This document shows, in pieces, positions 1-64,000 of a stretch of DNA of 64,000 nt. A program made the translations under genes and the position numbers. Origin of the DNA: a virus; IMG/VR virus record IMGVR_UViG_3300028025_002828, positions 1 through 64,000 of that record; one strand, given 5' to 3'. The notes beneath the pieces are model-generated. The model was not told where the DNA came from, searched no databases, and was given only the letters and a program-made list of their open reading frames with translations. Numbering within the stretch: position 1 is the stretch's first letter; each line of letters opens with the position of its first letter.

Positions 1-210
1 AAATGGATTGCTAAAAACTCAGATATGGATACAGCTGCTTTGTTCGACACGTTTTATAACTCTGCTTCAGAGTATGTTGAGCCAAAGAGTATCCCGCAAC
101 TTGTTGTTATTCTTGCTGACTACCAATATAAATCAGCGTTTGTTGCCAATCAAGAATTAAACAGCATGGCTGCAATGACAGAGATAATGACATCATGTAA
201 GTTTAAATAG
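1..210 (+). CDS. 44: Sliding-clamp loader large subunit gp44, C-terminal fragment
   Basis: The reading frame is open to the left window edge, so only the last 69 codons are present; any ATG inside is not the real start. The end of the protein (PKSIPQLVVILADYQYKSAF followed by TEIM and CKFK) fits the C-terminal collar domain of the T4-type AAA+ clamp loader gp44, which with gp62 loads the gp45 clamp on DNA using ATP. The call rests on this resemblance plus the downstream order gp62 then regA, the usual T4-like replication order. The AAA+ motifs lie outside the window. Confidence 0.8.
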   Translation, partial: KWIAKNSDMDTAALFDTFYNSASEYVEPKSIPQLVVILADYQYKSAFVANQELNSMAAMTEIMTSCKFK

Positions 211-211
211 T

Positions 212-556
212 ATGGAACCTATCCTATCGTTTGTATCATTAATCGCATTTATAGTGTTCCTAATATTTGTTTATATGTTTGGCTTTGTCCGTGGGTATGC
301 TAAGAGGCAACAAGAAGCCATAGAGAAACTTAATGTGTTCGCAGAGATTTTACAAGAACAAGAGGCAGAGAACATAATCCCTGTGAGGATAGAACGCCAA
401 AATGATATATTTTATGTATACCATGAAAAGGATTCGTTGTTCCTGGCACAAGGCAAATCTCTAGAAGAGATACGCGATCTATTAACCAAGAGATTTCCTG
501 GCAAGCGTGTAGTCGCCAGCAATGACAACGTGAAAGATGTGGGGATTATATCATGA
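212..556 (+). CDS. Small single-pass membrane protein of the replication operon
   Basis: 114 residues. An N-terminal hydrophobic segment (about residues 5-27) is followed by a positively charged turn (RGYAKRQQ) and a soluble, mixed-charge domain of about 80 residues. It lies between gp44 and gp62, starting 1 nt after gp44 stops and overlapping gp62 by 4 nt (ATGA). I do not recognise a family. Similar small membrane proteins sit at this place in some marine T4-like phages. Function unknown; membrane anchoring is predicted from hydrophobicity only. Confidence 0.75.
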   Translation: MEPILSFVSLIAFIVFLIFVYMFGFVRGYAKRQQEAIEKLNVFAEILQEQEAENIIPVRIERQNDIFYVYHEKDSLFLAQGKSLEEIRDLLTKRFPGKRVVASNDNVKDVGIIS

Positions 557-939
557 GCAAGCTGTCTCCATTCGATTTCTTAAATGCTATAAATTCCACC
601 AAAGAAGATCTATTAGAAAAAGATCCACAAAACATAAAAGACTACAACTCTTTTATGGTTAACAAAGGTCTTTCTTATTTCCCTGATACAGTTCTACAGG
701 CAAATGAGATGAATCGACTTTATGATGCACCTAAAAAATGGCAATTTCAATATTTACTAAATAGTATTACCAAGAAGAAAAGGTTCTCGAAATGGCACAA
801 GGCAGATGTGTCCCGAGAGGTTTCTTTGGTCATGGAATACTATGGATATTCCACTGAAAAGGCGACTAGAGTTTTGGATATATTAACTCCAGAACAATTG
901 ACAAATATTGAAGAACGATTATACAAAGGTGGAACATAA
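553..939 (+). CDS. 62: Sliding-clamp loader small subunit gp62
   Basis: 128 residues, shorter than T4 gp62 (about 187) but like the versions in aquatic T4-like phages. Recognisable stretches are SPFDFLNAINSTKEDL, YNSFMVNKGLSYFPDTVLQA and KRFSKWHKAD, which match the T4 pattern 'YSKFMVENALSQFP' and 'GKRYGKWAK'. The protein is the non-ATPase subunit of the gp44/gp62 clamp loader. It overlaps the preceding gene by 4 nt, and its stop (TAATG) overlaps the regA start by 1 nt, so the genes are translationally coupled. Confidence 0.9.
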   Translation: MSKLSPFDFLNAINSTKEDLLEKDPQNIKDYNSFMVNKGLSYFPDTVLQANEMNRLYDAPKKWQFQYLLNSITKKKRFSKWHKADVSREVSLVMEYYGYSTEKATRVLDILTPEQLTNIEERLYKGGT

Positions 940-1355
940 TGAGCGTCGAAATGATCTATTATGACTGGACGTCAGAATCATTACTAGAAGTAGTATTAGA
1001 TGAACCAGACAATTTTTTAAAAATTCGTGAAACTCTAACACGAATTGGTATCGCATCTAGAAAAGACAAAAAACTTTATCAGTCTTGCCACATATTACAT
1101 AAGCAAGGCAGATATTTTATTGTTCATTTCAAAGAACTCTTTGCGCTAGATGGTAAAGAATCCAACATTACAGCAAATGATATTGAGCGAAGAAACACTA
1201 TCGCCAAACTGCTGGCTGATTGGGAACTTTTAACTATTCTTGATTCCAAGAAAGCAGAGCAACAAGCATCACTTTCCCAAATTAAGGTTGTCTCTTTTAA
1301 AGAGAAAAACGAATGGGAACTTGTACCCAAGTATAACATCGGTAAGAAAAAATAA
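939..1355 (+). CDS. regA: RegA translational repressor of early mRNAs
   Basis: 138 residues; T4 RegA has 122. The core is nearly colinear with T4: FLKIRETLTRIGIASRKDK, LYQSCHILHKQGRYFIVHFK, then VVSFKEKNEWELVPKYNIG at the C-terminus. RegA binds start regions of early phage mRNAs and blocks ribosome loading. Compared with T4 there is an N-terminal extension of about 15 residues (MSVEMIYYDWTSESL). It is the last gene of the operon, followed by a strong hairpin terminator. Confidence 0.95.
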   Translation: MSVEMIYYDWTSESLLEVVLDEPDNFLKIRETLTRIGIASRKDKKLYQSCHILHKQGRYFIVHFKELFALDGKESNITANDIERRNTIAKLLADWELLTILDSKKAEQQASLSQIKVVSFKEKNEWELVPKYNIGKKK

Positions 1356-1374
1356 CTGATTTACCTTACCCAAT

Positions 1375-1402
1375 TCTAATGATTTTCATTAGAGTGTTTT
1401 TT
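1375..1402 (+). terminator. Rho-independent terminator after regA
   Basis: A perfect 8-bp stem, TCTAATGA (1375-1382) and TCATTAGA (1386-1393), with a 3-nt loop, is followed by GTGTTTTTTG. It lies 20 nt after the regA stop and separates the clamp-loader operon from pqqA. Confidence 0.8.
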
Positions 1403-1415
1403 GTTGTTTCCGCTA

Positions 1416-1442
1416 TATAATTATACGGACATTATTCCGTAT
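1416..1442 (+). promoter_or_regulatory. Possible promoter -10 and 5'UTR hairpin of pqqA
   Basis: TATAAT at 1416-1421 could be a -10 box, but the -35 position (around 1393-1398) is poor. Immediately downstream is a perfect 7-bp hairpin, ATACGGA (1423-1429) with TCCGTAT (1436-1442), loop CATTAT. It ends 8 nt before the AAGGAG ribosome site of pqqA (1451-1456) and could regulate translation or stabilise the short mRNA. Confidence 0.45.
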
Positions 1443-1463
1443 CTTTAATTAAGGAGAATTATT

Positions 1464-1535
1464 ATGTGGACAACACCAGCAGCTACTGAAATGCGTTTTG
1501 GATTCGAAGTAACTATGTACGTAATGAATAGATAA
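1464..1535 (+). CDS. pqqA: PqqA, precursor peptide of pyrroloquinoline quinone
   Basis: A 23-residue peptide with an ideal ribosome site (AAGGAG, 7 nt before ATG). It has exactly the length and landmark positions of bacterial PqqA: MW at 1-2, P5, R11, G13, Glu15 and Tyr19 in GFEVTMY (13-19), and the terminal NR. In PQQ synthesis the Glu and Tyr side chains are cross-linked by the radical-SAM enzyme PqqE with the chaperone PqqD, then excised. No pqqB-F gene is in the window, so the peptide would feed host enzymes. It is a monocistronic unit between two terminators. Identity is strong because every diagnostic residue is present; the benefit to the phage (more PQQ for dehydrogenases) is inference. 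Confidence 0.92.
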   Translation: MWTTPAATEMRFGFEVTMYVMNR

Positions 1536-1556
1536 TTCGAGATAAAAATATCCAAC

Positions 1557-1580
1557 AAAACCCACTTCGGTGGGTTTTTT
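1557..1580 (+). terminator. Rho-independent terminator after pqqA
   Basis: CCCAC (1561-1565), TTCG tetraloop, GTGGG (1570-1574), flanked by AAAA and TTTTTT. It begins 21 nt after the pqqA stop. Confidence 0.92.
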
Positions 1581-1582
1581 GT

Positions 1583-1590
1583 TATAAATA
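1583..1590 (+). promoter_or_regulatory. T4-type late promoter TATAAATA
   Basis: Exact TATAAATA octamer, the late promoter recognised in T4 by gp55/gp33 with the clamp. It directly follows the pqqA terminator and would drive the structured leader and the gene at 1738, plus hsp20, rubrerythrin and rubredoxin. Confidence 0.7.
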
Positions 1591-1596
1591 AAAATG

Positions 1597-1702
1597 ACTT
1601 CACCTTAGGACCGCTAAGTTAATGAAGTGCTATAAAGCGGATGTGGCATTCGACATCGCTGGATCTCGTAACCAGCAAAAACTTCTTGCCTTCGGGAAGA
1701 AG
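1597..1702 (+). ncRNA. Structured 5' leader with four successive hairpins
   Basis: Four hairpins follow in series: ACTTCA/TGAAGT (1597-1602, 1623-1628) enclosing CTTAG/CTAAG; GCGGATGT/ACATCGC (1637-1644, 1653-1659, one bulged G); CTGG/CCAG (1659-1675); and CTTCTTGCC/GGAAGAAG (1682-1702) with a UUCG tetraloop. There is no T-tract, so it is not a terminator. It ends 35 nt before the start codon at 1738. It could stabilise the late mRNA or be a small RNA. No known family recognised. Confidence 0.5.
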
Positions 1703-1737
1703 ACTTTACAATCTAACTCGCTTAATAGGAGAAAAAA

Positions 1738-1974
1738 ATGTTAGAACAAATCAACACGTCAATCGACGCCATCTCTGGTGTCAAAACTAAATTCGTTGAG
1801 ACATTCGTCAAAAACGAAGAAATCAAAAACCAACTCCAAACTTTTATTGATGCTCAGCAATCATTTGCTAAGACAGTAGCCAAGACCACAGTAGATTTTT
1901 TTACTACGCTCGGAACTTCTGCTATGGCATTTGACACAGCACGTGCATTCAATAAATCAAAGAAGGGAGTATAA
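1738..1974 (+). CDS. Small alpha-helical protein, phasin-like in character, unknown function
   Basis: 78 residues, predicted mostly helical: MLEQINTSIDAISGVKTKF and a Gln/Ala/Thr-rich middle with DFFTTLGTSAMAFDTARAFN at the end. The amphipathic composition recalls phasins or small coiled-coil proteins, but this is only a compositional impression. Good ribosome site (AGGAG, 1727-1731). It is the first gene after a late promoter and structured leader and is followed, 1 nt after its stop, by hsp20, so it is likely made late and abundantly. Confidence 0.7.
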   Translation: MLEQINTSIDAISGVKTKFVETFVKNEEIKNQLQTFIDAQQSFAKTVAKTTVDFFTTLGTSAMAFDTARAFNKSKKGV

Positions 1975-1975
1975 C

Positions 1976-2485
1976 ATGGTTAATAAATTTTTACCAGATG
2001 CGTTGCTAAACCCATCATTTCAAATCAAAGATTTCGACAAATTTTTTGTAGGATTCGATGATCAATTTAATCGTATGGCCAAATTCAGTGAGGATATTGC
2101 TAAGAATATTCCAAACTATCCACCATACAACATTATCAAGAACGATGAGAATCATTATACCATTGAACTCGCTGTCGCTGGCTTCGGTCAACAAGACATC
2201 GATATTGAGATGGCTGATGGTAAACTAATCGTCAAAGGTAATGTTCAAAATGCAGATACTGAAGATGGTAACTTCTTGTTTAAAGGAATTGCTAATCGTG
2301 CTTTCACTCGTTCGTTTGTATTGAACGATGAAGTAGTTGTTCACAACGCTGAACTTTTCAATGGTATGCTTAAAGTTTTCTTGGAGCGTCTAGTTCCAGA
2401 AACAAAGAAACCTAAGAAAATCGCAGTAAAAACACGCAACGAAAAGCAATTGCTAAATGAGGAGAAACAAGATGCGACTGCTTAA
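1976..2485 (+). CDS. hsp20: Small heat-shock protein Hsp20 (alpha-crystallin)
   Basis: 169 residues from the ATG at 1976, chosen because GGGAG precedes it at the right distance; an in-frame ATG 45 nt upstream lies inside the previous gene. The alpha-crystallin domain spans about residues 40-145: YNIIKNDENHYTIELAVAGF, then DIDIEMADGKLIVKG and a Lys-rich end. Hsp20 proteins hold unfolding proteins as ATP-independent chaperones. They are common accessory genes in T4-like phages of aquatic hosts, usually near the replication genes as here. Confidence 0.92.
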   Translation: MVNKFLPDALLNPSFQIKDFDKFFVGFDDQFNRMAKFSEDIAKNIPNYPPYNIIKNDENHYTIELAVAGFGQQDIDIEMADGKLIVKGNVQNADTEDGNFLFKGIANRAFTRSFVLNDEVVVHNAELFNGMLKVFLERLVPETKKPKKIAVKTRNEKQLLNEEKQDATA

Positions 2486-2564
2486 ATATATTGGCAACTT
2501 CTTTGTTTCTCTGAGTGAAGGTATCCATAATTACAGAAATTACAAAAGTGGGAAAGTGAAATAA
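2472..2564 (+). CDS. 30-residue basic peptide overlapping hsp20
   Basis: A short frame (begins MRLLKYIGNFF, ends YKSGKVK) with a good ribosome site GGAG at 2461-2464. It overlaps the end of hsp20 by 14 nt and ends 6 nt before the rubrerythrin start. Basic and partly amphipathic. It fits the packed gene order, but such a short frame could be fortuitous. No family recognised. Confidence 0.45.
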   Translation: MRLLKYIGNFFVSLSEGIHNYRNYKSGKVK

Positions 2565-2570
2565 AATTAT

Positions 2571-3020
2571 ATGACAGCAACACTACATAACCTTGAGAGC
2601 GCACTGGCTGGAGAGTCAATGGCGCATATAAAGTATCGTTACTTTGCAAAAATTGCTCGTGAAGAGGGATTTGAAGATGTAGCGAAACATTTTGAACATA
2701 CTGCGGATCAAGAAATTAAACATGCTTGGGGTCACCTCGAGTTGCTAATCGGCAAGCCAACTACTAAGGAATGTTTGCAGAAAGCAATTGATGGCGAGAC
2801 TTATGAGTATACAGAAATGTACCCACAGTTTGAAGCAATTGCTATAAGAGAAAAAGATCTCGAAGCTGAGAAAGAAATGCGTGGTCAGATTCAAGAATCA
2901 TTTGAACACGCAGAAGCATTTAAGGCTGTATTGGCTAAAGCTGAAAAGCGTTTTGCTGCTTTGAAGAAAGTAGAAGAGCGCCACGCTAATGCTTACAAAC
3001 AGGTCATGGGGAGTTTATAA
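2571..3020 (+). CDS. Rubrerythrin-type diiron ferritin-like protein
   Basis: 149 residues of the erythrin/ferritin-like four-helix fold. The iron-ligand motifs are visible: E-x-x-H-type (GESMAHIKYRYFAKIA, near residue 15-30; HFEHTADQEIKHAWGHLELL, residues 41-60) and a second-half pair around EKEMRGQIQESFEHAEAFKA. Rubrerythrins reduce hydrogen peroxide with electrons from a rubredoxin. The usual C-terminal rubredoxin domain is missing here but is encoded as a separate gene that overlaps the stop codon by 1 nt. Likely role: peroxide detoxification or iron handling during infection (inference). Confidence 0.88.
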   Translation: MTATLHNLESALAGESMAHIKYRYFAKIAREEGFEDVAKHFEHTADQEIKHAWGHLELLIGKPTTKECLQKAIDGETYEYTEMYPQFEAIAIREKDLEAEKEMRGQIQESFEHAEAFKAVLAKAEKRFAALKKVEERHANAYKQVMGSL

Positions 3021-3148
3021 TGGATTACGTATGTATAGTATGTGGCCACGTACATGATGAGGAAACAGAAGGTAAGTGGGATGAACTTCCCGATGACTTT
3101 GAATGCCCAGAGTGTGGTGTTGGTAAAGAAGATTATTACGAGATGTAA
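3020..3148 (+). CDS. Rubredoxin-like iron protein, 42 residues
   Basis: Starts within the rubrerythrin stop (TAATG). Four cysteines sit in two knuckles, C5-x-x-C8 (VCIVCGH) and C29-x-x-C32 (FECPECGVG), with W20 and the P24-D25-D26-F27 segment typical of rubredoxins (W..LP.DF.CP.CG). It is about ten residues shorter than free-standing rubredoxins. Together with the upstream gene it rebuilds a rubrerythrin as two polypeptides; it would pass electrons to the diiron site. Zn binding instead of Fe is possible. Confidence 0.88.
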   Translation: MDYVCIVCGHVHDEETEGKWDELPDDFECPECGVGKEDYYEM

Positions 3149-3162
3149 TTAGTCATGGCAGG

Positions 3163-3186
3163 TAGGGGAACTTTCGGGTTCCCCTA
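3163..3186 (+). terminator. Strong hairpin after rubredoxin
   Basis: Perfect 9-bp stem TAGGGGAAC (3163-3171) / GTTCCCCTA (3178-3186) with a 6-nt loop. No long T-tract follows, so it may protect mRNA ends or terminate weakly. The overlapping CTAAATA (3184-3190) matches the late-promoter form of cyanophages. Confidence 0.6.
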
Positions 3187-3196
3187 AATATCTGTT

Positions 3197-3424
3197 ATGA
3201 TGAAAGCAAAAATATTTAAAAATCTGGTGTCCTTTGATTCAGTCCGTCGCAAAGACTGGAACTTAAAGATATCTGTATATCAAGATAAGCATGTGATGCT
3301 TCTGGCGCAGCACAGGTTGATACCAGAGCAAGCATTTATAAAACACTTTAGTGAGTTAGAACATGCTGCCAGTTTTATTGATTTTTTAATTGAACAGGAT
3401 TTCTATGACAGTCAAAATTTTTAA
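3197..3424 (+). CDS. Conserved small protein of unknown function
   Basis: 75 residues, basic at the N-terminus (MMKAKIFKNLVSFDSVRRKDW) and acidic at the end. No motif recognised. It overlaps the next gene by 20 nt, which supports coupled translation. The start could be either of the two consecutive ATGs. Confidence 0.6.
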   Translation: MMKAKIFKNLVSFDSVRRKDWNLKISVYQDKHVMLLAQHRLIPEQAFIKHFSELEHAASFIDFLIEQDFYDSQNF

Positions 3425-3710
3425 GTTATTAACAGGTGAAGAAGTAATTGGCAGTGAAGAAGCACAAGATAGTGATAGTATTACATTGAAGAACCCAGCA
3501 GTAATTCTAATGCGCCAAACAGAAGATGGAAGATTTACTGTTGCGCTTGCGCCTTATATGGCTTATGCAGAGTTTGGAACTGTTATTATTTACAGAACAG
3601 CCATCGCAGCTGACTGTGAACCCGATGTAAAAATGGTAAATGAATACAGTAGGATCTATGGTTCAGGCATTGAAATTGCAAACACCATGCCAAGTATCCA
3701 ACTATCATAA
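3405..3710 (+). CDS. Small phage protein of possible LSm-like fold
   Basis: 101 residues from the ATG at 3405 (MTVKIFKLLTGEEVIGSEEA). The pattern 'K..TGEEVIG.......I.LKNP..I', with short beta strands, resembles the LSm/Hfq-like small proteins common in T4-like phages of aquatic bacteria. RNA binding is a guess from the fold. Function unknown. Confidence 0.65.
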   Translation: MTVKIFKLLTGEEVIGSEEAQDSDSITLKNPAVILMRQTEDGRFTVALAPYMAYAEFGTVIIYRTAIAADCEPDVKMVNEYSRIYGSGIEIANTMPSIQLS

Positions 3711-3711
3711 C

Positions 3712-3758
3712 TTGCTTTTAATTCAAATCTCAGGTATACTTGTTATATCTGGGATTTT
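3712..3758 (+). promoter_or_regulatory. Sigma-70-type promoter overlapping a terminator-like hairpin
   Basis: TTGCTT (3712-3717), 17 bp, TATACT (3735-3740) forms a plausible promoter for dexA and gp43. The same stretch folds as ATCTCAG / CTGGGAT (one G-U pair) followed by TTTTTT, a terminator for the upstream gene. The two signals overlap. Confidence 0.55.
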
Positions 3759-3773
3759 TTATGGGCGATTATT

Positions 3774-4328
3774 ATGTATATGTTCGATGTTGAGACTCTC
3801 GGAGTTGAGTCTACCGCTGTTATATTGTCAGCAGCAATATTATATTTTGAAGAGGGCGATGATTATGACACACTTCTCAAGAAAGCATTGTTTGTTAAAC
3901 TCGACAGCAAATATCAAATCGAACATCTCAAGAGAACAGTTGATCCAGAAACATTAAAGTGGTGGTCAAATATCCACCCTTCTATTCGCGAATTAAGTTT
4001 CGTGCCACATCCTTCCGATATGCATCCAGCTGAAGGTATAGATAAAATAAAACAATACGTAAAACAATATGGTCCCAATGTTGTGTGGGCACGTGGATCT
4101 CTTGACCAAATGGTTATCGATAGTCTTTGCACAAAACTTGACACAGACAAGATTGTACCGTATAATAACTGGAGAGACGTTAGAACAGGTGTCGAGATAC
4201 TATGTTCAACAGCAAAGAACGGATATTGTGATGTGAACCACCCTACGTTCGGTAGACACAATGTGATTAAACATCATCCAGTTCATGACTGTGCGCTTGA
4301 TGCGATGATGTTACTTTATGGAGTATAA
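3774..4328 (+). CDS. dexA: DexA-like 3'-5' DNA exonuclease (DEDD family)
   Basis: 184 residues. The N-terminal D5-x-E7 (MYMFDVETLG) is the ExoI motif; WARGSLDQMVIDSLC (about residues 105-119) is ExoII; the C-terminal HDCALDAMMLLYG supplies the last acidic ligand and matches 'HDCAKDILMMKYA' of T4 DexA. ETLKWWSNIHPSIR and WRDVRTGVEIL also match T4 (TIEWWKNQSPEAR, WNQRDIRTRIEALL). It degrades DNA or oligonucleotides. It ends 0 nt before gp43 and is driven by the promoter at 3712. Confidence 0.9.
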   Translation: MYMFDVETLGVESTAVILSAAILYFEEGDDYDTLLKKALFVKLDSKYQIEHLKRTVDPETLKWWSNIHPSIRELSFVPHPSDMHPAEGIDKIKQYVKQYGPNVVWARGSLDQMVIDSLCTKLDTDKIVPYNNWRDVRTGVEILCSTAKNGYCDVNHPTFGRHNVIKHHPVHDCALDAMMLLYGV

Positions 4329-6821
4329 ATGGAATTTTACACAAACGTAACAAAGTATGGCAATAAGTTATTGGTTCGTGGTGTCAAAAATGGTAATCCT
4401 TATAAAACAAGATTAGATTTTTCGCCAACGCTATACATAAAATCAAACAAAGAAACTGAATGGCGCACACTTTTTGATGAGCCAGTGAGCGAAGTTAAGT
4501 TTGCTGACATCAACGAAGCGAGAGAGTTCATTGAGAAGTATAAAGAAATTGAGAGTTTCAATATTTACGGAAACGCAAACTATGCTCATCAATATATCAG
4601 CGACAACTACTCAAACGATATTCGTTGGGATGTTGAGAAAATTAAAACATACTCTATCGATATCGAGGTAGGCGCTGAGTTTGGTTTTCCTAGTGTCGCT
4701 GCAGCATCAGAAGAAGTTCTTCTAATCACCCTCCAAAATAATTTCACTAAAGAGATTACTACTTTCGGTAGTCGTCCATTCATCGGTGAAGAGAACGTAA
4801 ATTACATTTTATGTTCAAATGAATCGCACCTTCTAAAAGAGTTTGTGATTTTCTGGAACAATGTTTCGCCTGATATCATCACAGGCTGGAATGTAAACTT
4901 CTTCGACATTCCTTATCTTGTTCGCAGGATTGAGAAGGTTCTTGGCAACTCCCTCGCTAAAAAATTATCGCCTTGGGAAGTAGTGAACGAACGCAAGATT
5001 CATGTCAAGGGCAATGAAGAAATCTGTTATGACATTTTCGGTGTTTCTATCTTAGATTATATCGACCTCTATCGTAAGTATACATATACCGCACAAGAAT
5101 CATATAAACTTGATCACATAGCATTCGTTGAACTTGGCGAGAAAAAACTGGTAAACCCAGAAGATAACTTCCATGACTTTTACACAAACCACTGGGATAA
5201 GTTTGTTCGCTATAATATCCATGACACTAAACTTGTGGATAGATTAGAAGATAAAATGAAACTCATTGAATTAATAATTACCATGGCGTATAACGCTAAG
5301 ATCAATTATGAAGATGTGTTTTCTCAGGTTCGTATGTGGGATAATCTCATCTATAATAATCTTCGCCAGAAAAAGATTGTCATCCCAGAAAAAACTAGAA
5401 GTACCAAAACAGAAGCGTTCGAAGGTGCTTTCGTTAAAGAGCCATTGCTCGGACTACATAAGTGGGTAGTTTCTTTTGACTTGAACAGTTTGTATCCTCA
5501 CTTGATTATGCAATATAACATGAGTCCCGAAACGATAACCGATCAAAAGATTCATGGTGCCACTGTTGAAAAACTTTTGACGAAGGAGGTTGATACTTCT
5601 TTCGCACACAGACAAGATCTAACAGCAACAGCCAATGGTATTTGCTATCGAAAAGATATACGTGGTTTTATGCCTGAGTTGATGGAACAAATGTATGTGA
5701 ATCGTTCTAAGTATAAAAAGCAGATGCTTAAAATTGAACAGGAATATCAAAACGATAAATCTAAGACACACTTACTCAAAGAAATATCCAGACTACAGAA
5801 TCTACAGATGGCTATGAAGATTGCGCTAAACTCTGCTTATGGCGCTATTGGTAACCAGTACTTCAGATACTTTGACGTGAGGATTGCTGAGGGTATTACT
5901 ACATCGGGACAGCTCTCTATTCGTTGGATGGCCAATGAGTTTAATCGGTATATGAATAATGTATTGAAACCAGCTGAAGAAAAAGATTATGTTATCGCCA
6001 TTGACACAGATTCTATTTACTTGTCTCTAGAAGAACTGGTTGAACGCACTTGTGCTGGTAAAACCGATGAACAAAAGATTAAGTATATGGATAGAATTTG
6101 TGAAGACATGTTCCAACCTTTCATTGATACCACATATACTAATCTTGCGAAATACATGAATGCGTATTCTCAAAAGATGCAGATGAAGCGTGAGGTGTTG
6201 GCTGACACAGCTATTTGGGTTGCGAAAAAACGATATATCTTAAATGTGCATAACTCAGAGGGTGTTCAATATGCCCAACCAAAATTAAAAGTGTCTGGTC
6301 TTGAGATGGTTAAATCATCAACACCACAAGTTATCCGCACTAAGATGAAAGATGTATTGAAGGTTATCTTAGCAGGAAATGAGAAGAATCTTCAGAAATA
6401 CATTACTGACTTTTTGAACGACTTTAAAAAGTTGTCAGTTGAGGAGATAGCATTTCCTCGTGGTATGAATGGTCTTAAAGACTATGGCTCTTCAACAACA
6501 ATCTATAAGAAGGGTACGCCAATTCATGTTCGTGGTGCTTTGTTGTTTAATCATCTGCTGAAGCAACATAAACTTGAAAAGAAATATTCACCTATCCGAG
6601 ATGGTGATAAAATTAAATTTATTTACTTGAAGACACCAAACACAATTCAAGAAAATATTATTGCCTTTGCTGGTGAACTGCCAGTAGAGTTTAACTTACA
6701 CAAATATATAGATTATGATTTCATGTTTGAGAAAGTTTTTCTTGATCAACTTGAAACATTAATCCAACCAATCGGTTGGTCTATTGAAGAAAAATCTAAC
6801 CTAGAGGAGTTTTTTGGATGA
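4329..6821 (+). CDS. 43: DNA polymerase gp43, family B with proofreading
   Basis: 830 residues (T4: 898). Exonuclease motifs: SIDIEVG (ExoI), DIITGWNVNFFDIPYL (ExoII), YNIHDTKLVDRL (ExoIII). Polymerase motifs: FDLNSLYPHLIMQYN (A), KIALNSAYGAIGN (B), AIDTDSIYLS (C, with the catalytic DTD), followed by AKKRYI. All catalytic residues are present, so it should be active for synthesis and proofreading. The C-terminus (LEEFFG) resembles the clamp-binding tail of T4 gp43. It overlaps the downstream nuclease gene by 4 nt. Confidence 0.98.
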   Translation: MEFYTNVTKYGNKLLVRGVKNGNPYKTRLDFSPTLYIKSNKETEWRTLFDEPVSEVKFADINEAREFIEKYKEIESFNIYGNANYAHQYISDNYSNDIRWDVEKIKTYSIDIEVGAEFGFPSVAAASEEVLLITLQNNFTKEITTFGSRPFIGEENVNYILCSNESHLLKEFVIFWNNVSPDIITGWNVNFFDIPYLVRRIEKVLGNSLAKKLSPWEVVNERKIHVKGNEEICYDIFGVSILDYIDLYRKYTYTAQESYKLDHIAFVELGEKKLVNPEDNFHDFYTNHWDKFVRYNIHDTKLVDRLEDKMKLIELIITMAYNAKINYEDVFSQVRMWDNLIYNNLRQKKIVIPEKTRSTKTEAFEGAFVKEPLLGLHKWVVSFDLNSLYPHLIMQYNMSPETITDQKIHGATVEKLLTKEVDTSFAHRQDLTATANGICYRKDIRGFMPELMEQMYVNRSKYKKQMLKIEQEYQNDKSKTHLLKEISRLQNLQMAMKIALNSAYGAIGNQYFRYFDVRIAEGITTSGQLSIRWMANEFNRYMNNVLKPAEEKDYVIAIDTDSIYLSLEELVERTCAGKTDEQKIKYMDRICEDMFQPFIDTTYTNLAKYMNAYSQKMQMKREVLADTAIWVAKKRYILNVHNSEGVQYAQPKLKVSGLEMVKSSTPQVIRTKMKDVLKVILAGNEKNLQKYITDFLNDFKKLSVEEIAFPRGMNGLKDYGSSTTIYKKGTPIHVRGALLFNHLLKQHKLEKKYSPIRDGDKIKFIYLKTPNTIQENIIAFAGELPVEFNLHKYIDYDFMFEKVFLDQLETLIQPIGWSIEEKSNLEEFFG

Positions 6822-7264
6822 AAAATGTTAATTACTTATTGGCAGCAATTTTACTTGCTGTTTCTTTTCCCGTTATCGCAAACAAAACACCAGCAAGTGT
6901 TGAGTACAGTTGGAAAGTTACTAAAGTAAAAGATGGCGATACTGTAGAATTTGAGGCGAACTTTTTACCTAAACCATTGAAGCCTGTTTTAAGTGTGCGT
7001 GTATTCGGTGTTGATACACCAGAGAAAGCTCCACGTGCTAAGTGCGAATCAGAGGCACAGTTAGGATTGAAGGCATCTGAGTATACGAAAAAGGCAGTAG
7101 CTGAAGCAAAAGACATTAAAGTTTCTCTCATGTCATGGGATAAATTTGGTGGTCGTGTTCTTGGGGATGTAATTTTAGATGGTAAGAGTTTACGTCAAGG
7201 ACTTATTCAAGCAGGACTTGCAAGAGAATATTATGGAGAAGCCAAGGAATCTTGGTGTAAATAA
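6818..7264 (+). CDS. Exported staphylococcal-nuclease-like nuclease
   Basis: 148 residues with a clear signal peptide (MKNVNYLLAAILLAVSFPVIA, cleavage near residue 21). The SNase domain shows VKDGDTVEFE, VRVFGVDTPEKAPRAKC, SWDKFGGRVLGDV and LIQAGLAREYYG, including the R/E/R set used in catalysis. Such enzymes cut DNA or RNA with Ca2+. Export to the periplasm suggests degradation of extracellular DNA, or of competing phage DNA entering the cell (inference). Coupled to gp43 by ATGA overlap. Confidence 0.9.
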   Translation: MKNVNYLLAAILLAVSFPVIANKTPASVEYSWKVTKVKDGDTVEFEANFLPKPLKPVLSVRVFGVDTPEKAPRAKCESEAQLGLKASEYTKKAVAEAKDIKVSLMSWDKFGGRVLGDVILDGKSLRQGLIQAGLAREYYGEAKESWCK

Positions 7265-7293
7265 TTGACATTTATACATATATCATGTATAAT
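7265..7293 (+). promoter_or_regulatory. Consensus sigma-70 promoter of uvsX
   Basis: TTGACA (7265-7270), 17 bp, TATAAT (7288-7293): both boxes perfect. It lies 35 nt before the uvsX start. Confidence 0.9.
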
Positions 7294-7327
7294 ATTAATA
7301 TAAACATACGAATATACGGAGAACAAT

Positions 7328-8410
7328 ATGGATTTTTTAAAGACAATCGTTAAGGAACTTGACAATGAATATGCTGGATTGGCTGATGATGGCATTGTTG
7401 GTGATACTGCTAGTTTCATTGATACTGGCAGTTATGCGTTCAATGGTTTACTCAGTGGTTCTATTTTTGGCGGTCTACCTTCTAATAAGGTTACAGCACT
7501 TGCAGGAGAAAGTTCAACAGGAAAAACATTTTACGCCCTCGGAATATGTAAAAACTTTCTCAACCAAAACTCATCAAATGGTGTCATATACTTTGAAACA
7601 GAAGGTGCTATGACAAAAGACATGCTCGTAGAGCGTGGTATTGATGTGCGAAGATTTGTTATTGTTCCTGTATCTACAGTTCAAGAGTTTCGTACTCAAG
7701 CAACTAAAATCCTTGATGCTTATGATAAGCGTCCAAAAAATGATCGACCAAAATTAATGATGTGTCTTGATTCATTGGGTATGCTTTCAACTACTAAAGA
7801 GATGGAAGATGTCGCTGAGGGTAAAGAAACACGTGATATGACACGTTCCCAATTAGTTCGTGGCGCTTTCCGTGTGCTTTCATTGAAACTTGCTAAACTC
7901 GATATTGCTATGATTGTTACTAATCATACCTACGCAGTTATCGGTGCATATGTTCCAACGAAAACAATGGGTGGTGGTGATGGTCTAAAATATGCTGCCT
8001 CAACAATTGTTTTCCTTTCTAAGTCTAAGGACAAAGACGGAACTGAAGTTATCGGTAATATCATTAAGTGTAAATTAGAGAAGTCCAGATTCACCAAAGA
8101 ACAATCTATGGTTGAAACGAAACTATCATTCACAACAGGTCTAGATCGTTACCATGGTCTTACAGATTTAGCAGTTGAAGCTGGTATCTGGAAGTCACAG
8201 GGTGGTCGTATCGAACTTCCTGATGGTAAGAAAATATTTGGTAAGCATATCTCTGAAGATCCAGAAAAATATTTCACAAAAGAATTCTTAGAACAAATTG
8301 ATGTGTTCGTAGGAAAGAAATATAAATTTGGACATGATGAGATTGTAACAAAACATGATGATGCTGCTGAAGAGATGGAGTTGGAGATACTAGATGAAGA
8401 CAAAGTATGA
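7328..8410 (+). CDS. uvsX: UvsX RecA-like recombinase
   Basis: 360 residues (T4: 391). Walker A is GESSTGKT (60-67); the catalytic Glu follows in [10 protein letters not shown]; Walker B is [12 protein letters not shown]; the L2-like loop [20 protein letters not shown] is present. It binds ssDNA and drives strand exchange for recombination-dependent replication. It begins with its own consensus promoter and a GGAG site, and overlaps the next gene by 17 nt. Confidence 0.96.
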
Positions 8411-8729
8411 GTTAATCGAATCAAAAAATAATGATGCAATTTACACAGTTTGCTTGACATCTGGCAAATTTAAGGGTATAATGTATGAATATGGTAAGGT
8501 AGAATTAAGTGCTGTTGAGACAGATGATGGTCCAGGAACAAAACTCCACTTTAGTTATGATTTACATAATGTTGTTGAAAGCGATAAATTCGATAAAGTG
8601 GAGTTTGAGCAGGTAATAGGTGAGATCCTTCATGGTTTAATTCAAGAAGGTGTCGAAAATAATTCAATTGTTTATTCAGGTGGTGTTGATGAGGATAGAG
8701 AAAACGATTCTAGCGAATCTACTACATAA
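8394..8729 (+). CDS. Small acidic protein between uvsX and gp41, unknown function
   Basis: 111 residues, acidic, ending [13 protein letters not shown]. No motif recognised. A small acidic protein at this position is usual in aquatic T4-like phages. It overlaps uvsX by 17 nt and the helicase start by 41 nt. The coding region contains a perfect sigma-70 promoter (8454-8482). Confidence 0.7.
8454..8482 (+). promoter_or_regulatory. Consensus sigma-70 promoter inside the gene upstream of gp41
   Basis: TTGACA (8454-8459), 17 bp, TATAAT (8477-8482), all within the coding region at 8394-8729. It lies about 207 nt before the gp41 start and would give the helicase extra transcription. Confidence 0.75.
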
Positions 8730-10089
8730 TGAAAATTACTGTCGTAAAGTATTACCACACATAGATGCATCTTATTTCTCAGATCGTAAGGAGAAAATTC
8801 TTGCGACTGAGATTATTAAGTTTTTTACAACATACAATAAACCAGTAACAAACGAAATCCTTTCTATTGAAGTTGGTGCTAGGAAAGATGTGTCTGAAGA
8901 TGAATCAAAAGATCTTCAACAGTATGTTTCAGAACTAACATCTCAAGATACTATTCAAGATTGGTTAGAAGTTGAGACCGAAGCATTTTGTAAACAGAGG
9001 GCTGTCTATAATGCTATTATGGAATCTATTAAAATTATCGAAGGAAAAGACAAGAACAGACAGCAAGATGCCATCCCATCATTACTTTCTGATGCTCTTG
9101 CCGTTTCTTTCGATAATCATATTGGTCACGATTATCTGGAAGACTTTCAAGAACGATGGGATTTCTATCATAGAGTTGAGGAAAAACTTCCCTTCGACTT
9201 GGACATGCTCAACACAATCACAAAGGGTGGGTTGTCAAGAAAAACATTAAACATTATTCTTGCTGGTACAGGTGTTGGTAAATCTTTGTTTATGTGTCAC
9301 GTTGCTGCGACTTCTTTAATGCAGGGCAGAAATGTTTTATACATAACTATGGAGATGGCTGAAGAACGTATCGCTGAACGTATTGATGCGAACTTACTTA
9401 ATCTAGGTATGGATGAGTTGGCTGTTGTTGATAAAGAATTATTTGAACGTAGATTGATGAAAGTTCAAGATAAGACAAAGGGTAAACTGATTGTTAAAGA
9501 ATATCCAACTGCCTCTGCTCACGCAGGACACTTTCGTGCTGTGTTAGAAGAACTAAAGATGAAGCGTGAGTTTTCGCCTGATATTATTTTTGTTGATTAC
9601 TTGAATATTTGTGCGTCATCTAGATTAAAGATGGGTGCGAATGTAAACTCTTATACATATATCAAGAGTATCGCAGAAGAGCTTCGTGGGCTTGCTGCTG
9701 AATATAATGTTCCAGTTATGTCAGCTACTCAAACAACAAGAAGTGGTTTTACTAATAGCGATCCAGGACTTGAAGATACTTCAGAATCATTCGGTCTTCC
9801 CGCAACGGCAGACTTGATGCTTGCTTTAGTTTCGACTGAAGAACTTGAGGAACTTGGACAGATAATGGTGAAGCAGTTGAAGAATCGATACGCTGATCCA
9901 GGAAATTATAAAAGATTTGTGATTGGGGTTGACAAACCTAAGATGAAGTTATATAATGTTGAAGTGAGTGCTCAGTCTAACATTGGTTCTCAAAATCAGA
10001 GAACGACTACATATACTAAGGAAGACAATGATGTTCCATTGTATGACCGAAGTAAAAAGAAAACAATAGACGCTGAGTTCAATTTTTAA
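8689..10089 (+). CDS. 41: Replicative DNA helicase gp41 (DnaB family)
   Basis: 466 residues from the ATG at 8689, chosen because family members begin 'M(K/R)IEKTI..NL' and AGGTGG precedes it; an upstream in-frame ATG (8650) adds 13 unrelated residues. Walker A is AGTGVGKS (near residue 195), Walker B is DIIFVDYLNI, and YITMEMAEERIAERIDANLL and SATQTTRSGF are typical of RecA-fold DnaB helicases. It unwinds the fork 5' to 3' and partners primase gp61 (26706). Confidence 0.95.
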   Translation: MRIEKTILANLLHNENYCRKVLPHIDASYFSDRKEKILATEIIKFFTTYNKPVTNEILSIEVGARKDVSEDESKDLQQYVSELTSQDTIQDWLEVETEAFCKQRAVYNAIMESIKIIEGKDKNRQQDAIPSLLSDALAVSFDNHIGHDYLEDFQERWDFYHRVEEKLPFDLDMLNTITKGGLSRKTLNIILAGTGVGKSLFMCHVAATSLMQGRNVLYITMEMAEERIAERIDANLLNLGMDELAVVDKELFERRLMKVQDKTKGKLIVKEYPTASAHAGHFRAVLEELKMKREFSPDIIFVDYLNICASSRLKMGANVNSYTYIKSIAEELRGLAAEYNVPVMSATQTTRSGFTNSDPGLEDTSESFGLPATADLMLALVSTEELEELGQIMVKQLKNRYADPGNYKRFVIGVDKPKMKLYNVEVSAQSNIGSQNQRTTTYTKEDNDVPLYDRSKKKTIDAEFNF

Positions 10090-10099
10090 GGAAAATAAT

Positions 10100-11449
10100 A
10101 TGACACGTGTTATTATAGCAGAAACTAAACATGATTGCGAGAAACTTCTTGGTATGTTTCTTGATGAAAAAGACTACGATATCTTAATCGAAGAAGATAC
10201 AGATTGTTATCTTCCAGATAGTATCGAAGGTAAGGCAACAGAAAAAAATATTGCCTTTAAATTTAGGAAGAACTTCTTCACTAAAGAAGAGCAAGAAGCA
10301 GCTTATGTTGGGTTGCGCGAAGCTGCACAAAGAACAGAAAATCGTGGGCTTGCTTCTGGTGTTAAAGCAGGAACATCTGTTACAGGTGAAGGACGTGAGT
10401 GGGTTACCAACTATCAAGAAGAAATGATGAATGCTATTCTTGATGATGTGAAAAAAGATTCTCATGGTTGGATGCTTGAAGGCGATATCATTGATTTGAT
10501 TCGTGAGAAATATCCAACTGAAGAATCTAGACTGAAGGCATTGGGTTCTGGTAAGAACAATGTTTGGGTCATCTCACGTTTCCGTGGTAAATTTAACTTT
10601 GACGATTGGGTCGATTCTATCAAACCACTGAGTAAAGAAAAGCGTGTTTTGTCGACTCACGAAGTTCAAAAGATGATAAGCGAAACATCTTACGGTAATC
10701 CAGTTGACTCTGGTATTGCTGGTTGGTTTGACAGATATCCACGTATCCCATATGGTCGTGCTACTTCATATACACGTGATAATTTCGATAAATTTAAAAT
10801 GTCGTTTCCATTTCTACAGCACTTGGCCAAGGGATTTGAAAGTTTATTGCCAGAAAGATATGCGAAGCAAAAAGCTGCAACTAATAAAATTGATCCAGGA
10901 TTTGTTGTTCCGAATACACCATTCACAACTGTTACCGTAAATAAAACCTTTAGAACTGCAGCTCATAGAGATGCTGGTGACTTTACTGAGGGTATGTCTA
11001 ACTTGATGACACTATCAAATGATGGACGTTATACAGGTGGATATCTAATTTTCCCTGAGATTCGAGTTGCAGTGAATGTTCGTCCAGGCGACTTGTTGCT
11101 TGTGAACAATCATGAGATTATTCACGGCAACACCCCCATCGTTTGCGAAGAAGGTTCTGAGCGCATCTCTCTTGTTGTTTATCTTCGTGAAAAAATGCTT
11201 GAACTTGGCAGTAAAGAATATGAAGACGCGAGATATGAATATGTTGAAACTCGTCGTAACAACACAGAGCGTCCTGAAAAGATTAAGAATAAACTGTGGA
11301 ATGGTGTTTCTCCTGGGATGTGGGAAGAACAAGAGTGGTATGATTATTGTTCAGAAAAACTTGGTCACGATGTATTAGTAAAATATCATCCAAAGGCGCA
11401 AGCCATGAAAGAAATTGCTGGACAAAATTTAATGGAGATGGACCTGTGA
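10100..11449 (+). CDS. TET/JBP-like 2OG-Fe(II) dioxygenase, predicted DNA base oxidase
   Basis: 449 residues. The C-terminal half carries a double-stranded beta-helix dioxygenase core of the Tet/JBP type: PFTTVTVNKTFRTAAHRDAG with the H289-x-D291 iron pair, GGYLIFPEIRVAVNVRPGD, the distal histidine in NNHEIIHGNTPI (H342), and R355 for 2-oxoglutarate. TET/JBP enzymes hydroxylate 5-methylcytosine or thymine in DNA, and phage members are often coupled to glycosyltransferases that decorate the oxidised base. Here a glycosyltransferase gene overlaps its stop by 4 nt. The N-terminal 200 residues match nothing I recognise. Whether the substrate is 5mC or thymine cannot be told; no methyltransferase is in the window. 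Confidence 0.82.
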   Translation: MTRVIIAETKHDCEKLLGMFLDEKDYDILIEEDTDCYLPDSIEGKATEKNIAFKFRKNFFTKEEQEAAYVGLREAAQRTENRGLASGVKAGTSVTGEGREWVTNYQEEMMNAILDDVKKDSHGWMLEGDIIDLIREKYPTEESRLKALGSGKNNVWVISRFRGKFNFDDWVDSIKPLSKEKRVLSTHEVQKMISETSYGNPVDSGIAGWFDRYPRIPYGRATSYTRDNFDKFKMSFPFLQHLAKGFESLLPERYAKQKAATNKIDPGFVVPNTPFTTVTVNKTFRTAAHRDAGDFTEGMSNLMTLSNDGRYTGGYLIFPEIRVAVNVRPGDLLLVNNHEIIHGNTPIVCEEGSERISLVVYLREKMLELGSKEYEDARYEYVETRRNNTERPEKIKNKLWNGVSPGMWEEQEWYDYCSEKLGHDVLVKYHPKAQAMKEIAGQNLMEMDL

Positions 11450-12795
11450 AAATTTTTATTCCAATGCATGTGTTTAATAATTTCGGTGGTATTATTAATC
11501 ACAATGAACAACTGATTGCTGGTCTTAAAGACTTGGGTCATGAGGTCACTTTCGCATACATTAAACCAACTCATACTGCACCAAAACCTGTCGATGTTTC
11601 CACGTGTCCCGAGGGATATGTTATGGGAGCAGGTACAGGCTATCCTGTGCATCAAGGTAAGGGGTGGATCGCTCCATACTATTCTTTAAAAAATAATGAT
11701 AGTATTAAAAAGTTTGTGGAAGATGCGAACAAACATGACATCGTTATTTGGCAATCTGTGTTTGGGTTTAAAAATGCCGAAACAGAGAAGTATACTGACT
11801 GGATTCCAATGATTGAAGATGTCAACGCAAAACAGGTTGTCATTGTTCATGATGGTAACCTGAAGAAATTATACAGCTGGATTCATAAGTTTAGTCATAA
11901 GTTTTCTGGCATCGCATGTGTTCATCCTGCTGCATATAAATCAGCTGACTTTATGCCAGTTCCAAGAAACATGCTTCTTAACCCACAAGATCTTTCAGAG
12001 ATTCCGACTCCAGGTCTTTGGGAAAATCGCAAAGATGTTATTCTTTCACTACAAACATTCAAGCGTTGGAAACGTGTTGACGACCTTGTCTATGCTATCC
12101 CATACATTAATGGTAAAGTAATTGTTGCTGGCGATGGTATGGAACGTGCGTATATGACATCGCCTGATAAGTGTAAACCTGAATATCATTGTACCAAAGA
12201 GAAAGATTCTAACGCTACCGATGATATGGTAGGAAAAAAGATCTGGGACAATGCGATGGCTACAGGAAATATGGCATACGTTGGTTTTATCACTGAGGGT
12301 AAACGTGACTCTATTTTAAACAACTCAAAGTTTTTGATTGATACATCATGGACAACTACATATGGCGAACACTTTAATCGTGTTATTGTTGATGCCATGC
12401 GTGTTGGTGTTGTACCAATTGCTCGAAATTTGGGAGTATCAGATTATGAGCATGGTAATGGAACATTGTTTAAAGTTGATGAAAACTATTTGATGATTCC
12501 TGCCGATGCAACACCGAAACAGTTCGGCGATTATATTAACAAATACTTAAACATTAGTCAAGAGAAATATGAGCAGATTGTCCAGAACAACTATGAAGTC
12601 CTCAAATTATTCGACCGCAAAACTATCGCCCAGCAATATATTGATCTTGCAATGGGTAAAGATGCTGGCTATTATGAAAAGAACGAAATAGGTTCTTTGG
12701 CTACTTCACCGAAGGCAGTCTCTACAGGGAACAAACTCTGGGAAGACCACTTCGAGGTTGCCAATGTAGCTGTTTTGGATGAGTTTTTTGGTTAG
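11446..12795 (+). CDS. Glycosyltransferase of GT-B fold (GT4-like)
   Basis: 450 residues from a GTG start that overlaps the preceding TGA (GTGA), with GGAG upstream. N-terminal VKIFIPMHVFNNFGGIINHN is a Rossmann start with a Gly-rich turn. The C-terminal domain has FKRWKRVDDLVYAIPYI, TTYGEHFNRVIVDAMRVGVV (the GT4 donor-site E...DA.R.G pattern) and IARNLGVSDY. It would transfer a sugar from a nucleotide donor. Tight coupling to the TET/JBP-like gene suggests it glycosylates hydroxylated bases in phage DNA. A role on another acceptor is possible. Confidence 0.85.
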   Translation: MKIFIPMHVFNNFGGIINHNEQLIAGLKDLGHEVTFAYIKPTHTAPKPVDVSTCPEGYVMGAGTGYPVHQGKGWIAPYYSLKNNDSIKKFVEDANKHDIVIWQSVFGFKNAETEKYTDWIPMIEDVNAKQVVIVHDGNLKKLYSWIHKFSHKFSGIACVHPAAYKSADFMPVPRNMLLNPQDLSEIPTPGLWENRKDVILSLQTFKRWKRVDDLVYAIPYINGKVIVAGDGMERAYMTSPDKCKPEYHCTKEKDSNATDDMVGKKIWDNAMATGNMAYVGFITEGKRDSILNNSKFLIDTSWTTTYGEHFNRVIVDAMRVGVVPIARNLGVSDYEHGNGTLFKVDENYLMIPADATPKQFGDYINKYLNISQEKYEQIVQNNYEVLKLFDRKTIAQQYIDLAMGKDAGYYEKNEIGSLATSPKAVSTGNKLWEDHFEVANVAVLDEFFG

Positions 12796-12820
12796 GGGCT
12801 GGCTCTTACGATAACTAAAT

Positions 12821-12846
12821 AATGGAGGGACTAACCCTCCATTTTT
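12821..12846 (+). terminator. Rho-independent terminator after the glycosyltransferase
   Basis: AATGGAGGG (12821-12829), loop ACTAA, CCCTCCATT (12835-12843), then T residues. The left arm overlaps a CTAAATA late-promoter-like motif (12815-12821), a combination seen again near 16846. Confidence 0.85.
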
Positions 12847-12862
12847 CACATAGGAAACTCGA

Positions 12863-13585
12863 ATGCGCTTCTTACAGGAGTTACAATTCGACTGGATAAC
12901 CTTACTGAATTTTAGTAAGCGTCCTTTCAGAGCCAAGTTCATTCCAGCAAAAGTGTGGAATGATCTAGACATGTATCGTAATGATTCTCATGGGCTTTCT
13001 AACTATGTTAAAAAGTGGAGAACAAAGATAGAATGGAAACCCGAACTATCCAAGAAGAAAGTATTTGATACTCATGTTGCTGTAGGTGGCGAGTATGATA
13101 TGGAATTTAGACAATGCTGTCTTATCATTTATTCCAAGGGTGGATTCGATAAGTTTCCATTTACTGAAAAAACATGGGATGCGTTTAAGTATAAAATAAT
13201 CCAAACTGAGATGCATGAGATAATCCATTTTATGCAGTATGATAGACGTGGTGATGAGTGGTCTGGTTATGTTGTTCCATATAAGAAGGTGGGATCAAAG
13301 AAGAAGGATGATGAAAGAAAATATCTTTCTGAGTTTGATGAGATACAAGCGTATGCTCATTGTGTTTACCTAGACTTCAAAACTAAGAGACCGAATATAC
13401 CTGTTCCAGTTTTATTAGAACGATGTAAAAGAAAATCTGACTCTCAAACATTCGGATATATAATGAGAACATTTAATCGCGATTTTCGTAATAACGAAGC
13501 TCTCCCAAAACTTGTTCAACAGATAGCAAAGTGGGATAGAAAATATGAACGAAAAATGCGAACACAACGTAGGCTCAAACAATAA
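12863..13585 (+). CDS. Putative zinc metalloprotease (HExxH)
   Basis: 240 residues. The motif MHEIIHFMQYDRRGDEW (about residues 117-133) contains HEIIH, a zinc-metallopeptidase signature, and a later acidic segment, YLSEFDEIQAYAHCVYLDFK, offers a third ligand as in gluzincin-like enzymes. The C-terminus is very basic. It opens the gene block that holds the probable head-internal proteins; a structural or effector role is possible. I do not recognise a named family. Confidence 0.65.
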   Translation: MRFLQELQFDWITLLNFSKRPFRAKFIPAKVWNDLDMYRNDSHGLSNYVKKWRTKIEWKPELSKKKVFDTHVAVGGEYDMEFRQCCLIIYSKGGFDKFPFTEKTWDAFKYKIIQTEMHEIIHFMQYDRRGDEWSGYVVPYKKVGSKKKDDERKYLSEFDEIQAYAHCVYLDFKTKRPNIPVPVLLERCKRKSDSQTFGYIMRTFNRDFRNNEALPKLVQQIAKWDRKYERKMRTQRRLKQ

Positions 13586-13603
13586 TTATAAGAGAGTAGT
13601 ATA

Positions 13604-14911
13604 ATGGCTTCTATTACTGGATCAACGAAATATGGTGAAGGACACAAAGTTGTCCTAAAAGAAGCCGACAAAATTTCTGCGTCAACAAAAAGCATTTTAA
13701 CAAAGTCAGGATTTACTCCTGGCCAAACTGTGTTTTCTATCGTCAGACAAAATCTAAAGACACTTAAAGTAGCAAAGAGTATTGTTCTTGCTCCTGGTAA
13801 AGATATGATTTACATGAAAGATAAGAACAATAAAATTGTTCTGTTCAGTGGATCTGCAAGTTCAATTGATGGATTGTTCAACCATTATAGCGAAAATTCT
13901 AAAAGCGACACTGGTTTATTAACAGAGATAAAAGAACTAATTAGTATGTACATGTTCGAAGAGATGATCGAGCGTGGTAAAGTATTGTCTGAAGATGCGG
14001 TAATAAAGAAGTTGGGATCTAATGGTTCAAAATTCAGTAGTGTTTACTACGAAAGTTCTTTGAAGCAAACTAAGACATTGAAGAAAAAGATAAAAGGTAA
14101 GGGGTTTGAATACGAACGCCAAGGTAAAAACAAAACTGAAGCTGTCTATAAACTTGCTCGAGAACTATCCAAAAAGTCAAACGATAATTGGAATCCTGCC
14201 GATGTCTGGATGATTAAGAAAACATTCGACATGAAAAAAATTACAAACGCAAACTCGTTAGATGAATTGAATACAAGTATCGCCAATGCGTATAAGAAAG
14301 GTGAGGTATATCCTATATCTTTAAAACAAGTTTCTAACGCAGAAGCAGAGTTTAATGTTATCGATGCATCATCACAAATGAATCAGAAATTAGAATATGA
14401 TTTTAAGTTCGAGAAGGTAGACTTATCAGATACGTATGCTAATTTTATTGTTCAAACTAAATCTGGTTTCGCAGTTCGTTGTGGTTTTAAAGCATCTGCA
14501 ACAACATTGAATGTATCATTAGAAGGAAGGTTTATTGGCGCAGGGTATCAACTCGGCGCAGTAGATGCTAAAACTTTTGGACCATACATTAAAGAAAAGT
14601 TTGGTTATGAGTTAAGAAGTGGTGTTGGTGTTACGGCAGCACAACAGAAGAAAGCTCTTGAAGAATTGAAAATAATATTCGGAAAATATCCTAGACTTTC
14701 TAATACCATTAAAGATTTTAAACACGCAGAACAACTATTCAAAACTGCCGACAGTTTGACAAAAGACAGATTTGCCAATATTATATCTTACCTCTATGCT
14801 GTTGTTGGGTTGCCAAAAAACACCAAGCAGTTTGAGGAAGTTATGACTTACTGTTATTTTAGTTCTAAAAAGATAACTACTGGAGCGTGTCTGTACACCA
14901 TCCTACAATAA
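13604..14911 (+). CDS. Conserved phage protein of unknown function
   Basis: 435 residues, Lys-rich (many KK pairs in the first 250), no signal peptide or membrane segment. It begins MASITGSTKYGEGHKVVLKE and ends before a hairpin and promoter. No domain recognised. Neighbours on the right are candidate packaged proteins, but this one lacks their N-terminal targeting pattern. It may be a virion or DNA-transaction protein. Confidence 0.7.
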   Translation: MASITGSTKYGEGHKVVLKEADKISASTKSILTKSGFTPGQTVFSIVRQNLKTLKVAKSIVLAPGKDMIYMKDKNNKIVLFSGSASSIDGLFNHYSENSKSDTGLLTEIKELISMYMFEEMIERGKVLSEDAVIKKLGSNGSKFSSVYYESSLKQTKTLKKKIKGKGFEYERQGKNKTEAVYKLARELSKKSNDNWNPADVWMIKKTFDMKKITNANSLDELNTSIANAYKKGEVYPISLKQVSNAEAEFNVIDASSQMNQKLEYDFKFEKVDLSDTYANFIVQTKSGFAVRCGFKASATTLNVSLEGRFIGAGYQLGAVDAKTFGPYIKEKFGYELRSGVGVTAAQQKKALEELKIIFGKYPRLSNTIKDFKHAEQLFKTADSLTKDRFANIISYLYAVVGLPKNTKQFEEVMTYCYFSSKKITTGACLYTILQ

Positions 14912-14973
14912 CCCTACCAGCAGTAGGGGTATTAAATAAAGTGCTTGACATTAATTTGGAAATAGGGTATAAT
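14911..14973 (+). promoter_or_regulatory. Hairpin plus consensus promoter module
   Basis: ACCCTAC / GTAGGGG hairpin (14911-14929), then TTGACA (14945-14950), 17 bp, TATAAT (14968-14973). The expected transcript start is at or near the ATG at 14980, giving an almost leaderless mRNA. The same hairpin-promoter pairing recurs at 44013, 53358, 58198 and 60429. Confidence 0.8.
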
Positions 14974-14979
14974 AAAGGT

Positions 14980-15603
14980 ATGAAGTTAAAAGAATATCTA
15001 CTAAAAGAAGAAGAAAAACTGGGTCGTCTCTCCATATTCGATATTGACGACACCCTCTTCCATACGACTGCCCAAATCGCTGTTGTCAAAGATGGTAAGA
15101 AAATTAAGAAACTTACCAATCAAGAATTTAATACATACAAACTTGCTGCTGGCGAGTCTTTCGACTTTTCAGAATTTAAAGATGCTGCTAAATTCTACAA
15201 AGAATCTGAGCCGATCAGCAAAATGCTGAATGCAGCCACAAAGTTAATTTCTGCTACAGATAAAAATCCTGAGAACAAAGTTATCATCGTTACTGCTAGA
15301 GCGAACTTTGATAATAGAGAAAAGTTTCTATCAACTTTCCGTAAGCATGGAATTGATATCGATAAGGTTCATGTTGAAAGAGCAGGAAATATGACTCTTA
15401 ATAATTTGCCGAATCTTCCAGCTGTTAAGAAAGCCATTATCATTAGTCAGTATTTGAAGACGAATAAGTATTCTAGAGTGTCGTTGTTTGATGACAGTAT
15501 GGATAATCTAAAAGAATTTTTAAAATTAAGATCTAAGTTTGTGATGGTTAGATTTAATGCGTACTTGGTTCTTCCAAGTGGACAAATAAAGTTGGTAAAA
15601 TAA
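14980..15603 (+). CDS. HAD-like phosphatase with capsid-targeting-like N-terminus
   Basis: 207 residues from the ATG at 14980 that follows a consensus promoter; the frame is open further upstream but that part precedes the promoter. IFDIDDTLF (about residues 19-27) is HAD motif I with both aspartates; VIIVTARANFDN is motif II (T); SLFDDSMDNLKEF is motif IV. The N-terminus MKLKEYLLKEEEK resembles the T4 internal-protein targeting peptide (MKTYQEFIAEA), with the L-x-E prohead-protease site (LLKE). It may be a packaged phosphatase delivered into the host; that is inference. Confidence 0.78.
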   Translation: MKLKEYLLKEEEKLGRLSIFDIDDTLFHTTAQIAVVKDGKKIKKLTNQEFNTYKLAAGESFDFSEFKDAAKFYKESEPISKMLNAATKLISATDKNPENKVIIVTARANFDNREKFLSTFRKHGIDIDKVHVERAGNMTLNNLPNLPAVKKAIIISQYLKTNKYSRVSLFDDSMDNLKEFLKLRSKFVMVRFNAYLVLPSGQIKLVK

Positions 15604-16832
15604 TGTTAAAATTAAAATCGTTTATTGCTGAAGAGAAAAATACCCATATGGAACACATTGAAGATTTGGTCTTCAATGATGGAGTAAAGGGTGTACGCAA
15701 AGCAATAAACTTCCTACAAGATTTGCGTGATATGCTCGCAGGAAACTCTGGCAGTAAAATTACTGCTACGGTAAAGTGGGATGGCGCACCAGCTGTATTT
15801 GCTGGCATCGATCCTACTGATGGAAAGTTCTTTGTTGCTAAAAAGGGTGTCTTCAATAAGAATCCAAAAGTGTATAAAACTGCTGCTGATGTCGATGCTG
15901 ATACTTCAGGCGACTTGGCTTCTAAATTAAAATTAGCACTTTCAGAATTTAAAAAGTTAGGAATTACTTCTGGTGTCTATCAAGGCGACTTGATGTTTAC
16001 AGATGATCTTAAAACAGAAACGATTGACGGAACAAAGTATACAACCTTCCATCCTAACACTCTTGTTTATGCTGTTCCTTATGACAGCTCTCTAGCTGCT
16101 AAGATTCGTTCTGCCAAGATTGGTGTTGTCTGGCACACAACTTATACTGGCAATTCTTTTGAATCGATGAAAGCAACTTTCGGTCTACCGATTGTTTCCA
16201 AGTTTAAGAATGTATCTTCTGTTTGGATGGACGACGCCAGCTACAAAGATTTGTCTGGCACTGCTACTTTCACCAGCAAAGAAACCCAGCAAGTTACAAC
16301 TATGCTCTCTCAGGTAGGAACATTGTTTAAACAAATTGATGCTAAGACGTTGAACGCTATCTCTGGCAACCAAGAACTCTCTCTTCTCATTAAGACTTTT
16401 AGTAACACAAAAGTTCGTGCGAATGAGACTATGACTAATCCTAAGAAATATGTCACTGAATTATTTGATTATATCCACAATAAATATCAGAAGGATATGG
16501 ATAAGCTGAAAACCGAAAAGGGTAAGGCTGGCGTAGAAGCAAAACGCAAAGAAATTATGTCGTTTTTTGCAAACAACGATCGTGCTTCTATAGAGGGTGT
16601 TTTCCAAATAACTGCTCTTTTGGCTGAAACCAAGAAGCTGATTATTGCAAAGATGAATACAGCTGGTTCTATAAGCACTTTCCTAAAGACAACAAGTGGC
16701 TTTAAAGTTACTGGCGCTGAGGGATTTGTGGCTATCGATCATCTTACAGGTGGAGCGGTTAAAATCGTTGACCGATTAGAGTTTAGTAGAGCCAATTTTT
16801 CTCCCGATATAATTAAGGGTTGGCAAAGATAA
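15603..16832 (+). CDS. DUF6267-type protein with nucleotidyltransferase/ligase-like motif
   Basis: 409 residues. TVKWDGAPAVFAG (about residues 56-68) resembles motif I (K-x-D-G) of ATP-dependent ligases and capping enzymes; FFVAKKGVFNKNP and GVYQGDLMF may correspond to motifs III-IV, and IGVVWHTTY to a later strand. The N-terminus MLKLKSFIAEEKN contains FIAE, identical to the prohead-protease site in T4 internal proteins. An RNA/DNA end-joining or adenylating activity delivered from the capsid would fit, but neither activity nor packaging is shown. Starts in the stop of the HAD gene (TAATG). Confidence 0.75.
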   Translation: MLKLKSFIAEEKNTHMEHIEDLVFNDGVKGVRKAINFLQDLRDMLAGNSGSKITATVKWDGAPAVFAGIDPTDGKFFVAKKGVFNKNPKVYKTAADVDADTSGDLASKLKLALSEFKKLGITSGVYQGDLMFTDDLKTETIDGTKYTTFHPNTLVYAVPYDSSLAAKIRSAKIGVVWHTTYTGNSFESMKATFGLPIVSKFKNVSSVWMDDASYKDLSGTATFTSKETQQVTTMLSQVGTLFKQIDAKTLNAISGNQELSLLIKTFSNTKVRANETMTNPKKYVTELFDYIHNKYQKDMDKLKTEKGKAGVEAKRKEIMSFFANNDRASIEGVFQITALLAETKKLIIAKMNTAGSISTFLKTTSGFKVTGAEGFVAIDHLTGGAVKIVDRLEFSRANFSPDIIKGWQR

Positions 16833-16842
16833 GAAAACAATT

Positions 16843-16859
16843 CCACTAAATAATAGTGG
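16843..16859 (+). promoter_or_regulatory. CTAAATA late-promoter-like motif in a hairpin
   Basis: CCACTA (16843-16848), AATAA, TAGTGG (16854-16859) is a perfect 6-bp hairpin that contains CTAAATA (16846-16852), the late promoter form of cyanophages. It lies 15 nt before the next gene. Confidence 0.5.
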
Positions 16860-16874
16860 TAATAACATTTATAG

Positions 16875-19800
16875 ATGGGTAAAATGAAGAAATATAGACA
16901 GCTAATTAAGGAGTTGCCTTCTAAGAAGGTAGTATTTGCCTTTGGTCGGTTCCAACCACCAACAACTGGGCACGAACTCCTAGTAAAAGCTGTTCAAAAA
17001 ATTGCGTCGGCACAAGGTGCTGACCATGTCATATATGCTTCTAAGACCGAAGACAAGAAGCAAAATCCCCTACCCGTCTCACGTAAAGTTTACTACCTCC
17101 AGCGCATGTTTGCTGGGGCTAATTTCAAAGCAGCCAATGAGCAAGAGAGAACATTCATTGAAGCTGCGAAAGCATTAAACAAGAGATATAAAAACATTGT
17201 GATGGTTGCAGGCAGTGATAGAATTGCCGAATACAAAAAGATTTTAGAAAAATACAATGGTACAGAATTTAAGTTCGACACAGTATCAGTAGTTTCCGCT
17301 GGCGAAAGAGATCCAGATTCAGACAATGCCTCAGGTATGTCAGGAACTAAGATGCGTGAAGCAGCGAAGGCTGGCAAATTTAATGAATTTAAGAAGGGTA
17401 TTCCCCACTCTTTAACAGTGTTAGATGCTCGTAGATTGATGAATGAGATACGCAAAGCGTACGATCTAGAGCCTATTAAAGAATCATTAAATATTGCTGT
17501 TGACGATCTACGTGAAAAGTATTTCCGTGGAGAGATTTTTAATGTTGGTGATATTGTTGTTTCCGAAAACAAACAATGCGTTGTTGTTAAGCGTGGCTCA
17601 AATCATCTACTACTATCAGAAGAAGGAACGGATGTGAAATTTACTCGTTGGATTAAAGATGTAAGTCTTCCTGCCGAACAGGTACAAGAAGAACTCACAA
17701 ATAAAACACTCAAATCAAATTCTACTGACCAGATTAAAGCAGCAAGAATTATTGCTACAACTCTTGGTGTTGAGAATGTTGAGTCTAGCGCAAACCCAGC
17801 GCAGATTGTCAATCTAGGACTGCGTAAAATTAAGAGCAAAGCATTGAACGCTGAGTCTTACGAAATTTTAAAACGCATGTTGAAGATGGCAACTGATGTT
17901 GGAATTAAGTTTGATACAAATCTAATGCCACAAAAGTTAAAAGAAGCGTACTATAATAAGTTGCTCAGCTACGATGCTGACGGTAAAATGACTGAAATAG
18001 ATACAGATGCTGATGGCATTCCAGACTGGATAGAAAAAAATATGACTAAGATTGGTTCTGGTTTGCACAATGATGACAACGACCAACTAAGAACACAGAA
18101 AGTCAGATACCATTTAGGCGAAGCTGATAGTGGAAGTTTAACACGACAAGTAGCGAAGTCTGCTTTGGCAGCAAAACACGCTAAAGAAAAAGAAGCATTG
18201 GCAACAAAACATGCCAGTGAAAAAGAATCACTAAAAGAATACGAAATCGATCATGATGGTAAAGGAAACTATCGTGACGATGAGGGTAATGAATTTAGAG
18301 GTGCGCCAAGAGGTTCGTTTGCTCGTCGCCACACTATTACATCAACACCATCAGAACCACATTCAGTCCACATTAATGGTAAGAAGTGGAAGTCTTTCGG
18401 TTCTCAGTCTCATGCTCAGAACGTAGCGAATAAAATTAAAGGTGCCACTGTTCATAAAGAAGAATACGAACATATCCTCAAAGCACTTGACGAAGCATTA
18501 GCATCTACTGACAAAGGTGAGTACGATTACGAAGGCGCAATGGCAAGAACACAACTACAAACTGTTTGTAGAAATGCGCAAGAACTTATCGATATGCTGG
18601 GAATGGACGATAACTTACCTGAGTGGGTTCAATCCAAAATTACATTGGCGCAAGATTATATCTCATCAGTTACAGATTATTTAAAGTCAAGAGATGAACT
18701 TGGCGAAGCAGTAAACCCAGCACAGCAAGCAGCAATTGCTATCGCTATGAAAAAGGCTGGTAAGAAACCAAAGTATAAAGGTCTTTCAGAAAGCAGTTTA
18801 AATGCAAAAGATCCTCATGGTGATTACAAAGAAAAGAGTAAAGCACTTCATCAGCTATCAATGAACAAAGATGTCGATCAAGAGCATGTTAAACAACGTA
18901 AGTTGGATTTAGATAAAGAATATTCTAAGTACCAAAAAGAAGAAGTTGAGCCAATTGAAGAGATTTCCCAAAAACTTGCGGGCAACTATTATGGCGCTGC
19001 AACAAAGAAACATATTGAAAAAGTTGGCGTAAAACCAAACATGTATGATCGTATCGAAAAAGATATGGGTAAGAAACGCAAAGAAGGTGTTGATCGTGCA
19101 CTTGCTCGTCTTACAAAAGAAGATGTTAAATTAGTCGAAGATCATCTAGTACATGTATCCGATGGTTCTAAGTATGATGAAGTCCCACACCCAAAAGATA
19201 TTGAACATGTTAAGACTGGTGCAATGCATCATGGTGGTAAATGGGATGGTCATTCAGATAAAGGCGCATTCTTTAAGTTTAAATCGAAAGAAGATGCACA
19301 ACACTTTGTAAGTCATGTTAACAAATGCCCACATAAAACTTGCTATGCAGACCTACATGAAGCATACCTCCAAGCAGCTGACAAAGTAATTGGTAAAGAT
19401 GGCAAGAAACATGCTGCTCGATTAATTAAAATCGGTAGCGATGCGCCAACTAACACAAGACATAAAGGTTATGACGCATTCTCAATGGAAGAAGTTGAGT
19501 TAAGCGAAGAAGATATCGATGTTATCGTTGATGAGTTTCAAACTTGGGAAGATGTTATCGATGCCTACGAAGATGATGAGTTGGCAATTATCGATGAAGA
19601 AACAGGCGAAGAGATTGATACCGTAGTATCAGAAGGTGTGCTAAACGAAGTGCTTTCTAGAATTGAACGAATTAGAGCAGCGACAAGATTCGCAAGAACT
19701 AAATCTAAGCGTATGATCAAAACAAAGATGGCACTTAAAAGATCTTCACCACAGTCTGTGATTAATACACGTGCAAGAAAATTGGCAATCCAAACAATCA

Positions 19801-19973
19801 AATTGCGTCTGGCTAAAAAGCCATTGAACACTCTTTCTGTTGCAGAAAAAGAAAGACTGGAACAACGTATTGCTAAAATGAAACCTGTCTTAAATAGAAT
19901 TGCCATGAAACTTGCACCACGTGTTCGTCAAATCGAAAAACAACGTCTATCACATAGCAAATATACAAAATGA
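16875..19973 (+). CDS. Large fusion: nucleotidyltransferase domain plus long repeat-rich tail, probable packaged protein
   Basis: 1032 residues (1029 from the second ATG at 16884). Residues 19-165 form a cytidylyltransferase/NMNAT-like domain: FAFGRFQPPTTGHELLV with the T-x-G-H signature, VMVAGSDR, and SGTKMREAAKAG matching the S-x-T-x-x-R motif. A thrombospondin/EF-like Ca2+ segment, DTDADGIPDWIE, lies near residue 376-387. The rest is charged, with many [LI]-x-E sites (e.g. IKES, LKEA, LGEA, LNEV) where a T4 gp21-type prohead protease could cut. From 16884 the N-terminus reads MKKYRQLIKELPS, again targeting-like. I infer a head-internal polyprotein carrying an injected nucleotidyltransferase, analogous to T4 Alt. 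Confidence 0.75.
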   Translation: MGKMKKYRQLIKELPSKKVVFAFGRFQPPTTGHELLVKAVQKIASAQGADHVIYASKTEDKKQNPLPVSRKVYYLQRMFAGANFKAANEQERTFIEAAKALNKRYKNIVMVAGSDRIAEYKKILEKYNGTEFKFDTVSVVSAGERDPDSDNASGMSGTKMREAAKAGKFNEFKKGIPHSLTVLDARRLMNEIRKAYDLEPIKESLNIAVDDLREKYFRGEIFNVGDIVVSENKQCVVVKRGSNHLLLSEEGTDVKFTRWIKDVSLPAEQVQEELTNKTLKSNSTDQIKAARIIATTLGVENVESSANPAQIVNLGLRKIKSKALNAESYEILKRMLKMATDVGIKFDTNLMPQKLKEAYYNKLLSYDADGKMTEIDTDADGIPDWIEKNMTKIGSGLHNDDNDQLRTQKVRYHLGEADSGSLTRQVAKSALAAKHAKEKEALATKHASEKESLKEYEIDHDGKGNYRDDEGNEFRGAPRGSFARRHTITSTPSEPHSVHINGKKWKSFGSQSHAQNVANKIKGATVHKEEYEHILKALDEALASTDKGEYDYEGAMARTQLQTVCRNAQELIDMLGMDDNLPEWVQSKITLAQDYISSVTDYLKSRDELGEAVNPAQQAAIAIAMKKAGKKPKYKGLSESSLNAKDPHGDYKEKSKALHQLSMNKDVDQEHVKQRKLDLDKEYSKYQKEEVEPIEEISQKLAGNYYGAATKKHIEKVGVKPNMYDRIEKDMGKKRKEGVDRALARLTKEDVKLVEDHLVHVSDGSKYDEVPHPKDIEHVKTGAMHHGGKWDGHSDKGAFFKFKSKEDAQHFVSHVNKCPHKTCYADLHEAYLQAADKVIGKDGKKHAARLIKIGSDAPTNTRHKGYDAFSMEEVELSEEDIDVIVDEFQTWEDVIDAYEDDELAIIDEETGEEIDTVVSEGVLNEVLSRIERIRAATRFARTKSKRMIKTKMALKRSSPQSVINTRARKLAIQTIKLRLAKKPLNTLSVAEKERLEQRIAKMKPVLNRIAMKLAPRVRQIEKQRLSHSKYTK

Positions 19974-20251
19974 TTACGTTTAAAGAATATCTACTAGACG
20001 AAGCTACCTATCAAGGTAAGACTGTACCACTTAACAAACCTATGGCTGGCGATGTTAAGAAGTCAAAGGTATACGTTGATCCAGATGGTGACGGGAAAGC
20101 GAAGAAAGTAAACTTTGGCGATAAGAATCTAAGCATTAAAAAACATATACCTGCTCGCAAGAAAAGTTACTGCGCTAGATCTGGTGGGCAAGGAAATTTA
20201 ACTGATAAGACCAGCGCTAATTATTGGTCACGTAGAGCATGGGATTGCTGA
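19970..20251 (+). CDS. DUF6321-type small basic protein with targeting-like N-terminus
   Basis: 93 residues. It contains VNFGDKNLSIKKHIPARKKS followed by YCARSGGQGN and DKTSANYWSRRAW, the pattern of the DUF6321 phage domain. The N-terminus MITFKEYLLDEAT resembles the T4 capsid-targeting peptide with an L-x-E cut site (LLDE). Acidic start and basic C-terminal half. A DNA-binding packaged protein is plausible. Overlaps the preceding gene by 4 nt (ATGA). Confidence 0.75.
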   Translation: MITFKEYLLDEATYQGKTVPLNKPMAGDVKKSKVYVDPDGDGKAKKVNFGDKNLSIKKHIPARKKSYCARSGGQGNLTDKTSANYWSRRAWDC

Positions 20252-20252
20252 T

Positions 20253-20699
20253 ATGAATGAATTAAATGAACAACTAAAAGTGGTTCTTGCCGATTCTTTT
20301 ATGCTGTATTTGAAGGCACAAGGATACCACTGGAACGTAGAAGGAATTCTATTTCCAATGTTGCATGACTTCTTTGCAAAAATTTATGAAGAAGTATACG
20401 CAAGTATCGATTCAACTGCAGAAGAAATTCGTGCTCGTGATGGTAAAGCACCACACACTCTCATTGAATTAGATAAATATAGAACGATAGAAGACACATC
20501 GGCAGTTGATGCAGAAGCAATGATTGCTGATTTAAAGGTAGCCAATCAGGCAGTAATAGAATCTCTTTTCAAAGCAGTGGAAATTGCTACGGAAAAGAAT
20601 GAACAAGGGTTGATGGATTACCTAGCAGGTCGCATCGATGCTCATAAGAAACATAACTGGATGTTGACATCAACACTAAAAACAAGCGGAGAACAATAA
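20253..20699 (+). CDS. Dps-like ferritin
   Basis: 148 residues. YLKAQGYHWNVEG..F is followed by LHDFFAKIYEEVYASIDSTA and EEIRARDGKAP, the ferroxidase-site signature of Dps proteins (H-x-x-x-D/E), and DYLAGRIDAHKKHNWML at the end. Dps oxidises Fe(II) with peroxide and can shield DNA. It stands among putative packaged proteins and may protect packaged or host DNA. Its stop overlaps the next start by 1 nt. Confidence 0.88.
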   Translation: MNELNEQLKVVLADSFMLYLKAQGYHWNVEGILFPMLHDFFAKIYEEVYASIDSTAEEIRARDGKAPHTLIELDKYRTIEDTSAVDAEAMIADLKVANQAVIESLFKAVEIATEKNEQGLMDYLAGRIDAHKKHNWMLTSTLKTSGEQ

Positions 20700-22609
20700 T
20701 GTTAAAATTTACAGAAATGCTAAAGGGTAACCAGCATAAGATTGATAAGAATAAAAACGGCAAAGTCGATGCTCACGATTTCAAATTACTTCGCAAAGAA
20801 GAAAAAGAAGAAGAGATGTGTGAACAATGCGATATGCCAGAAAGCGAATGTGATTGCGATGACAAAAAACTCGAAGAACTAAGCAAAGATACTCTTAAAT
20901 CTTATCTCGGCAAATCATTAACGGATCGCAACAAACAACAAACTCGTATGTCACGTGCTTATGCGATCGATCCCGACAAGTATGATGACGCAGAACATAA
21001 GCGTGAACAACGTAACAAAGGCATTAAAGCTGCCAAGAATAGAATAGAAGAAGGTAAGCATGTTATCGGTGTAACTGTTTCTGACCCAAATCATCCAATG
21101 GTTTCGCAGCGCAATGAGAAGAAAATGCGTAAAGCAAAAGTAACTGCCGTTGACAAAGACACAGCTATTAATACTGCTATCTCTTACTATAAAAAACGTG
21201 GAATGAAAGTTCATGACCACAATTATATCGGACTTCATAACGAAGAAACCAAAACGAATGATGTTCCTTTTGATGGTCCATATACAACTACATTTAAAAA
21301 GAAGAATAATCCTAATCGCTCTCCTATGGATGCTGCTCGTGCTCTTGCTCAACAAGGCATGAAGAAAAAGATGAAGGAAGAGTTTGGTATAGACATTACT
21401 GATGAACAAGCAGATTCTCTATTAGAGATGGCGAGTTGTGCGCCAGTTGCTCCAGTTCCTGATAAGAAATATATCAAAGGAACACCTGAGAATAAAGCAT
21501 ATAAGGCAACAAAGAAACCAATCAATGGTATGCCAACTGGTAAGATGAAAGAAGAAGTTGAATTAGAAGAAGCCACTGTTGATACTAAAAAGTATTCTTG
21601 GGGTACGATGAAAACTGTCCATCATGGTAGTTCTTTTAACATCCCTCTACACCCAGAACACCATCAAGCAATTGCTAAGTTGAAAGACCAGCAAGAACAT
21701 AAGTTTAAAACTGAAGATGGTAAACACTGGACAGCAAAACGTGATGGTGACAAGGTTCACTTCCAAGGTGCAAACAATGGTGGTAAAACTTCTGTTGCTC
21801 ACTCAACAATGCAAGAAGGTGTTATTGACGAAGCCAAGCCAGGACTCTACGCAAATATCAACGCTAAGAGAAAACGCATTGAAGCTGGATCTGGTGAACG
21901 TATGCGTAAGCCAGGAAGCAAAGGCGCACCAAGCGCAAGCGATTTTAAAGACGCTGCAAAAACAGCGAAAGAAGAAGTCGAAATTAAAGAAGCCAATCAT
22001 CGCGAATTTGCTTCACAAGGTAAAATGCACCCAGACATGGCAAAGCACATGAAGACTGGTGAGCATATGGATTATTATGAGCCGAAGACTGGCGATAAAG
22101 TGCATGGTAAAGTAATGAAGAACGATGGTAAAGAAGTCCATGTTAAACAAACTCATGACTCTTACAATCCTAAGAAGGTTGGCTCAGTTCACAAATTTGT
22201 AGTGTCTAATAAGTTGGATGAACAATCCGATACAGACGAATCTAATCTAAACTCTCAGAAAGAGGAGAATCAATTGAAAAAATTTAAACAATTTAAAGAA
22301 GAAATTTATGACAAGTTATCATCTAACGAAGAATCTATTGAAGAACAAGTCGAAGACTTAGATGAAATGGAATTTGATAAGAGTGGTAAGTATGTACACA
22401 AAGGTAAGTATGGAACATCATATCAAGGCGACGATGATGAAGATGATGACAAACCTAAGACACCCGCACCAGCTGGAGAAAAGCGTGGTCGTGGTCGCCC
22501 AGCAGGTTCAACGTCAGGAGCAAAACAAAAGGGTTCTGGTCCTGCTAAGAAACGTAGCGGTGTAGAATACACTGGGTTCAAATTACATTTGCCTAATAAC
22601 AACAGATAA
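20699..22609 (+). CDS. EF-hand and AT-hook protein, probable head-internal polyprotein
   Basis: 636 residues, very hydrophilic. An EF-hand-like loop, DKNKNGKVDAHDF, lies at residues 17-29; a Cys cluster (CEQCDMPESECDCDD) follows; repeated acidic [LI]-x-E sites such as VELEEA and VEIKEA punctuate the chain. Near the C-terminus KRGRGRPAGS is an AT-hook DNA-binding motif. Codon 526 is a TTG preceded at 6 nt by GAGGAG; starting there gives a 111-residue product beginning KKFKQFKEEI, itself targeting-like. I infer a prohead-processed, DNA-associated internal protein. Function otherwise unknown. Confidence 0.7.
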   Translation: MLKFTEMLKGNQHKIDKNKNGKVDAHDFKLLRKEEKEEEMCEQCDMPESECDCDDKKLEELSKDTLKSYLGKSLTDRNKQQTRMSRAYAIDPDKYDDAEHKREQRNKGIKAAKNRIEEGKHVIGVTVSDPNHPMVSQRNEKKMRKAKVTAVDKDTAINTAISYYKKRGMKVHDHNYIGLHNEETKTNDVPFDGPYTTTFKKKNNPNRSPMDAARALAQQGMKKKMKEEFGIDITDEQADSLLEMASCAPVAPVPDKKYIKGTPENKAYKATKKPINGMPTGKMKEEVELEEATVDTKKYSWGTMKTVHHGSSFNIPLHPEHHQAIAKLKDQQEHKFKTEDGKHWTAKRDGDKVHFQGANNGGKTSVAHSTMQEGVIDEAKPGLYANINAKRKRIEAGSGERMRKPGSKGAPSASDFKDAAKTAKEEVEIKEANHREFASQGKMHPDMAKHMKTGEHMDYYEPKTGDKVHGKVMKNDGKEVHVKQTHDSYNPKKVGSVHKFVVSNKLDEQSDTDESNLNSQKEENQLKKFKQFKEEIYDKLSSNEESIEEQVEDLDEMEFDKSGKYVHKGKYGTSYQGDDDEDDDKPKTPAPAGEKRGRGRPAGSTSGAKQKGSGPAKKRSGVEYTGFKLHLPNNNR

Positions 22610-22627
22610 ATTCAAGGAGAAATAAAA

Positions 22628-23908
22628 ATGGCACTATGGGGAAATAAAGATAGTAAAACAGCTACTGGTACAGTTAGCATCGCCAACACTGGCGTAGTAA
22701 CTGGTTCTAGCACTCTGTTTACTACAGAAGCAAAAGTCGGTAACACCATTCGCGCAGCGGGTGTTGATTATCATATCGTATCAATCACAAGCAACACAGT
22801 TGCACTAGTAAGAATGGGCGCAAACAATGGTGGTGGTTCAGTCACTACTTGTTCTGGCGAATCTTATACATTATCTGAGAAACCATCATTCGTTCCTCAA
22901 GAGTCTGCATCATCTTCAGGCGATTCTGGTACAAGCCAAACCGTATTCGGTGTTGATGGTACAGAACAATCAGCTGGTGGTGACAATGTTACTGCCGTAG
23001 CTGTATCTGCTGGCAAAACTCGTTACCTTGAAGTTCCTGCAGTTACATTCTCTGGCGGTGGTGGCTCTTCTGCTGCAGCTACTGCATCTATCGCTGGTGG
23101 CGCAGTTTCTGCAATCACTGTAACAAACGTAGGTTCTGCATACACTTCAGCACCAACTGTTGCTATTGCCAAACCTCGTCGCACAATTCCAACTTCTGGT
23201 GTAACAATTGCTACTGAGCAAATTGCTTATGCTACTCATGGCTTAGTTGCTGGTGAATCAGTTAAGTATTTCCATGGTGGTGGCACTGCTATCAGTGGTT
23301 TAACAAATAATACAGAGTATTTTGTATCTGCTCTTGGTTTAGCTGCAGGTACTTTCCGTCTTGCAGATACTGCTCTTGCTTCAGCAGGTCGTACTGCTCT
23401 TGCTGGTGTTGCTATTTCTGGCACTGGTGGTCAGTTTACTTGTACTGCAACTACTCTAGCAGTTGGCGATCATATCGTTATCGGTGGAACTGTTACTGGT
23501 ACTGGTTCTATTACTGGCCACACTGCTGGTAAGATCTATGAAGTTTCTGCTGTTACTGGTACTTCACCATCCGTAACTGGTTTCACTGTTACTCAAGAAG
23601 ATGGTACTGCAGTTGTTTCTACTGCTGGTAATGGTACTGGTTTGACATTAACACCATACACAATCGTAATGCTTGCTGGTACTGGTAACAATGCTCAGTA
23701 CTTTGAAATTCAAGCTGCTGCTGACCAAGCAACTGCCACTGCTTCATTAGGTGCTGGCGCAGGTGGTACTACTTTAACTCACGCTGGTTGGGTTCGTCGT
23801 ACTGTTGGTACTGGTGGTCGTGCTGGTCGTGTTCAGCAAGAAGTGCTAGTAGCTATGGGTTCAATGTCTGGCGATCAGGCTGACGATATTCAGTATCCAG
23901 ACGCATAA
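22628..23908 (+). CDS. Virion structural protein, Gly/Thr/Ala-rich (fibre or head decoration)
   Basis: 426 residues, poor in charge, rich in G, T, S, A and V, with beta-repeat stretches such as VTNVGSAYTSAPTVAI and GLVAGESVKYFHGGGTAISG. The N-terminus MALWGNKDSKTATGTVSIAN is characteristic of structural proteins of T4-like aquatic phages. Likely a fibrous or decoration protein on the capsid or tail. AAGGAG ribosome site. The codon use (many GCT/ACT/GGT) differs from its neighbours, as expected for a highly expressed structural gene. Confidence 0.75.
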   Translation: MALWGNKDSKTATGTVSIANTGVVTGSSTLFTTEAKVGNTIRAAGVDYHIVSITSNTVALVRMGANNGGGSVTTCSGESYTLSEKPSFVPQESASSSGDSGTSQTVFGVDGTEQSAGGDNVTAVAVSAGKTRYLEVPAVTFSGGGGSSAAATASIAGGAVSAITVTNVGSAYTSAPTVAIAKPRRTIPTSGVTIATEQIAYATHGLVAGESVKYFHGGGTAISGLTNNTEYFVSALGLAAGTFRLADTALASAGRTALAGVAISGTGGQFTCTATTLAVGDHIVIGGTVTGTGSITGHTAGKIYEVSAVTGTSPSVTGFTVTQEDGTAVVSTAGNGTGLTLTPYTIVMLAGTGNNAQYFEIQAAADQATATASLGAGAGGTTLTHAGWVRRTVGTGGRAGRVQQEVLVAMGSMSGDQADDIQYPDA

Positions 23909-23933
23909 TAAATACTTTAGTATCCTAGAACGA

Positions 23934-23956
23934 GGTAGGGTTGTAAAAACTCTACC
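23934..23956 (+). terminator. Hairpin between structural genes
   Basis: GGTAGggtt / aactCTACC hairpin (23934-23956) with no T-run. It is related in sequence to the AACCCTAC/GTAGGGTT hairpins found elsewhere. May stabilise or separate the two structural mRNAs. Confidence 0.45.
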
Positions 23957-23984
23957 AACTACATTTTAAATAGGGAGAAGCCTC

Positions 23985-24581
23985 ATGGCAGATCAAAAGA
24001 TATCGGAATTACCAGTAGCTACGTTTGCTGCTGGCGCAGATTTACTTAACATTGTTCAAGGTGGTAGTAATAAAAAGATTACCATGGCGAACTTTATGGC
24101 GAACATTAAGTCGCCAACTGTATTGAACGTCGATGGCGGTGATACAGATACAAGAGTTAAAGGGTTAAACGACGACCAACTTATATTCGCAGATGCTTCT
24201 ACGGATAGAGTTGGTTTCGGCACTGACACACCGACCGAAAAGGTTGACGTTGTTGGAAACCTTGCAGTTTCAAGTGGATTTATACGCGAATCGCAAACAC
24301 CACAAGCTCTAGCAGGTGTTGGCGGTCTTGTAGTAAATGCGACAACAGCTATCACTACAGTTTCTGGCTCAGGTGCTATAACACTTACCATAGCTGATGG
24401 AGTTGTTGGCCAAAGAAAAACAATCGCAGTTATTTTAGCTGCATCCACAATAACATTAAGTGGTGCAAATGTTAGAGCCACTACTATTACTACATCTTCT
24501 ACTGGCGCAACATTACAGCTACAGTGGATAAGCGCAAAATGGCAAGTAGTTTCTAACGTAGGATTCTCTGTTACATTATAA
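23985..24581 (+). CDS. Structural/fibre protein
   Basis: 198 residues. Opens MADQKISELPVATFAAGADL, the 'KISELP' start typical of phage tail-fibre or head-fibre proteins, with FADASTDRVGFGTDTPTEKV, a segment seen in fibre shafts before chaperone-type ends. Beta-rich C-terminus. Preceded by GGGAG. Probably a trimeric fibre that pairs with the upstream protein. Confidence 0.7.
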   Translation: MADQKISELPVATFAAGADLLNIVQGGSNKKITMANFMANIKSPTVLNVDGGDTDTRVKGLNDDQLIFADASTDRVGFGTDTPTEKVDVVGNLAVSSGFIRESQTPQALAGVGGLVVNATTAITTVSGSGAITLTIADGVVGQRKTIAVILAASTITLSGANVRATTITTSSTGATLQLQWISAKWQVVSNVGFSVTL

Positions 24582-24592
24582 GGAATTAAATT

Positions 24593-24790
24593 ATGACATT
24601 GAAACAAAATATACAAGATGATCTTGAGTTATATAAAAAATCAGTTGAAGAAAAGAATGTGTTTTTAGTAAACTTGAAACAAGCATTCGCAAAGACTGAA
24701 GCTGAGATTACCATGTTAAATGGCGCAATTCAGGCATGTGAGAAATTATTAGAGAATGTGGAAAATGACGGAAAAGCTGACAGAAAATAA
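24593..24790 (+). CDS. Short coiled-coil protein
   Basis: 65 residues, predicted coiled coil over most of its length (DDLELYKKSVEEKNVFLVNL onward with heptad spacing). It overlaps the next gene by 26 nt. Unknown function; small coiled-coil proteins next to fibre genes may be chaperones or connectors. Confidence 0.65.
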   Translation: MTLKQNIQDDLELYKKSVEEKNVFLVNLKQAFAKTEAEITMLNGAIQACEKLLENVENDGKADRK

Positions 24791-25142
24791 TTTTTTACTT
24801 TTTGCTATGCATCACTATGACAATCCACAATGTCATAGTGTTGTAGAATTTGAAGAAGACATGAAAAGGTTTTTATATTTGAAGAAACTTTTTACACGTT
24901 ATTCGCAAAATGGAGAGCTGAGAGAAAGATTAATTTTAAATCACATAATTGTTTTATATAACATTTTTGGTGACGCAGCAACAACAATGTTGTTCTATAA
25001 GTTGGAAGAAAAGTACTGGCGTTCTCTTGTTACGTTTTTAGTATATCTTGACAGGATGCCAGAGGAAATAAGTCAGTATGGAATAATTCTGTCGGAAGTT
25101 GAGTTAGATGAGACAGTTATAAAGGCACTAAGGAAAATTTAA
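24765..25142 (+). CDS. Conserved T4-like phage protein, DUF7207-like
   Basis: 125 residues from the ATG at 24765 (MTEKLTENNFLLFAMHHYDN), preferred to the ATG 9 nt upstream by family starts I recall. NPQCHSVVEFEEDMKRFLYL and LNHIIVLYNIFG are typical of this small conserved phage family. Function unknown; genes of this kind lie in morphogenesis clusters of aquatic T4-like phages. Confidence 0.7.
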   Translation: MTEKLTENNFLLFAMHHYDNPQCHSVVEFEEDMKRFLYLKKLFTRYSQNGELRERLILNHIIVLYNIFGDAATTMLFYKLEEKYWRSLVTFLVYLDRMPEEISQYGIILSEVELDETVIKALRKI

Positions 25143-25651
25143 TGGCATCAAGATTAGTAGACAATCTATTAGCATTTAAAATTCTTACAATGCTCGTAAG
25201 ACCATTCGCAGAATCAGAGGCATTTAAACTTGGAATCATCGATGCTAATGGTAAGGTGTTGAAGAAAGCGTCAACTCTTCAAACAACTGAAGAGAGGGAT
25301 GCATACAATTATCTTACACGTTTAGTGTTTAACATGAAGAGAATTATTAATCGTCTTCCTGGTGGCGAAAATAAATTAAAGAGTATTATTACTGCATTCT
25401 TTTTAGTCAAGGAATGTTATGAGAAGAAAACTTCCATTGCCTTTCTCGAAGAAAAGTATATTACGCTTTTAGAGACAGTAAATAAAAACAATATCACATT
25501 AGTTGAAGAAGAACTTATTGTGCAAAAGTTTTTTGAAGATGTTGCCAATGTAACAGGCGCAGCAGTTTCAACAAATGAACCTGTTATCGATCCGAAGAAA
25601 AAGAAAAAGGTAATCTTCGCAGTGAAAAGAAATGGACAGATGACACAATGA
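25142..25651 (+). CDS. Conserved phage protein, unknown function
   Basis: 169 residues, helical, with RLVDNLLAFKILTMLVRPF at the N-terminus and a basic C-terminus (DPKKKKKVIFAVKRNGQ). Overlaps its neighbours by 1 nt (TAATG) and 4 nt (ATGA), so it belongs to the same operon. In related phages a protein of this type precedes the lysis genes. No function assigned. Confidence 0.7.
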   Translation: MASRLVDNLLAFKILTMLVRPFAESEAFKLGIIDANGKVLKKASTLQTTEERDAYNYLTRLVFNMKRIINRLPGGENKLKSIITAFFLVKECYEKKTSIAFLEEKYITLLETVNKNNITLVEEELIVQKFFEDVANVTGAAVSTNEPVIDPKKKKKVIFAVKRNGQMTQ

Positions 25652-26238
25652 TTTGGTTATTAAATTTTTTACCTACTTGGATTTTCCAAGCAGTAGCATT
25701 AGGACTAATGGTTCTTGGTGTTGGTGTTCACATGTTTGTGAGACATCCAATCGTTCCAAGTATTATCCCTAAGATTATTGGTGCGCTATTGGTAGTAGCT
25801 GGTGTCTTTATTTCTGGTGGTATCTGGACACAAAGCGAATTCTTAGCAGCAGTAGAAAAACAAAAGCAAGAAATTGCTAGACTAGAAAAAGCATCTGGTG
25901 AAATAACTACTAAGGTAGAAAAAGTTTATATTGAACGAACAAAAGTTATCAAGGAGAAGGGTGATGTTATTGTTGAAAAAGTTCCAGAGTATATTACCAA
26001 AGACGCTGATGCTAAGTGTGATGTGCCTAATGGTTTCGTCGTGCTCCACAACAGTGCCGTTAAGAATGAAATTCCCAACACCGCCAGAGAGTTTAATGAA
26101 AAGTCCAGCGGAGTTGAACTCTCTACCGTTGGAAAAACAGTCGCAGGAAACTACACAACCTGCAACGAAGTAAGGGAACAGTTAACAACCTTACAAGACT
26201 GGATTAAACAGCAAGAGAAACTCTACAACAAGCCATAA
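25648..26238 (+). CDS. Putative i-spanin (Rz-like) with embedded o-spanin
   Basis: 196 residues. Two hydrophobic segments at about residues 9-28 and 38-58, then a long coiled coil (SEFLAAVEKQKQEIARLEKA) and a periplasmic C-terminal domain ending YTTCNEVREQLTTLQDWIKQ, the ending common in phage Rz-type proteins. A second frame inside it encodes an Rz1-like lipoprotein. Spanins join inner and outer membranes and disrupt the outer membrane at lysis. Two membrane passes rather than one is unusual for Rz, so the call is moderate. Confidence 0.65.
   Translation: MIWLLNFLPTWIFQAVALGLMVLGVGVHMFVRHPIVPSIIPKIIGALLVVAGVFISGGIWTQSEFLAAVEKQKQEIARLEKASGEITTKVEKVYIERTKVIKEKGDVIVEKVPEYITKDADAKCDVPNGFVVLHNSAVKNEIPNTAREFNEKSSGVELSTVGKTVAGNYTTCNEVREQLTTLQDWIKQQEKLYNKP
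25964..26173 (+). CDS. Nested Rz1-like o-spanin lipoprotein
   Basis: 69 residues in the +1 frame entirely inside the i-spanin gene, with an ideal ribosome site (AAGGAG 25951-25956, 7 nt before ATG). A signal sequence KTLMLSVMCLMVSSC ends in a lipobox Cys, followed by a Pro-rich mature part (VPLRMKFPTPPESL). Embedded Rz1 genes have exactly this layout. The lipoprotein would sit on the inner leaflet of the outer membrane and bind the i-spanin. Confidence 0.8.
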   Translation: MLLLKKFQSILPKTLMLSVMCLMVSSCSTTVPLRMKFPTPPESLMKSPAELNSLPLEKQSQETTQPATK

Positions 26239-26248
26239 CAAGGAAACT

Positions 26249-26584
26249 ATGGAAATGTCATCACAATTAGATATAAAAGTAGCCAAACTAGAAACTGAAG
26301 TAGAAGTCATAAAGGATGACGTTGGTGAAGTTAAAGCAGAATTGAAAACTGTCCACGGTAGAATTACCGAAGGTAATGAGAAAGTTCTTTTGAAACTTGG
26401 GCAGATGTCCAAGGATTCAGACTCTCAACATAATGCCATTGTTGAAAGAATGAACGTAATGGATAAGAGAATTAATGGTAGGATTGCTGTTCTGGAACAG
26501 TGGAGATGGTTAGTAGTTGGTGGTGCCGTAGTAGCAGGATGGATGCTTTCGCATAGTGGTTTACTAGAAAAGTTCTTTGGTTAA
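26249..26584 (+). CDS. Coiled-coil protein with C-terminal membrane anchor
   Basis: 111 residues: coiled coil from about residue 6 to 80 (KLETEVEVIKDDVGEVKAEL and following) then one membrane segment, RWLVVGGAVVAGWMLSH, and a short tail LLEKFFG. The architecture resembles XhlA-type hemolysin/holin-associated proteins. Adjacent to the spanins, so a lysis role is possible. AAGGAAA ribosome site. The tail LEKFFG also resembles a clamp-binding peptide, which may be chance. Confidence 0.6.
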   Translation: MEMSSQLDIKVAKLETEVEVIKDDVGEVKAELKTVHGRITEGNEKVLLKLGQMSKDSDSQHNAIVERMNVMDKRINGRIAVLEQWRWLVVGGAVVAGWMLSHSGLLEKFFG

Positions 26585-26594
26585 CTAAATCATC

Positions 26595-26680
26595 CTTGAC
26601 ACAGTCATTATACCTCGTGTCAAGTTTGTAAGCAAGTAATTGTATGTAAACTTGCGTTTTAATATGATATGAGGTATAAT
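26595..26680 (+). promoter_or_regulatory. Promoter of primase within nested inverted repeats
   Basis: Forward promoter: TTGCGT (26652-26657), 17 bp, TATAAT (26675-26680). Its -10 region GAGGTATAAT (26671-26680) is perfectly inverted at 26607-26616, which itself lies in the loop of CTTGACAC / GTGTCAAG (26595-26602, 26617-26624). CAAGTTT / AAACTTG forms a further inverted pair. On the reverse strand TTGCTT-17-TATAAT is also present, so the region may be bidirectional although no reverse gene follows. Confidence 0.65.
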
Positions 26681-26705
26681 TATATTATGTGCTTGTGGAG
26701 TTATT

Positions 26706-27734
26706 ATGTTATATATCGATGCAAAATATGCTAGTCTTCTTGGTCCAAGACTTAGGAACTTCAAGAAGAAAGATGAAAATAGTTGGAACTTTAGTTGCCC
26801 AGTCTGCGGTGATTCCAAGAAAAACAAATTAAAAGCACGTGGTTACATCTATAAGATGAAGACCGACTTGTTTGTGAAATGTCACAACTGTGGCTACAGC
26901 ACAAATCTTGGTAACTTTATAAAATATCTTGATTCTATTTTGTATGATGAGTACGTCTTAGAAAGATATAAGGCTGGTGCTACACGTTATAATGATCACA
27001 AAGAAATAGACAGGTTTGTATCTAACACAGAACTACCAGTCTTGCAAGAAGTCGATTCAGTTCTAGACGGAACAATCAGGATCGACAAACTCCCAAAAGA
27101 ACACCCAGTATTAAAATATGTTGAAGGAAGAAAAATACCTTCTGACAAATTTAATCTGATATATTTTGCACCAAAATTTAAATCTTGGTCAAATAAAAAT
27201 GTTGTAAAATTTACAGAGGAATCATTGGCAAATGACCATCCTCGATTAATTTTTCCATACTTTACTCAACAAGGTAAGTGCTTTGCATATTCAGCTCGAG
27301 CATTTGCTAATGAGGAGCCAAAGTATTATACTATAAAACTTGATGATGACAAGGAGAAAATATATGGTTTGGACAGGATCGACTTCGGAAAGAAAATATT
27401 TGTTGTTGAAGGGCAAATTGATTCTCTTTTCCTTCCCAATTGTCTTGCTGTTAGTGGCTCTTCTTTTGATCTTTTAGACATACAAAAGATCAAAACCAAC
27501 TGCACCTTGGTCATTGATAATGAGCCAAGAAATAAAGAGATAGTGAAACAACTTAAAAAATATATAGATGAAGGTTATTCTGTATGTATGTTTCCTGATA
27601 CATTACAATTTAAAGATATAAATGAAATGATTTTATCTGGTATGTCTAAAGAACAGGTGGTTGATATGATAAATAGTAACACCTATTCAGGAGCATCTGC
27701 GATAATGCATTTTACAACATGGAGAAAAGTATGA
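26706..27734 (+). CDS. 61: DNA primase gp61
   Basis: 342 residues (same as T4). N-terminal zinc finger: CPVCGDSKKNK and KCHNCGYS (about residues 37-66). The TOPRIM-like core shows FVVEGQIDSLFLPNCLAVSG (E then DSL) and TLVIDNEPRNKE (acidic pair). It makes the RNA primers for lagging-strand synthesis with helicase gp41. It overlaps the next gene by 4 nt. Confidence 0.93.
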   Translation: MLYIDAKYASLLGPRLRNFKKKDENSWNFSCPVCGDSKKNKLKARGYIYKMKTDLFVKCHNCGYSTNLGNFIKYLDSILYDEYVLERYKAGATRYNDHKEIDRFVSNTELPVLQEVDSVLDGTIRIDKLPKEHPVLKYVEGRKIPSDKFNLIYFAPKFKSWSNKNVVKFTEESLANDHPRLIFPYFTQQGKCFAYSARAFANEEPKYYTIKLDDDKEKIYGLDRIDFGKKIFVVEGQIDSLFLPNCLAVSGSSFDLLDIQKIKTNCTLVIDNEPRNKEIVKQLKKYIDEGYSVCMFPDTLQFKDINEMILSGMSKEQVVDMINSNTYSGASAIMHFTTWRKV

Positions 27735-28027
27735 GTGAAGATAATATAGTTGACGTTGAGTATAAGGACATACCAAAAATACCTGAAGAGTTTCCTGTAG
27801 AAACAGATGCAACTCGAAGAGAAACAAGACTCTTAGACTTAATGAAACCAATTAACCAAACGATTGAATCATGTCAGAACAGGGCAGATATTTTATTGAT
27901 TGCTTCGGCAATGATGCATACATCAAGAGATTTATTTTTGTGTGAGCTCGGCGAAGCATCAACTAAAGCATTGTTTTCCAAATTAAAATTTGATATGCCT
28001 GTGAATGATGAAACACAAGACAGTTAA
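27731..28027 (+). CDS. Conserved small phage protein
   Basis: 98 residues from ATG at 27731 (GGAGAAAAGT precedes). Acidic N-terminal third (EDNIVDVEYKDIPKIPEEF), then helical with LLIASAMMHTSRDLF. Conserved downstream of primase in several aquatic T4-like phages in my recollection. Function unknown. Confidence 0.65.
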   Translation: MSEDNIVDVEYKDIPKIPEEFPVETDATRRETRLLDLMKPINQTIESCQNRADILLIASAMMHTSRDLFLCELGEASTKALFSKLKFDMPVNDETQDS

Positions 28028-28568
28028 TGTATCGGGTGGTAAGATAGACATCTTTGATGATGTCTTTGACTACGCGACCAGAGAAAAGTTTTACTATTTT
28101 GTTAGATTTCAAAACTTTAACACATCAGGTGCTGACACATCAACCTTAGAGCATAAAGGCGACTTCAATCTTTATTGTTCAGTTTCCGATGAGCAGATAT
28201 CAAACATGAATTTTTTAAATTCTGGAGAGATGTCAAAAATAACTGCCATGGTTGATGGTATGAGCATAAAGCAGTCTAGGATTAACCTTAGCACATTAAA
28301 TGATAGAAATAGATTTCACACCGATACCTTTGGTGATGTCAAAACAAAAACACTATTATACTACCCAAACTTAGTGTGGCAAAATGAATGGGGTGGCTAT
28401 ACAATATTTTCTGACTCAATGCTAAATGAAGTGGAATATACATCCTTCTATGTTCCAGGAAGAGTAATTTTATTTGATGGTAATATACCGCATTGTATTG
28501 CGCCACCAACAACAATGGCACCAACATACAGGTTTAGTTTTGTAATACAATATGGAGCAACAAATTGA
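28008..28568 (+). CDS. 2OG-Fe(II) oxygenase (prolyl-hydroxylase-like)
   Basis: 186 residues. The iron pair H-x-D is in NRFHTDTFGD, the distal His in DGNIPHCIAPP, and the 2OG Arg in TYRFSFVIQY. YPNLVWQNEWGGYT is the usual strand before the core. Small phage oxygenases of this kind may hydroxylate a protein or nucleotide; the substrate is unknown. Overlaps primase-downstream gene by 20 nt and thyX by 4 nt. Confidence 0.8.
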   Translation: MKHKTVNVSGGKIDIFDDVFDYATREKFYYFVRFQNFNTSGADTSTLEHKGDFNLYCSVSDEQISNMNFLNSGEMSKITAMVDGMSIKQSRINLSTLNDRNRFHTDTFGDVKTKTLLYYPNLVWQNEWGGYTIFSDSMLNEVEYTSFYVPGRVILFDGNIPHCIAPPTTMAPTYRFSFVIQYGATN

Positions 28569-29233
28569 AAGTTAAATTAATCAGTTATTCACAATCACCT
28601 GTCAATGCAGATCAAACCGAACTTGATTTAATGAACATGCAGGATTTAGTTTCTTTCTGCGCAAGAGTAAGTAATCCAAGCAACCAACTTAATTCAGAAA
28701 CATCAGAGAAGTTAATCCGCTATCTCATTAAAAACAAACACTGGTCTCCACTTGAGATGGTCTCTGCATGTTTAGAAATAGAAACCACACGTGATATAGC
28801 AAGACAAATCTTGCGACATCGCTCTTTCTCGTTTCAAGAATTTAGTCAGCGATATGCTGACCCAACCAAAGACTTAGACTTTGTTCTGAGAGAAGCACGT
28901 CTTCAAGATACAAAGAATCGTCAAAACAGTATAGATACGTCAGACTCTGAACTGATAGCATGGTGGGATGCGAAACAAAAGTTTCTGATTGATTATGTGA
29001 AAGAAACCTATGCTGAAGCAATTGAAAAAGGTATTGCCAAAGAACAAGCTCGTGCTATTCTCCCAGAGGGAAACACAGTAAGTCGTCTATATATGAATGG
29101 TACTTTAAGAAGTTGGTGCCACTTTATTGAACTTCGTTCAGCTAATGGCACACAAAAAGAGCATCAACTGGTTGCATTAGAATGTGCTAAAGTTATCGCT
29201 GCAGTATTTCCAATGTTGGAAACTCTCAAATAA
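28565..29233 (+). CDS. thyX: Flavin-dependent thymidylate synthase ThyX
   Basis: 222 residues. The ThyX signature RHRSFSFQEFSQRY is at residues 84-97, and LRSWCHFIELRS holds the catalytic Ser-like/FAD region. It makes dTMP from dUMP using FAD, NADPH and methylene-THF. The start is TTG, overlapping the previous TGA (TTGA), with GGAG upstream at proper distance. Works with NrdA/NrdB and dCMP deaminase of the same window to supply dTTP for the AT-rich genome. Confidence 0.95.
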   Translation: MKVKLISYSQSPVNADQTELDLMNMQDLVSFCARVSNPSNQLNSETSEKLIRYLIKNKHWSPLEMVSACLEIETTRDIARQILRHRSFSFQEFSQRYADPTKDLDFVLREARLQDTKNRQNSIDTSDSELIAWWDAKQKFLIDYVKETYAEAIEKGIAKEQARAILPEGNTVSRLYMNGTLRSWCHFIELRSANGTQKEHQLVALECAKVIAAVFPMLETLK

Positions 29234-29258
29234 ATAAAAAGATAAGTGGAGACAAAAG

Positions 29259-31055
29259 ATGAGTGATATGGTTAATGGTATTAAAGTAGATTATTCAAGA
29301 GATGATTTGTTTGATGAGTTGGGAAAAATTAGACTTAGAGAAAGTTACATGCGGGATGATGAGGTATCACCACAAGAAAGATTCGCTTTTGTTAGTAGTG
29401 CTTTTGGTAGTAACCCAGAGCATGCTCAGCGCTTGTATGACTACTCAAGTAAACATTGGTTGTCATATAGCACTCCCATTCTCTCCTTTGGCAGAAGTAA
29501 ACGTGGTTTGCCCATCAGCTGCTTCCTCAACTTCATCGAAGATACTGCGGAGGGATTAGTTGATAATCTTTCTGAAACTAATTGGTTATCTATGCTTGGG
29601 GGTGGCGTGGGTATTGGTTTTGGTATCCGCTCAGCAGATGATAAGTCGACTGGTGTTATGCCACACCTTAAAATGTACGACGCATCGTCTCTCGCTTATC
29701 GTCAAGGACGCACAAGACGTGGGTCTTATGCTGCTTACCTTAACATTGATCACCCTGACATTATTAATTTTCTAGAGATGCGTAAGCCAACTGGCGATCA
29801 AAATTTAAGAACTCTAAACATGCACCATGGTATCAATATTCCTGATGCGTTTATGGAGTTGGTTGAGAAATGTATGCTTGATCCAGAAGCTGATGATTCG
29901 TGGGAATTAATTGACCCACACTCTAAGGTAGTTCGCGAAACTGTATCTGCCAAAGAGTTGTGGCAAAAGATTTTAGAACTTAGAATGCAGACAGGTGAAC
30001 CTTACCTTCACTTCATTGATGAGTCTAACAGAAAAATGCCACAGTGGTTGAAAGACAAAGGTTTGCAGATTCATCAGTCTAACCTCTGTTCTGAAATTAT
30101 TTTACCAACGAATGAACAACGAACTGCTGTTTGTTGCCTCTCGTCTTTAAACTTGGAGTACTATGATGAGTGGGAAAAACATCCTCAGTTCTTACGCGAT
30201 GTTGCTGAAATGCTCGATAATGTGTTACAGTATTTTATTGACAATGCACCTAGTTCTATTTCCAGGGCTGTTTATTCTGCTACTCTTGAGCGTAGTATTG
30301 GCGTTGGTGCCTTAGGATTTCATGCATACTTGCAGAGAAATAATTTGCCATTTGAGGGTGTTATGGCGAAGGTTGCTAATAGAAGAATTTTCAAACACAT
30401 AAGGAAACAACTCGATGATGCTAATAAAGAATTGGGCTCTGAGAGGGGCGAAGCACCTGATGCTGTGGGTACTGGGAATAGGTTTAGTCATCTTATGGCT
30501 ATTGCTCCTAATGCTAGTTCTTCCATTCTTATGGGTAATACTTCTCCTAGCATTGAACCTTATCGTGCTAATGCTTATCGTCAAGACACTCTATCAGGAT
30601 CCCACCTGAATAAAAATAAATGGCTCGATAAAATAATTAAGGAACATTGTAATGAAGAATCTAAGTTGGACTATAACGAAGTATGGTCAAGTATTATCGC
30701 CAACGATGGAAGCGTTCAACATCTCGACTTCCTCGATGAGAACACCAAAGATACATTTAAAACATCAATGGAAATTGACCAACGATGGATTATTGAACAT
30801 GCAGCTGACAGGCAAGAGTTTATCGATCAAGCCCAATCAGTCAACGTATTCTTTAGACCAGACACAAACATTAAATATTTACACGCAGTACATTTTCAAG
30901 CATGGAAGCAGAAACTTAAAACCCTCTACTACTGTCGATCTGAAAAAATTGGTAAAGCAGATAAAGTCGCTAAAAAAATTGAACGAGAAGTTATTCAAGA
31001 AATCGACTTAAAGGCACTAACGGAGGGAACCGATTGTTTAGCCTGTGAAGGATAG
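29259..31055 (+). CDS. nrdA: Ribonucleotide reductase large subunit NrdA, short form
   Basis: 598 residues, about 150 shorter than T4 NrdA; the N-terminal ATP-cone is absent, so allosteric activity control by dATP is probably lost. Core motifs: GLPISCFLNF (redox Cys), GGGVGIGFGIR, HQSNLCSEI (the N-x-C-x-E radical site), CCLSSLNLEY, MAIAPNASSSILMGNTSPSI. The C-terminus ends CLACEG, the redox-shuttle Cys pair. It reduces NDPs to dNDPs with NrdB (33823), which is separated from it by six genes. Confidence 0.93.
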   Translation: MSDMVNGIKVDYSRDDLFDELGKIRLRESYMRDDEVSPQERFAFVSSAFGSNPEHAQRLYDYSSKHWLSYSTPILSFGRSKRGLPISCFLNFIEDTAEGLVDNLSETNWLSMLGGGVGIGFGIRSADDKSTGVMPHLKMYDASSLAYRQGRTRRGSYAAYLNIDHPDIINFLEMRKPTGDQNLRTLNMHHGINIPDAFMELVEKCMLDPEADDSWELIDPHSKVVRETVSAKELWQKILELRMQTGEPYLHFIDESNRKMPQWLKDKGLQIHQSNLCSEIILPTNEQRTAVCCLSSLNLEYYDEWEKHPQFLRDVAEMLDNVLQYFIDNAPSSISRAVYSATLERSIGVGALGFHAYLQRNNLPFEGVMAKVANRRIFKHIRKQLDDANKELGSERGEAPDAVGTGNRFSHLMAIAPNASSSILMGNTSPSIEPYRANAYRQDTLSGSHLNKNKWLDKIIKEHCNEESKLDYNEVWSSIIANDGSVQHLDFLDENTKDTFKTSMEIDQRWIIEHAADRQEFIDQAQSVNVFFRPDTNIKYLHAVHFQAWKQKLKTLYYCRSEKIGKADKVAKKIEREVIQEIDLKALTEGTDCLACEG

Positions 31056-31060
31056 ATAAA

Positions 31061-31711
31061 ATGAAAAAAATGGCGTTGTTTTTACACCACCCTGAATGCT
31101 CAGAGGATTGTGTAAAAGCAATGGTTGATGTGTTGTCAGTAAATTATAACATTAAGATATTTGGAGAAAAAGAATTAGATGATGATAGTTTCTTTAACGA
31201 TCTTGATGTTATTGCTTTTCCTGGTGGGATTGGCGATAGCGACAGCTATCCTGATTTCTTCACTAGAACAAGAGCGAATCGTATCGCCAGATTCTTGGAA
31301 AATGGTGGTCACTATCTTGGTATCTGCATGGGCGCTTATTGGGCTGGAAGTCGTTATTTCGATTTACTTACTGATGTCGATGCAGTTCAATATATAAAGC
31401 GTCCGAATGCCAAAGTTCGTAGAAGTTTTGGAACAGTGGCTGAGGTAGAGTGGGAAGGTTCGAAAGAGCATATGTATTTTTATGATGGTTGTGCATTGAT
31501 TGGTGATGAAACAAAATTCGAAACAATCGCACGATATGCTAATGGCGACCCAATGGCAATTATTCAAGGAAGAGTGGGATTGCTTGGTTGTCATCCAGAA
31601 GCACCTTTGTATTGGTATGAGAAACCATGGCAATACATAAACAAATATTGGAATGATGGGAGACATCATAGTCTGCTATTAAATTTTGTAAACAAATTAG
31701 TGGAGAAGTAA
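31061..31711 (+). CDS. Class-I glutamine-amidotransferase-like (BPL_N-like) protein
   Basis: 216 residues. DVIAFPGGIGDSDSY and HYLGICMGAYWAGS match the GATase1 nucleophile elbow (G-x-C-x-G) with a catalytic Cys near residue 90, and LLGCHPEAPLYW gives the His-x-Glu pair. The sequence is closest in style to the biotin-protein-ligase N-terminal-like family (BPL_N). No synthase partner domain is attached. It lies between nrdA and nrdB. The amide donor reaction or peptidase-like role is unknown. Confidence 0.72.
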   Translation: MKKMALFLHHPECSEDCVKAMVDVLSVNYNIKIFGEKELDDDSFFNDLDVIAFPGGIGDSDSYPDFFTRTRANRIARFLENGGHYLGICMGAYWAGSRYFDLLTDVDAVQYIKRPNAKVRRSFGTVAEVEWEGSKEHMYFYDGCALIGDETKFETIARYANGDPMAIIQGRVGLLGCHPEAPLYWYEKPWQYINKYWNDGRHHSLLLNFVNKLVEK

Positions 31712-31712
31712 C

Positions 31713-31784
31713 ATGAAAGTATCAGTAGCAGATGCAATAGTAGTTGTGTTAATAATTGTTTTCATATGGGTGTGCACATGGTAA
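31713..31784 (+). CDS. 23-residue membrane peptide
   Basis: Begins MKVSVADA, followed by a hydrophobic run of about 13 residues (IVVVLIIVFIWVC) and TW. Good ribosome site (GGAG, 10 nt before ATG). Overlaps the next gene by 7 nt. Size and composition fit a small membrane peptide, but it could be non-functional. Confidence 0.5.
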   Translation: MKVSVADAIVVVLIIVFIWVCTW

Positions 31785-32179
31785 AAATTCTAGCAGCATT
31801 ATTAATTAGCATATCAATATCAGGATGTACTGTCATTGCTGGACTTGCAGCATTTATGCCTTCTAAGTGGGATCCTAACGAAGTAGCTTCTGTAACTGAT
31901 TTACGTTTTCATGTACGAAAAGTAAATTGTGATACACCTGAAACAGCATTGCCAACACTTCAAACTTTGGTAGATAAGAAAGACTGGACTTGGATGTATT
32001 CAGAGTCCCGCAAGAATAAAGACGTACTAGAACTCATTCGCCCTTTTAATGAAACACTTGATGATTTATATACTAGAGCGAAGTCTGGTAAGATGAGTAA
32101 AGCATTCTGTAACGGTAAGGTGGTTATCTTAACAACTCAAGCTGACGCAATTGGTCGAGCATTACAAACAAGGAACTAA
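31778..32179 (+). CDS. Putative lipoprotein
   Basis: 133 residues from the ATG at 31778, chosen because it gives a compact lipoprotein signal, VKILAALLISISISGC, ending in the lipobox Cys at residue 17; a start 12 nt upstream lacks a ribosome site. The mature part has two further Cys (NCDTPETALP and AFCNGKV) and is helical. Phage lipoproteins can modify the cell envelope and exclude other phages; no direct evidence here. Confidence 0.7.
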   Translation: MVKILAALLISISISGCTVIAGLAAFMPSKWDPNEVASVTDLRFHVRKVNCDTPETALPTLQTLVDKKDWTWMYSESRKNKDVLELIRPFNETLDDLYTRAKSGKMSKAFCNGKVVILTTQADAIGRALQTRN

Positions 32180-32180
32180 T

Positions 32181-32423
32181 ATGTATGCATATAAAGATGA
32201 ATTGAACAAACTACTAGCATCAGATAATGATTGGATAAAAAAGAAAGCTGAACTTGCTCTTCAATTTACTGAACAATTTAAAAATGGTGAGATGGATAAA
32301 AGTGAGTACGATGAACTTATGAAAGATCTAGTGCGTACTGATGAAGTTATGTCTAATGCTGCTTCTATGGAAGCAAAGGCAAAACTAGAAAAAGCAATTA
32401 CATTTTTAATTTCGGCTATCTAA
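32181..32423 (+). CDS. Small helical acidic protein
   Basis: 80 residues from ATG 32181 (AAGGA upstream). Helical, with LALQFTEQFKNGEMDKSEYD and a DLVRTDEV segment. No motif known. Its stop overlaps the next start by 1 nt. Confidence 0.65.
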   Translation: MYAYKDELNKLLASDNDWIKKKAELALQFTEQFKNGEMDKSEYDELMKDLVRTDEVMSNAASMEAKAKLEKAITFLISAI

Positions 32424-33115
32424 TGTATTTCAGAAAAATTGAAAACTTTCTTAACAGCGATGAAGTGCTTCGCATAAAAGAAACTGTTCACAGTATGAAA
32501 GATGACTGGAGACACATATCAACATTTCCTATTGCCGATGAAGCATCTATCCATAGAAAAAATATTGATATGAGTTTGATAAAGTCTGCCGAGAATCAAT
32601 ACTTCTTGGGTGATGCATTATATGTTATTGATACTTTAGATCAGATTAATCGTAATATACAAAAGCGTCTCAAAGATAATTTGCCAGACATGTATGCTAA
32701 GTTACTAGCAGCACTCTCTCACCATTACACAAACCCTACCTACTCAGAACAGTTTGCTGTTCCTGGTTTCCATATCTTTAATGGTGAACAAACTGCATTT
32801 CCTTTTCAGTGGCACATAGATACAACATTAAAGATGTTTGATCCAACAGTGAACGAAAACAATATACACTCTTTTCTTTGTTGCATAGAAACACCAAAAG
32901 ATCCTGCTGGTTTAGAGTATAGAGATACAAAATATTGGGAAAGATTGGACTCGGTTCAATCTGAATACATTGAGTACGATGTTGGCACCTTATACATTTG
33001 GGATGGTAGTTATATACATCGAATGAAACAATTTGACATGCAGGCAAATGAGAGTAGAATTACTATTCAGGGGCACATACATTTTACAAACAATTCTAGC
33101 ATGGTATATTGGTAA
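32423..33115 (+). CDS. 2OG-Fe(II) oxygenase, copy A of tandem pair
   Basis: 230 residues. FAVPGFHIFNGEQTAFPFQW leads to the iron pair WHID, the distal His in SYIHRMKQFD, and the 2OG Arg in ESRITIQGHIHF. It is a paralogue of the next gene: both share the order 'PGFHIF..(N/G).......WH.D', 'W(D/N)G...HR' and 'RIT.QGHI'. Substrate unknown. Stop/start overlap TAATG with copy B. Confidence 0.8.
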   Translation: MYFRKIENFLNSDEVLRIKETVHSMKDDWRHISTFPIADEASIHRKNIDMSLIKSAENQYFLGDALYVIDTLDQINRNIQKRLKDNLPDMYAKLLAALSHHYTNPTYSEQFAVPGFHIFNGEQTAFPFQWHIDTTLKMFDPTVNENNIHSFLCCIETPKDPAGLEYRDTKYWERLDSVQSEYIEYDVGTLYIWDGSYIHRMKQFDMQANESRITIQGHIHFTNNSSMVYW

Positions 33116-33813
33116 TGGATATTCGTAGTGATGAAAACTTTTTGACTGATGAAGAGTCAAAGAGAATGAGAGATACAGTTTATAAACTTAAACCATACTG
33201 GAAACACGTATCTAACTTGCCAGCGAACAGTGAAGAAGTTCGTTCTAGATATCCCCAAGAAGTTATTTCGCATGCCGAAAAGGTAATGGAAAATTTAAAT
33301 TTTCTTGGTGAGGGTATCTATGTTATGGATGGTAAGTTAACAGCTATCGATAAAAATATTCAAGAAATATTAAAAACTGAATTCGATTGGCTCTATGATA
33401 AGGTTATTGAACATTTCAAAACACTATATAATACCCCTGATGTAATACTACATGATGAACTACCCATACCTGGATTTCATATCTTTATCGGTAATGAACA
33501 GGAAAGAAGAGACTTCGACTGGCATAATGATTCTACTGTCTGCCTCTATGCAGAAAACGTAGATACTAACAGCATCTTTTCTTTTGTGATACTTGTTGAA
33601 ACTCCAGAAGACACCGCACACTTAGACTACAAAATTTTAAACTCGAGCGAAACTCACACTTTAAATTATAGAAAAAATTGTTTCCATATGTGGAATGGAA
33701 ACTTAAACCATAGAATTGGTTCATTTCAACTAAAAAAAGATGAAGCTCGAATAACATTTCAAGGTCACATATATCATGATAAAAAACAAAATAACTACAA
33801 ATTATATTTCTAA
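33115..33813 (+). CDS. 2OG-Fe(II) oxygenase, copy B of tandem pair
   Basis: 232 residues. LPIPGFHIFIGNEQERRDFD precedes the iron pair WHND; distal His in WNGNLNHRIGSF; Arg in EARITFQGHIYH. All core ligands are present. About the same length as copy A and clearly a tandem duplicate that has diverged. The two sit between a lipoprotein gene and nrdB. Confidence 0.8.
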   Translation: MDIRSDENFLTDEESKRMRDTVYKLKPYWKHVSNLPANSEEVRSRYPQEVISHAEKVMENLNFLGEGIYVMDGKLTAIDKNIQEILKTEFDWLYDKVIEHFKTLYNTPDVILHDELPIPGFHIFIGNEQERRDFDWHNDSTVCLYAENVDTNSIFSFVILVETPEDTAHLDYKILNSSETHTLNYRKNCFHMWNGNLNHRIGSFQLKKDEARITFQGHIYHDKKQNNYKLYF

Positions 33814-33822
33814 GGAACAAAG

Positions 33823-34815
33823 ATGATCAAAAAAGTAGACCATAAACTTACAGATACACGAGATGCGTTCAAACCATTTCATTATCCTTGGGCATATGAG
33901 GCATGGCTAAAACATGAGCAAGCGCACTGGTTACATACAGAAGTGCCAATGTCGGAAGATGTGAAAGACTGGAAGAAAAAACTAACACCACCACAAAAGC
34001 ATTTCCTAACAAACATTTTTCGTTTCTTCACACAAGGCGACATTGACGTTGCTGGTGGTTACGTAAAAAATTATCTACCATATTTTCCACAACCAGAAAT
34101 TCGTATGATGCTTATGGGATTTGCTGCTCGTGAAGCATTACACATTGCAGCATATAGTCATCTGATTGAAACTATCGGTCTACCAGATACAACTTATAAT
34201 GACTTCTTAGAATATCAAGAGATGAAAGATAAACATGACTACGTTCTTGACTTGAGTTCGAAGAACGGAGATAAACAATCAACTGCCACCCATATCGCCG
34301 TGTTCAGTGCTTTCACTGAAGGAATGCAGTTGTTCTCATCTTTCATTATGTTGTTGAACTTTCCTCGTCATGGTATGATGAAAGGTATGGGACAAATCGT
34401 TACTTGGTCAATCGTTGATGAAACAATGCATGCTGAGAATATGATTAAATTGTTCCGCACATATATTGAAGAGAACAAAGAAATATGGAATGATGAACTT
34501 AAAGCAAAGATTTATACTATCGCTGAAAAGATGGTTGAACTTGAAGACAAGTTTATCGATCTAAGTTTTAGCATGGGTGACATGCCAGATCTTACACCAG
34601 AAGATGTCAAGAAATATATCAGATACATTGCTGATAGACGTTTAATTTCTCTTGGATTGAAGGGAATATATAAGGTTAAGAAAAATCCTTTACCGTGGGT
34701 AGAGGAAATGATTAATGCACCGACACATGGTAACTTCTTTGAAAATCGTGTTACTGATTATGCCAAAGGTGCACTCAAAGGCGATTGGTCAGAAGTATGG
34801 GGTAAAGCAGCATAA
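33823..34815 (+). CDS. nrdB: Ribonucleotide reductase small subunit NrdB
   Basis: 330 residues. Diiron ligands are visible in FFTQGDIDVAG, FAAREALHIAAYSHLIE (E, H), FTEGMQLFSSFIML and SIVDETMHAENMIKLF (E..H). Class I R2 protein that generates the tyrosyl (or other) radical for NrdA. Tyr in the expected helix (AAYSHLI) supports a tyrosyl-radical type. Its stop overlaps the desaturase start by 1 nt. Confidence 0.94.
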   Translation: MIKKVDHKLTDTRDAFKPFHYPWAYEAWLKHEQAHWLHTEVPMSEDVKDWKKKLTPPQKHFLTNIFRFFTQGDIDVAGGYVKNYLPYFPQPEIRMMLMGFAAREALHIAAYSHLIETIGLPDTTYNDFLEYQEMKDKHDYVLDLSSKNGDKQSTATHIAVFSAFTEGMQLFSSFIMLLNFPRHGMMKGMGQIVTWSIVDETMHAENMIKLFRTYIEENKEIWNDELKAKIYTIAEKMVELEDKFIDLSFSMGDMPDLTPEDVKKYIRYIADRRLISLGLKGIYKVKKNPLPWVEEMINAPTHGNFFENRVTDYAKGALKGDWSEVWGKAA

Positions 34816-35525
34816 TGATTGAGTTAATTTATGTACTAGTAATGACACACATTACTATTGTTTGCGTAACCCTTTATTTACATAGAGGACAAACACACAG
34901 AGGGATTGAGTTTAATCCTATCCTGTCACACTTTATGCGTTTTTGGTTGTGGTTTACAACTGGCATGGTCACTAAACAATGGGTGGCTATTCATCGTAAA
35001 CACCATCAAACAACAGAAACAAAAGAAGATCCGCACAGTCCAATGTTCTATGGCTTAAAGCGTGTGTTGTTTGGTGGTGCGTTTCTTTACCACGACGCAA
35101 GCAAAGATAAAGATCTTGTTAGTAAATATGGAGTGGGAACCCCAGATGATTGGATGGAGAAAAATGTATACACTAAACATTCTCGTCTAGGGATTACTTT
35201 GTTATTAATCGTAAATTTACTTTGTTTTTCATGGATAGGTTTATTGATTTGGGGTATTCAAATGATATGGATTCCGTTCTGGGCAGCAGGTGTTGTCAAC
35301 GGAATTGGGCATTTTTGGGGATATCGTAACGGCGAAACAAGAGACAATAGTAAAAACATATTTCCTCTTGGAATTATTATTGGTGGAGAAGAACTACATA
35401 ATAATCATCACTTAGAACCAGCAAATCCTAAGTTAAGTAGTAGGTGGTTCGAGTTTGATATTGGTTGGATGTGGTTAACTCTATTTACTAATTTAAACTT
35501 GGCAAAAGTAAAAAATGGCAGTTAA
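34815..35525 (+). CDS. Membrane fatty-acid desaturase (first copy)
   Basis: 236 residues with four hydrophobic segments and the three His boxes of delta-9-type acyl desaturases: HRGQTH (about residues 23-28), HRKHH (61-65) and HNNHH (near 195). It would insert a double bond into fatty acyl chains in the host membrane. A second, more distant desaturase lies at 57421. Follows nrdB directly, so the two diiron enzymes are co-transcribed. Confidence 0.88.
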   Translation: MIELIYVLVMTHITIVCVTLYLHRGQTHRGIEFNPILSHFMRFWLWFTTGMVTKQWVAIHRKHHQTTETKEDPHSPMFYGLKRVLFGGAFLYHDASKDKDLVSKYGVGTPDDWMEKNVYTKHSRLGITLLLIVNLLCFSWIGLLIWGIQMIWIPFWAAGVVNGIGHFWGYRNGETRDNSKNIFPLGIIIGGEELHNNHHLEPANPKLSSRWFEFDIGWMWLTLFTNLNLAKVKNGS

Positions 35526-35670
35526 ACATTTCGATTGCGATACATGCGGTGCTCATGGAAAAATATCTTTCAAAGAGAGTGATGATTACAGAACAAGGGA
35601 CGTAGTATTTTGTCCTTTCTGTGGATCAGACATCTATGAAGAAGATGAAGAAGAAGATGATGAAGAGTAA
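35515..35670 (+). CDS. Small zinc-ribbon protein with acidic tail
   Basis: 51 residues: C-x-x-C pairs in FDCDTCGAHG and VFCPFCGSD, then a run of acidic residues to the end (EEDEEEDDEE). Start overlaps the desaturase stop by 11 nt. Zinc ribbons of this size are often transcription or RNA-binding adaptors; function unknown. Confidence 0.7.
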   Translation: MAVKHFDCDTCGAHGKISFKESDDYRTRDVVFCPFCGSDIYEEDEEEDDEE

Positions 35671-35678
35671 TATAAATA
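35671..35678 (+). promoter_or_regulatory. T4-type late promoter TATAAATA
   Basis: Exact octamer immediately after the zinc-ribbon stop and 8 nt before the next start codon. It would initiate late transcription of the membrane/surface gene block 35686-42296. Confidence 0.65.
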
Positions 35679-35685
35679 GTTCACT

Positions 35686-36111
35686 ATGTGGACTTTTAAT
35701 AATGAAATCGTCGAAGAATTACCTGAAACCTGTGTTGGGTTTGTGTATATCATCACAAACCTAATTACTGGTCGGCAGTACATTGGTAAGAAATTATCAA
35801 AGTTTTCGAAAACAAGTTATAAAACTGTTACGTTGAAAAACGGAACAAAGAAAAAGAAAAAAATCAAGTCTAAAATTGATTCTGATTGGAAGACTTACTA
35901 TGGTTCAAGTATAGAACTGAACGAAGACATAGAAGCGCTCGGCAAAGATAACTTTAAGCGTGAGATTCTATACTATTGCAACTCGAAGGCTGAGTGTTCA
36001 TACATAGAAGCCAGAGAACAATTTACTAGAAAGGTGTTAGAGACAGACGACTTTTATAACGGACAAATCTCCGTAAGAGTTCATGGCTCTCACATTAAAA
36101 ACAAATTATGA
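35686..36111 (+). CDS. GIY-YIG nuclease-domain protein
   Basis: 141 residues. GFVYIITNLITGRQYIGKK is the GIY-YIG motif, followed by a Lys-rich insert and DWKTYYGSSIELNEDIEALG, then EAREQFTRKVL with the catalytic Glu region. Similar proteins in T4-like phages are annotated as putative endonucleases. No intron or homing context is visible, so it may act in DNA processing rather than homing. Overlaps the next gene by 4 nt. Confidence 0.82.
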   Translation: MWTFNNEIVEELPETCVGFVYIITNLITGRQYIGKKLSKFSKTSYKTVTLKNGTKKKKKIKSKIDSDWKTYYGSSIELNEDIEALGKDNFKREILYYCNSKAECSYIEAREQFTRKVLETDDFYNGQISVRVHGSHIKNKL

Positions 36112-37394
36112 CATATCTACTACTCGCAACAGCATTACTTTTATCTGCTATCGCAGCATTTTATGCGGTCGCAGGTCTAGTAGCAATTTTTGCTGCATCA
36201 GCCACATCAATTATGATAATGGGTGGCGCACTTGAGGGTGCGAAGTTAGTAGTAGCATCTTGGCTCTATAGAAACTGGAAAGACATTCCAGTATTAATGA
36301 AGACATATTTTACAGCAGCATTAGTAATCCTAATGATGTTGACCAGCATGGGTATCTTCGGATACTTATCAAAAGCCCACCTCGATCAAGCAGTTCCGAC
36401 AGGTGATGTTGTCTCAAAACTAAATCTCATTGATGAGAAAATTAATACACAAAAGGAGAATGTAAATGCAGCTCGTAAAGCAATTACTCAACTCGATGCT
36501 CAGGTTGATCAAACCCTCGCAAGAACAACCGAAGCCAGCGGAGCCGATCGCTCCGTACAAATTAGAAGAGCCCAAAGTAGAGAGCGAGCCAGTCTCTACA
36601 AAGACATCGAAACCTCGCAAGCCGAGATCGCCAAACTCAACCAAGAGCGTGCGCCAATCGCAAGTGAAGTCCGAAAAGTGGAAGCAGAAGTTGGACCAAT
36701 AAAATATATTGCTGCTCTATTATATGGTGACACACTAGATGATGGACTGCTAGAAAAAGCAGTCCGCATCGTCATTATAATGATTGTTTTAGTATTTGAC
36801 CCACTCGCTGTTCTTATGTTAATTGCATGGAACAGAGATAAAAAACGTCAAGAAGAAGAGGATGGTGTTGCTGAGTTCTTTGCACGTGGCAAGAAAGTTG
36901 CTCGATCATTGGACGAAGGAACATATGAACCACCAGTAAAAGATACAGTAATAAGAACTGTAGAAGAACCATTTATACCTGATGCGCCACCTGTTTATCC
37001 TAGCAACGATAAAGAACTAGAAGAACTGATTATTGCGAAAGAACAGGCAAAAGAAGAAGTTCGCCATCCTTTACCTGAGTATGAACTTAATAAGTCAACA
37101 GGCGAAGTCCAAAAGGTAGATGTACCACATCCTCAACCAAAGTTGTTTGATGATTGGGATGAAGATTTATATAAGCGTGTAGACTTACCAGTACCAAAAA
37201 AGACTGAAACTTTTTTAGCACAAGTCGCTGAAATAACCAGCGAACCACCAATCAAATCTGAGCCAGTTGAAGAGAAGATTCACTTAGAAAGCGAGTCACA
37301 GTTTTCCGCAAAAGAAACTGAATTTACTATTACCTCAGATATTCAACAAGTAATCCCCAAACCCACGAATGGAAGACCTGAAAAATATAAATAG
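36108..37394 (+). CDS. Multi-pass membrane protein with coiled coil and cytoplasmic tail
   Basis: 428 residues. Three or four membrane segments in the first 95 residues (e.g. TYLLLATALLLSAIAAFYAV, AALVILMMLTSMGIFGYL), a coiled coil (about 105-200), a further membrane segment (IVIIMIVLVFDPLAVLMLIA, about 225-244) and a long charged Pro/Glu-rich tail. Resembles conserved membrane proteins of aquatic T4-like phages of unknown role. Heads a late operon of envelope proteins. Confidence 0.72.
   Translation: MTYLLLATALLLSAIAAFYAVAGLVAIFAASATSIMIMGGALEGAKLVVASWLYRNWKDIPVLMKTYFTAALVILMMLTSMGIFGYLSKAHLDQAVPTGDVVSKLNLIDEKINTQKENVNAARKAITQLDAQVDQTLARTTEASGADRSVQIRRAQSRERASLYKDIETSQAEIAKLNQERAPIASEVRKVEAEVGPIKYIAALLYGDTLDDGLLEKAVRIVIIMIVLVFDPLAVLMLIAWNRDKKRQEEEDGVAEFFARGKKVARSLDEGTYEPPVKDTVIRTVEEPFIPDAPPVYPSNDKELEELIIAKEQAKEEVRHPLPEYELNKSTGEVQKVDVPHPQPKLFDDWDEDLYKRVDLPVPKKTETFLAQVAEITSEPPIKSEPVEEKIHLESESQFSAKETEFTITSDIQQVIPKPTNGRPEKYK
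37386..37393 (+). promoter_or_regulatory. T4-type late promoter TATAAATA
   Basis: Exact octamer overlapping the end of the preceding gene; a GTAGG/CCTAC hairpin follows (37397-37415) before the next gene at 37450. Confidence 0.6.
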
Positions 37395-37449
37395 AAGGTA
37401 GGTTAAAACCCTACACCTCTATAACTATAAAAACAAAAAGGTAGTAAAA

Positions 37450-37938
37450 ATGATTAAAAAGACCGCTATATCGGCGCTTTTTGTCATGAATATATCACTT
37501 GCGTTGGCAGCAGAACCAATCGTAACCGACTCGACATCAAGAAGTACAACTTCTTCAGAATCAACAACAACAATTAAATCGCCACCTCCAACTGCAGTGG
37601 CTCCAGCAATAACAAGTATTAATAACGATTTATGCGCTGTTGGTGTTTCTGGCGCAGCACAAACCCAAATCTTGGGTATCGCAATCGGATCTACATTTGT
37701 AGACAAAAATTGTGAAAGACTTAAACTATCTAAAACCTTATTTGACATGGGAATGAAAGTGGCAGCAGTTTCCACACTATGTCAAGACGAACGTGTTTTC
37801 ACTGCTATGATGAATGCAGGAACACCTTGTCCAGTTGACGGAAAGATTGGCGAAGCAGCGAAGGCTATCTGGGATGAAGATAAACTACTTCCAGAAAGTC
37901 AACGTCGTACACCGCAAAAAGTCAAAAGTAAGGATTAA
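37450..37938 (+). CDS. Exported protein with conserved Cys residues
   Basis: 162 residues with a signal peptide (ISALFVMNISLALAAEP, cleavage about residue 21). A Ser/Thr/Pro-rich linker follows, then a domain with C-x-V-G (LCAVGVSGAAQTQILGIAIG), DKNCERLKLSKTLFDMGMKV and DERVFTAMMNAGTPCP. Such proteins occur beside Cys-repeat surface proteins in aquatic phages. Periplasmic or virion-associated; function unknown. Confidence 0.7.
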   Translation: MIKKTAISALFVMNISLALAAEPIVTDSTSRSTTSSESTTTIKSPPPTAVAPAITSINNDLCAVGVSGAAQTQILGIAIGSTFVDKNCERLKLSKTLFDMGMKVAAVSTLCQDERVFTAMMNAGTPCPVDGKIGEAAKAIWDEDKLLPESQRRTPQKVKSKD

Positions 37939-37940
37939 AC

Positions 37941-40226
37941 TTGAAAAAGATGTGGATAATTTGGCTTGGGTTGCTACTGAGTTATTCAGTGGCACAAGCA
38001 CAACCTGTGGTTGGAACAATTGAGCAGCAAATCACCAACAATTTAATCACAAATCCTAACTTCAATGGGACTACTGGTTGGACTACTACTGGTGGTGTTG
38101 GTGGTAATGGACCATCACATCCTGCTACACCAGCTAATGGTAATGGTTATACCTTCACTTTCATGCAAGGTAGTATTGCTCAAACTTATGCTATCAATCA
38201 AGCATTGGCAAATGTTGGCGCAGGTGTTCAGATTGCTGGGTTTGACTATGGTTTCAAATATCGATTTGGTTGCGCCAATAGAATTGGGGGTTATTGCGAA
38301 GACCCTGCTGGTCTACAAGATACTCTGAATGCAACAAGCACTATTACTAGCAATACTGGAGCGACTCTTTATACAAGATACTATGCTCTTGGCGCAAATT
38401 CTCCAGCTCCATACTCTGCCACATTCTCTAGCGTAAATACTCAACAAAGATTCAGTGCAGCTTTACCTGTAGAAAACCTTGGCAACTTTAGAATTTCATT
38501 TACTGGTATGGACGCAGGATACTGGGGTGGTAACTATGGACCAACCATTAAAGACATATACTCCAAAGCAGTATATACAGTTGATCCGTGCGTAGGTAAT
38601 CCAGCATATTCACCATCGTGTCCAGGATATGACACAGTGGTAACCAGTTCAAATTTATTAACTGGAATGACTGGAACACAAGCATATGCTATCAACCAAG
38701 CATTATCCAATGCTGGTGCAGGTGCGATGATACATGGATTTAATTATGGATATGACTACAGCGTAGCTGGAAGACGATGTGCTATATGGGATCTATTTGG
38801 TTTTTGCTTGTCGGGCTGGAACTATTCAGACGCAGGAGTTGCCACTGTTATCACAGATAGTAACAGTGCTACTATCTACAGCTCATCTAATACACATAAT
38901 GGTAGTGATAATGGAACTTCTGGAACATATAGTAAACAATTTAGATTTGGAACTTCTAGACAAATAACTACACTTGGTGGATTTGCTATGTCACCATGGA
39001 CTAGCGGAAACGCCAGCATAACAAATATGTATAGCAATGCGGTATATACAGCAGATCCTTGTTTAGATCCTCTATCTTCACCATCATGTCCTGGGTACCA
39101 ACAAGCATATTTTACTCAGCAGTGTACAATAAGTTCATTGTATGATTCGCAATGTCCTGGATATGCAGCAGCATTTTTAACACTGCAGTGTTCAGCAAAC
39201 CCATTGTATAATGCTTCATGTCCTGGATATGAACAAGCATATCTTACACAACAATGTAACGCAAATCAGTTATACAGTCAGGCATGCCCTGGATATGCTG
39301 CTGCGTATTTACAACAACAGTGCTCAGCAAACCCACTCTATTCTACAACTTGCGATGGTTATCAACAAGCATACTTTAATCAACAGTGTTCTTTAAATGC
39401 TTTATATTCAACTTCATGTTCTGGATATGCTCAGGCATATTTTTCACAGCAATGTTCTTTGAATGGTTTGTATGATAGAACTTGTCCAAATTATTCTGAA
39501 GCATACGCTACGAAAATGGTACTTGAAAAACAAGGAATGGCTTCTACTGTAGCAACTGCTGGTGTTATTGCTCAGAACGCACCAAAAGACTCAGCATCAG
39601 TCAGTTCTGATGGATCTGTTGGGGTTTCTAAAACAGGTGATACTAACGTAGATAAAGTTATTGCTGCGCCAGCACCAACTACTAACTCGTCTGCTGCTCC
39701 GTCTGCTCCAGTTCAGTTAGTACAAGCCCCACCTCCACCTGCTGCTCCACCTCCACCTGCTGCTAAGGGTGGTGAAAGAAAAGAGGGTGGCGATAATCGT
39801 GAAGGTGGCGAAAGAAAAGCTGAAGGTGGCGATAAACCTGCTGGTGGTTCGCAACAAGCGCAAAGTAAAGATACTGAAGGCGCAAGACCAGCACCAACTG
39901 CTAGACAAGAAATACAAGCAAGAAGACAAGCAGCAGCAAGAGATGAAGCTGTTGCTAAAGGTAAAGAACTTGCTAACGAAATGGGTAAGGCTACTGATAT
40001 AGAATCGCAGAAACAAATACAGAATGTTGTAATACAAGCAATGGGATTTACTCCAGGGTTTGATACATACTCGCACTTTAGAATGATAGACAATACGTTC
40101 TACAAACCTGTTAACCTTTATGGTGGCACTAATGTAGATAATAGAAATGCAGGCAGAGGGTTATTTGGTGCTACTGATAAAACACACAATCAAATGGTAG
40201 AAAGTCAATTTAATCTAACAAAATAA
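37941..40226 (+). CDS. Exported Cys-rich tandem-repeat protein
   Basis: 761 residues with a TTG start, chosen because AAGGA lies 7-8 nt before it (an ATG 9 nt later is too far). Signal peptide MKKMWIIWLGLLLSYSVAQA. Two related beta-type domains (about 30-215 and 225-375, both containing 'TYAINQAL.N.GAG' style segments) are each followed by 'P(C/S)..(P/S)SCPGY'. Then about eight repeats of some 22 residues with the pattern QQCS.NPLY..SCPGY.QAYL (residues 375-525). A Pro/Gly-rich low-complexity region (PPPPAAPPPPAAKGG) and a helical C-terminal domain follow. Probably a cell-surface or virion adhesin; function not known. Confidence 0.72.
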   Translation: MKKMWIIWLGLLLSYSVAQAQPVVGTIEQQITNNLITNPNFNGTTGWTTTGGVGGNGPSHPATPANGNGYTFTFMQGSIAQTYAINQALANVGAGVQIAGFDYGFKYRFGCANRIGGYCEDPAGLQDTLNATSTITSNTGATLYTRYYALGANSPAPYSATFSSVNTQQRFSAALPVENLGNFRISFTGMDAGYWGGNYGPTIKDIYSKAVYTVDPCVGNPAYSPSCPGYDTVVTSSNLLTGMTGTQAYAINQALSNAGAGAMIHGFNYGYDYSVAGRRCAIWDLFGFCLSGWNYSDAGVATVITDSNSATIYSSSNTHNGSDNGTSGTYSKQFRFGTSRQITTLGGFAMSPWTSGNASITNMYSNAVYTADPCLDPLSSPSCPGYQQAYFTQQCTISSLYDSQCPGYAAAFLTLQCSANPLYNASCPGYEQAYLTQQCNANQLYSQACPGYAAAYLQQQCSANPLYSTTCDGYQQAYFNQQCSLNALYSTSCSGYAQAYFSQQCSLNGLYDRTCPNYSEAYATKMVLEKQGMASTVATAGVIAQNAPKDSASVSSDGSVGVSKTGDTNVDKVIAAPAPTTNSSAAPSAPVQLVQAPPPPAAPPPPAAKGGERKEGGDNREGGERKAEGGDKPAGGSQQAQSKDTEGARPAPTARQEIQARRQAAARDEAVAKGKELANEMGKATDIESQKQIQNVVIQAMGFTPGFDTYSHFRMIDNTFYKPVNLYGGTNVDNRNAGRGLFGATDKTHNQMVESQFNLTK

Positions 40227-40237
40227 GAGGTAGTAAA

Positions 40238-40855
40238 ATGTCAGAAGAAATTAAAGACGTTAACAAAGCAATCGATAATCTTGATGCTAATGTTAAAAAG
40301 TATGCTAGTAAAGATACAGTTATTAGTATCGGTGGGTATGAATTCACACCAGCTAAACTGATGGTAGCATTTACTATTGTATCCAGTTTACTCGGTGGTC
40401 TTTACGGATCATTTGAAGTCTATAAAGATTATCAAAGTATGAAAGAGAAAATCGCAAAGTACGTTTCTCCAGACTTGACAGAAATCTATAAGAAGATGGA
40501 AGTCTTGGATGCTAATACTGGTAAAATGGTTGAATACACACAATCAATCAAGACAGATCTAAAAGATGATGTGCGCAGATTAGAAGGTGTTGTAGAAAAT
40601 GTTGAGAGAAGCAGTAAAGCTGCTCAGCGTGATACAGATTTATCTATCAAAGAGATTAAACGTGAGAACGATTCAACACTAAAAGAAGTTCGTCGCTATT
40701 CAGATCAATCAGTGAAAGAAGTGAACCAAGAGATTGCGAAATCTCAACAAGACATGGCTAGAAACCAAAAAGAAGTACAACAAGAAATTCGTGCCTTACG
40801 TAGTGAGGTTGACAATAAAATTAAAAAGGCACTAGACAATCCATTAAATAATTAA
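40238..40855 (+). CDS. Single-pass coiled-coil membrane protein, paralogue 1
   Basis: 205 residues. ASKDTVISIGGYEFTPAKLM precedes a membrane segment (VAFTIVSSLLGGLYGSFEVY), then a long coiled coil with repeated 'KEV.R...S.KEV' heptads to the C-terminus (KIKKALDNPLNN). The first 75 residues and the last 12 are nearly identical to the following gene. Function unknown; possible envelope scaffold. Confidence 0.7.
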   Translation: MSEEIKDVNKAIDNLDANVKKYASKDTVISIGGYEFTPAKLMVAFTIVSSLLGGLYGSFEVYKDYQSMKEKIAKYVSPDLTEIYKKMEVLDANTGKMVEYTQSIKTDLKDDVRRLEGVVENVERSSKAAQRDTDLSIKEIKRENDSTLKEVRRYSDQSVKEVNQEIAKSQQDMARNQKEVQQEIRALRSEVDNKIKKALDNPLNN

Positions 40856-40874
40856 CGGAGAAAGAAGAAAGTAA

Positions 40875-41354
40875 ATGACAGAAAAGATTAAAGACGTCAA
40901 TGCTAAGATAGATGAGGCAGAGGCAGCAGTTAAAAAGTATGCAAGCAAAGATACAGTAATTAGTATTGGTGGTTACGAATTTACCCCAGCAAAATTGATG
41001 GTTGCCTTTACTATTGTTTCATCAATACTTGGTGGTCTTTATGGTTCTTTTGAAGTCTATAAAGATTATCAAAGCATGAAAGAAAGAATCTCAAAATATG
41101 TAGCACCAGACTTATCTGCATTTGATAAGCGTCTAGCAGTCATTGAAGAAAATAGTCAAAAGACAACTGACTATACACGTGACATTAAGAACGACCTGAA
41201 GAACGATATCCGTCGTTTAGAGGGTGTTGTTGAACAAGTTGAGAGAAGCAGTAAAACATCTCAACGTGAAACTGAGCAAGATGTTCGCAATCTAAGAAAA
41301 GAAATTGATTCGAAAATTCAAAAAGCATTAGATAATCCTCTTGCAGGAAAATAA
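40875..41354 (+). CDS. Single-pass coiled-coil membrane protein, paralogue 2
   Basis: 159 residues; a tandem duplicate of the preceding gene with a shorter coiled coil (about 45 residues missing between RSSK and the end). Shared: KKYASKDTVISIGGYEFTPA, the membrane segment, RRLEGVVE.VERSSK and KIQKALDNPL. The length difference suggests hetero-oligomers or repeat shrinkage. Confidence 0.7.
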   Translation: MTEKIKDVNAKIDEAEAAVKKYASKDTVISIGGYEFTPAKLMVAFTIVSSILGGLYGSFEVYKDYQSMKERISKYVAPDLSAFDKRLAVIEENSQKTTDYTRDIKNDLKNDIRRLEGVVEQVERSSKTSQRETEQDVRNLRKEIDSKIQKALDNPLAGK

Positions 41355-41387
41355 ATAAGGTAAGTTATTATTCTATAAGGAAAACCA

Positions 41388-41951
41388 ATGGCATTACACG
41401 ACTCAATCCTAAAGTTAATCAACAAAGAACCTAAAGATCCAGACGCACCAAAGCCACCAGTTGGTTCAAGAAGCGAACGTGAAGCAAAAATTAAAGATAG
41501 AGCAGGTATGGTCATTTCTATATTTGCTCTGTTCCTAGCAGTTAACAGTTGGTATTCTGGAAAATTATCCAGCACTATCTTGTCTAGCACGCTGGGAGCA
41601 AACAATGCTTGGGCATATTACCAAGCAAAAAATGGTCGTGGTGTTAGTTATGAGATTGCTGCAGCAACCACGACTGATCCTGCTCTGAAGAAAAAGTTTT
41701 CTGAAGAAAAAGCGAGGATGGATGCAGATAAAAAAGAAATTATGGCAGAAGCACGTAAGTTGGAAGCAACACGTGAAGAAGCCAAAAAAGGTAGCCCATG
41801 GATTGGTTACGCAAATACAGCATATCAATTAGCGATTGTTGTATTATCAGCAAGTATACTTGCAGTGAGCATGCCAATGTTCTGGGGTAGTTTCGTGGTA
41901 GCAGGTTTTGGTATATTGTTATCTGCGCAGGGTGTATTCCTGTTCTGGTAA
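41388..41951 (+). CDS. DUF4337-like membrane protein
   Basis: 187 residues. N-terminal cytoplasmic part, a membrane segment (MVISIFALFLAVNSWYSG), then STLGANNAWAYYQAKNGRGV, the core signature of DUF4337, a charged helix (KKKFSEEKARMDADKKEIMA) and two C-terminal membrane segments. Bacterial members are inner-membrane proteins of unknown function. Part of the late envelope gene block. Confidence 0.75.
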   Translation: MALHDSILKLINKEPKDPDAPKPPVGSRSEREAKIKDRAGMVISIFALFLAVNSWYSGKLSSTILSSTLGANNAWAYYQAKNGRGVSYEIAAATTTDPALKKKFSEEKARMDADKKEIMAEARKLEATREEAKKGSPWIGYANTAYQLAIVVLSASILAVSMPMFWGSFVVAGFGILLSAQGVFLFW

Positions 41952-41993
41952 GTGTATCCTCTTCCATATTACAATTATAAAAAGGAGTTAAAA

Positions 41994-42296
41994 ATGCCTG
42001 AAGTATCAACAGATGTTTCCGTAAATGGAAAGCAAGAAGATTGGATGACTAAGAGATGGCGTCCAGCAATGGGATGGACATACATGGCAGTATGTATATT
42101 CGACTTTATCCTAGCACCTATCCTTTGGTCTCTAGCCCAAATTATCGGTGGTGGTGAAGTTAAAATGCAATGGTCACCAATATCCCTACAAGGCGCAGGA
42201 TTCTTCCATATCGCTATGGGTGCTGTTCTAGGTATCGCTGCTTACGGTCGCACTAAAGAAAAGACTGCAGCAATGGATGCTGACAAATCAGAATAA
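41994..42296 (+). CDS. Putative holin (3-TM family)
   Basis: 100 residues from the ATG at 41994 (AAAAAGGAG upstream). WMTKRWRPAMGWTYMAVCIF is the start signature of the 'holin of 3TMs' family; membrane segments at about 29-50 and 72-90, with a Lys/Asp-rich end. It would form inner-membrane lesions to start lysis. The spanin genes lie 15 kb away at 25648. Confidence 0.78.
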   Translation: MPEVSTDVSVNGKQEDWMTKRWRPAMGWTYMAVCIFDFILAPILWSLAQIIGGGEVKMQWSPISLQGAGFFHIAMGAVLGIAAYGRTKEKTAAMDADKSE

Positions 42297-42325
42297 ATAG
42301 AAAGTATCTTTAATATGAGGTGATA

Positions 42326-42856
42326 ATGAAAGTTGTTATAACTGGTAATGCGAATGGCATAGGTAAAGCCATTTATGAGAAATTTAAAAGCGATAATTGG
42401 TTATGTCTTGGTTTTGATGCAGAGAACGGTAAAGATGTAAACGACACTCAAGTGATAGAAGAACTGTTGCTTGAGTGTCAAACTGCTGACGTATTCATTA
42501 ACAATGCGCTGGCTAATCAAGTGGAACTTTTACAAAGAGTCCACGACATGTGGCTTGGTAAAGACAAAGTAATTGTCAATCTATCAAGCGCAGTCACCTA
42601 CAAATATACACCGACACAATATCCTCCAGAGTTTTTTGGATACTATCAACACAAACAAAAACTGGATGAACTTTGTAAACAGTTGACATTAAATAGACTT
42701 CCATATATACTTAATGTTAGACCAGCTTGGGTTGATACAAAACTTGCTGAGCACATAACAGACTTCAAGATTAACGCAGAACATCTTGCGGATTTAATTT
42801 ACTATCATATACAAAATAAGGAAAAGTATCAAGTAATTGATATAGTCATCAGATGA
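42326..42856 (+). CDS. Short-chain dehydrogenase/reductase
   Basis: 176 residues from ATG 42326 (a GTG 6 nt upstream is the alternative). VVITGNANGIGKAIYEKF is the TGxxxGxG nucleotide site; INNALANQVEL is the NNAG-like strand; IVNLSSAVTYK gives the Ser, and GYYQHKQKLDEL the Y-x-x-x-K pair. Shorter than typical SDRs (about 250), lacking much of the C-terminal substrate region. It overlaps the aminotransferase gene by 4 nt, so the two likely act in one pathway. Confidence 0.85.
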   Translation: MKVVITGNANGIGKAIYEKFKSDNWLCLGFDAENGKDVNDTQVIEELLLECQTADVFINNALANQVELLQRVHDMWLGKDKVIVNLSSAVTYKYTPTQYPPEFFGYYQHKQKLDELCKQLTLNRLPYILNVRPAWVDTKLAEHITDFKINAEHLADLIYYHIQNKEKYQVIDIVIR

Positions 42857-44016
42857 ATGAATTGAAACAGTGGTCACAAGGCGAGAAAGCAAAACAAGTT
42901 ACTAAGACATCAAGATACTGGGTTCATTATGAATCAGAAAAACATCTTGACATTCAGTGTGGCAATGCAGCTTTTGTTCTTGGGTATAATGATGGTGATG
43001 TTCTCAATGCTATGCGTGAACAACCCATAAATTTTTTGCGTGGAAACAGCGGTGAGTCTTGCGAAGCAAACGATGAGTTGATCAAATATGTTTGCGAAAA
43101 AGGTAACTGGGCATCTGTTGCTTGGGCTGTGAGCGGAAGCGATGCTGTTGAGACAGCGATTGCCATGAACGACTCATATTGGCAACAGCGTGGTGAGAGA
43201 AAAACTAAAATTCTTTCATTCGTTCCTGGCTATCATGGAACCACTATGTTGGCAAAACATCTTCGTGGTGAATACGCATACCTCAATCGTGTCGTGATGG
43301 TACAAGCACCGAACTGGCGCACACAAGAACAACAAGAAGAAACAGAATTACAGGCACTGCGCACTGTTAGGCAAATTCTTGAAAACAATACTGAGATCGG
43401 TTGTCTGATTATGGAAACTATGCCATGGGTCAGCGACATATCACCTTACACTAAAAACTGGTGGCAAACGATTAGAAACCTTTGCGATGAGTTTGGCATT
43501 CTTTTCGTGTTAGATGATGTTGCTTTGTGCTGGGGTAAGATGGGAACTATGTTCGGTTGGCAGTCCTATGGTGTTCAGCCTGACATCTCTGCTCTAGGCA
43601 AATCTTTTACCGCAGGATATACACCTCTCGGTGCTGCTGTTTGTAATAAACGTGTTAGTGATGTTCTATCAACTAAGTCATGGGATCACGGACATACTTG
43701 GGCACCAAACATGCAAGGTATCGCAGCATCGTTGGTCGCAACCAAGAAGATCGAAAAACTTTTACCACGTGTTGATGGCATCAAACAGCGTCTTGTTGGT
43801 ATAGGTGAGTCGCTTGGTTTGACGTATCGTGGCGACTGCTTGTTTGCTTGCTATGATACCCCAACTACCTATACGTTGGCTAATTTATCCTCTGTGGGAC
43901 TTGCTGCAACAATTCCAGGACTCAACTGTATTAAGGTTATATCACCTCTAATTGCTGATGATGAGTATTTTGGAGAGCTACAGACACGTTTGGAGGCTCT
44001 TGTAAGTCTAAAATAA
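42853..44016 (+). CDS. Class III PLP aminotransferase
   Basis: 387 residues. Landmarks: AVSGSDAVETAIAM (PLP phosphate loop), FVPGYHGTTM (aromatic stacking region), ILFVLDDVALCWGKMG (Asp binding the pyridine N) and DISALGKSFTAGYTPLGA with the Schiff-base Lys. Class III enzymes include ornithine/GABA, glutamate-semialdehyde mutase and amino-sugar aminotransferases; the exact substrate cannot be read. With the SDR upstream it could form a two-step oxidation-amination, for example on a sugar or small acid. Confidence 0.85.
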   Translation: MNELKQWSQGEKAKQVTKTSRYWVHYESEKHLDIQCGNAAFVLGYNDGDVLNAMREQPINFLRGNSGESCEANDELIKYVCEKGNWASVAWAVSGSDAVETAIAMNDSYWQQRGERKTKILSFVPGYHGTTMLAKHLRGEYAYLNRVVMVQAPNWRTQEQQEETELQALRTVRQILENNTEIGCLIMETMPWVSDISPYTKNWWQTIRNLCDEFGILFVLDDVALCWGKMGTMFGWQSYGVQPDISALGKSFTAGYTPLGAAVCNKRVSDVLSTKSWDHGHTWAPNMQGIAASLVATKKIEKLLPRVDGIKQRLVGIGESLGLTYRGDCLFACYDTPTTYTLANLSSVGLAATIPGLNCIKVISPLIADDEYFGELQTRLEALVSLK

Positions 44017-44078
44017 CCCTTTTTTGAGTAGGGTTATGTAAAATAGTGCTTTACTTTAATTCATCTTTCATGTATAAT
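44013..44078 (+). promoter_or_regulatory. Inverted repeat plus sigma-70-type promoter
   Basis: ATAACCCT (44013-44020) / AGGGTTAT (44030-44037) flanks a T-run, then TTTACT (44050-44055), 17 bp, TATAAT (44073-44078). The -35 context GTGCTTTACTTTAATTCA is repeated almost identically at 50309, 53390 and 58229. Confidence 0.8.
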
Positions 44079-44110
44079 TATGTTATGATGATTGATAAAG
44101 GGTCTATATT

Positions 44111-44809
44111 ATGAGTTTGTTGACAGTTGGAAACCCAAAGTTGATGAAGGGTCAAGCGCAAGGCTACCTTTCTTCGGTTCTACATTTCGCCCCTGCTAAT
44201 TTGTCAGGTAAAGAAGTGTGTCCAAAAAGAACAGCTGGTTGCACATCGGCATGTTTAAATACTGCTGGTCGTGGTGGTATCTTCAAAAAAGGCGAAAGCA
44301 CCAACGTAATTCAACAAGCACGTATCCGCAAGACTAAAGCATTTTTCGCTGATCGTCAAGCATTCCTCAATGAGTTGGTTGTTGAGATAATCAAAACAAA
44401 AACAAAAGCAGAAAAACAAGGACTGATTCCAGTCTTTCGTTTGAATGGTACTTCAGATCTTTCATGGGAGAAGTATGAAGTTACAAATGGTAAAAATATT
44501 TTCCAAATGTTTCCTGATGTGCAGTTCTATGACTATACAAAAATTGTTGGTCGCAAGGTTTCTCACATTAAGAACTACCACTTGACATTTTCAAATGCTG
44601 ATGGTAACATCAACGATGTGTTGAAAGCGAAAGCGAATGGCATGAATATCGCTGTTGTTTTTAGAAAAGAGTTGCCAACAAAATATCTTGGCATGACAGT
44701 TATAAATGGTGATGAAACCGATCTTCGTTTTTTGGATCCAAAGGGTGTTATCGTTGGTCTCAAAGCCAAAGGTAAAGCAAAGAAAGATGTCTCAGGATTT
44801 GTTGTATGA
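44111..44809 (+). CDS. Conserved phage protein with N-terminal Cys cluster
   Basis: 232 residues. EVCPKRTAGCTSACLNTAGR (about residues 36-55) has three closely spaced Cys, resembling iron-sulfur or zinc sites of a conserved phage family; VFRLNGTSDLSWEKYEV and FYDYTK follow. The Cys spacing and 'LNTAGRG' recall gp37/gp68-like phage proteins that may be radical-SAM relatives, but I cannot confirm. First gene of a strong early-type promoter. Confidence 0.7.
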   Translation: MSLLTVGNPKLMKGQAQGYLSSVLHFAPANLSGKEVCPKRTAGCTSACLNTAGRGGIFKKGESTNVIQQARIRKTKAFFADRQAFLNELVVEIIKTKTKAEKQGLIPVFRLNGTSDLSWEKYEVTNGKNIFQMFPDVQFYDYTKIVGRKVSHIKNYHLTFSNADGNINDVLKAKANGMNIAVVFRKELPTKYLGMTVINGDETDLRFLDPKGVIVGLKAKGKAKKDVSGFVV

Positions 44810-45108
44810 ATAAATTTAAAATGATGAAAGAAAAGAATGCGATCGACAGTGAGATTCTGTTGATAACACAAGAAGAATGCGCTGAGGTAACACAAGCAAT
44901 CAGTAAGGTGTTTCGTTTCGGTATTGAGGGCGAGCACAATGGACAAACAAATCGCGAACGTCTTGAAGAAGAAATTGGCGATCTTATGTGTATGATTGAC
45001 TTGTTGATTGATAATGGTGTCGTGAGCGAATCAGCTGTGATGACAGCGAAAAATGAGAAATTGAATAAATTGATGACTTGGTCCAAAATTTTTGATGAGA
45101 AATTTTAA
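44806..45108 (+). CDS. MazG-like all-alpha NTP pyrophosphohydrolase
   Basis: 100 residues. EECAEVTQAISKVFRFG and RLEEEIGDLMCMIDLLID provide the E-x-x-E and E-x-x-D Mg2+ motifs of MazG/dUTPase-like phosphohydrolases. It hydrolyses (d)NTPs to monophosphates, perhaps cleaning the pool of damaged nucleotides or lowering ppGpp. Overlaps its upstream neighbour by 4 nt. Confidence 0.85.
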   Translation: MNKFKMMKEKNAIDSEILLITQEECAEVTQAISKVFRFGIEGEHNGQTNRERLEEEIGDLMCMIDLLIDNGVVSESAVMTAKNEKLNKLMTWSKIFDEKF

Positions 45109-45109
45109 T

Positions 45110-46423
45110 ATGAACATAGATAACTTCTTCAACAGACTTGCAGCAAACAACTCCCGCAATTTTAAGATCGAGGAACTAAACGCACAGAGCCACAACGAAA
45201 CTCTGCGTGAGGTAATTCGGTTAGCACTAGATCCCTTCACACAATTCTATCAACGAAAAATTCCTGAGTACGAATTTGTTGGCGAAGGTTCTGAACATCA
45301 GACAACCTTAGAGATGGCTATACAAAATTTGTTTTATCTATCAAGTCGAGAAGTTACTGGAAATGCAGCGATTGCTCATCTCCGTGCTATCTTGTCGGGA
45401 CTTGACGCTGACGATGCTAAAGTTATTGAACGAATCATTAAGAAAGATTTGTTGTGTGGTGTTGATGTGTCAACAGCCAATAAAATTTGGCCAGGACTGA
45501 TTGTTGAATATCCTTGTATGCTTTGTTCACCATTTGAACAGAAGCTGATTGATAAGATTAAATTCCCAGCTTACGCTCAAATGAAAATGGATGGCATGCG
45601 CTTCAATGCCATTGTCCGTGATGGTAAGGTAGAATATCGTAGCCGAAACGGTAAAGAGATTAACTTGCTTGGAAATCTTGATGACCAATTTTTAGCAATG
45701 GCTGATGGTGGTGAGTATGTGTTTGATGGCGAATTGCTTGTAATGTTTCCAGATGAGATCCAGTTTGCTGATCGTCAGACTGGTAATGGTATTCTGAACA
45801 AAGCGAACAAGGGAACTATCTCTGTTGAAGAAGCAACACTTATTAATGCAAGTGTTTGGGATGTGATTCCGTATGTGTTGTTCTGTGATTCGTATTGCGC
45901 AACACCTTATAGTAAACGATTCAGTCAGTTGCGCACTATGCTTGAAAATGTAAAAGTCAAAGGTAAACGTGTCTGGACTGTTACGTCGACCACTGTTGAC
46001 ACTATTGATCAAGCCCAAGAGATTTTCCAAGAATATCTGTCACTTGGTCATGAAGGCATTATTTTGAAAGACGGATCAGGTGTTTGGGAAGATAAACGTG
46101 CCAAACACCAAATTAAGTTCAAAGGCGAACTCGAATGTGATTTAAAAATTGTTGGAACTGAACCGCACAAAAAGAAACCTGAGTGGCTCGGAGCAATTGT
46201 TTGCGAGTCAGCTGATGGTATTATTAAAGTAAATGTGGGGAGTGGATTCAATGACGAACATCGCAAGACGCTTAAAGAGAAGGATATTTTGGGGAAGATT
46301 GTCGCTATCAAATACAATGCTAAGATTAAAAATAAATCTGGTGAACAGAGTTTGTTTCTCCCAGTATTTGTCGAGATCCGCGAAGACAAAGATAACGCAG
46401 ATAATTCTCAAGTGATCCAATAA
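45110..46423 (+). CDS. 30: ATP-dependent DNA ligase (gp30-like)
   Basis: 437 residues from ATG 45110 (an in-frame ATG 18 nt upstream overlaps MazG). MKMDGMRFNAIV is motif I with the adenylated Lys near residue 160; YRSRNGKEI motif Ia/III region; YVFDGELLVM motif III; GHEGIILKDG motif IV; AKHQIKFKGE motif V. It seals nicks in phage DNA. About 50 residues shorter than T4 gp30. Confidence 0.93.
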   Translation: MNIDNFFNRLAANNSRNFKIEELNAQSHNETLREVIRLALDPFTQFYQRKIPEYEFVGEGSEHQTTLEMAIQNLFYLSSREVTGNAAIAHLRAILSGLDADDAKVIERIIKKDLLCGVDVSTANKIWPGLIVEYPCMLCSPFEQKLIDKIKFPAYAQMKMDGMRFNAIVRDGKVEYRSRNGKEINLLGNLDDQFLAMADGGEYVFDGELLVMFPDEIQFADRQTGNGILNKANKGTISVEEATLINASVWDVIPYVLFCDSYCATPYSKRFSQLRTMLENVKVKGKRVWTVTSTTVDTIDQAQEIFQEYLSLGHEGIILKDGSGVWEDKRAKHQIKFKGELECDLKIVGTEPHKKKPEWLGAIVCESADGIIKVNVGSGFNDEHRKTLKEKDILGKIVAIKYNAKIKNKSGEQSLFLPVFVEIREDKDNADNSQVIQ

Positions 46424-46429
46424 AAATGC

Positions 46430-46458
46430 TTTACGGAAATTCATTTTCGGAGTATAAT
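46430..46458 (+). promoter_or_regulatory. Sigma-70-type promoter
   Basis: TTTACG (46430-46435), 17 bp, TATAAT (46453-46458), right after the ligase stop and 6 nt before the ATG at 46465, so the mRNA would be almost leaderless. Confidence 0.75.
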
Positions 46459-46464
46459 TGAGTT

Positions 46465-46614
46465 ATGAAGATTAAACTTAAACCTTTGAAACAACGCAAC
46501 TTTGTTGCAAAAGACTTGCGCACACCTAAGTATGCGATGCGAGTTGTTGTTTCTAAAAAAAGTTACAAACGTGTAAACGAATTTAAAATTATGAAGGAGA
46601 ATGACTATGCCTAA
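46465..46614 (+). CDS. Small basic protein
   Basis: 49 residues, Lys/Arg-rich (KIKLKPLKQRNFVAKDLRTP), no Cys. It lies directly after a promoter whose start point is at its ATG and overlaps the next gene by 8 nt. May be a nucleic-acid-binding peptide; unknown. Confidence 0.55.
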   Translation: MKIKLKPLKQRNFVAKDLRTPKYAMRVVVSKKSYKRVNEFKIMKENDYA

Positions 46615-47119
46615 TTGGTGCAACAATACCGTAACGATATCACATGAAGACGCAACTAAAATTGATGCGATTGAACACGAATTGATGCGTGATAATCCTG
46701 AACTTTTCAATTCAATAATCCCACGTCCAGCAGCAGAGGAAGACTGGTATAGTTGGAACGTAAACAATTGGGGTACGAAATGGGACGCATCAATACATCA
46801 GTATGAACGTCTAGATGAGAACACAATTACTGTTGAATTTGACACAGCATGGTCGCCTCCTTCTAAGTTTTATTACACACTGCTCGATGCTGAATATACC
46901 GTAAATGGTATGTATCATGAGGGTGGTATGGCATATGCTGGCGTCTTCGAAAATGGTAACGATGACTATTATGAATATGACATGAACGATCTTAGCACTA
47001 TTCAAGCTCTCCCTGAAGAACTACTTGAATGGACAGGCTTAGAACTTAGTTATGAAGACTATCATGATGAAGAATCGTATGAAAGAGTTGAGCACAATTT
47101 AGATGGAGATGAGAAGTGA
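46607..47119 (+). CDS. Api92-like ferredoxin-fold domain protein
   Basis: 170 residues from ATG 46607, chosen over the ATG at 46601 because AAGGAG (46594-46599) is then 7 nt away. MPNWCNNTVTISHEDA and later FDTAWSPPSKFYY are hallmarks of the Api92-like family found on phages and plasmids. Highly acidic C-terminus. Function unknown. Confidence 0.8.
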   Translation: MPNWCNNTVTISHEDATKIDAIEHELMRDNPELFNSIIPRPAAEEDWYSWNVNNWGTKWDASIHQYERLDENTITVEFDTAWSPPSKFYYTLLDAEYTVNGMYHEGGMAYAGVFENGNDDYYEYDMNDLSTIQALPEELLEWTGLELSYEDYHDEESYERVEHNLDGDEK

Positions 47120-47349
47120 CAGTTCCAATGGAAAGAACAAATGCAGTATTAAATACTGAACAGTTTTTACTTGATCTTTTGAGACCTTCGGTGACGCCAA
47201 GAGTGCCGAAAGAAATACGTGAAAGAGCACGTGGGTTATTGAGACACTACCCATCTACTTTCGACATGGATGTTATCAGTGAACGTGAAGATAGTTTGAC
47301 AGAACAAACTATAATGAAACACAAAGTTTTTGGAAAAGGTTACAAATGA
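47116..47349 (+). CDS. BPSL0761-family protein
   Basis: 77 residues from GTG (GTGA overlap with the previous stop). VPMERTNAVLNTEQFLLDLL and VPKEIRERARGLLRHYPSTF match the BPSL0761-type small protein family. Function unknown. Confidence 0.75.
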   Translation: MTVPMERTNAVLNTEQFLLDLLRPSVTPRVPKEIRERARGLLRHYPSTFDMDVISEREDSLTEQTIMKHKVFGKGYK

Positions 47350-47711
47350 AAGTAGTAATCAATAGATGTTTTGGTGGGTTTGGTATCTCAAATTTAGCAT
47401 TTGAGAAATTACTTGAACGTAAGGGTATTGCATTCGATAAAGTTCCAGCAAAATATCCAATTCGTGGGAATGATTCAGACTACTACAAAGCAGGTAGTCC
47501 ACAATCTGATGCGACATACCTAAGTGAGTATGAGTTCTATGAACAGCGCAATGACCCAGATTTGATTGCAGTGATTGAAGAATTGGGTAAAGAATCTTGG
47601 GGTTGGGCATCAGAACTAGCAATCTTGGATATTCCAGATGATGTTGAATGGCATATCAGTGAATACGATGGACTTGAACATGTAGCTGAAAATCATAGGA
47701 CTTGGTCATGA
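47346..47711 (+). CDS. Conserved phage protein
   Basis: 121 residues beginning MKVVINRCFGGFGISNLAFE, the start seen in a widespread phage protein family; acidic second half ending YDGLEHVAENHRTW. Function unknown. 4-nt overlaps on both sides show one operon. Confidence 0.7.
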   Translation: MKVVINRCFGGFGISNLAFEKLLERKGIAFDKVPAKYPIRGNDSDYYKAGSPQSDATYLSEYEFYEQRNDPDLIAVIEELGKESWGWASELAILDIPDDVEWHISEYDGLEHVAENHRTWS

Positions 47712-47935
47712 AAAATTTAGAAATTCCTTTCGAGGTTGCTGATGGCATTACAAGATGCAATCTGATTGATGCGAGAAATTATCTTCAGTCAGAATTAGAT
47801 CAATGGAATGCAAATCCAAAGACTGAAGATAATCCAGATGGTTATTGGTTGCATCCTGAAGATGTGGTCATTAACATGCAGTTGGTTAAAGCGATGTCAT
47901 TAATTATCAATTACTATGGTGGCGAAAATGCGTAA
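47708..47935 (+). CDS. Small unknown protein
   Basis: 75 residues from ATG 47708 (4-nt overlap with the upstream stop). No motif recognised; contains ITRCNLIDARNYLQSELDQW. Overlaps the next gene by 8 nt. Confidence 0.6.
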   Translation: MKNLEIPFEVADGITRCNLIDARNYLQSELDQWNANPKTEDNPDGYWLHPEDVVINMQLVKAMSLIINYYGGENA

Positions 47936-48455
47936 AGAACTAGACGAAGCACTATGTGCAAAGTATCCGCTGGTCTTTAAGGATCGCAACGCAGATATGC
48001 GTACCACAGCCATGTGCTGGGGTCTTGAGTGTGGTGATGGTTGGTATAATCTTATCGATGTTCTTTGTGGTCTGTTGACTTCTGAATATCGTGGCGCACA
48101 AAGTCGTTATGAGTATCTTATGCAAGCTGGTGTCGGTGGCATTCTTTATGGAACAAAAACCGTAACACAAGAAGACATTGATCAAGCCAAAGCAAAATTG
48201 GATGAAGAAACATTGAAGGTTCCAGTTGCTGTTCAAGTAAAAGAAAAGTTCGGTGGACTTCGTTTCTATGTTCAAGCTGCAACTGATAAACATCATCAGT
48301 ATATTAATTTTGCTGAAAGTATGAGTTATCGTACCTGTGAAGAGTGTGGTGCTCCAGGAAAAACATATACCGATGGTTGGCACATGACTCTGTGTGATAT
48401 TCATGCTGCTATGAATGGTAAAGAAGAAGAGTATGTTTATGAGGAGAATGTATAA
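47928..48455 (+). CDS. Conserved phage protein with Cys pair, unknown function
   Basis: 175 residues from ATG 47928. CWGLECGDGWYNLIDVLC near the start, VKEKFGGLRFYVQAATD in the middle, and YRTCEECGAPGKTYTDGWHM with a C-x-x-C and further Cys near the end, likely a zinc site. This layout is common in phage genomes but lacks a known role. Confidence 0.7.
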   Translation: MRKELDEALCAKYPLVFKDRNADMRTTAMCWGLECGDGWYNLIDVLCGLLTSEYRGAQSRYEYLMQAGVGGILYGTKTVTQEDIDQAKAKLDEETLKVPVAVQVKEKFGGLRFYVQAATDKHHQYINFAESMSYRTCEECGAPGKTYTDGWHMTLCDIHAAMNGKEEEYVYEENV

Positions 48456-48832
48456 TGTTCTATGGTAAAGATACGATTGAAGAAAACTTTGATGTTCTCC
48501 TACGCAAATTAGAACAACAAGAATTATTTTTGTTTGAGCCAATGCCTTCTTGGAAAGAAGAAAAAGAAGGTGGTAGATGGACTGATGAATTTCGTATTCG
48601 TGATGGTCATACTAAACTTGCCGATGGCACTTGGGTCACTATTCATAAAGTAACTGACTGGGTTGAGAAACTTAAGAAAGACACCAAAGAGTTGTATGAA
48701 ATCAGTACAAAACAATCTCGTGAGATTTCTTTGTTAAGGAAACAAAGACGTGAGATGGAATATGGATTGCGTGTCGCACAAAAATCATTAAATACTTCTT
48801 TATCAATTAAATCAACTGGAGAAAATGAATGA
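48455..48832 (+). CDS. Unknown protein with C-terminal coiled coil
   Basis: 125 residues; acidic N-terminal half with WTDEFRIRDGHTKLADGTWV and a coiled-coil end (KKDTKELYEISTKQSREISL). Overlaps both neighbours by 1-4 nt. Confidence 0.6.
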   Translation: MFYGKDTIEENFDVLLRKLEQQELFLFEPMPSWKEEKEGGRWTDEFRIRDGHTKLADGTWVTIHKVTDWVEKLKKDTKELYEISTKQSREISLLRKQRREMEYGLRVAQKSLNTSLSIKSTGENE

Positions 48833-49020
48833 CCCAAGTCGCTGCATTGTTAAGACCAAGAACACGTGAAGCTGAGATTACTAAAACGCAAAAATCTAAA
48901 ACTGCGCATGTAAGTTTGGTAGATTGGTATAAGATTGGTAGAGATAATCCAGCATCAGTAACATTTTACAACCAAGGTATCACCAAAGATACCATCAAAG
49001 TGAAGGTAAGTCTAGCATGA
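48829..49020 (+). CDS. Small basic protein
   Basis: 63 residues, basic (RPRTREAEITKTQKSKTAHV). No motif recognised. ATGA overlaps with both neighbours. Confidence 0.55.
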   Translation: MTQVAALLRPRTREAEITKTQKSKTAHVSLVDWYKIGRDNPASVTFYNQGITKDTIKVKVSLA

Positions 49021-49232
49021 AAACTTGTGTCTTTAAAACTAATGGGCATGACTATACTGCAACAGTATCACATAACATGGTAACTGGTATGCATAACATA
49101 ATCTTGAGGCAAAAGATTGAAGGTACATCTTACGACTCTAAATTCGAAATGTTTTTAGAGAACAGTGAGTTTGATAAGTTCGTGGAATTTTTAAATACAA
49201 TTAACGGAAACATGAGGAGTGATTTGAAATGA
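49017..49232 (+). CDS. Small unknown protein
   Basis: 71 residues, predicted beta-rich (CVFKTNGHDYTATVSHNMVT). No motif recognised. Coupled by ATGA overlaps. Confidence 0.55.
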   Translation: MKTCVFKTNGHDYTATVSHNMVTGMHNIILRQKIEGTSYDSKFEMFLENSEFDKFVEFLNTINGNMRSDLK

Positions 49233-49561
49233 TATCAAGTAATAGCGGAACAGATTTTATTGCACTGGCAAAAGCCAGTGGTACTGATCCTATGGAGATT
49301 ATTAATCAACCAGAGTTTAAAGAATGGCTGATTGAACACTTAGCGTCAACTGACTTGACTGTTGAGTTTACTAAAAAGGATGGTGAGAAACGACGCATGC
49401 ATTGCACTAGAAATCTTGATAAGATTCCATCACTGCATCAACCATCTAGCAGCAAAACAAGCAGCACTACCGATGCTATTCCTGTTTTCGATCTTGAGAA
49501 AAGTGAGTGGCGCAGTTTTAACCTGTCGAACTTAACACGTATCGAGTGGAGTTTGACATAA
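49229..49561 (+). CDS. SH3-barrel (WYL_2-like) phage protein
   Basis: 110 residues. STDLTVEFTKKDGEKRRMHC followed by TRNLDKIP and, after a Ser-rich linker, VFDLEKSEWRSFNLSNLTRI is the split pattern of the WYL_2-type SH3 beta-barrel family of phages. Probably binds a nucleic acid or protein; unknown. Confidence 0.72.
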   Translation: MISSNSGTDFIALAKASGTDPMEIINQPEFKEWLIEHLASTDLTVEFTKKDGEKRRMHCTRNLDKIPSLHQPSSSKTSSTTDAIPVFDLEKSEWRSFNLSNLTRIEWSLT

Positions 49562-49577
49562 CATAGGAGTTACCTCT

Positions 49578-49859
49578 ATGTCTAGCGAAGAAGAAAAGCT
49601 GAAGCATTCAAAGCGTCTTCACCAAGAAAAAGCTGCAATCAAACGACAAGTGAAGATTGCAAAAGAATATGGTGCCCCTGTAACAGAACCACATAAATTT
49701 GCCAAACGACATGCATTAAACTGTGGCAATCCTAATTGTGTAATGTGCGCAAACCCAAGAAAAGTTTTTAACGAAAAAACTATTCAAGAGCAAAAATTTG
49801 AACAAAAGGAAAAATATGATGAATCAAATATCCAATCCAGCAGATCGATTGAAGATTAA
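49578..49859 (+). CDS. Conserved phage protein with C-x4-C-x2-C motif
   Basis: 93 residues. PHKFAKRHALNCGNPNCVMC followed by ANPRK, then the segment KTIQEQKFEQ, is a pattern I know from many T4-like phages. Possibly zinc-binding. It overlaps dsbA by 44 nt. Confidence 0.7.
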   Translation: MSSEEEKLKHSKRLHQEKAAIKRQVKIAKEYGAPVTEPHKFAKRHALNCGNPNCVMCANPRKVFNEKTIQEQKFEQKEKYDESNIQSSRSIED

Positions 49860-50076
49860 GAAAATGCTTGCTGAAATCAGCAATAGCATGACACGTGTTG
49901 ATGCTGAGAAAGATCTAATCCGTGAAACAATCAAAGACATGTCTGACCAGTTTCAACTGTCTAAGAAAACTTTAAACAAAATGGCACGTGTCTACCATAA
50001 GCAAAACTTCCAACAAGAAGTTGCGGGACATGAAGAATTCGAAGCACTCTATGAACAGGTTGTAAACAATGACTAA
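49816..50076 (+). CDS. dsbA: DsbA-like dsDNA-binding protein
   Basis: 86 residues from ATG 49816 (AAAGGA upstream). The second half, KTLNKMARVYHKQNFQQEVA through FEALYEQVV, matches T4 DsbA (KMFNRLLALYHKDNRDVFEA ... ELYDTVF). T4 DsbA binds dsDNA and helps late transcription. Ends inside the next gene by 8 nt. Confidence 0.78.
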   Translation: MMNQISNPADRLKIKKMLAEISNSMTRVDAEKDLIRETIKDMSDQFQLSKKTLNKMARVYHKQNFQQEVAGHEEFEALYEQVVNND

Positions 50077-50278
50077 GTATACTCTTGGGGTTCTCCCATT
50101 CATCTTCATCATTTCTTTTGTAATTTTGGTGATTGTTCTGGCACCAATTGCAGCCATCTGGTCGCTTAATACCTTGTTTGGTCTTGCTATTCCTTTTACG
50201 TTCGACACGTGGATGGCTGCATTCTTTCTCTCCGCTGTTTTCGGTGGTGGGGTGGGTGTTGCATCAAGAAAGAAATAA
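50069..50278 (+). CDS. Two-pass membrane protein
   Basis: 69 residues with hydrophobic segments at about 7-30 and 49-65, ending ASRKK. Function unknown. Last gene of the 46.5-50.3 kb operon. Confidence 0.65.
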   Translation: MTKYTLGVLPFIFIISFVILVIVLAPIAAIWSLNTLFGLAIPFTFDTWMAAFFLSAVFGGGVGVASRKK

Positions 50279-50311
50279 CCCTATTCTTTGTAAGTGTATC
50301 CAACAAAGTGC

Positions 50312-50340
50312 TTTACTTTAATTCATCGATCAGGTATAAT
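50312..50340 (+). promoter_or_regulatory. Sigma-70-type promoter of the 50368 gene
   Basis: TTTACT (50312-50317), 17 bp, TATAAT (50335-50340). Upstream 'AACCCTATTC' is a decayed form of the hairpin seen before the other promoters of this type. Confidence 0.8.
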
Positions 50341-50367
50341 TATTACTTAAATGGAGATTACTAATCT

Positions 50368-51459
50368 ATGGCTAAAATGAACACTCAGGAACGTAAGCAA
50401 TTTGTGCTAGACCAAAAGGGATCCGAGCCGATGATCAACATCGATCGGTACACATATTCTTTGATGGCAGCATTAAATTACTACAACGAACAGCACGACA
50501 ACAAAGAAAAGCGTAAATGGGCATTGACTTATGTAGCCAAGACCGACAAGAAACTTGCTGGTGAGTTGGATAAAATTGATGCCGATTATGAGTTTCGTTC
50601 TTATGGCACACTTGCCAGAATGATAATGCGTGGCTCACAACTTCTTGATAAAGAAACCATCTGGATGACTAATCGTCTCAGTGAACTCAAGCGATTGATT
50701 CCTGCGCCTGTGATTGTAGCCGACACTAATAAAGCGCCAGTGAATGTGATCTCTATACAAGATCGTATCGCTGAGAAAGCACGTGAGATCGCTGGCGAAA
50801 TTGATGGTGGCATCGATGACTTTGTTATCGCTGGTTGCCCAAAAGATTTTGTTCTCCCAGTGTCAATCAAATCATTAAACGCACCGATCGTGAAGCACTT
50901 GATTGCAAATTACACTAAACAAAAGCAAGAACTAGAAGAAGCACTTGCTGGTACCGATGAGCAACTTAATGAAGGTTACAGCAACTTCACTAAAATTCAA
51001 CTCAAGCGATTTATTGCTTTGCTTGACACAATCGTTAGTGATGCGGAGCAAGTTAAGAAAACTGTTTTCCGTAAACCACGCACTCGCAAAGTGAAACCAG
51101 CTGGTGAAGTTGTCAAGAATATGAAGTTTAAAGCCAGCGACGAAACCTATGGCATCGTTTCTGTGCAACCATACAAAATTATCGGTGCATCCGAAGTGTG
51201 GGTCTTCAATACTAAGTACAAGAAACTGCAGGTATATAAGTCACTCGACAATGACAACTTGACTGTCAAGGGAACTACTATTTTAAACTACAACACAACG
51301 ACATCAATGTCTAAGACTTTACGTAAACCAGAATTGGTGAAAGGTTATGCCACTATGGGTAAACGTGCACTGAACAGTGCTTACAAAGATCTTAAGACTA
51401 AGCCCACTGTTCCAAATGGTCGGGTCAATGAAGAGTGTGTTATTTTGGCGGTATACTAA
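50368..51459 (+). CDS. Conserved phage protein, unknown function
   Basis: 363 residues, Lys-rich, mixed alpha/beta. SYGTLARMIMRGSQLLDKET and FRKPRTRKVKPAGEVVKNMK are notable; the latter basic patch could bind nucleic acid. Found beside RNase H in aquatic T4-like phages in my recollection. No domain known. Confidence 0.7.
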   Translation: MAKMNTQERKQFVLDQKGSEPMINIDRYTYSLMAALNYYNEQHDNKEKRKWALTYVAKTDKKLAGELDKIDADYEFRSYGTLARMIMRGSQLLDKETIWMTNRLSELKRLIPAPVIVADTNKAPVNVISIQDRIAEKAREIAGEIDGGIDDFVIAGCPKDFVLPVSIKSLNAPIVKHLIANYTKQKQELEEALAGTDEQLNEGYSNFTKIQLKRFIALLDTIVSDAEQVKKTVFRKPRTRKVKPAGEVVKNMKFKASDETYGIVSVQPYKIIGASEVWVFNTKYKKLQVYKSLDNDNLTVKGTTILNYNTTTSMSKTLRKPELVKGYATMGKRALNSAYKDLKTKPTVPNGRVNEECVILAVY

Positions 51460-51461
51460 TT

Positions 51462-52343
51462 ATGATTCTTATTGATTATTCGCAAGTTGCTCTGAGCAAT
51501 ATTCTTTCCTTCCAGCGTGAGTTGAAATCTCAGACACCTGAAGAGGTGAAGAATCTTATTCGCCACGCTACTCTTTCTACGTTGAAGTATTACAAGAAAA
51601 AGTATGGTAAAGAATATGGCGACATGACAATTTGTTGTGATGGGCGCAACTATTGGAGACGTGAACACTTTCCACATTACAAAGCAAGTCGAAAGAAAGC
51701 ACGTGATGCCAGTGATTTAGACTGGGGATTAATTTTTGATACGCTGAGCGAAATCCGTCAAGACATTATTGACCATTTCCCGTACAAGGTTATTCACATT
51801 GATCGTGCTGAAGCTGACGATGTTATTGCATCTCTTGTATATCTCACCGATGAGTTTGGTTCTGAGGTAGCTGGCAATCCAGTAATAATTATCTCAAGCG
51901 ACAAAGACTTTAAGCAACTACACACTCTTAGCACAGTGAAGCAGTGGTCGCCGATGCAAAAGAAAGCAGTTGTCAGCAAACATGATGAGATTAAAAATCA
52001 AATCGTTGAGCACATTGTAAAAGGTGATGCTGGTGATGGTATTCCAAACATTTTGAGTAAAGATGATTGTTTTGTTCAAGGCATCCGTCAAACTCCAGTG
52101 AGCGCAAAGCGTCTTGCTGAATTTCTCGAGAAGGGTATTGATGCTTGTCGTAATGATGAAGAAAAACGCAATTGGCAAAGAAACCAAAGTTTGGTAGATT
52201 TCAAATACATACCTGAAGATCTAAAACAAACAATCTGGGATGCATATATAAATAACAAACCGAAAGGCAATAAAGGAACTGTTATGAACTACCTGATTGC
52301 TAATCGGTGCAGATTGTTACTAGACGATATTGAGGAATTTTAA
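51462..52343 (+). CDS. rnh: RNase H (T4 Rnh, FEN-like 5' nuclease)
   Basis: 293 residues from ATG 51462. MILIDYSQVALSNIL gives the first Asp; MTICCDGRNYWRREHFPHYK; HIDRAEADDVIASLVYL (E-A-D-D metal cluster); IISSDKDFKQL and KGDAGDGIPNI (H3TH). The enzyme removes RNA primers of Okazaki fragments, working with gp43 and the ligase. The weak ribosome site suggests coupling to the upstream gene. Confidence 0.92.
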   Translation: MILIDYSQVALSNILSFQRELKSQTPEEVKNLIRHATLSTLKYYKKKYGKEYGDMTICCDGRNYWRREHFPHYKASRKKARDASDLDWGLIFDTLSEIRQDIIDHFPYKVIHIDRAEADDVIASLVYLTDEFGSEVAGNPVIIISSDKDFKQLHTLSTVKQWSPMQKKAVVSKHDEIKNQIVEHIVKGDAGDGIPNILSKDDCFVQGIRQTPVSAKRLAEFLEKGIDACRNDEEKRNWQRNQSLVDFKYIPEDLKQTIWDAYINNKPKGNKGTVMNYLIANRCRLLLDDIEEF

Positions 52344-52344
52344 A

Positions 52345-52749
52345 ATGGCTAAACGTATACCTGATATACTAAAAGAAATAAATGAGAAACCTGAGTTGTT
52401 GAAAACTGTGTACGCAAACAATGGGGCACTAACTCTTTTGTTTAAGCATGCATTTGATGAGCAACACAAGTTTGTGTTGCCTGAAACTGACCCACCATAC
52501 AAAGCTGAACATGCGGATCATGAAACAATGTCTCCCACGAATTTGTATTCAGAACTAAGACGTCTATACGTTTTCACTAGAACTGATATATCTAAAATTC
52601 GCAGAGAATCTTTGTTCATTCAACTGCTAGAGGGTGTGGCTCATGATGAAGCGAAGTTATTGCTTGCTGTGAAGAATCAAGAACTGCATAAATTGTATAA
52701 AAAAATTACTAAAAAATTAGTCACCGAATCGGGATATTTAAATGGATAA
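52345..52749 (+). CDS. DUF6433-type conserved phage protein
   Basis: 134 residues from ATG 52345 (GAGGAA 8 nt upstream). KRIPDILKEINEKPELLKTV and LRRLYVFTRTDISKIRRESL plus LLAVKNQELHKLYKKITKKL match the DUF6433 family of T4-like phages. Function unknown. Confidence 0.8.
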   Translation: MAKRIPDILKEINEKPELLKTVYANNGALTLLFKHAFDEQHKFVLPETDPPYKAEHADHETMSPTNLYSELRRLYVFTRTDISKIRRESLFIQLLEGVAHDEAKLLLAVKNQELHKLYKKITKKLVTESGYLNG

Positions 52750-52996
52750 AAACATAACAACAATAACAAACATAGAAACAGGACTACATGCTCCTGCGGA
52801 AATCCGACAATACAACGAAAAGCAAACGATGGCTGTTGTATACAGAGAATTTGAATCAGGGCATTTACGTGCGCTTGAGTTTGTTTGGAAAGATGACAAG
52901 TGGATTTCTAGTGATGGCTTGTATGAATCCGACTACTACTTCGACAAGACAATGAACGAAGTTATCAATGTTGTACCGCATCCACGAGATGAGTAA
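52742..52996 (+). CDS. Small unknown protein
   Basis: 84 residues, beta-rich, aromatic (ALEFVWKDDKWISSDGLYES). No motif recognised. Overlaps both neighbours by 8 nt. Confidence 0.6.
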   Translation: MDKNITTITNIETGLHAPAEIRQYNEKQTMAVVYREFESGHLRALEFVWKDDKWISSDGLYESDYYFDKTMNEVINVVPHPRDE

Positions 52997-53306
52997 TGTT
53001 ATTTGCCCTTTCCCTCCAAAAAAAGAGGGGTATGACTTAACGACTCTCAGTGGTCAAACAAGAATTAATGTGTTTTTTCTTGGATTGACCGATGGTGAGA
53101 CGCTGGTGGTCACAACCAAAATAGATGACATTCCTGAGGTAATACGTAGCTTTAATCACAAAGTAGCTGTATTTGAAGCTCTGAAGAACTTGGATGACCA
53201 ACGTGCTAATTTCCAAAAGGGTGCATGCTCCGTGGATGGACGATTTGGAGCCGATGGAGAGCCCAAAATTCACATACAAATAGGGCTGGCTGATCCTGAA
53301 AAATGA
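52989..53306 (+). CDS. Small unknown protein
   Basis: 105 residues from ATG 52989. N-terminal CPFPPKKEGYDLTTLSGQTR, C-terminal ACSVDGRFGADGEPKIHIQI. No family recognised. The stop is followed by a C-rich, purine-poor spacer and a terminator-promoter module. Confidence 0.6.
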   Translation: MSNVICPFPPKKEGYDLTTLSGQTRINVFFLGLTDGETLVVTTKIDDIPEVIRSFNHKVAVFEALKNLDDQRANFQKGACSVDGRFGADGEPKIHIQIGLADPEK

Positions 53307-53357
53307 CCCCTGTAAGGACTCCAAAACTCCTCCAAAGACCCCTAAAACCCCAAAAAT

Positions 53358-53380
53358 AACCCTACTTCTAGTAGGGTTTT
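53358..53380 (+). terminator. Hairpin terminator (AACCCTAC/GTAGGGTT)
   Basis: AACCCTAC (53358-53365), loop TTCTA, GTAGGGTT (53371-53378) followed by TT. The 50 nt before it are unusually rich in CCCC/AAAA blocks. Confidence 0.75.
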
Positions 53381-53392
53381 GTAATTTAGTGC

Positions 53393-53421
53393 TTTACTTT
53401 AATTCAATAATCGTGTATAAT
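53393..53421 (+). promoter_or_regulatory. Sigma-70-type promoter
   Basis: TTTACT (53393-53398), 17 bp, TATAAT (53416-53421). The region after it (TTATGATGATTGATAAAG) is identical to that after the 44050 promoter. Confidence 0.82.
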
Positions 53422-53451
53422 AGTCTTATGATGATTGATAAAGGAAATGAA

Positions 53452-53709
53452 ATGAAAGATCTTAAAGCATACGTTGACCAGAAAAACAGCTGGAACGCTA
53501 TCTTCGGTAAACGTGCCTATGACTTAAACGTGAAGGAAGATCGTCAATCGATCGCTTCAATGATTGACTCTGATCTCAGCCCTGAGAATTTGACATGCGA
53601 TGGTGAGCTGCCACGTAGTCAGGTTCAAGCAAGATACAAATCTCTTACCAAGAGCGCTGAGCAGTTGTTGAAGTTAGATCCGTCTGTTACATTTTATGAA
53701 TTCGCTTGA
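53452..53709 (+). CDS. Small unknown protein, first gene after a strong promoter
   Basis: 85 residues from ATG 53452 (AAGGA, 6 nt upstream); earlier ATGs lie at the predicted transcript start. KDLKAYVDQKNSWNAIFGKR and LPRSQVQARYKSLTKSAEQL. No family recognised; likely an early protein. Confidence 0.65.
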   Translation: MKDLKAYVDQKNSWNAIFGKRAYDLNVKEDRQSIASMIDSDLSPENLTCDGELPRSQVQARYKSLTKSAEQLLKLDPSVTFYEFA

Positions 53710-53719
53710 GGAGAAAACA

Positions 53720-53884
53720 ATGAAGGGTTCTATACGTATGCTTATTGGCTTTCTGTTGGTTTTCGGTGCTGTTGGTGGTATGGACGCTGGTCCCGCTGAA
53801 GACTTTTACTATCAGATAGTGATGGCTGTTGTTGGTCTGGGATTTATGTTCTCAGGTGTTCGTGCTATGAATCGTTTTAATTAA
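53720..53884 (+). CDS. Small two-pass membrane protein
   Basis: 54 residues from ATG 53720 (GAGGAG upstream). RMLIGFLLVFGAVGGMDAGP and a second hydrophobic segment AVVGLGFMFSGVRAM. This small membrane protein type recurs in aquatic T4-like phages. Function unknown. Confidence 0.7.
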   Translation: MKGSIRMLIGFLLVFGAVGGMDAGPAEDFYYQIVMAVVGLGFMFSGVRAMNRFN

Positions 53885-53893
53885 GGAGTTATC

Positions 53894-54136
53894 ATGGGAT
53901 ACTTTTCAAATCTTGAAATTGAAATTCTTGACCTCTATGAAGAGGGTGTTGAACCTACTAGTATCGCCAAAATTACTGGCGCAACTCTCACTAATGTGCT
54001 TGAGGTAATCTCGAACTTCGAGAATGATCAATACGAACCAGTTGAACCTGATGACAGCTACGCTGATGGTGAAGCACTTGCTTCAGCTGGGTTTGGTACC
54101 GATGAAGATTATGGTTATTATGGAGATGAAGAATGA
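53894..54136 (+). CDS. Small acidic protein with helix-turn-helix-like start
   Basis: 80 residues. LEIEILDLYEEGVEPTSIAK followed by ITGATLTNVLEVI has the look of a helix-turn-helix (sigma-like) motif; the rest is acidic (DEDYGYYGDEE). DNA binding is a guess. Confidence 0.62.
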   Translation: MGYFSNLEIEILDLYEEGVEPTSIAKITGATLTNVLEVISNFENDQYEPVEPDDSYADGEALASAGFGTDEDYGYYGDEE

Positions 54137-54393
54137 CAACACCTATGGTTGATGAATATTCAGAAACAATTGTATATCGTGGTGAAACATTTGACCGTAC
54201 TCACGGTAGTCCCTTTGATCGTGGCTCAGCCGATAGTCACTATGGTCGCCCAAAACAACCACATTGGTATCCTGAAGGATCTTATCGTGGTACTCGCATA
54301 GAAGCAGAAGATATGCATGGCATTCAACTGCGTGCGTATGCTATGGGTTATGAATATAACGAACAATTTGGTGATAAAAAGAGTTGGGATTAA
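54133..54393 (+). CDS. Conserved small phage protein
   Basis: 86 residues rich in His, Tyr, Gly: VYRGETFDRTHGSPFDRGSA, SHYGRPKQPHWYPEG and QLRAYAMGYEYNEQF. A common phage family without assigned function. Overlaps its neighbour by 4 nt. Confidence 0.65.
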   Translation: MTTPMVDEYSETIVYRGETFDRTHGSPFDRGSADSHYGRPKQPHWYPEGSYRGTRIEAEDMHGIQLRAYAMGYEYNEQFGDKKSWD

Positions 54394-54478
54394 AACCCAT
54401 AGTCTTACTGGAGGAATATCCGTGGCAGACTTTAAACAGCCAAAACAGCAGTCTACATCTACAGGTCGTTGCGTCCTT

Positions 54479-54558
54479 TGACTGAGAGACTATAAAGAAA
54501 GAGTCATAAACTGATGCAGTCTATTTTTGCTGGTTACAGACTATAAAGAAAAACCAGC
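54479..54558 (+). ncRNA. Twin hairpins sharing the loop motif AGACTATAAAGAAA
   Basis: Two successive stem-loops present the same 14-nt sequence. Hairpin 1: TGACT (54479-54483) / AGTCA (54502-54506), motif at 54487-54500. Hairpin 2: GCTGGTT (54529-54535) / AACCAGC (54552-54558), motif at 54538-54551. The stems differ while the loop is conserved, which suggests a protein- or RNA-binding site. It lies 22 nt before the start of the next gene, in a 186-nt gap. A GTG-started 19-codon frame with a GGAGGA site (54422-54481) ends at hairpin 1. Confidence 0.55.
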
Positions 54559-54579
54559 ACTAATTTTGAAGGAGTTGAT

Positions 54580-54828
54580 ATGACAAATCTGATGGATCGT
54601 TTTCGTAAGACTGACATGACTGAGCGTGATCTTGATAATCTTGAGTTCTTGCTGTCTGCGTCTAACAAAGTTATCGGTGACTGGTTCAGTAAAATGGAAC
54701 AGGACGATATTGACTATGCCTTTGAGTTGCTTGAATTGGCAAAGTTAGAATTAGTTGATCAAGCAACTGAATTGACAGACTTGAGCCAAGCGCAAGATGT
54801 ATTGTCAACAATTATGGAGAAGCGATAA
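54580..54828 (+). CDS. Small acidic helical protein
   Basis: 82 residues, helical, acidic (TERDLDNLEFLLSASNKVIG, LELAKLELVDQATELTDLSQ). AAGGAG site. No motif recognised. Translation may be controlled by the twin-hairpin element upstream. Confidence 0.65.
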   Translation: MTNLMDRFRKTDMTERDLDNLEFLLSASNKVIGDWFSKMEQDDIDYAFELLELAKLELVDQATELTDLSQAQDVLSTIMEKR

Positions 54829-54956
54829 TGTCTAATTTGTTTGTAGGTTTCATCTTAGGTTTTATTGTAGCAACAGTGGGTGTATCTACATTTGCTGGCT
54901 ACCTTGACACCAAGGCTGAACAAGCAAAAGTAATTATTAAGGAGAATGTAAAGTGA
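54828..54956 (+). CDS. Small membrane protein
   Basis: 42 residues: MSNLFVGFILGFIVATVGVS and a short soluble tail ending KEN VK. One membrane span. Its start overlaps the previous stop (TAATG) and its stop overlaps the next GTG start (GTGA). Confidence 0.65.
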   Translation: MSNLFVGFILGFIVATVGVSTFAGYLDTKAEQAKVIIKENVK

Positions 54957-55084
54957 AGTTTGTATTTGTTATACTTGTACTGGCTATCTGTGTTGCTTTA
55001 GCAGGTTGCGGTACTGTCGGTGGAACTCTTGCGGGTGCAGGAGAAGATCTTAAAAAAGCAGGAGAGTGGGTTAAATCTAAATGA
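54953..55084 (+). CDS. Entericidin-like lipoprotein
   Basis: 43 residues from GTG (GGAG upstream). Signal VILVLAICVALAGCG with lipobox Cys at residue 19, then TVGGTLAGAGEDLKKAGEWV, which matches the mature part of entericidin A/B (G.G.D....G..I). Entericidins are small envelope lipoproteins encoded in bacteria as antidote/toxin-like pairs linked to stress lysis. Here a single copy stands before two other exported proteins. Confidence 0.8.
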   Translation: MKFVFVILVLAICVALAGCGTVGGTLAGAGEDLKKAGEWVKSK

Positions 55085-55095
55085 GGAAATATACT

Positions 55096-55767
55096 ATGAA
55101 GAAAAGTGCATTAGCAATGGCATTGGTCGCTGTGTTTACAGTTGGCTGTGCATCCAAGGGTTCGCCCCCAACACCAGTGAAAGTTGAAAACAAGTTAGAG
55201 TTGAAACCTGACATTAAGAAAGCTGAAGCAGAGTTTCTTGAGATGTCTGGAACTTTACAACTTCAATTTTCTGAAGATGGTGACTGGGTTGTAATTAAAT
55301 CATCGGGAACAGCCCCAATCAATTTTAACCACCCACAAGGTCGTGAAGATGCATTTATGCTCGCTACTATGAGAGCCAAACGCACGTTGATTGAGTTTCT
55401 TACCAATGATGTTAAGTCTGGTAAAGTTGCTGAGAACGTAACCAAAACAGCGATGCGTGATATCGTCACAAATAAAAACACAGAGGATCGTCGACGTGAT
55501 TCTAAGAAAGAAAATGACTCACTATTCGGTAGCGACAACGACACCACTGGTGGAATGTATAGTGAGGAAGAACGTAAACGTGCCAGCAAGATTGCTCAGT
55601 CTGTGACTGAAACAATCAGCGACAACTCTCAGTTTATTCTGAAGGGCGCATATGTTGCTAATCGTGTTGTTGATCGTGATACAAATATGGTGTCCGTAAC
55701 CTTGCTAGTTTCCAAGAAAAGCATGAACGTGGCATCACAAATTCGTACACAGATGAATGGGTTCTAA
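55096..55767 (+). CDS. Lipoprotein, LPP20-like
   Basis: 223 residues from ATG 55096 (GAGGAA 7 nt upstream; an ATG at 55081 overlaps the previous stop). Lipobox in LVAVFTVGCASKG. The mature domain has GREDAFMLATMRAKRTLIEF, SVTETISDNSQFILKGAYVA and VSVTLLVSKKSM, the pattern of LPP20/FlgT-like envelope lipoproteins. Function unknown; outer-membrane location likely. The next gene has a related domain. Confidence 0.75.
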   Translation: MKKSALAMALVAVFTVGCASKGSPPTPVKVENKLELKPDIKKAEAEFLEMSGTLQLQFSEDGDWVVIKSSGTAPINFNHPQGREDAFMLATMRAKRTLIEFLTNDVKSGKVAENVTKTAMRDIVTNKNTEDRRRDSKKENDSLFGSDNDTTGGMYSEEERKRASKIAQSVTETISDNSQFILKGAYVANRVVDRDTNMVSVTLLVSKKSMNVASQIRTQMNGF

Positions 55768-56769
55768 GTGAAAAAAACATTACTTGCTCTTGCGCTTGCT
55801 TCCTCATTCGCCTTTGCGGATGAGGTGACTGTAACAGGATATGGTAGCAACTATAATGCTGCTCTTGAAAATGCGAAGGTTGTTGCTCTTGAGAAGGGTG
55901 CGAGCACCTTTATCATTGCTGAATCAAACGCAAGGAATGGTAAGGTAGAAGAAAAGATTGACCAGTACAGTGGTGGTGTGATTAAATCTTACAAGATTAC
56001 CAATCACTACGCAACACCACTTGGCTATGAAGTTGTTATCGTTGCCGATGTAGTGCCTAAAAACAATACACGCAAACGAACTTCAACACCACTTAATCTT
56101 GACTTTGAAGAGCATGACAAACGTGCTCGTATTGTGAATAGACTTGATAACATTGGCACAGCAGTTTATGCTAACATCGCAACACCAAACACTAAGATTG
56201 GAAGTTACGAAACAACAGTTGCGACATCTATAGAGTTGACGTGGCAACCGAAATGGTTGTCTGATGTGAAGCAGTTTACATCAACGATTAATGAACAGGG
56301 TAAGACTACTAGCAACACACATGAAAGTCTTGCTGGCGCAGCAACGACAGCGTTGATTGGTGTCAATCCATTGCTTGGAGCAATCGGATGGGAAGCGATG
56401 AAACCTGCGCCGATGAAAAATCAAGATAACATGATGGTATGCTTCGGAGCATATATTAAATCCAGTGTTGATTGTTTTAATCTTGATGTTGATATGAGGA
56501 TGCCAAGAAACCCAAAGATAGTTGTCGTTGGTAAAGTTCAAGGTAATGACATAATTATACATGAGCAATATCTTGAAGACTCTAGAATGTTTCAATGGGT
56601 CAACGCAGGTGATGCCAAGTACAATAGGTTTTTCCCAAAGTATAAAACAACATACAATCAACCTGCGCTTGTGATTTATGAGAACGAACGACACACTATA
56701 CCAGTCAAATTCAACATAAGCAACGATCTTGCCAGACAGTTAGAAAGCACACAAGTTTATCTTAAATAA
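55768..56769 (+). CDS. Exported protein related to LPP20/FlgT-like domains
   Basis: 333 residues from GTG, signal peptide KKTLLALALASSFAFADE. VTVTGYGSNYNAALENAKVV and EKGASTFIIAESNARNG followed by YKITNHYATPLGYEVVIVAD look like the FlgT/LPP20 N-terminal domain. A C-terminal domain with two Cys (VCFGAYIKSSVDC) follows. Such domains in bacteria help flagellar or outer-membrane assembly; the phage role is unknown. Confidence 0.7.
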   Translation: MKKTLLALALASSFAFADEVTVTGYGSNYNAALENAKVVALEKGASTFIIAESNARNGKVEEKIDQYSGGVIKSYKITNHYATPLGYEVVIVADVVPKNNTRKRTSTPLNLDFEEHDKRARIVNRLDNIGTAVYANIATPNTKIGSYETTVATSIELTWQPKWLSDVKQFTSTINEQGKTTSNTHESLAGAATTALIGVNPLLGAIGWEAMKPAPMKNQDNMMVCFGAYIKSSVDCFNLDVDMRMPRNPKIVVVGKVQGNDIIIHEQYLEDSRMFQWVNAGDAKYNRFFPKYKTTYNQPALVIYENERHTIPVKFNISNDLARQLESTQVYLK

Positions 56770-56781
56770 TGGAGAAAATTG

Positions 56782-56958
56782 ATGAGAGAATATTTTAAAT
56801 ATCTAAATGAATTGCGCGACAGCGGGACTACTAACATGTTTGGCGCTGGACCATACCTTCAAGATGAGTTTCAACTGAACCGAGAAGAAGCAAGAATGAT
56901 TATCCTTGAGTGGATGAACAATCCAAGGAAATATGAATATGAAACAAAAGTGGATTGA
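56782..56958 (+). CDS. Conserved small phage protein
   Basis: 58 residues: MREYFKYLNELRDSGTTNMF, then GPYLQDEFQLNREEARMIIL. A small family common in T4-like and other phages, of unknown function. The stop lies inside the next gene. Confidence 0.7.
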   Translation: MREYFKYLNELRDSGTTNMFGAGPYLQDEFQLNREEARMIILEWMNNPRKYEYETKVD

Positions 56959-57427
56959 TGCATTTATGGACACTGCGGAGAGATTCGCAGAGTTGAGTTC
57001 TGCTGTCCGACTGAAGGTAGGTGCGGTAGTTGTTCAAGAAAATCGTATCATCTCGATTGGCTACAATGGTATGCCTTCTGGATGGACAAACGAATGTGAA
57101 AATAAGATTTATGTTGATGCAACATTAGAAGAATCAATGTTATATCAGAGCAAGGTAGATGTCTACCTTGATGTAAATAAAAAATTATATGAATTAAAAA
57201 CAAAAGATGAGGTTATTCATGCTGAAGCAAATGCTATATCGAAACTGGCACGTGATGGTGAGCGAGCAGCTGGTGCCACAATGTTTTGTACTCACGCACC
57301 TTGCATCCAATGCGCTAAAATCATTTACGGTGCTGGTATAAATACATTCTACTATCGTTCTCAATATCGAGACAATGACGGATTGGAGTTTTTAAAGAAA
57401 TGCAATATTCAGGTAGAGCAATGTTAA
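56939..57427 (+). CDS. dCMP deaminase
   Basis: 162 residues from ATG 56939 (AAGGA 9 nt upstream; ATG at 56933 is the alternative). Zinc motif HAEANAI (94-100) and PCIQC (121-125) with an insert between GYNGMPSGWTNEC and the active site as in T4 Cd. It converts dCMP to dUMP to feed ThyX. Overlaps the desaturase by 7 nt. Confidence 0.93.
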   Translation: MKQKWIDAFMDTAERFAELSSAVRLKVGAVVVQENRIISIGYNGMPSGWTNECENKIYVDATLEESMLYQSKVDVYLDVNKKLYELKTKDEVIHAEANAISKLARDGERAAGATMFCTHAPCIQCAKIIYGAGINTFYYRSQYRDNDGLEFLKKCNIQVEQC

Positions 57428-58170
57428 TGTTGGCAGTGCGGACTAGTCTTAGTCTAGCATGTCATGTGTTTGTCATAATGATGCTGGTGTCAGCAGGTGT
57501 TTCATTTACTGCAGTTTTAATTGCCATCCCAATGATTTTAGTTGGTGGCTTTGCTGTCACAGGATTTTTACATAGATCTATTGCTCATAGAACATACACA
57601 ATCACCAAAGGGTGGTTAAGGAAAACGCTACTGTTCTCCTCGTTGTTCAGTTTAATCGGAACACCACTAGGATGGGCGATAGTGCATAGAATGCATCACA
57701 GAAATCTAGATGGACCAGGAGATCCTCACAGTCCATGGCAGATAGGATTCTTTAGAAGTTACTGTCACTTGTGGCAACTCGATGAGAAGACAGTTGATCT
57801 TGGTGGGTGTCGAGATATCATAACCAACCGAGAGTTGTTGTTTTTCCACAAACACTGGTTGAAGATAACTCTTGTAATTTGGTTGACTTTTTATATGATA
57901 TGGGGTATGATAGGTCTATATGCGATAGGGTTAGCTGGTGTGTTTGCTTTCCATGCCTTTGGTGTTGCGAATGCGGTATGTCATTACGGAAGAGCAAGTG
58001 GTGATATCGTAGACCTACCTAAAATGAGTTGGCTAAACTTCGGTGAGAACTTTCATAGTTACCATCACAGTTTTCCTAGTGCGTATAGATTTACTGCAAC
58101 AAAATCAGACCCATCGGCAACTATCATTGAGTGGTTGATGAAAAATAATTTAGCAGTAGTTCGAAAGTGA
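57421..58170 (+). CDS. Membrane fatty-acid desaturase (second copy)
   Basis: 249 residues from ATG 57421 (AGGTAG upstream; ATG 57400 possible). Several hydrophobic segments and three His boxes: HRSIAH, HRMHH and HSYHH, with GDPHSPW after the second box as in acyl-CoA desaturases. More like bacterial delta-9 desaturases than the copy at 34815. It may keep the host membrane fluid or change it during infection. Confidence 0.88.
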   Translation: MLMLAVRTSLSLACHVFVIMMLVSAGVSFTAVLIAIPMILVGGFAVTGFLHRSIAHRTYTITKGWLRKTLLFSSLFSLIGTPLGWAIVHRMHHRNLDGPGDPHSPWQIGFFRSYCHLWQLDEKTVDLGGCRDIITNRELLFFHKHWLKITLVIWLTFYMIWGMIGLYAIGLAGVFAFHAFGVANAVCHYGRASGDIVDLPKMSWLNFGENFHSYHHSFPSAYRFTATKSDPSATIIEWLMKNNLAVVRK

Positions 58171-58181
58171 TCGATTTCTGT

Positions 58182-58189
58182 TATAAATA
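58182..58189 (+). promoter_or_regulatory. T4-type late promoter TATAAATA
   Basis: Exact octamer 11 nt after the desaturase stop, upstream of the hairpin and early promoter that precede the tRNA cluster; it would allow late transcription of the tRNAs. Confidence 0.6.
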
Positions 58190-58197
58190 GATTTGTA

Positions 58198-58216
58198 ACC
58201 CTACTAGTAGTAGGGT
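58198..58216 (+). terminator. Hairpin ACCCTACT/AGTAGGGT
   Basis: Perfect 8-bp stem (58198-58205 with 58209-58216), 3-nt loop, followed by CTTCC rather than T-run. Same hairpin family as at 53358 and 60431. Confidence 0.6.
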
Positions 58217-58231
58217 CTTCCAACAAAGTGC

Positions 58232-58260
58232 TTTACTTTAAATCAAAAAAGGTTTATACT
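58232..58260 (+). promoter_or_regulatory. Promoter of the leader RNA and tRNA operon
   Basis: TTTACT (58232-58237), 17 bp, TATACT (58255-58260). Transcription would start near 58267, at the first base of the attenuator-like RNA. Confidence 0.8.
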
Positions 58261-58266
58261 TCTTTT

Positions 58267-58440
58267 ATGTTAAATTTTTCAATATCCTGTCAGAAACATC
58301 TACCACTCTTTAGTGGATGGACGATCTCACGCACAGGCTATGCGATTGAAAATAACGTGAGGGTTCGGCAAGTAAATTAACTGACACACCAGTTTACTTA
58401 CCCAACCCTCTAAGATGAAAGTCTAGAGGGTTTTTTGTTT
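58267..58440 (+). ncRNA. Attenuator-like structured RNA at the head of the tRNA operon
   Basis: The 3' end is a textbook terminator: AACCCTCTA (58404-58412) / TAGAGGGTT (58424-58432) plus T6. The left arm AACCCTC can instead pair with GAGGGTT at 58359-58365, enclosing a hairpin AAGTA..AACTG / CAGTTTACTT (58370-58399). That antiterminator in turn overlaps CTCACG / CGTGAG (58326-58331, 58356-58361). An upstream CCACT/AGTGG hairpin (58303-58316) completes it. Such mutually exclusive helices are the architecture of riboswitches and attenuators. The alternative is a short stable RNA with a multi-helix body. The ligand or trigger is unknown. Confidence 0.65.
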
Positions 58441-58490
58441 TAGGGCATCGTCCCAATCCTGTTCATTAAAAATTAGCGTACTAAAATTGT

Positions 58491-58564
58491 TCCCTGATAG
58501 TGTAGCGGTAACACAGTTGACTTTGACTCAACTATCGCAGGTTCGAATCCTGCTCGGGGTGCCA
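58491..58564 (+). tRNA. tRNA-Gln (TTG)
   Basis: Anticodon stem GTTGA/TCAAC with loop CTTTGAC; encoded CCA. Acceptor TCCCTGA/TCGGGGT has a U1-U72 mismatch, with weak pair 1-72 as in other tRNA-Gln. First of the cluster. Confidence 0.9.
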
Positions 58565-58568
58565 AAAT

Positions 58569-58642
58569 GGGGGTGAAACTTTAAGGTGAAGTAACTGGCT
58601 TTTAACCAGTAAAACTCGGATCGTTCCCGAGCACCCCTACCA
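58569..58642 (+). tRNA. tRNA-Lys (TTT)
   Basis: Loop CTTTTAA between ACTGG/CCAGT; acceptor GGGGGTG/CACCCC T with A73 and CCA. Confidence 0.9.
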
Positions 58643-58655
58643 AGAATTCTTTGGT

Positions 58656-58729
58656 GTGACCATAACTTAATGGTAAAGTCGTGGATTGTGATTCCGCTTA
58701 TCTGGGTTCAATTCCCAGTGGTCACCCCA
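58656..58729 (+). tRNA. tRNA-His (GTG)
   Basis: Loop TTGTGAT between GTGGA/TCCGC; acceptor GTGACCA/TGGTCAC, discriminator C73, CCA. The base at position -1 in the gene is T, not the G-1 usual in bacterial tRNA-His. Confidence 0.88.
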
Positions 58730-58738
58730 AAGAATTTT

Positions 58739-58813
58739 AGTGATATAGCAAAGTGGTAATGCGCTTCCTTCATACGGAAGTTACCGTAGGTTCGAATCCT
58801 ACTATCACTACCA
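58739..58813 (+). tRNA. tRNA with CAT anticodon (Met elongator or Ile2)
   Basis: Loop TTCATAC between CTTCC/GGAAG; acceptor AGTGATA/TATCACT, A73, CCA. D-stem has C11-G24 (elongator type). Could be tRNA-Ile read as lysidine-AU; identity cannot be settled by eye. Confidence 0.88.
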
Positions 58814-58818
58814 ACATC

Positions 58819-58893
58819 GGGCTGTTAGTATACGGGGTATTATTCCTGCCTTGCACGTAGGAGAAAAGGGTTCGAGTCCCTTACGGTCCACCA
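58819..58893 (+). tRNA. tRNA-Ala (TGC)
   Basis: Loop CTTGCAC; acceptor GGGCTGT/ACGGTCC with the G3-U70 pair that marks alanine tRNAs; A73, CCA. Confidence 0.9.
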
Positions 58894-58898
58894 GTTAT

Positions 58899-58974
58899 TA
58901 CCGTGTAGCTCAATTGGCAGAGCTCTGGTCTCCAAAACCAGCGGTTGGCGGTTCAACTCCGTTCACGGTAGCCA
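58899..58974 (+). tRNA. tRNA-Trp (CCA)
   Basis: Loop CTCCAAA between CTGGT/ACCAG; acceptor TACCGTG/CACGGTA, G73, CCA. Confidence 0.9.
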
Positions 58975-58980
58975 GATTAT

Positions 58981-59072
58981 GGAAGATGATGCAGGTGCGT
59001 TGGTGCGCCGACCAGCCTTGAAAACTGGGTTCTCAGAAATGGGATGGGGTTCGACTCCTCCGTCTTCCGCCA
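58981..59072 (+). tRNA. tRNA-Ser (TGA)
   Basis: Loop CTTGAAA; acceptor GGAAGAT/GTCTTCC, G73, CCA; long variable arm (class II), total 92 nt. Confidence 0.9.
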
Positions 59073-59081
59073 AAATTATGT

Positions 59082-59156
59082 GCCTCGTTAACTCAGTGGT
59101 AGAGTGTCTCTTTTACACGGAGAAGGTCGGCAGTTCGAATCTGTCACGAGGTACCA
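59082..59156 (+). tRNA. tRNA-Val (TAC)
   Basis: Loop TTTACAC; acceptor GCCTCGT/ACGAGGT, A73, CCA. Confidence 0.9.
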
Positions 59157-59163
59157 AAATTTT

Positions 59164-59239
59164 ACCGAGGTAGCTCAGTTGGTAGAGCACTTGTTTGAAG
59201 CACAAGGTGTGGGCGGTTCGATCCCGTCTCTCGGTACCA
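59164..59239 (+). tRNA. tRNA-Phe (GAA)
   Basis: Loop TTGAAGC between CTTGT/ACAAG; acceptor ACCGAGG/TCTCGGT, A73, CCA. Confidence 0.92.
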
Positions 59240-59247
59240 AAAGTTAT

Positions 59248-59322
59248 TGCCGTGTAGCTCAGAGGAAGAGCAATCGCTTGATAAGCGATAGGTCGACATT
59301 TCAAAATTGTCCATGGCAACCA
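59248..59322 (+). tRNA. tRNA-Ile (GAT)
   Basis: Loop TTGATAA between ATCGC/GCGAT; acceptor TGCCGTG/CATGGCA, A73, CCA. T-loop is TTCAAAA. Confidence 0.88.
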
Positions 59323-59327
59323 GTTAT

Positions 59328-59404
59328 ATCCCAATGGCGCAATTGGTAGACGCACCTCTCTCAAAAGGAGGGTGTTGAGAGTTCGAGTCTCTCTTGGGAT
59401 ACCA
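59328..59404 (+). tRNA. tRNA-Leu (CAA), short variable loop
   Basis: Loop CTCAAAA between CCTCT/GGAGG; acceptor ATCCCAA/TTGGGAT, A73, CCA. Variable region is only 5 nt (GTGTT), whereas bacterial tRNA-Leu normally has a long arm. Confidence 0.85.
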
Positions 59405-59409
59405 GATTT

Positions 59410-59485
59410 ACCTCATTAGTAAAATGGAAGATTACACTGTGCTACGAACGCAGGGGTGGAGGTTCGATTCCTTCATGAGGTGCCA
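59410..59485 (+). tRNA. tRNA-Arg (ACG)
   Basis: Loop CTACGAA between CTGTG/CGCAG; acceptor ACCTCAT/ATGAGGT, G73, CCA. A34 would need host TadA to become inosine. Confidence 0.9.
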
Positions 59486-59491
59486 GAGTTA

Positions 59492-59581
59492 GGAAGATGG
59501 GCAGGACGGTAATGCAGCAGTTTGCTAAACTGTAGATTCACGGAAGTGGGTCATAGGGTTCGATTCCCTAATCTTCCACCA
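59492..59581 (+). tRNA. tRNA-Ser (GCT)
   Basis: Loop TTGCTAA; acceptor GGAAGAT/ATCTTCC, A73, CCA; class II long variable arm, 90 nt. Confidence 0.9.
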
Positions 59582-59582
59582 G

Positions 59583-59611
59583 TTGACATTAAATATGAAG
59601 TGAGTTATGAT
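59583..59611 (+). promoter_or_regulatory. Promoter inside the tRNA cluster
   Basis: TTGACA (59583-59588), 17 bp, TATGAT (59606-59611); start expected at about 59618-59620, immediately before the next tRNA. Confidence 0.75.
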
Positions 59612-59620
59612 AGTAATAGA

Positions 59621-59697
59621 GCGGATGTGACGGAATTGGTATACGTATCAGACTTAAAATCTGAGTTCTGTGGGTTCGACTCCCACCATCCGCACCA
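59621..59697 (+). tRNA. tRNA-Leu (TAA), short variable loop
   Basis: Loop CTTAAAA between TCAGA/TCTGA; acceptor GCGGATG/CATCCGC, A73, CCA. Variable region only 5 nt (GTTCT). Confidence 0.88.
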
Positions 59698-59704
59698 AAG
59701 ATAG

Positions 59705-59779
59705 GGGCTGGTAGCTTAATGGTAAAGCAGTGAACTCATAATTCATTGAGTCCTGGTTCAATTCCAGGTCAGCCCACCA
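59705..59779 (+). tRNA. tRNA with CAT anticodon (Met elongator or Ile2)
   Basis: Loop CTCATAA between GTGAA/TTCAT; acceptor GGGCTGG/TCAGCCC, A73, CCA. C11-G24 elongator-type D stem. Confidence 0.9.
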
Positions 59780-59796
59780 AACAGAAAGGATAGGAA

Positions 59797-60360
59797 ATGA
59801 ATGTTCTAGCACTAGACCAAAGTGGAATGCCACGGAAGTGGATAAATTTTGAAGATGCTGTTACATATCAAGCAAAGGGTATGGTAAATTGGTCACTTGG
59901 CGAAACGATTAAAGTGTTTCGTGGTGGTCACAATGATCAAGGAATTCAATCAGTAATTAGCATACCATCTATCATCGCTGTTCGTGGGTCTTCATTGAAG
60001 ATGAGTGGTAAAGTTATTTTGACAAACAAATCTCTATTCAGTAGAGATAGAAATCTTTGCGCATACTGTGGTGATACATTTTCATTGTCGCATCTTTCGC
60101 GTGATCATGTTATGCCAAAGTGTGAGGGTGGTAGAGATGTATGGACAAATGTTGTTACTGCGTGTAAACCTTGTAACATAAAGAAGGGTCGTAAGATCTT
60201 AGAGACTACTACTATGAAACTTCTCTATGTTCCGTATGAGCCGAATCATTTTGAAAACATGATTCTGATGAATAGAAATATTCTTGCTGATCAGATGGAA
60301 TATTTGATGTCGGGTGTTCCGAAAAATAGTAGAGTACGAAAAGATGTGGGTGTGCACTGA
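59797..60360 (+). CDS. HNH endonuclease
   Basis: 187 residues. RNLCAYCGDTFSLSHLSRDH is the zinc/HNH start, VMPKCEGGRDVWTNVVTACK the Asn-His core, and CKPCNIKKG the second zinc pair. N-terminal LALDQSGMPRKWINFEDAV matches a free-standing HNH family of bacteria and phages. It sits within the tRNA cluster, and its last 15 nt form the 5' acceptor strand of tRNA-Cys. It may be a mobile or homing-type gene; no intron is visible. Confidence 0.88.
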   Translation: MNVLALDQSGMPRKWINFEDAVTYQAKGMVNWSLGETIKVFRGGHNDQGIQSVISIPSIIAVRGSSLKMSGKVILTNKSLFSRDRNLCAYCGDTFSLSHLSRDHVMPKCEGGRDVWTNVVTACKPCNIKKGRKILETTTMKLLYVPYEPNHFENMILMNRNILADQMEYLMSGVPKNSRVRKDVGVH

Positions 60361-60421
60361 ATGGTTAGGTAGCTGATTGCAAATCAGTTTAATGCAGGTT
60401 CGAGTCCTGTCACCCACTCCA
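60346..60421 (+). tRNA. tRNA-Cys (GCA), overlapping the HNH gene
   Basis: Loop TTGCAAA; acceptor GTGGGTG/CACCCAC, discriminator U73 (Cys identity), CCA. The first 15 nt are the HNH stop region. Confidence 0.9.
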
Positions 60422-60428
60422 AAGGTTT

Positions 60429-60493
60429 AACCCTACTCACTGTAGGGGCTTCCAAAGATAATGTTTGACATTAAATAGAGGTTCATGTATAAT
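60429..60493 (+). promoter_or_regulatory. Hairpin plus promoter of the large structured RNA
   Basis: CCCTAC/GTAGGG hairpin (60431-60447), then TTGACA (60465-60470), 17 bp, TATAAT (60488-60493). Start expected near 60500. Confidence 0.85.
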
Positions 60494-60499
60494 TACTAT

Positions 60500-61208
60500 A
60501 TTGAGTTGAAAATGCTTGATGATGTGAAAATAAACACCACTTGGCGACCACTGAGGAACAGTGGTAAAACCAAAGACCCATGCCAACATGGGTCCACCGA
60601 GTGTAAGACAGAGGGATCGGATCCCCGAGGTCGCCAGTTGAAAAATTGCTGGCAAATGTTCTTTAAAAAGGTATGCGGTTTCGTGATTGTCTGCCACGTC
60701 GGGAGACGTTAAAACAATCACACTTTGCACGATTCGTCTATCGGTTAGGACACATGGTTTTCATCCATGTAAGAGCGGTTCGACTCCGCTATCGTGTACC
60801 AGATTTAATTGCATTGGGTTGCCAAGCCAGTAGGTGATCTAGGAGAGGATAACCAATCGACGGATTGGCTCTCGCTAGGTTACATGAAAGATGGAAACGA
60901 AGTGGAGTTCTACAGGGATGTAGAATGATGAAGCGGATACGGTGGTCACGCTGGAACAACTTGAATTGTAATGTGAGAAAGCAGCCAATCGTAGGACGGC
61001 TACGTGGGCATCCGAGAACTCGGGATGCTGCTGATCATCCCAGTGTAATTAAATGTGGTATTAGTTTAGTGTTATCAAGGTATCGTCATAAGACGTTATG
61101 ACTACTCGACAGTTAGGGTGCGACTGAAACTGTCTGATATAACTGCTATTCGCTTGTCAGTGCTAGCTACATTGTTGACAAATAGGCAGATAACACTAAA
61201 CTAATATC
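60500..61208 (+). ncRNA. Large multi-domain structured RNA with embedded tRNA-Glu
   Basis: Driven by its own consensus promoter. Domain A: TGGCGACC (60542-60549) / GGTCGCCA (60629-60636) closing hairpins CCACTG/CAGTGG (loop AGGAA), GACCCATG/CATGGGTC (CCAA loop) and GGGAT/ATCCC. A further GTGATTGT/ACAATCAC arm (60683-60690, 60714-60721) is capped by ACGTC-GGGA-GACGT, a GNRA loop. tRNA-Glu follows. Domain B: a 16-bp helix (60803-60818 with 61039-61054, two G-U pairs) closes an arm 60834-60883, TTCTACA-GGGA-TGTAGAA (60908-60925), CGTAG/CTACG and GCATCC/GGATGC. Domain C: a 20-bp helix (61057-61076 with 61189-61208) closes three hairpins. Domains abut with 1-2 nt spacers. No long reading frame with a ribosome site fits. 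Size, ornament and tRNA context recall GOLLD/ROOL-type RNAs. Confidence 0.82.
60727..60801 (+). tRNA. tRNA-Glu (TTC), inside the large RNA
   Basis: Loop TTTTCAT between CATGG/CCATG; acceptor GCACGAT/ATCGTGT, A73, CCA. Flanked directly by helices of the large structured RNA. Confidence 0.9.
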
Positions 61209-61210
61209 AT

Positions 61211-61302
61211 GCGTGAACGGTAACGATGGTGGTGTTGCAGCAGACTGTAAATCTGTTCCCTCTGGGTAAACAATGGTGGTTCGAATCCATCTTCACGCAC
61301 CA
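61211..61302 (+). tRNA. tRNA-Tyr (GTA)
   Basis: Loop CTGTAAA between GCAGA/TCTGT; long variable arm; acceptor GCGTGAA/TTCACGC, A73, CCA. Starts 2 nt after the large RNA's last helix. Confidence 0.9.
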
Positions 61303-61309
61303 AATGTTA

Positions 61310-61384
61310 GGCTCGTTCGTATAATGGTCATTACGTCGGATTGTCTATCCGATCATGGGAGTTCGATTCTCCCACGAGTCGCCA
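61310..61384 (+). tRNA. tRNA-Asp (GTC)
   Basis: Loop TTGTCTA between TCGGA/TCCGA; acceptor GGCTCGT/ACGAGTC, G73, CCA. Confidence 0.92.
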
Positions 61385-61393
61385 AGTTTTTAT

Positions 61394-61467
61394 AGCGGAT
61401 TAGAGAAATGGTATCTCAGCAGTCTCATACGCTGCAGTTGGTGGTTCGACTCCATCATCCGCAACCA
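61394..61467 (+). tRNA. tRNA-fMet-like initiator (CAT)
   Basis: Loop CTCATAC between GCAGT/GCTGC. Initiator features: 1-72 is an A-A mismatch, D stem has A11-U24, and the 3' end CGCAACCA equals that of E. coli tRNA-fMet. It lacks the three G-C pairs of the initiator anticodon stem, so the assignment is likely but not certain. Confidence 0.8.
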
Positions 61468-61475
61468 GTTAGTCA

Positions 61476-61549
61476 GCCCTATTAGTATAATGGTATTACA
61501 CCTGTTTTGTAATCAGGTTACGGCAGTTCGATTCTGTCATGGGGCACCA
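61476..61549 (+). tRNA. tRNA-Thr (TGT)
   Basis: Loop TTTGTAA between CCTGT/TCAGG (U31-U39 mismatch); acceptor GCCCTAT/ATGGGGC, A73, CCA. Confidence 0.88.
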
Positions 61550-61583
61550 TTCGTTTGTTTTGATTTTTAGTATAGGAAAGAAA

Positions 61584-62156
61584 ATGGAAAAAGTTACACT
61601 TCGTAAAGCAAATGCAATTCAAGGCGAGATCCGTAGATTGATCGCAAGTAAAAATGCTAGTGAATCAATTAGCATCACGGAATTCACTGCAGATGTTGCA
61701 GAAGTTCTTGAGAAAGCAATGGATAATTTTGCTGTTGATGTTACACGTAAGGTAGCATTAAACACAGCATTGTATAACATTCGTAAGAGTGTTTCTCGGG
61801 CAAATGCCACTTCTGGCATCAGCGATCTACTTGCTGATATTGAGTTGATCGATGCAACTATGGCAATCTACAGTGGCATTAGCACTAAAGAAGTAGCTAA
61901 GTCTTTGACTGAGATTAATGCACGTGTTGAGAAAGTTAAAGCAGCACCAGCAGAAACACGTATGTATGGTCGTTACGATAATGTTGAAACATCTGTTGTT
62001 GAACAGAGCACTATCGACATTGCCAAAGATACAGTTAAAAAATTAAAACGTGAGAAGCAAAATGCTTCTGACAAACTATTGACGTTGAATGTCAATACAA
62101 CAATTGACATCTCTGATGTCGATGCGATGGTTTTGAAAGTAGAAGGTATTATTTAA
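61584..62156 (+). CDS. Conserved phage protein of unknown function
   Basis: 190 residues from ATG 61584 (AGGAAAG upstream). Helical: KVTLRKANAIQGEIRRLIAS and VTRKVALNTALYNIRKSVSR; beta-type end DKLLTLNVNTTIDISDVDAM. A protein with this start (VTLRKAN.IQ) is known to me from several phages without function. It interrupts the tRNA cluster between tRNA-Thr and a structured RNA; RNA binding is a speculation. Confidence 0.7.
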   Translation: MEKVTLRKANAIQGEIRRLIASKNASESISITEFTADVAEVLEKAMDNFAVDVTRKVALNTALYNIRKSVSRANATSGISDLLADIELIDATMAIYSGISTKEVAKSLTEINARVEKVKAAPAETRMYGRYDNVETSVVEQSTIDIAKDTVKKLKREKQNASDKLLTLNVNTTIDISDVDAMVLKVEGII

Positions 62157-62161
62157 GTTTT

Positions 62162-62403
62162 GAGGGACAATGCGTAGAGGATAGGGAATAGAGCAAAAAA
62201 CTAATACTTAAAAGTATTGGCTTTGGTCTTGAAAACCAACTCCTGACAAATTCGTCCAACCTTGTTGTTGCTCCACGATACACTAGACTGTTATAGTCGC
62301 TGCTTATTGCTTCGTGTTGTATAACTCTTGTGGGCTGTCCATTGCATATTGCACACTGCAAATTGCTTTGCGACTATTCGCTTGAATTGAAACATTGTTC
62401 CTC
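62162..62403 (+). ncRNA. Second structured RNA in the tRNA cluster
   Basis: Closed by an 11-bp helix, GAGGGACAATG (62162-62172) with CATTGTTCCTC (62393-62403), one G-U pair. Inside are GAGCAA (62191-62196) / TTGCTC (62268-62273) enclosing AATACT/AGTATT (62203-62218) and TTGGT-CTTGAAA-ACCAA (62223-62239), a 7-nt loop that looks like a TGA anticodon arm; and ATAGTCGC (62293-62300) / GCGACTAT (62370-62377). No coding frame. Begins just after the 62156 stop and ends 9 nt before tRNA-Leu. Confidence 0.68.
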
Positions 62404-62412
62404 ACCCTGTTA

Positions 62413-62489
62413 GCCCCGATGACGGAATTGGTATACGTGTTGGTCTTAGAAGCCAAATTTTGAGAGTTCGAGTCTCTCTTGGGGCACCA
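62413..62489 (+). tRNA. tRNA-Leu (TAG), short variable loop
   Basis: Loop CTTAGAA between TTGGT/GCCAA; acceptor GCCCCGA/TTGGGGC, A73, CCA. Variable region 5 nt (ATTTT). Confidence 0.88.
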
Positions 62490-62496
62490 ATTTTAT

Positions 62497-62572
62497 TCCG
62501 CAGTAGCTCAGTCGGTAGAGTAGATGACTGTTAATCATTTGGTCGGTGGTTCGAGCCCACCCTGTGGAGCCA
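62497..62572 (+). tRNA. tRNA-Asn (GTT)
   Basis: Loop CTGTTAA between GATGA/TCATT; acceptor TCCGCAG/CTGTGGA, G73, CCA. Confidence 0.9.
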
Positions 62573-62580
62573 ATTTTAAT

Positions 62581-62659
62581 CCGAGTGTAGGATAGTCTGG
62601 TTCATTCCGCTTGCTTTGGGAGCAAGATGTCGCAGGTTCGAATCCTGCCACTCGGACCA
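62581..62659 (+). tRNA. tRNA-Pro (TGG)
   Basis: Loop TTTGGGA between CTTGC/GCAAG; acceptor CCGAGTG/CACTCGG, A73, CCA. Confidence 0.9.
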
Positions 62660-62674
62660 TGCAATTTAATAAAC

Positions 62675-62703
62675 TTTACAATTTAGTTTTAGAAGAATAT
62701 AAT
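62675..62703 (+). promoter_or_regulatory. Promoter of the last two tRNAs
   Basis: TTTACA (62675-62680), 17 bp, TATAAT (62698-62703); start expected near 62710, at the tRNA-Gly gene. Confidence 0.8.
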
Positions 62704-62712
62704 AGAATTATC

Positions 62713-62786
62713 GCAGGATTAGTTTAATGGTAAAATGTCTTCCTTCCAAGTAGATGTCATCAGTTCGATTCTGATATCCTGCTCCA
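62713..62786 (+). tRNA. tRNA-Gly (TCC)
   Basis: Loop CTTCCAA between TCTTC/GTAGA (one mismatch); acceptor GCAGGAT/ATCCTGC, U73, CCA. Confidence 0.88.
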
Positions 62787-62793
62787 TTAACAT

Positions 62794-62868
62794 ACGGCAT
62801 TCGTTCAACGGATAGGACATGGTTCTTCTAAAGCCAGAATGGTGGTTCGATTCCTCCATGCCGTACCA
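62794..62868 (+). tRNA. tRNA-Arg (TCT)
   Basis: Loop CTTCTAA between TGGTT/AGCCA; acceptor ACGGCAT/ATGCCGT, A73, CCA. Last tRNA of the cluster. Confidence 0.9.
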
Positions 62869-62870
62869 GC

Positions 62871-62877
62871 CTAAATA
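62871..62877 (+). promoter_or_regulatory. CTAAATA late-promoter-like motif
   Basis: Directly after tRNA-Arg and 31 nt before the GTG at 62908; would switch on the last genes of the window late. Confidence 0.5.
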
Positions 62878-62907
62878 GTATATGGACAATAATCTAAGGA
62901 ACTAAAC

Positions 62908-63522
62908 GTGATAAACTTACAACATAAAATTTCAAATCCCTTCTCTAAATATTATTCATGGGATAAGATGCCAGACAAATATTCGTCTGAGGGTTTAATC
63001 AGAAAGCAATTATCCGAAGAGTTGTTGGGTTGGTTAGAAAACATGGATTTATACATCGCAGAAGCCAGAGCGGTGAACTTATTTCCGTCAACAACAGTAC
63101 CAATTTTAGTACAAGCTGATTTTTGCACTATCGGATCCTCTGCCAAATTGGTAATTATTTGCCCAGAAGATGCGACGATACTATACAACAAGTATGTTAT
63201 CAAAGATGGAATAGAAGTTTCAGTTGACAACTATGAATCGTTGTTATCTAATCCTGGCGACATCGAAGAAACAAAATTTAAAACGATACCACATGGCTGG
63301 AATATTTCACCCGATGCAGTGACACACGATAGTTCTACAGAACTTGTGGCAGGTGATACATATTTACTTGAAACAGGCACACCCCACTCAATAACATGTA
63401 GAGATAATTGTAGAACAAGGTATATTGAATTGTCTATCTACAATCGCAATACTTTCGTTCCCGATGTATACGGTATCTCATATAATGCAGCGAAAGATCT
63501 GCTATGTACGCCCAAGACCTAA
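62908..63522 (+). CDS. Cupin/oxygenase-like protein, probably without the iron site
   Basis: 204 residues from GTG (AAGGA 7 nt upstream). The C-terminal strand order AGDTYLLETGTPHSITCRDN and RTRYIELSIYN resembles the distal His and Arg of 2OG oxygenases, but the usual H-x-D is replaced by QAD in VPILVQADF. It looks like a diverged relative of the following gene. Function unknown; a structural or sensor role is possible. Confidence 0.62.
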   Translation: MINLQHKISNPFSKYYSWDKMPDKYSSEGLIRKQLSEELLGWLENMDLYIAEARAVNLFPSTTVPILVQADFCTIGSSAKLVIICPEDATILYNKYVIKDGIEVSVDNYESLLSNPGDIEETKFKTIPHGWNISPDAVTHDSSTELVAGDTYLLETGTPHSITCRDNCRTRYIELSIYNRNTFVPDVYGISYNAAKDLLCTPKT

Positions 63523-64000
63523 CATTACCATGGGACTATCCCTTAGCATCAAAAGAATTATTTGATGCCTTACCACGACCAGACATCTCTATTCGCGAAA
63601 CATGGCATAGAGTTGATTTACCAGCGTCAGATCTAAATCAAGAATTAGTTAATTGGTTATTCGATAGGGGACTTACTGTCCCCTATTTTGATATTTTTAT
63701 ACAACCACCAAAATGGACAATGCATATACACATTGATCAACATGATGTGTATGACAATGCTGCAAAATTAAATTTTTCTTATTGTGATTCTGAAGGTTAC
63801 AATAAAATGCGTTGGTATGAAGCTGAAGATCACACCTCAGAGATAAAAGGTAATGCTGGAGGATTTTATAGAAACTGGGAACCACATCATGCTTCTATGG
63901 TTTACGAGCACACTATAAAAACACCAACTCTCGTAAATGTGGGCAAACCACACAACGTGCATAATTCAACAGATTCGCCAAGGATATGTATATCATTGCC
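63504..64000 (+). CDS. 2OG-Fe(II) oxygenase-like protein, cut by the window edge
   Basis: At least 165 codons, open at the right edge. WTMHIHIDQHDVYDNAAKLN has an H-x-D pair and LVNVGKPHNVHNSTDSPRIC the distal His and Arg, the order of aspartyl-hydroxylase-like oxygenases. Overlaps the previous gene by 19 nt. The true length is unknown. Confidence 0.65.
   Translation, partial: MYAQDLTLPWDYPLASKELFDALPRPDISIRETWHRVDLPASDLNQELVNWLFDRGLTVPYFDIFIQPPKWTMHIHIDQHDVYDNAAKLNFSYCDSEGYNKMRWYEAEDHTSEIKGNAGGFYRNWEPHHASMVYEHTIKTPTLVNVGKPHNVHNSTDSPRICISL

Follow-up and report, generated by a model that had tools for sequence, protein, structure and literature searches.

A host-like PqqA precursor gene and its candidate PQQ operator in phages of methylotrophic Methylophilaceae

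Cyanophages carrying psbA supply a fast-consumed part of the energy metabolism of their host and leave the rest to the host. The phage pqqA gene considered here resembles psbA in this logic, although psbA encodes a reaction-centre protein whereas the PqqA peptide is a substrate that is itself turned into the cofactor, one PqqA being spent per PQQ made. Viral PqqA is already known as a kind, having been reported together with a viral methanol dehydrogenase in the Lake Baikal methylophage population VP_266 (Coutinho et al. 2020, PMC7678222). Like the present phage, VP_266 is T4-like, has a Methylophilaceae host and encodes a PqqA, which the accessible part of that account proposes to raise PQQ for methanol dehydrogenase; the same part treats it as a single case with a dehydrogenase and describes neither an operator nor a wider distribution, whereas no PQQ methanol dehydrogenase was found in the 71,292-base record analysed here. 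Viral pqqA also figures in a reservoir survey (PMC13188868). On the host side, Methylophilaceae have been described with 3-12 pqqA copies per genome and single pqqBCDE genes (PMC4109929), and one genome of the family with five differently expressed pqqA copies (PMC9851590). As for the papers describing the isolates, the term “pqq” is absent from two of them (PMC10580990, PMC8163748) and occurs only in the growth medium of a third (PMC9004378). The near-universality of pqqA in cultured methylophages and an operator shared with the host were not found in the open-licence literature, and constitute what is new here.

The analysed window is a stretch of 64,000 nucleotides covering positions 1 to 64,000 of the IMG/VR record IMGVR_UViG_3300028025_002828, and its relevant features are collected in Table 1. 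A first-pass annotation, made from the sequence alone, had proposed that a 23-codon frame of the window encodes a PqqA precursor with all hallmark residues (W2, P5, R11, G13, E15, Y19 and terminal NR). Both curated models confirm this frame, the peptide matching PF08042 over its full length with 40.3 bits (cut-off 21.1) and the NCBIfam equivalog TIGR02107 with 38.8 bits (cut-off 20), while a PqqA search of 14 control genomes gave no match. All the hallmark residues are present, including, as E15 and Y19, the glutamate and tyrosine of the E-x3-Y core that become PQQ. Judged from these matches, the gene is a genuine and complete PqqA, and the only copy in the whole record. The annotation had also described a ribosome site, a 5' hairpin and a terminator belonging to the gene, each of which was retrieved, though the folding score of the hairpin is low. 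Its statement that the window holds nothing else of the PQQ pathway now extends to the entire record, where neither PqqB nor PqqE was matched; PqqC was not matched either, in a search whose control was equally silent. More generally, PqqB was found in none of 44 phage records including this one, and PqqE was above its cut-off in none of them.

Table 1. Coordinates of pqqA, its candidate transcription and translation signals and its upstream neighbours in the window
Feature	Position	Strand	Basis
Clamp loader small subunit, gp62-type (context)	553..939	+	PF16790, phrog_225
regA-type translational repressor, upstream neighbour	939..1355	+	PF01818 162 bits, phrog_242
PQQ-operator-like palindrome CTAATGATTTTCATTAG; putative host transcription factor site	1376..1392	+	Host consensus, 0 mismatches
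TATAAT, putative -10 element, 23 nt after palindrome	1416..1421	+	Sequence
Leader hairpin TACGGA-CATTAT-TCCGTA, at or near predicted transcript 5' end	1424..1441	+	z -1.8, weak
Shine-Dalgarno AAGGAG	1451..1456	+	Sequence
pqqA, PQQ precursor peptide MWTTPAATEMRFGFEVTMYVMNR, 23 aa, stop TAA	1464..1535	+	PF08042 + TIGR02107
Intrinsic terminator of pqqA, with T run	1557..1583 (1557-1578 without the T run)	+	Terminator scan

In the T4-like source phage, genes of a gp62-type clamp loader and then of a RegA-type repressor lead directly up to pqqA, with hsp20 and gp43 located downstream. This position between regA and hsp20/gp43 sets the gene in a bona fide phage genome, and it is also present in completely sequenced isolates. 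The nearest phages of the annotated collection, mostly T4-like cyanophages, share about 54% polymerase identity with this one. A promoter scan upstream of pqqA found no sigma-70 promoter with both hexamers, the -35 being absent, and a permissive Rfam search around the gene returned only matches below gathering scores. The leader hairpin is kept, with a changed loop, in the four closest relatives (L241, L242, L312, L315). Among phage pqqA genes in general, a Shine-Dalgarno motif (AGGAG or a shorter form) precedes 133 out of 133, and a terminator follows 50 of 130, against 45 of 1003 other phage ORFs.

Other parts of the window also deserve mention. A structured RNA, which like the palindrome at 1376-1392 had escaped the first-pass annotation, lies at about 1596-1680 (to about 1715 with a terminator-like hairpin), after pqqA and before phasin-like and hsp20 genes (GACTTCACCTTAGGACCGCTAAG...AACCAGC). 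It is conserved in 15 aligned T4-like sequences, in a fold alignment that leaves out L066, with double-sided changes at 6 of its 19 predicted pairs, and also occurs in contigs where no pqqA was found, such as L243, L244, L252 and L269. Having no Rfam match at gathering score, it is possibly an undescribed leader or small RNA. Adjacent rubrerythrin and rubredoxin genes (2571-3145) stand beside hsp20, two proteins resembling membrane fatty acid desaturases, with histidine boxes read from the translation, are encoded at 34815-35525 and 57400-58170, and 25 tRNA genes covering most amino acids are clustered at 58491-62868.

The distribution of pqqA among phages was first approached by tblastn with the 23-residue peptide as query, for which 12 of 50,697 phage records gave a match. 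Nine of these belong to Methylophilales or Methylophilaceae phages (P19250A, MEP301, Venkman, MEP401, MEP402 and four Melnitz isolates), so that every cultured Methylophilaceae/Methylophilales phage record found, nine in total and of several unrelated types, has pqqA. Of the three others, one is a spring podovirus of unknown host and two are contigs that bear the name Acinetobacter phage MD-2021a (H11, H12); the contig inspected is bacterial, with pqqB, pqqC, pqqD and a radical SAM gene forming a complete pqq operon, the second has the same assembly name, and neither was counted as phage evidence. In the isolate regions opened, pqqA is unannotated, with either no feature there or an antisense hypothetical protein overlaid; annotation skips 23-codon genes, which would explain why phage pqqA has been missed so far. 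A degenerate DNA scan of IMG/VR revealed pqqA in at least 120 contigs; among the matches listed, 112 of 120 have proteins in common with this window or with a set of six phages, cultured or reference. The gene was recorded in 5 of 6 Venkman relatives of at least 22 kb (shorter contigs being uninformative) and in 7 of 41 gp43-relative records, many of which are fragments or may infect other hosts. Among pelagiphages sharing 48-50% of the terminase of Venkman, tblastn matched no pqqA. As for the related phage contigs, where the first-pass annotation had suggested looking for the gene, the four closest relatives, whose gp43 is 81-83% identical, keep the frame upstream of gp43.

Two further observations concern particular contigs. 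Three sequences (L026, L029, L084) encode a PqqA of methanotroph-like or other type (MKWETPSFEDLRFGFEVTMYINASN and similar), and the presence of phage terminase and portal genes with L026 and L029 suggests that pqqA may also occur in phages whose hosts are other PQQ users. The pqqA phage contig behind L046 (G178, 72,356 bases) encodes, in its region L378 3990-8784, a PQQ-dependent methanol dehydrogenase (TIGR03075, 608 bits) followed by a formate dehydrogenase alpha-like molybdopterin protein, together a possible viral methanol-oxidation module.

The sequence of the window gene points to the probable host. The annotation had suggested a PQQ-making, perhaps methylotrophic, host and an alignment with PqqA of Methylophilaceae and others; peptide and DNA both match this family best, with 92-94% DNA identity, several of the matches being from Methylotenera. 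Methylophilaceae are thus the likely host family, and they fit the suggestion, with PqqA in 120 out of 120 genomes and PqqE above cut-off in 117. The 120 genomes contain 1-12 pqqA copies (median 4) with a mostly single PqqE, and most of the streamlined genomes of 1.2-1.3 Mb still hold two or three. That so many pqqA copies accompany mostly one pqqE, even in streamlined genomes, suggests that substrate dosage matters, and this importance of PqqA supply would give a phage reason to bring another copy. Conversely, as most host genomes already hold several pqqA, the gain from one more is unproven.

The phage copies could be recent, functionless passengers derived from host pqqA, and the DNA of phage and host copies is indeed highly similar (median identity 0.91 at the best match), as such an origin would leave it. 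However, the phages have strongly diverged from one another at synonymous sites but keep the amino acids, pqqA is retained near gp43 among phages whose polymerases are 81-83% identical, and all the cultured methylophage records found have it, all of which makes a passenger status barely credible. In accordance, pN/pS is 0.19 in the copies found without a pattern (gp43 relatives and phage records) and 0.32 in the pattern-found set, as counted at the codons that the pattern left free. Phage pqqA is, on these ratios, under purifying selection; being homologous to a host metabolic gene (92-94% DNA identity) and selected in the phage (pN/pS 0.19), it is a putative auxiliary metabolic gene, one that would change host metabolism during infection.

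Conservation reaches individual residues, W2, P5, R11, G13, E15, V16, T17 and Y19 being invariant in 133 viral copies, several of them fixed by the pattern in 120 of the 133. E15 and Y19 are also kept in the gp43-relative and phage-record copies, which were not chosen by pattern. The annotation had named a frame not conserved among close relatives, with substitutions at E15 or Y19, as evidence against its proposal; the frame is intact with both residues in the four closest relatives. A scan for E15 codons not beginning with G, outside which Asp, Gly, Ala and Val fall, found none, and a scan for Y19 codons not beginning with T, outside which Phe, Ser and Cys fall, found one broken copy; this single case (L320) diverges abruptly in mid-gene, is probably a chimeric contig and was set aside. 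These residues bear on the idea that the peptide is an inhibitor of host PQQ synthesis, or diverts it, by competing for PqqD/PqqE, or is modified for another role such as defence. Precursors of RiPPs in the vicinity of defence genes have indeed been discussed, one family among them being annotated as PqqA (PMC11118758). A competitor would however be expected to lose its reactive residues, whereas the cross-linked Glu15 and Tyr19 and the EVTxY core occur in every intact copy, many of the phage peptides are identical to a host PqqA, and one pqqA phage contig has its own PQQ methanol dehydrogenase. We therefore regard an inhibitory or other role as quite unlikely, and a PqqA feeding a PQQ-making methylotrophic host as the best-supported reading.

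The regulatory context gives a second link with the host. The palindrome of the window, 72 bases before the pqqA start codon, is the sole one with two mismatches or fewer in the 64 kb, and its consensus (CTMATGA-N3-TCATKAG) also precedes host pqqA genes. A first set of 14 Methylophilaceae genomes, searched with at most one mismatch and with genes assigned from coordinates and fetched loci, contains 36 sites, distributed before pqqA (20), pqqB (9), proC (3) and other genes (4). Exact matches were found at 49 places in 23 of 30 other host genomes, against one place for the reversed control; one exact site inspected in each of the 23 precedes pqqA in 22 genomes and pqqB in one. The palindrome is thus almost dedicated to PQQ synthesis in Methylophilaceae genomes, and its identification as a Fur box was dropped, host sites being tied to pqq genes. 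The sites before an apparent proC, named from its translation, were one-mismatch palindromes of the streamlined genomes G019, G036 and G046 (L355, L356, L361). LuxR-type regulators of PQQ-dependent alcohol oxidation such as ErbR/AgmR and MxbM/MxaB would represent a plausible protein class for a dyad before pqq genes, although a link between them and this palindrome was not found in the open-licence literature.

Among phages, a common upstream site of pqqA was found by expectation-maximisation. The host-derived consensus, with up to four mismatches, is present in 64 of 108 dereplicated pqqA upstreams against 129 of 2370 upstreams of other ORFs on the same contigs (p about 1e-46), an enrichment spanning phage pqqA of several lineages. 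A -10-like hexamer follows the palindrome by 21 nt in the largest phage class. Class II activators are usually located near -42, and it is near -42 that this spacing places the predicted dyad centre.

Instead of an operator, such a palindrome could form a hairpin in the RNA, or the terminator, of the gene upstream, and in T4-like relatives a T run does follow it; PqqA itself would be unaffected by this interpretation. Host sites argue against it, as 10 of 29 are hybrids of two half-sites (A with G, C with T), which breaks RNA pairing. An A or C at position 3 occurs freely with either T or G at position 15, which indicates a symmetry of DNA half-sites and not an RNA stem. Moreover, about 77-192 nt separate host sites from pqqA or pqqB downstream and the phage -10 spacing clusters at 21 nt, so that an RNA hairpin seems improbable. 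Several features nevertheless count against the host-operator reading: phage palindromes stand about 35 nt nearer to the start codon than those of hosts, many phages have one degenerate half-site, and about 40% of phage pqqA genes have no good match to the host consensus. In Venkman-type phages the palindrome and the ribosome site of a divergent gene may coincide in part. Chromosomal Methylophilaceae pqqA genes share with the phage gene a near-identical peptide, the same upstream palindrome and, for several copies, a solitary position outside pqqBCDE; the phage copies differ by a palindrome closer to the gene and a clustered -10 spacing. By carrying the host palindrome, the window pqqA looks like a member of the host PQQ regulon, binding of a factor being putative.

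If the operator were the main point, multi-copy phage DNA would titrate the host PQQ regulator and the peptide would be a by-product. The occurrence of the palindrome in several lineages would suit such a decoy, which however needs no gene; a coding frame conserved to the residue, with ribosome sites throughout and pN/pS of 0.19-0.32, counts against titration, as do the many phages that have the peptide but a weak palindrome or none, and we consider it highly unlikely. We rather favour, with somewhat better than even confidence, a regulatory capture: Methylophilaceae PQQ synthesis would be under a dedicated operator (pqq box) and an unnamed regulator, and unrelated phage lineages would have placed their substrate-peptide gene under that operator, enlarging the host regulon without any enzyme or regulator of their own.

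Under the substrate-supply reading, pqqA would be transcribed on its own, from a promoter equipped with the operator of the host pqqA copies and of the pqqB operon, and this host operator would let the PQQ or methanol regulator of the host set its expression. Host PqqD, PqqE, PqqB and PqqC would turn the phage peptide into PQQ, one peptide per cofactor, the phage bringing the consumed substrate and leaving the reusable enzymes to the host. Extra PqqA would then keep PQQ-dependent methanol dehydrogenase working during infection, and a substrate peptide alone, under a host operator, would be a cheap way to sustain methanol oxidation. The sequences themselves show what the gene is, how it is conserved and distributed, that PqqB and PqqE matches are missing, that the operator is shared and how the promoter is laid out, whereas binding of a host activator, processing by host enzymes, the gain in PQQ and the benefit to the phage are the steps that we infer. 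With these steps, we consider it probable that phages supply the consumed PQQ substrate while plugged into the host PQQ regulon, and that methanol dehydrogenase is thereby sustained during infection.

If this holds, PqqA would be among the most regular metabolic genes of phages of methanol-eaters, which would provide a consumed substrate peptide, and not an enzyme, along with a borrowed host regulatory site. It would also give the PQQ genes of Methylophilaceae a concrete proposed operator, and phages of methylotrophs a cheap sequence marker.

Follow-up and report, generated by a model that had tools for sequence, protein, structure and literature searches.

The tRNA operon of an uncultured phage is preceded by what we take, with a probability of about 0.83, to be a trp-type ribosome-mediated attenuator, the leader peptide of which would act as a checklist of aminoacyl-tRNAs, a shortage of almost any of them turning the operon on. 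The window, i.e., the whole stretch of DNA analysed, comprises 64,000 of the 71,292 bases of a virus record (IMG/VR IMGVR_UViG_3300028025_002828) and encodes a T4-like DNA polymerase that is 53–54% identical to cyanophage polymerases. Directly upstream of the tRNA operon, positions 57400–58170 hold a phage-borne gene which we presume to be fatty acid desaturase-like. The elements between this gene and the tRNAs are listed in Table 1, together with those of the tRNA cluster. The first-pass annotation had described the region 58267–58440 as a riboswitch-like attenuator; the leader ORF, which covers the upstream half of this region and overlaps the antiterminator, was absent from it.

Table 1. 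Features of the attenuator and the tRNA operon (window coordinates)
Feature	Position	Strand	Remarks
Sigma-70-like promoter TTTACT-17-TATACT	58232..58260	+	-10 ends 6 nt before leader ATG
Leader ORF MLNFSISCQKHLPLFSGWTISRTGYAIENNVRVRQVN (then stop)	58267..58380	+	37 codons; all amino acids except Asp (19); 23 of 24 decoding classes
Antiterminator 5' arm	58359..58377	+	Within leader ORF
Antiterminator 3' arm	58392..58410	+	Last part, AACCCTC (58404-58410), doubles as terminator left arm
Intrinsic terminator AACCCTC...GAGGGTTTTTT	58404..58436	+	
Third helix CTCACG/CGTGAG	58326..58361	+	Intact in 2 of 102 leaders only
BoxA-like GTTCATTAAAA	58461..58471	+	Behind the terminator, ahead of the first tRNA; 1 mismatch to GYTCTTTAANA
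tRNA-Gln(UUG)	58491..58564	+	First gene of the tRNA operon
tRNA cluster	58491..62868	+	25 ARAGORN tRNAs covering all 20 amino acids
BoxA-like GTTCTTTAAAA	60658..60668	+	Exact match, before tRNA-Glu; paired likewise in L002
Internal promoter TTGACA-17-TATAAT	60465..60493	+	Inside tRNA cluster, outside attenuator control

The anatomy of the locus is that of a trp-type attenuator: a short ORF lies between the promoter and a terminator ahead of the genes to be regulated, and the stop codon of this ORF falls inside the antiterminator helix. AACCCTC at 58404–58410 can pair either with GAGGGTT at 58359–58365, as part of the antiterminator, or with GAGGGTT at 58426–58432, which is followed by a T run and completes the terminator. 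The left arm common to the terminator and an upstream complement had already been recognized in the first-pass annotation, and we confirmed both at the same positions. Terminator and antiterminator, sharing this strand, are mutually exclusive. The RNA from 58267 to 58410 folded better than all of 200 shuffled sequences (z –4.5), and the RNA from 58267 to 58440 better than 199 of 200 (z –3.0). The -10 hexamer of the window is so close to the leader ATG that the mRNA is probably leaderless. Since a -10-like hexamer ends 6 or 7 nt short of the ATG in 80 of the 102 leaders of the family described below, most transcripts should begin at or beside the AUG; Shine-Dalgarno-like sequences are present in 21 of the 102. 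A repeated cassette, in most places made up of a CCCTAC..GTAGGG-like hairpin with a promoter behind it, is found at 44027, 50299, 53361, 58200, and 60425 of the window and at 69794 of the record.

Two related leader-bearing contigs were reached via the desaturase-like gene. The more distant of the two (74% identity of the desaturase-like protein) has retained antiterminator and terminator with changes on both strands; its third helix is not retained, and its best-conserved stretch lies further upstream. In frame, this stretch is a short ORF, encoding MLNFSISCQKHLPLFSGWTISRTGYAIENNVRVRQVN in the window and, for example, MLLRSISMQKHPLPLFSGWTCSRTVSLGYAIENDAEGFGK in relatives. A pattern built from it matched eight contigs with a true relative and gave two chance matches (L087 and L090), and a profile of six peptides then recovered 72 loci; 71 complete ORFs (window included) encode 42 distinct peptides, all containing 19 or 20 amino acids. 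More distant forms were among the matches listed in a scan with a terminator pattern; such loci were taken if an ORF of 36–46 codons had its end at the antiterminator and included SGW, GYA/GYN, or LPL, and ten further loci were hand-picked by ORF position. L174, L206, L210, and L260 were rejected, the candidate ORF of L206 resembling the tail of a gene and having few distinct residues, and L115 and L137 were dropped because their ORFs are cut. From the first pattern scan, in which a motif spanning the third helix and the arm matched 72 contigs, only L013, which also bears L001, was taken up.

The family thus assembled comprises at least 102 distinct leaders from uncultured phages, encoding at least 84 distinct peptides of 32–45 amino acids. 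A tRNA gene follows in 91 of the 102 leaders, the remaining 11 having just 56–304 nt of downstream DNA, and in the 91 loci the first tRNA is tRNA-Gln (84, as in the window), tRNA-Trp (4), tRNA-Glu (2), or tRNA-His (1). A comparison of leader DNA with 50,697 phage records yielded nothing beyond chance similarity to the promoter part, and searches of phage records with peptides of the family and a hand-written composite likewise gave chance matches only. Eight terminator matches in the genome collection were without leader or tRNA operon.

Comparison of the alternative pairing across 72 relatives showed both helices to be conserved and covarying. The alignment covered 72 of 77 distinct 3' parts (L162, L202, L231, L248, and L265 were omitted). 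The 19 pairs of the antiterminator were 90.3% paired, with seven of them changed on both sides, and the 54 double-changed cells compared with a shuffle mean of 15.5 (reached in none of 500 shuffles); for the nine terminator pairs, 96.0% pairing and 42 double-changed cells were found, as compared to a shuffle mean of 13.6 (0/500). Sliding either helix by one column reduced pairing to 54–67%. Where the ORF ends, GGGTTTGG is conserved at the nucleotide level, yet it is read in two frames, giving ..GFGK or ..GLASR/GLDKK, as expected if it is the RNA and not the peptide that matters there.

Further upstream, the leaders conserve an inventory rather than a sequence. All 20 amino acids are present in 46 of the 84 peptides, 19 in 36, and 18 in two. 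If Leu, Ser, Arg, and Ile are split by codon box, so that 24 decoding classes are distinguished, all 24 are represented in 33 peptides, 23 in 44, 22 in three, and 19–21 in four. Proteins encoded on the same contigs served for comparison: among 12,809 of their 40-codon windows, 0.08% reached at least 23 classes and none reached 24. Among 6,188 short ORFs of the examined locus DNA, 24 classes occurred in 36 of 89 leaders versus 0 of 6,099 others, and at least 23 classes in 82 of 89 versus 7 of 6,099; 20 amino acids were found by chance in 12 of the 6,099 non-leader ORFs. Counting only the codons before the antiterminator arm (27–38 codons), 76 of 84 peptides still have 23–24 classes. When codons were shuffled within alignment columns, a control which leaves the shared ancestry of the peptides in place, the observed coverage was reached in none of 500 trials (mean 20.9 versus 23.2 classes). 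All eight split-box classes of Leu, Ser, Arg, and Ile are present in 67 of 84 peptides, as compared to 6.2 expected with random synonymous codons.

Several residues are present at close to one copy per peptide. A single Cys is found in 80 of 84 peptides and two Cys in none, its place being W[TS]C in 45 and another, mostly near the N terminus, in 35; mean copies per peptide are 0.95 for Cys, 0.99 for Trp, 1.02 each for His and Tyr, and 1.06 for Asp, and are likewise near one for both Arg and both Ile classes. The order of the core varies by lineage with its residues retained (GYAIEND, GYNAIEDS, GYNAFEIDS, PEINVSYAFDR), and the ORFs differ by in-frame indels. The relation between control codons and product that characterizes trp-type attenuators is present in an altered form, codons of almost every class preceding tRNAs for almost all amino acids, and tandem codons for one amino acid do not occur in the leaders. 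Val is the main exception to the link between class and tRNA, being absent from 28 of 84 peptides, whereas tRNA-Val(UAC) is encoded in 40 of 40 clusters with at least 20 tRNAs; the window leader has no codon for Asp, and its Val codons are located at the antiterminator arm or within it. The peptide of L231 lacks Trp. A match of missing residue to missing tRNA was considered and rejected, as the Val-less peptides have tRNA-Val. Codon choice in the leaders is stereotyped (Phe TTT, 85/85; Glu GAG, 82/89; Tyr TAT, 84/86; Ala GCG, 72/96 of GCG plus GCA) and unlike phage codon usage; a wobble-codon rule gave a mixed outcome and was not upheld, and no simple rule fits.

That the ORF encodes a small functional phage protein which ends by chance in a terminator/antiterminator is very improbable. 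Its start, its stop, and a core KHLPL..GW..R are conserved, as would suit such a protein, and there is no other coding gene from the promoter to the first tRNA; however, neither PHROGs nor Pfam contains a family for the peptide, its segments are reordered with residues kept, GGGTTTGG falls in two different frames, and conservation extends from the amino acids to the codon classes. A better candidate, albeit still an unlikely one, is an attenuator that senses general translation speed or ribosome supply, transit time then reporting the average state and not the shortage of a single tRNA. It would have the same anatomy, and with each class represented about once, sensitivity to a single amino acid should be weak: theory, in the accessible text of PMC1183508, holds that sensitivity drops when regulatory codons make up a small fraction. 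For such a sensor, however, any 40 codons would do, and neither the full set of 24 classes nor the relocation of Cys would be needed. As to the checklist, strong depletion of one tRNA would still stall the ribosome.

The first-pass annotation had also placed the upstream complement in a third helix, thought to act as an anti-antiterminator, and had assumed a riboswitch with an unrecognized aptamer. The third helix (CTCACG, 58326–58331; CGTGAG, 58356–58361) does exist in the window, but is intact only there and in a near-identical sister; moreover, pairing of the antiterminator arm with upstream RNA is lower than after shuffling of the codon order (0.51 versus 0.64), so that a conserved anti-antiterminator is not indicated. 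For the same reason, a protector helix corresponding to the 1:2 helix of trp was rejected. Upstream protector helices are not required in every ribosome-mediated attenuator. Rfam searches at gathering and relaxed thresholds returned nothing but tRNAs at threshold, and no aptamer or T-box for the leader, where the sub-threshold matches are meaningless. A riboswitch or other aptamer-controlled attenuator would account for the strong alternative folds, but lacks a conserved upstream fold, and the conserved upstream part is instead a reading frame with a codon-class inventory; we give this explanation hardly any credence. What stands of the earlier proposal is an attenuator gating the tRNA cluster, which anatomy and covariation support well, and uncharged tRNAs, which it had named as candidate effectors, were close to the mark. 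The sensor is most likely a translating ribosome.

According to the accessible text of PMC1183508, transcription continues in ribosome-mediated attenuation when regulatory codons are translated slowly, and ends when they are translated rapidly. In the phage leader, RNA polymerase would start at or beside the leader ATG, and a ribosome would follow through about 37 codons. With ample charged tRNAs, the ribosome would reach the stop codon and cover the 5' arm of the antiterminator; the terminator would then fold and the tRNA genes would stay off. If any tRNA were short, for instance due to decay of host tRNAs, an anticodon-nuclease defence, or starvation, the ribosome would stall upstream, the antiterminator would form before the 3' arm of the terminator exists, and the tRNA operon would be read. 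Depletion of host tRNAs by defence nucleases is a plausible cause of such a shortage; phage tRNAs have been proposed to counter tRNA depletion by host defence (eLife 2023, PMC10264068, accessible text).

Thermodynamic predictions for 96 leaders, in which the nucleotides covered by a ribosome were masked, agree with this course of events. Before the 3' arm of the terminator exists, the median predicted probability of the antiterminator was 1.00 with the ribosome absent or stalled at codon 12; with the ribosome at the stop codon, the 5' arm is blocked, and the predicted probabilities were 0.00 for the antiterminator and 1.00 for the terminator. For full-length RNAs of the family without ribosome, antiterminator and terminator were predicted to be balanced (0.43 versus 0.60), while the terminator is favoured at equilibrium in the full-length leader of the window (0.98). 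Antitermination in the window must therefore be kinetic, the choice being made during transcription as in trp. A plain insulating terminator with constant readthrough, or a mere source of a discrete leader RNA, would fit the value of 0.98 and the presence of other promoter-like sites that could serve the cluster, but would leave the covarying antiterminator and the inventory-kept ORF without purpose, and is extremely unlikely. Against the checklist, we also count the Val gap, the Asp gap of the window, the extra promoter-like sites and the terminator-favouring equilibrium of the window, the excess of non-synonymous over synonymous codon changes in close leader pairs (185 versus 98), the unexplained codon stereotypy, and the shared ancestry of the peptides.

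Between the terminator and the first tRNA, 89 of the 91 loci contain a boxA-like element with 0–1 mismatch to the consensus GYTCTTTAANA (as given in the accessible text of PMC5725501), as compared to 22 of 1,820 shuffled segments. This element is a predicted Nus site, at which the polymerase would probably take on Nus factors to cross the untranslated tRNA genes. A second promoter-like sequence is located between the attenuator and the first tRNA in 26 of 91 loci, and the tRNA cluster of the window contains further promoter-like sites at 59583 and 61175 besides that listed in Table 1. Given these extra promoter-like sites behind the attenuator and inside the cluster, the operon probably has several inputs, the attenuator being one of them. 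ARAGORN missed a probable tRNA-Ser(UGA) at 58981–59068, which gave a sub-threshold Rfam match to tRNA-Sec.

A separate version of the arrangement appears to exist in Vibrio phages. In a small search, six tRNA regions of phage isolates were scanned. KVP40 and V05, which are identical here, have an ORF encoding MTHSNTHSDMILRSDFLRSEFVYLANPCAKQEWSPQT 133 nt upstream of the first tRNA, which is the sole short ORF of these two regions to have both a T run and a tRNA at most 450 nt away. By tblastn, the peptide was found in 50 Vibrio phage records. Peptides of 37–38 amino acids from ten Vibrio phages contain 18 (phi-ST2), 19 (eight phages), or 20 (PVA8) different amino acids and 20–22 of the 24 classes; the KVP40-like peptides lack Gly, while those of F86 and K567 contain Gly but no Cys. 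Among 924 windows of 37 amino acids from Vibrio phage proteins, 2.3% contained at least 19 amino acids and none contained 20. The stop codon of the Vibrio leader lies inside a helix GTCC..AGTATA/TATACT..GGAC, which has a strand in common with a terminator GGACGC..GCGTCC plus T run, and masked folds predict the same behaviour as for the metagenome family. The layout, which also occurs in nt-1, is the same, whereas peptide and helices are unrelated to those of the window family. As the helix is nearly invariant, it affords no covariation test, and the case for a Vibrio attenuator rests on position, architecture, and conservation. The tRNA regions of T4, T5, phiKZ, Serratia phage X20, and Salmonella phage SB18 yielded no such leader by the scan used; X20 has one short ORF with 20 amino acids, on the far side of its tRNAs. 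Both versions considered, it is likely that an OR-gate sensor of the whole tRNA pool has arisen in phages, apparently more than once: a minimal leader peptide containing all or nearly all twenty amino acids and every split codon box, in which a stall at any codon would switch on a complete tRNA set.

The trpL, hisL, thrL, and ilv leaders of enteric bacteria likewise combine a short ORF with an antiterminator which has sequence in common with both the end of this ORF and the left arm of the terminator, and their stop codons are likewise placed such that a ribosome there blocks the antiterminator. In contrast to these leaders, with a run of codons for few amino acids, the phage leaders offer about one codon for nearly every tRNA, precede a tRNA operon instead of biosynthesis genes, have a mostly leaderless start, and lack a conserved protector helix. 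T-box riboswitches antiterminate when charged tRNA is lacking; the response to the uncharged state would be alike, but in the phage leaders the ribosome would be the reader. In arrest peptides such as TnaC and SecM, the leader peptide has a conserved core, as it has here; in the phage leaders, however, the C-terminal part is the least conserved. Antitermination of rRNA operons by boxA and Nus factors also involves a boxA-like element ahead of untranslated stable-RNA genes, which in the phages follows an attenuator and belongs to a tRNA operon. The machinery of attenuation is known, whereas the universal input and the tRNA operon as target are new: in searches of an open-access library, with closed papers outside their scope, neither a leader peptide for all amino acids nor an attenuator of a phage tRNA operon came up.

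The purpose of phage-borne tRNAs has been under debate for decades. If the proposed checklist is true, the leaders would be direct genetic evidence that loss of tRNA is the signal, and the question could be tested one amino acid at a time; the attenuator would have a universal input, would naturally report how the tRNA pool stands, and would allow the phage to respond on demand to decay of host tRNAs and to defences that destroy tRNAs. Since the cultured phages nt-1 (on Vibrio natriegens) and KVP40 have a version, tests are possible without metagenome material.

Some further elements of the tRNA region may be noted. An element of about 110 nt (60540–60650), with a GGCGACC/GGTCGCC closing stem and hairpins, lies downstream of a perfect promoter match (60465) and upstream of the boxA-like site and tRNA-Glu; it gave only a sub-threshold match to RAGATH-20. 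Between tRNA-Glu and tRNA-Tyr, positions 60802–61170 form a long, conserved-looking non-coding stretch (containing AGTAGGTGATCTAGGAGAGGATAACCAATCGACGGATTGG) without Rfam match, and a very similar stretch adjoins the leader of L258; it is a candidate structured phage RNA. The leaders of L258 and L200 are shorter (32 amino acids, without Gln), precede tRNA-Glu, and perhaps represent a second attenuator type.

Follow-up and report, generated by a model that had tools for sequence, protein, structure and literature searches.

GOLLD is a structured phage RNA that lies near tRNA islands and has a linker that sometimes holds tRNAs, and in mycobacterial tRNA arrays it has been found together with an HNH gene (PMC12286853, PMC6582537). 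ROOL, an ornate RNA of phages and prophages, is also often located near tRNA islands (PMC12286853), and Theta (HDV-like) ribozymes sit directly at the 3' ends of phage tRNAs (PMC10879173). Outside the phage world, boxA-bound Nus factors and the leader-trailer helix of rRNA both serve subunit biogenesis (PMC10250234). The tRNA cluster of phage T4 contains two annotated small stable RNAs, species 1 and 2, i.e., rnaC (139 nt) and rnaD (119 nt), the latter starting 1 nt after tRNA-Arg.

The stretch of DNA analysed here (the window) comprises 64,000 bases out of a 71,292-base IMG/VR virus record and comes from an uncultured T4-like phage with a cluster of tRNA genes, its DNA polymerase being closest to those of T4-like cyanophages and marine viruses (54%). 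ARAGORN recovered 25 tRNAs between 58491 and 62868. The region under study is bounded by tRNA-Cys (60346-60421) and tRNA-Tyr (61211-61302) with tRNA-Glu (60727-60801) in the middle, and reads, in order, promoter, optional module C, boxA-like site, hairpin, and then tRNA-Glu, module A, module B and tRNA-Tyr without spacer. Its features are as follows.

60465..60493, + strand: sigma-70 promoter TTGACA-17-TATAAT of the tRNA-Glu transcription unit (12/12 consensus bases)
60528..60655 (borders approximate), + strand: module C, optional, local hairpins (88-90% identical copies in L011, L028, L039, L040/L041)
60657..60668, + strand: boxA-like element TGTTCTTTAAAA (motif enriched upstream of array features)
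60683..60721, + strand: leader hairpin GTGATTGT...ACAATCAC between the boxA-like site and tRNA-Glu (predicted fold; counterpart with changed stem in L027)
60727..60801, + strand: tRNA-Glu(TTC) with CCA at its end (ARAGORN; Rfam tRNA 54 bits)
60797..60801, + strand: TACCA at the end of tRNA-Glu, 5' half of the CCA clamp (potential partner TGGTA 61056-61060)
60802..61054, + strand: module A, structured RNA with P1 as its closing helix, 60803-60818 with 61039-61054 (122 loci; covariation in 39 sequences)
61055..61210, + strand: module B, structured RNA whose closing helix has 22 bp, 61055-61076 with 61189-61210 (56 loci; covariation in 25 sequences)
61056..61060, + strand: TGGTA, which forms the 3' half of the CCA clamp and also lies in the 5' arm of B P1 (predicted duplexes)
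61211..61302, + strand: tRNA-Tyr, directly after B (ARAGORN; spacing 0-1 nt in relatives with A and B before tRNA-Tyr)

Separable modules in a tRNA array

A sequence-only reading of this DNA had taken the region for one ornate RNA of ~700 nt, and several of its elements hold up. The consensus promoter is there and is the only 12/12 site within 58000-63000; L002 has kept it, and L003 has a slightly changed version. The 16-bp long-range helix (60803-60818 with 61039-61054) is likewise present, and so is a second long helix (61055-61076 with 61189-61210), although it measures 22 bp by MFE and not the 20 bp given originally; the domains abut as described, with spacers of 0 nt between them. The predicted fold is far more stable than those of dinucleotide shuffles, with z-scores of -6.7 for 60802-61210, -8.5 for 60500-61210 and -3.2 for 60422-60726.

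The unity of the RNA did not survive comparison with relatives. Homologues were collected by four pattern scans of viral contigs and by nhmmer profiles, and the resulting 122 A loci and 56 B loci (counts that include a few overlapping pieces of one contig) show A followed directly by B, A alone, or B without an adjacent A; B can stand hundreds to thousands of bases from A, sometimes after tRNA-Gly, Asp or Glu. Two related contigs were reached via a neighbouring protein, and both carry the RNA between tRNA-Glu and tRNA-Tyr; in one of these (L002) module C (~60528-60655) is cleanly gone and stem-loops inside A and B are swapped. In L011, L028 and L039-L041 the distances around module C differ as well. 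A GOLLD-like RNA of ~700 nt with an embedded tRNA would draw on the promoter, the contiguous structured region, the tRNA between domains and the ability of the GOLLD linker to hold tRNAs (PMC12286853), but C, A and B are gained and lost independently, tRNA-Glu is a separate gene between modules and outside any closed domain, and a match to GOLLD or ROOL is absent. Because the modules are independent in relatives, the region consists of separable modules in a row, and a single 700-nt RNA is strongly disfavoured, to the point of having almost no probability left.

Among three distinct C sequences, too few for a covariation test, the 8-bp helix of module C showed no compensatory changes. A match of this module to RAGATH-20 (24.4 bits, E 0.17, where the gathering score is 101.4) is a chance one. 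Chance also accounts for eleven contigs that matched the first pattern and have neither A nor tRNAs (L004, L007, L008, L012, L017-L019, L021-L023, L025), and for the single pattern match in bacterial genomes (L134), with no tRNA nearby; all relatives of A are virus contigs from a public collection. In cultured phages, the whole region as query retrieved tRNA-Glu only among the matches listed, and nothing convincing was obtained with A and B together, with the spacer between tRNA-Cys and tRNA-Glu or with 14 diverse A sequences as queries.

Several other elements are seen in these arrays. Element D (~250 nt, probably structured and non-coding) occupies 62157-62412 of the window, between the ORF 61584-62156 and tRNA-Leu; it has nine distinct homologues (e.g., L003:6591-6847), is closed by GAGGGACAATG/CATTGTTCCTC and has CTATTCGCTTG in common with the core of B. 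At 58981-59068 lies a class-II tRNA-like gene missed by ARAGORN, with tRNA-Sec as its best Rfam model (35.4 bits, below the cutoff of 47), 19 distinct homologues and nine covarying pairs, perhaps an unusual tRNA-Ser. Two inter-tRNA families have no Rfam match among those listed, i.e., L031:3440-3640 and relatives (33 loci, 17/39 pairs covarying) and L002:5586-5810 and relatives (10 loci, 12/52 pairs covarying). An ORF at 59797-60360 that resembles HNH endonucleases by eye (CAYCGD...DHVMPKCEGG) overlaps tRNA-Cys with its 3' end, and the spacer that contains it is conserved in about 16 relatives.

Modules A and B and an exchangeable slot

Module A, found in one copy per locus, is about 200-255 nt long, and its consensus of 70 pairs, derived from 39 diverse sequences, is paired in 91.7% of cells (76.1% in shuffled alignments). 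Both sides have changed at 52 of the 70 pairs (35.1 +/- 2.0 shuffled), and the covariation score is 0.442, compared with 0.169 +/- 0.007 for shuffles and at most 0.098 for sliding controls. In a larger set of 75 sequences, 45/63 pairs display two or more Watson-Crick types that each occur in at least two sequences. Module B (~155 nt, also one copy in each of its loci) behaves similarly: in 25 sequences 89.6% of the cells are paired, 39/57 pairs have changed on both sides (25.4 +/- 2.2 shuffled) and the score is 0.424 (0.158 +/- 0.009 shuffled; sliding at most 0.103), with one measure, that of further pair types, on which 23 of 500 shuffles did as well. Alignment was sequence-based (MAFFT), and the consensus structures come from those same alignments; for both modules the shuffles lose the relatedness of the sequences, whereas the slid controls keep it and agree. 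Both long helices of the window, 60803/61039 and 61057/61189 (helix 1 in the A and B tables), covary and do not show the uncompensated drift of their arms that would have refuted the sequence-only reading. A reading of A and B as peptide-coding is unlikely given their indels and swapped arms with base-paired conservation.

Within A, loops and joints are invariant across divergent sequences (GACG-type loops, GAAA, TAATGT), which suggests that the body of the RNA is functional and the closing helix is not all that matters. Its upstream neighbour is usually tRNA-Glu and also Gln, Ile or Leu, the body being kept; in some loci where no tRNA precedes A, it has a boxA-like leader or a -10-like TATAAT just upstream.

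Whether the region belonged to a known class or a new one had been left open at first. Against all families of Rfam 15, cmscan of the window returned tRNA alone at gathering thresholds and nothing credible at permissive settings, which speaks against membership in a GOLLD/ROOL-type class, and among the matches listed for relatives (12 at the gathering threshold, five at 1e-4) there were only tRNA-type or antisense-of-tRNA ones. The GOLLD covariance model was unmatched in the window up to E 10 and absent among the matches listed for relatives; the ROOL model and the HDV-type models were likewise unmatched in both. No description of A or B RNAs was found in the open-licence literature, an earlier description elsewhere being possible. 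Judged by sequence comparison, A and B represent separate families of structured RNA, both strongly covarying and unrecorded in Rfam; the covariation supports a new class, yet in the form of at least two independent families plus further modules.

The 3' end of B coincides with the 5' end of a tRNA, or B starts right after CCA. Loci in which A is not followed by B often have another module, of 128-132 nt or 200-211 nt, in the slot ahead of the next tRNA; its interior is unrelated, but the outer arms GTGGTATTAG...CTAATATCAT are those of B and the closing helix measures ~23 bp. By sequence, modules are swapped between phages with the shared outer helix arms kept. Such an arrangement, i.e., one slot with swapped modules and common outer arms, together with terminal inverted repeats that include CCA/TGG and the HNH-endonuclease-like ORF in the same array, would also be expected of mobile or selfish cassettes that insert at tRNA 3' ends and whose RNA structure aids their spread or harmlessness. 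We consider this quite improbable, as modules occur in a single copy per locus and without a transposase, compensation maintains the helices within them, and A stays after tRNA-Glu in most loci.

As to the individual fillers of the slot, the 128-132-nt module follows A in ten loci (L063, L011, L073, L080, L115, L117, L062, L069, L129, L054); beneath its ~23-bp closing helix with B-type outer arms, the inner arms covary and the interior is unrelated to B. The 200-211-nt module follows A in L055, L095 and L114 and has GTGGTATTAGTT...AACTAATATCAT arms and a different interior.

The CCA clamp and boxA-like leaders

In most loci A starts at the nucleotide directly after CCA, and in 61 of 64 distinct loci a mirrored TGG stands opposite the upstream CCA, extending the closing helix of A into the tRNA. 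When the upstream triplet is other than CCA, its mirrored complement is still found in 15/16 cases (CTA/TAG, AGT/ACT). The predicted closing helix is thus extended by CCA-TGG pairing that is conserved by covariation, which we call the CCA clamp. In the window a G.G mismatch (60802/61055) separates the clamp from P1, and the predicted clamp and B P1 pairings are mutually exclusive, since 61056-61060 is common to both. CCA-anchored helices of at least 12 bp occur in 30/349 array spacers without a long ORF (1.0 expected from permuted tails) and in 0/118 ORF-bearing ones, and 11 spacers containing neither A nor B have such helices of at least 10 bp. Spacers of ~70-96 nt with long terminal helices were seen between Lys and His (L049/L067/L071), Leu and Ala (L058/L070) and Gln and Lys (L061), several with CCA-TGG clamps, e.g., TATAAAAGCAC...GTGTTTCTATATGG.

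The clamp also fits a role in cis in tRNA 3'-end maturation. Modules of this kind would time or aid the formation of the tRNA 3' end by keeping CCA in a helix until a nuclease (e.g., RNase III or a phage enzyme) cuts, and their bodies would be disposable; the near-constant clamp, the CCA-anchored helices in spacers without A or B and the 0-nt junctions are what one would expect. Yet there is one A per locus although arrays reach ~30 tRNAs, most array spacers have no such module, A is also present without a tRNA in front, and its elaborate body is conserved. A single copy per locus is more in keeping with a gene that acts in trans than with a spacer-processing signal, which every tRNA would need, and we regard maturation in cis as unlikely, though the most serious competitor of a trans-acting RNA.

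The motif GTTC[GTA]TTAAA, found at 59 sites (46 distinct contexts) within 100 nt upstream of tRNA, A or B starts, is enriched ~45-fold over the 1.3 sites expected at the rate seen elsewhere, and it resembles the E. coli rrn boxA (TGCTCTTTAACA); its identification as boxA is by likeness and position only. Most sites lie 25-30 nt before the first tRNA (Gln), others before tRNA-Glu or, in loci without an upstream tRNA, 53-60 nt before A. The window has two, one at 60657 between the promoter and tRNA-Glu and one near 58460 before tRNA-Gln. Array units start with a boxA-like site, and the tRNA-Glu unit with a perfect promoter as well. Boxes at unit starts in a long untranslated array raise the idea that A and B are themselves put-like RNA elements that act in cis on antitermination, letting polymerase read through the array. 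This is very unlikely, given that A and B mostly follow tRNAs in the middle of arrays and do not stand directly behind promoters, and that the boxA-like site is separate from A and B and can precede tRNAs alone.

A proposed role and its relation to known RNAs

We propose, with a probability of roughly 0.58, that A and B act in trans as non-coding RNAs, which are co-transcribed with tRNAs under boxA-type antitermination and freed by cuts at tRNA ends. By analogy with rRNA operons, a boxA-modified RNA polymerase (NusB/S10 type) would transcribe the long untranslated array, and the terminal helices would fold like the rRNA leader-trailer helices. RNase P may then cut at the 5' end of tRNA-Tyr and an endonuclease either between CCA and A or within the clamp, cuts that would free both tRNAs as well as the A and B RNAs; in the window phage, A and B might remain joined as one 409-nt RNA. 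Once released, they could persist as compact RNAs that act in trans during infection, for which the stable RNAs in the tRNA cluster of T4 offer a precedent. Action in trans is favoured because of the single copy per locus, the indifference to the adjacent tRNA and the conserved body, and a role in translation or RNA metabolism is the most likely one because the modules travel with tRNAs.

More broadly, the tRNA arrays of this group of phages could be a platform for exchangeable RNA cassettes, in which unrelated structured families (A, B, the two alternative occupants of the B slot and some smaller families) are attached to tRNA 3' ends by a CCA-clamp helix, transcribed with rRNA-type antitermination and released by tRNA processing. 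We put this forward tentatively, at somewhat less than even odds; if true, it would be a previously unrecognised means to carry and swap trans-acting RNAs. Given that the end helix pairs with the tail of the preceding tRNA and that the families recur in more than 100 phage contigs, tRNA clusters also carry exchangeable structured RNAs, which suggests a role for these clusters beyond helping translation. The list of structured phage RNAs near tRNAs is short, and it thereby gains at least two families that covary strongly and have dozens of divergent members apiece; their defined 5' and 3' ends, mutable CCA clamp and boxA-like leader are open to testing.

Of the systems described so far, rnaC and rnaD of T4 are nearest to A and B in place and size. 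Searched against T4 69500-73500, the nhmmer profile of A found nothing and that of B only a match of E 2.3 on the opposite strand, and a TGG clamp was not seen by eye at the T4 tRNA-Arg/rnaD junction, unlike at A. Small HDV-like ribozymes are two to four times smaller than A and B. The two modules differ from Theta ribozymes also in that CCA, just upstream of the junction, takes part in the terminal helix. With the rRNA operon leader, the array units have in common a boxA-like site at the start followed by a long helix around a structured RNA, but here the enclosed RNAs are phage non-coding modules, in which Rfam found no rRNA homology. GOLLD shares the location in phage tRNA islands; its descriptions in PMC12286853 and PMC6582537 contain no CCA clamp, and here the modules are much smaller and separable, with tRNA-Glu placed between the independent modules C and A and not inside an RNA. 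ROOL forms one unit of ~660 nt, as opposed to modules of 155-255 nt. Thus, A and B are unlike both GOLLD and ROOL in being small, modular and exactly joined to tRNA ends.
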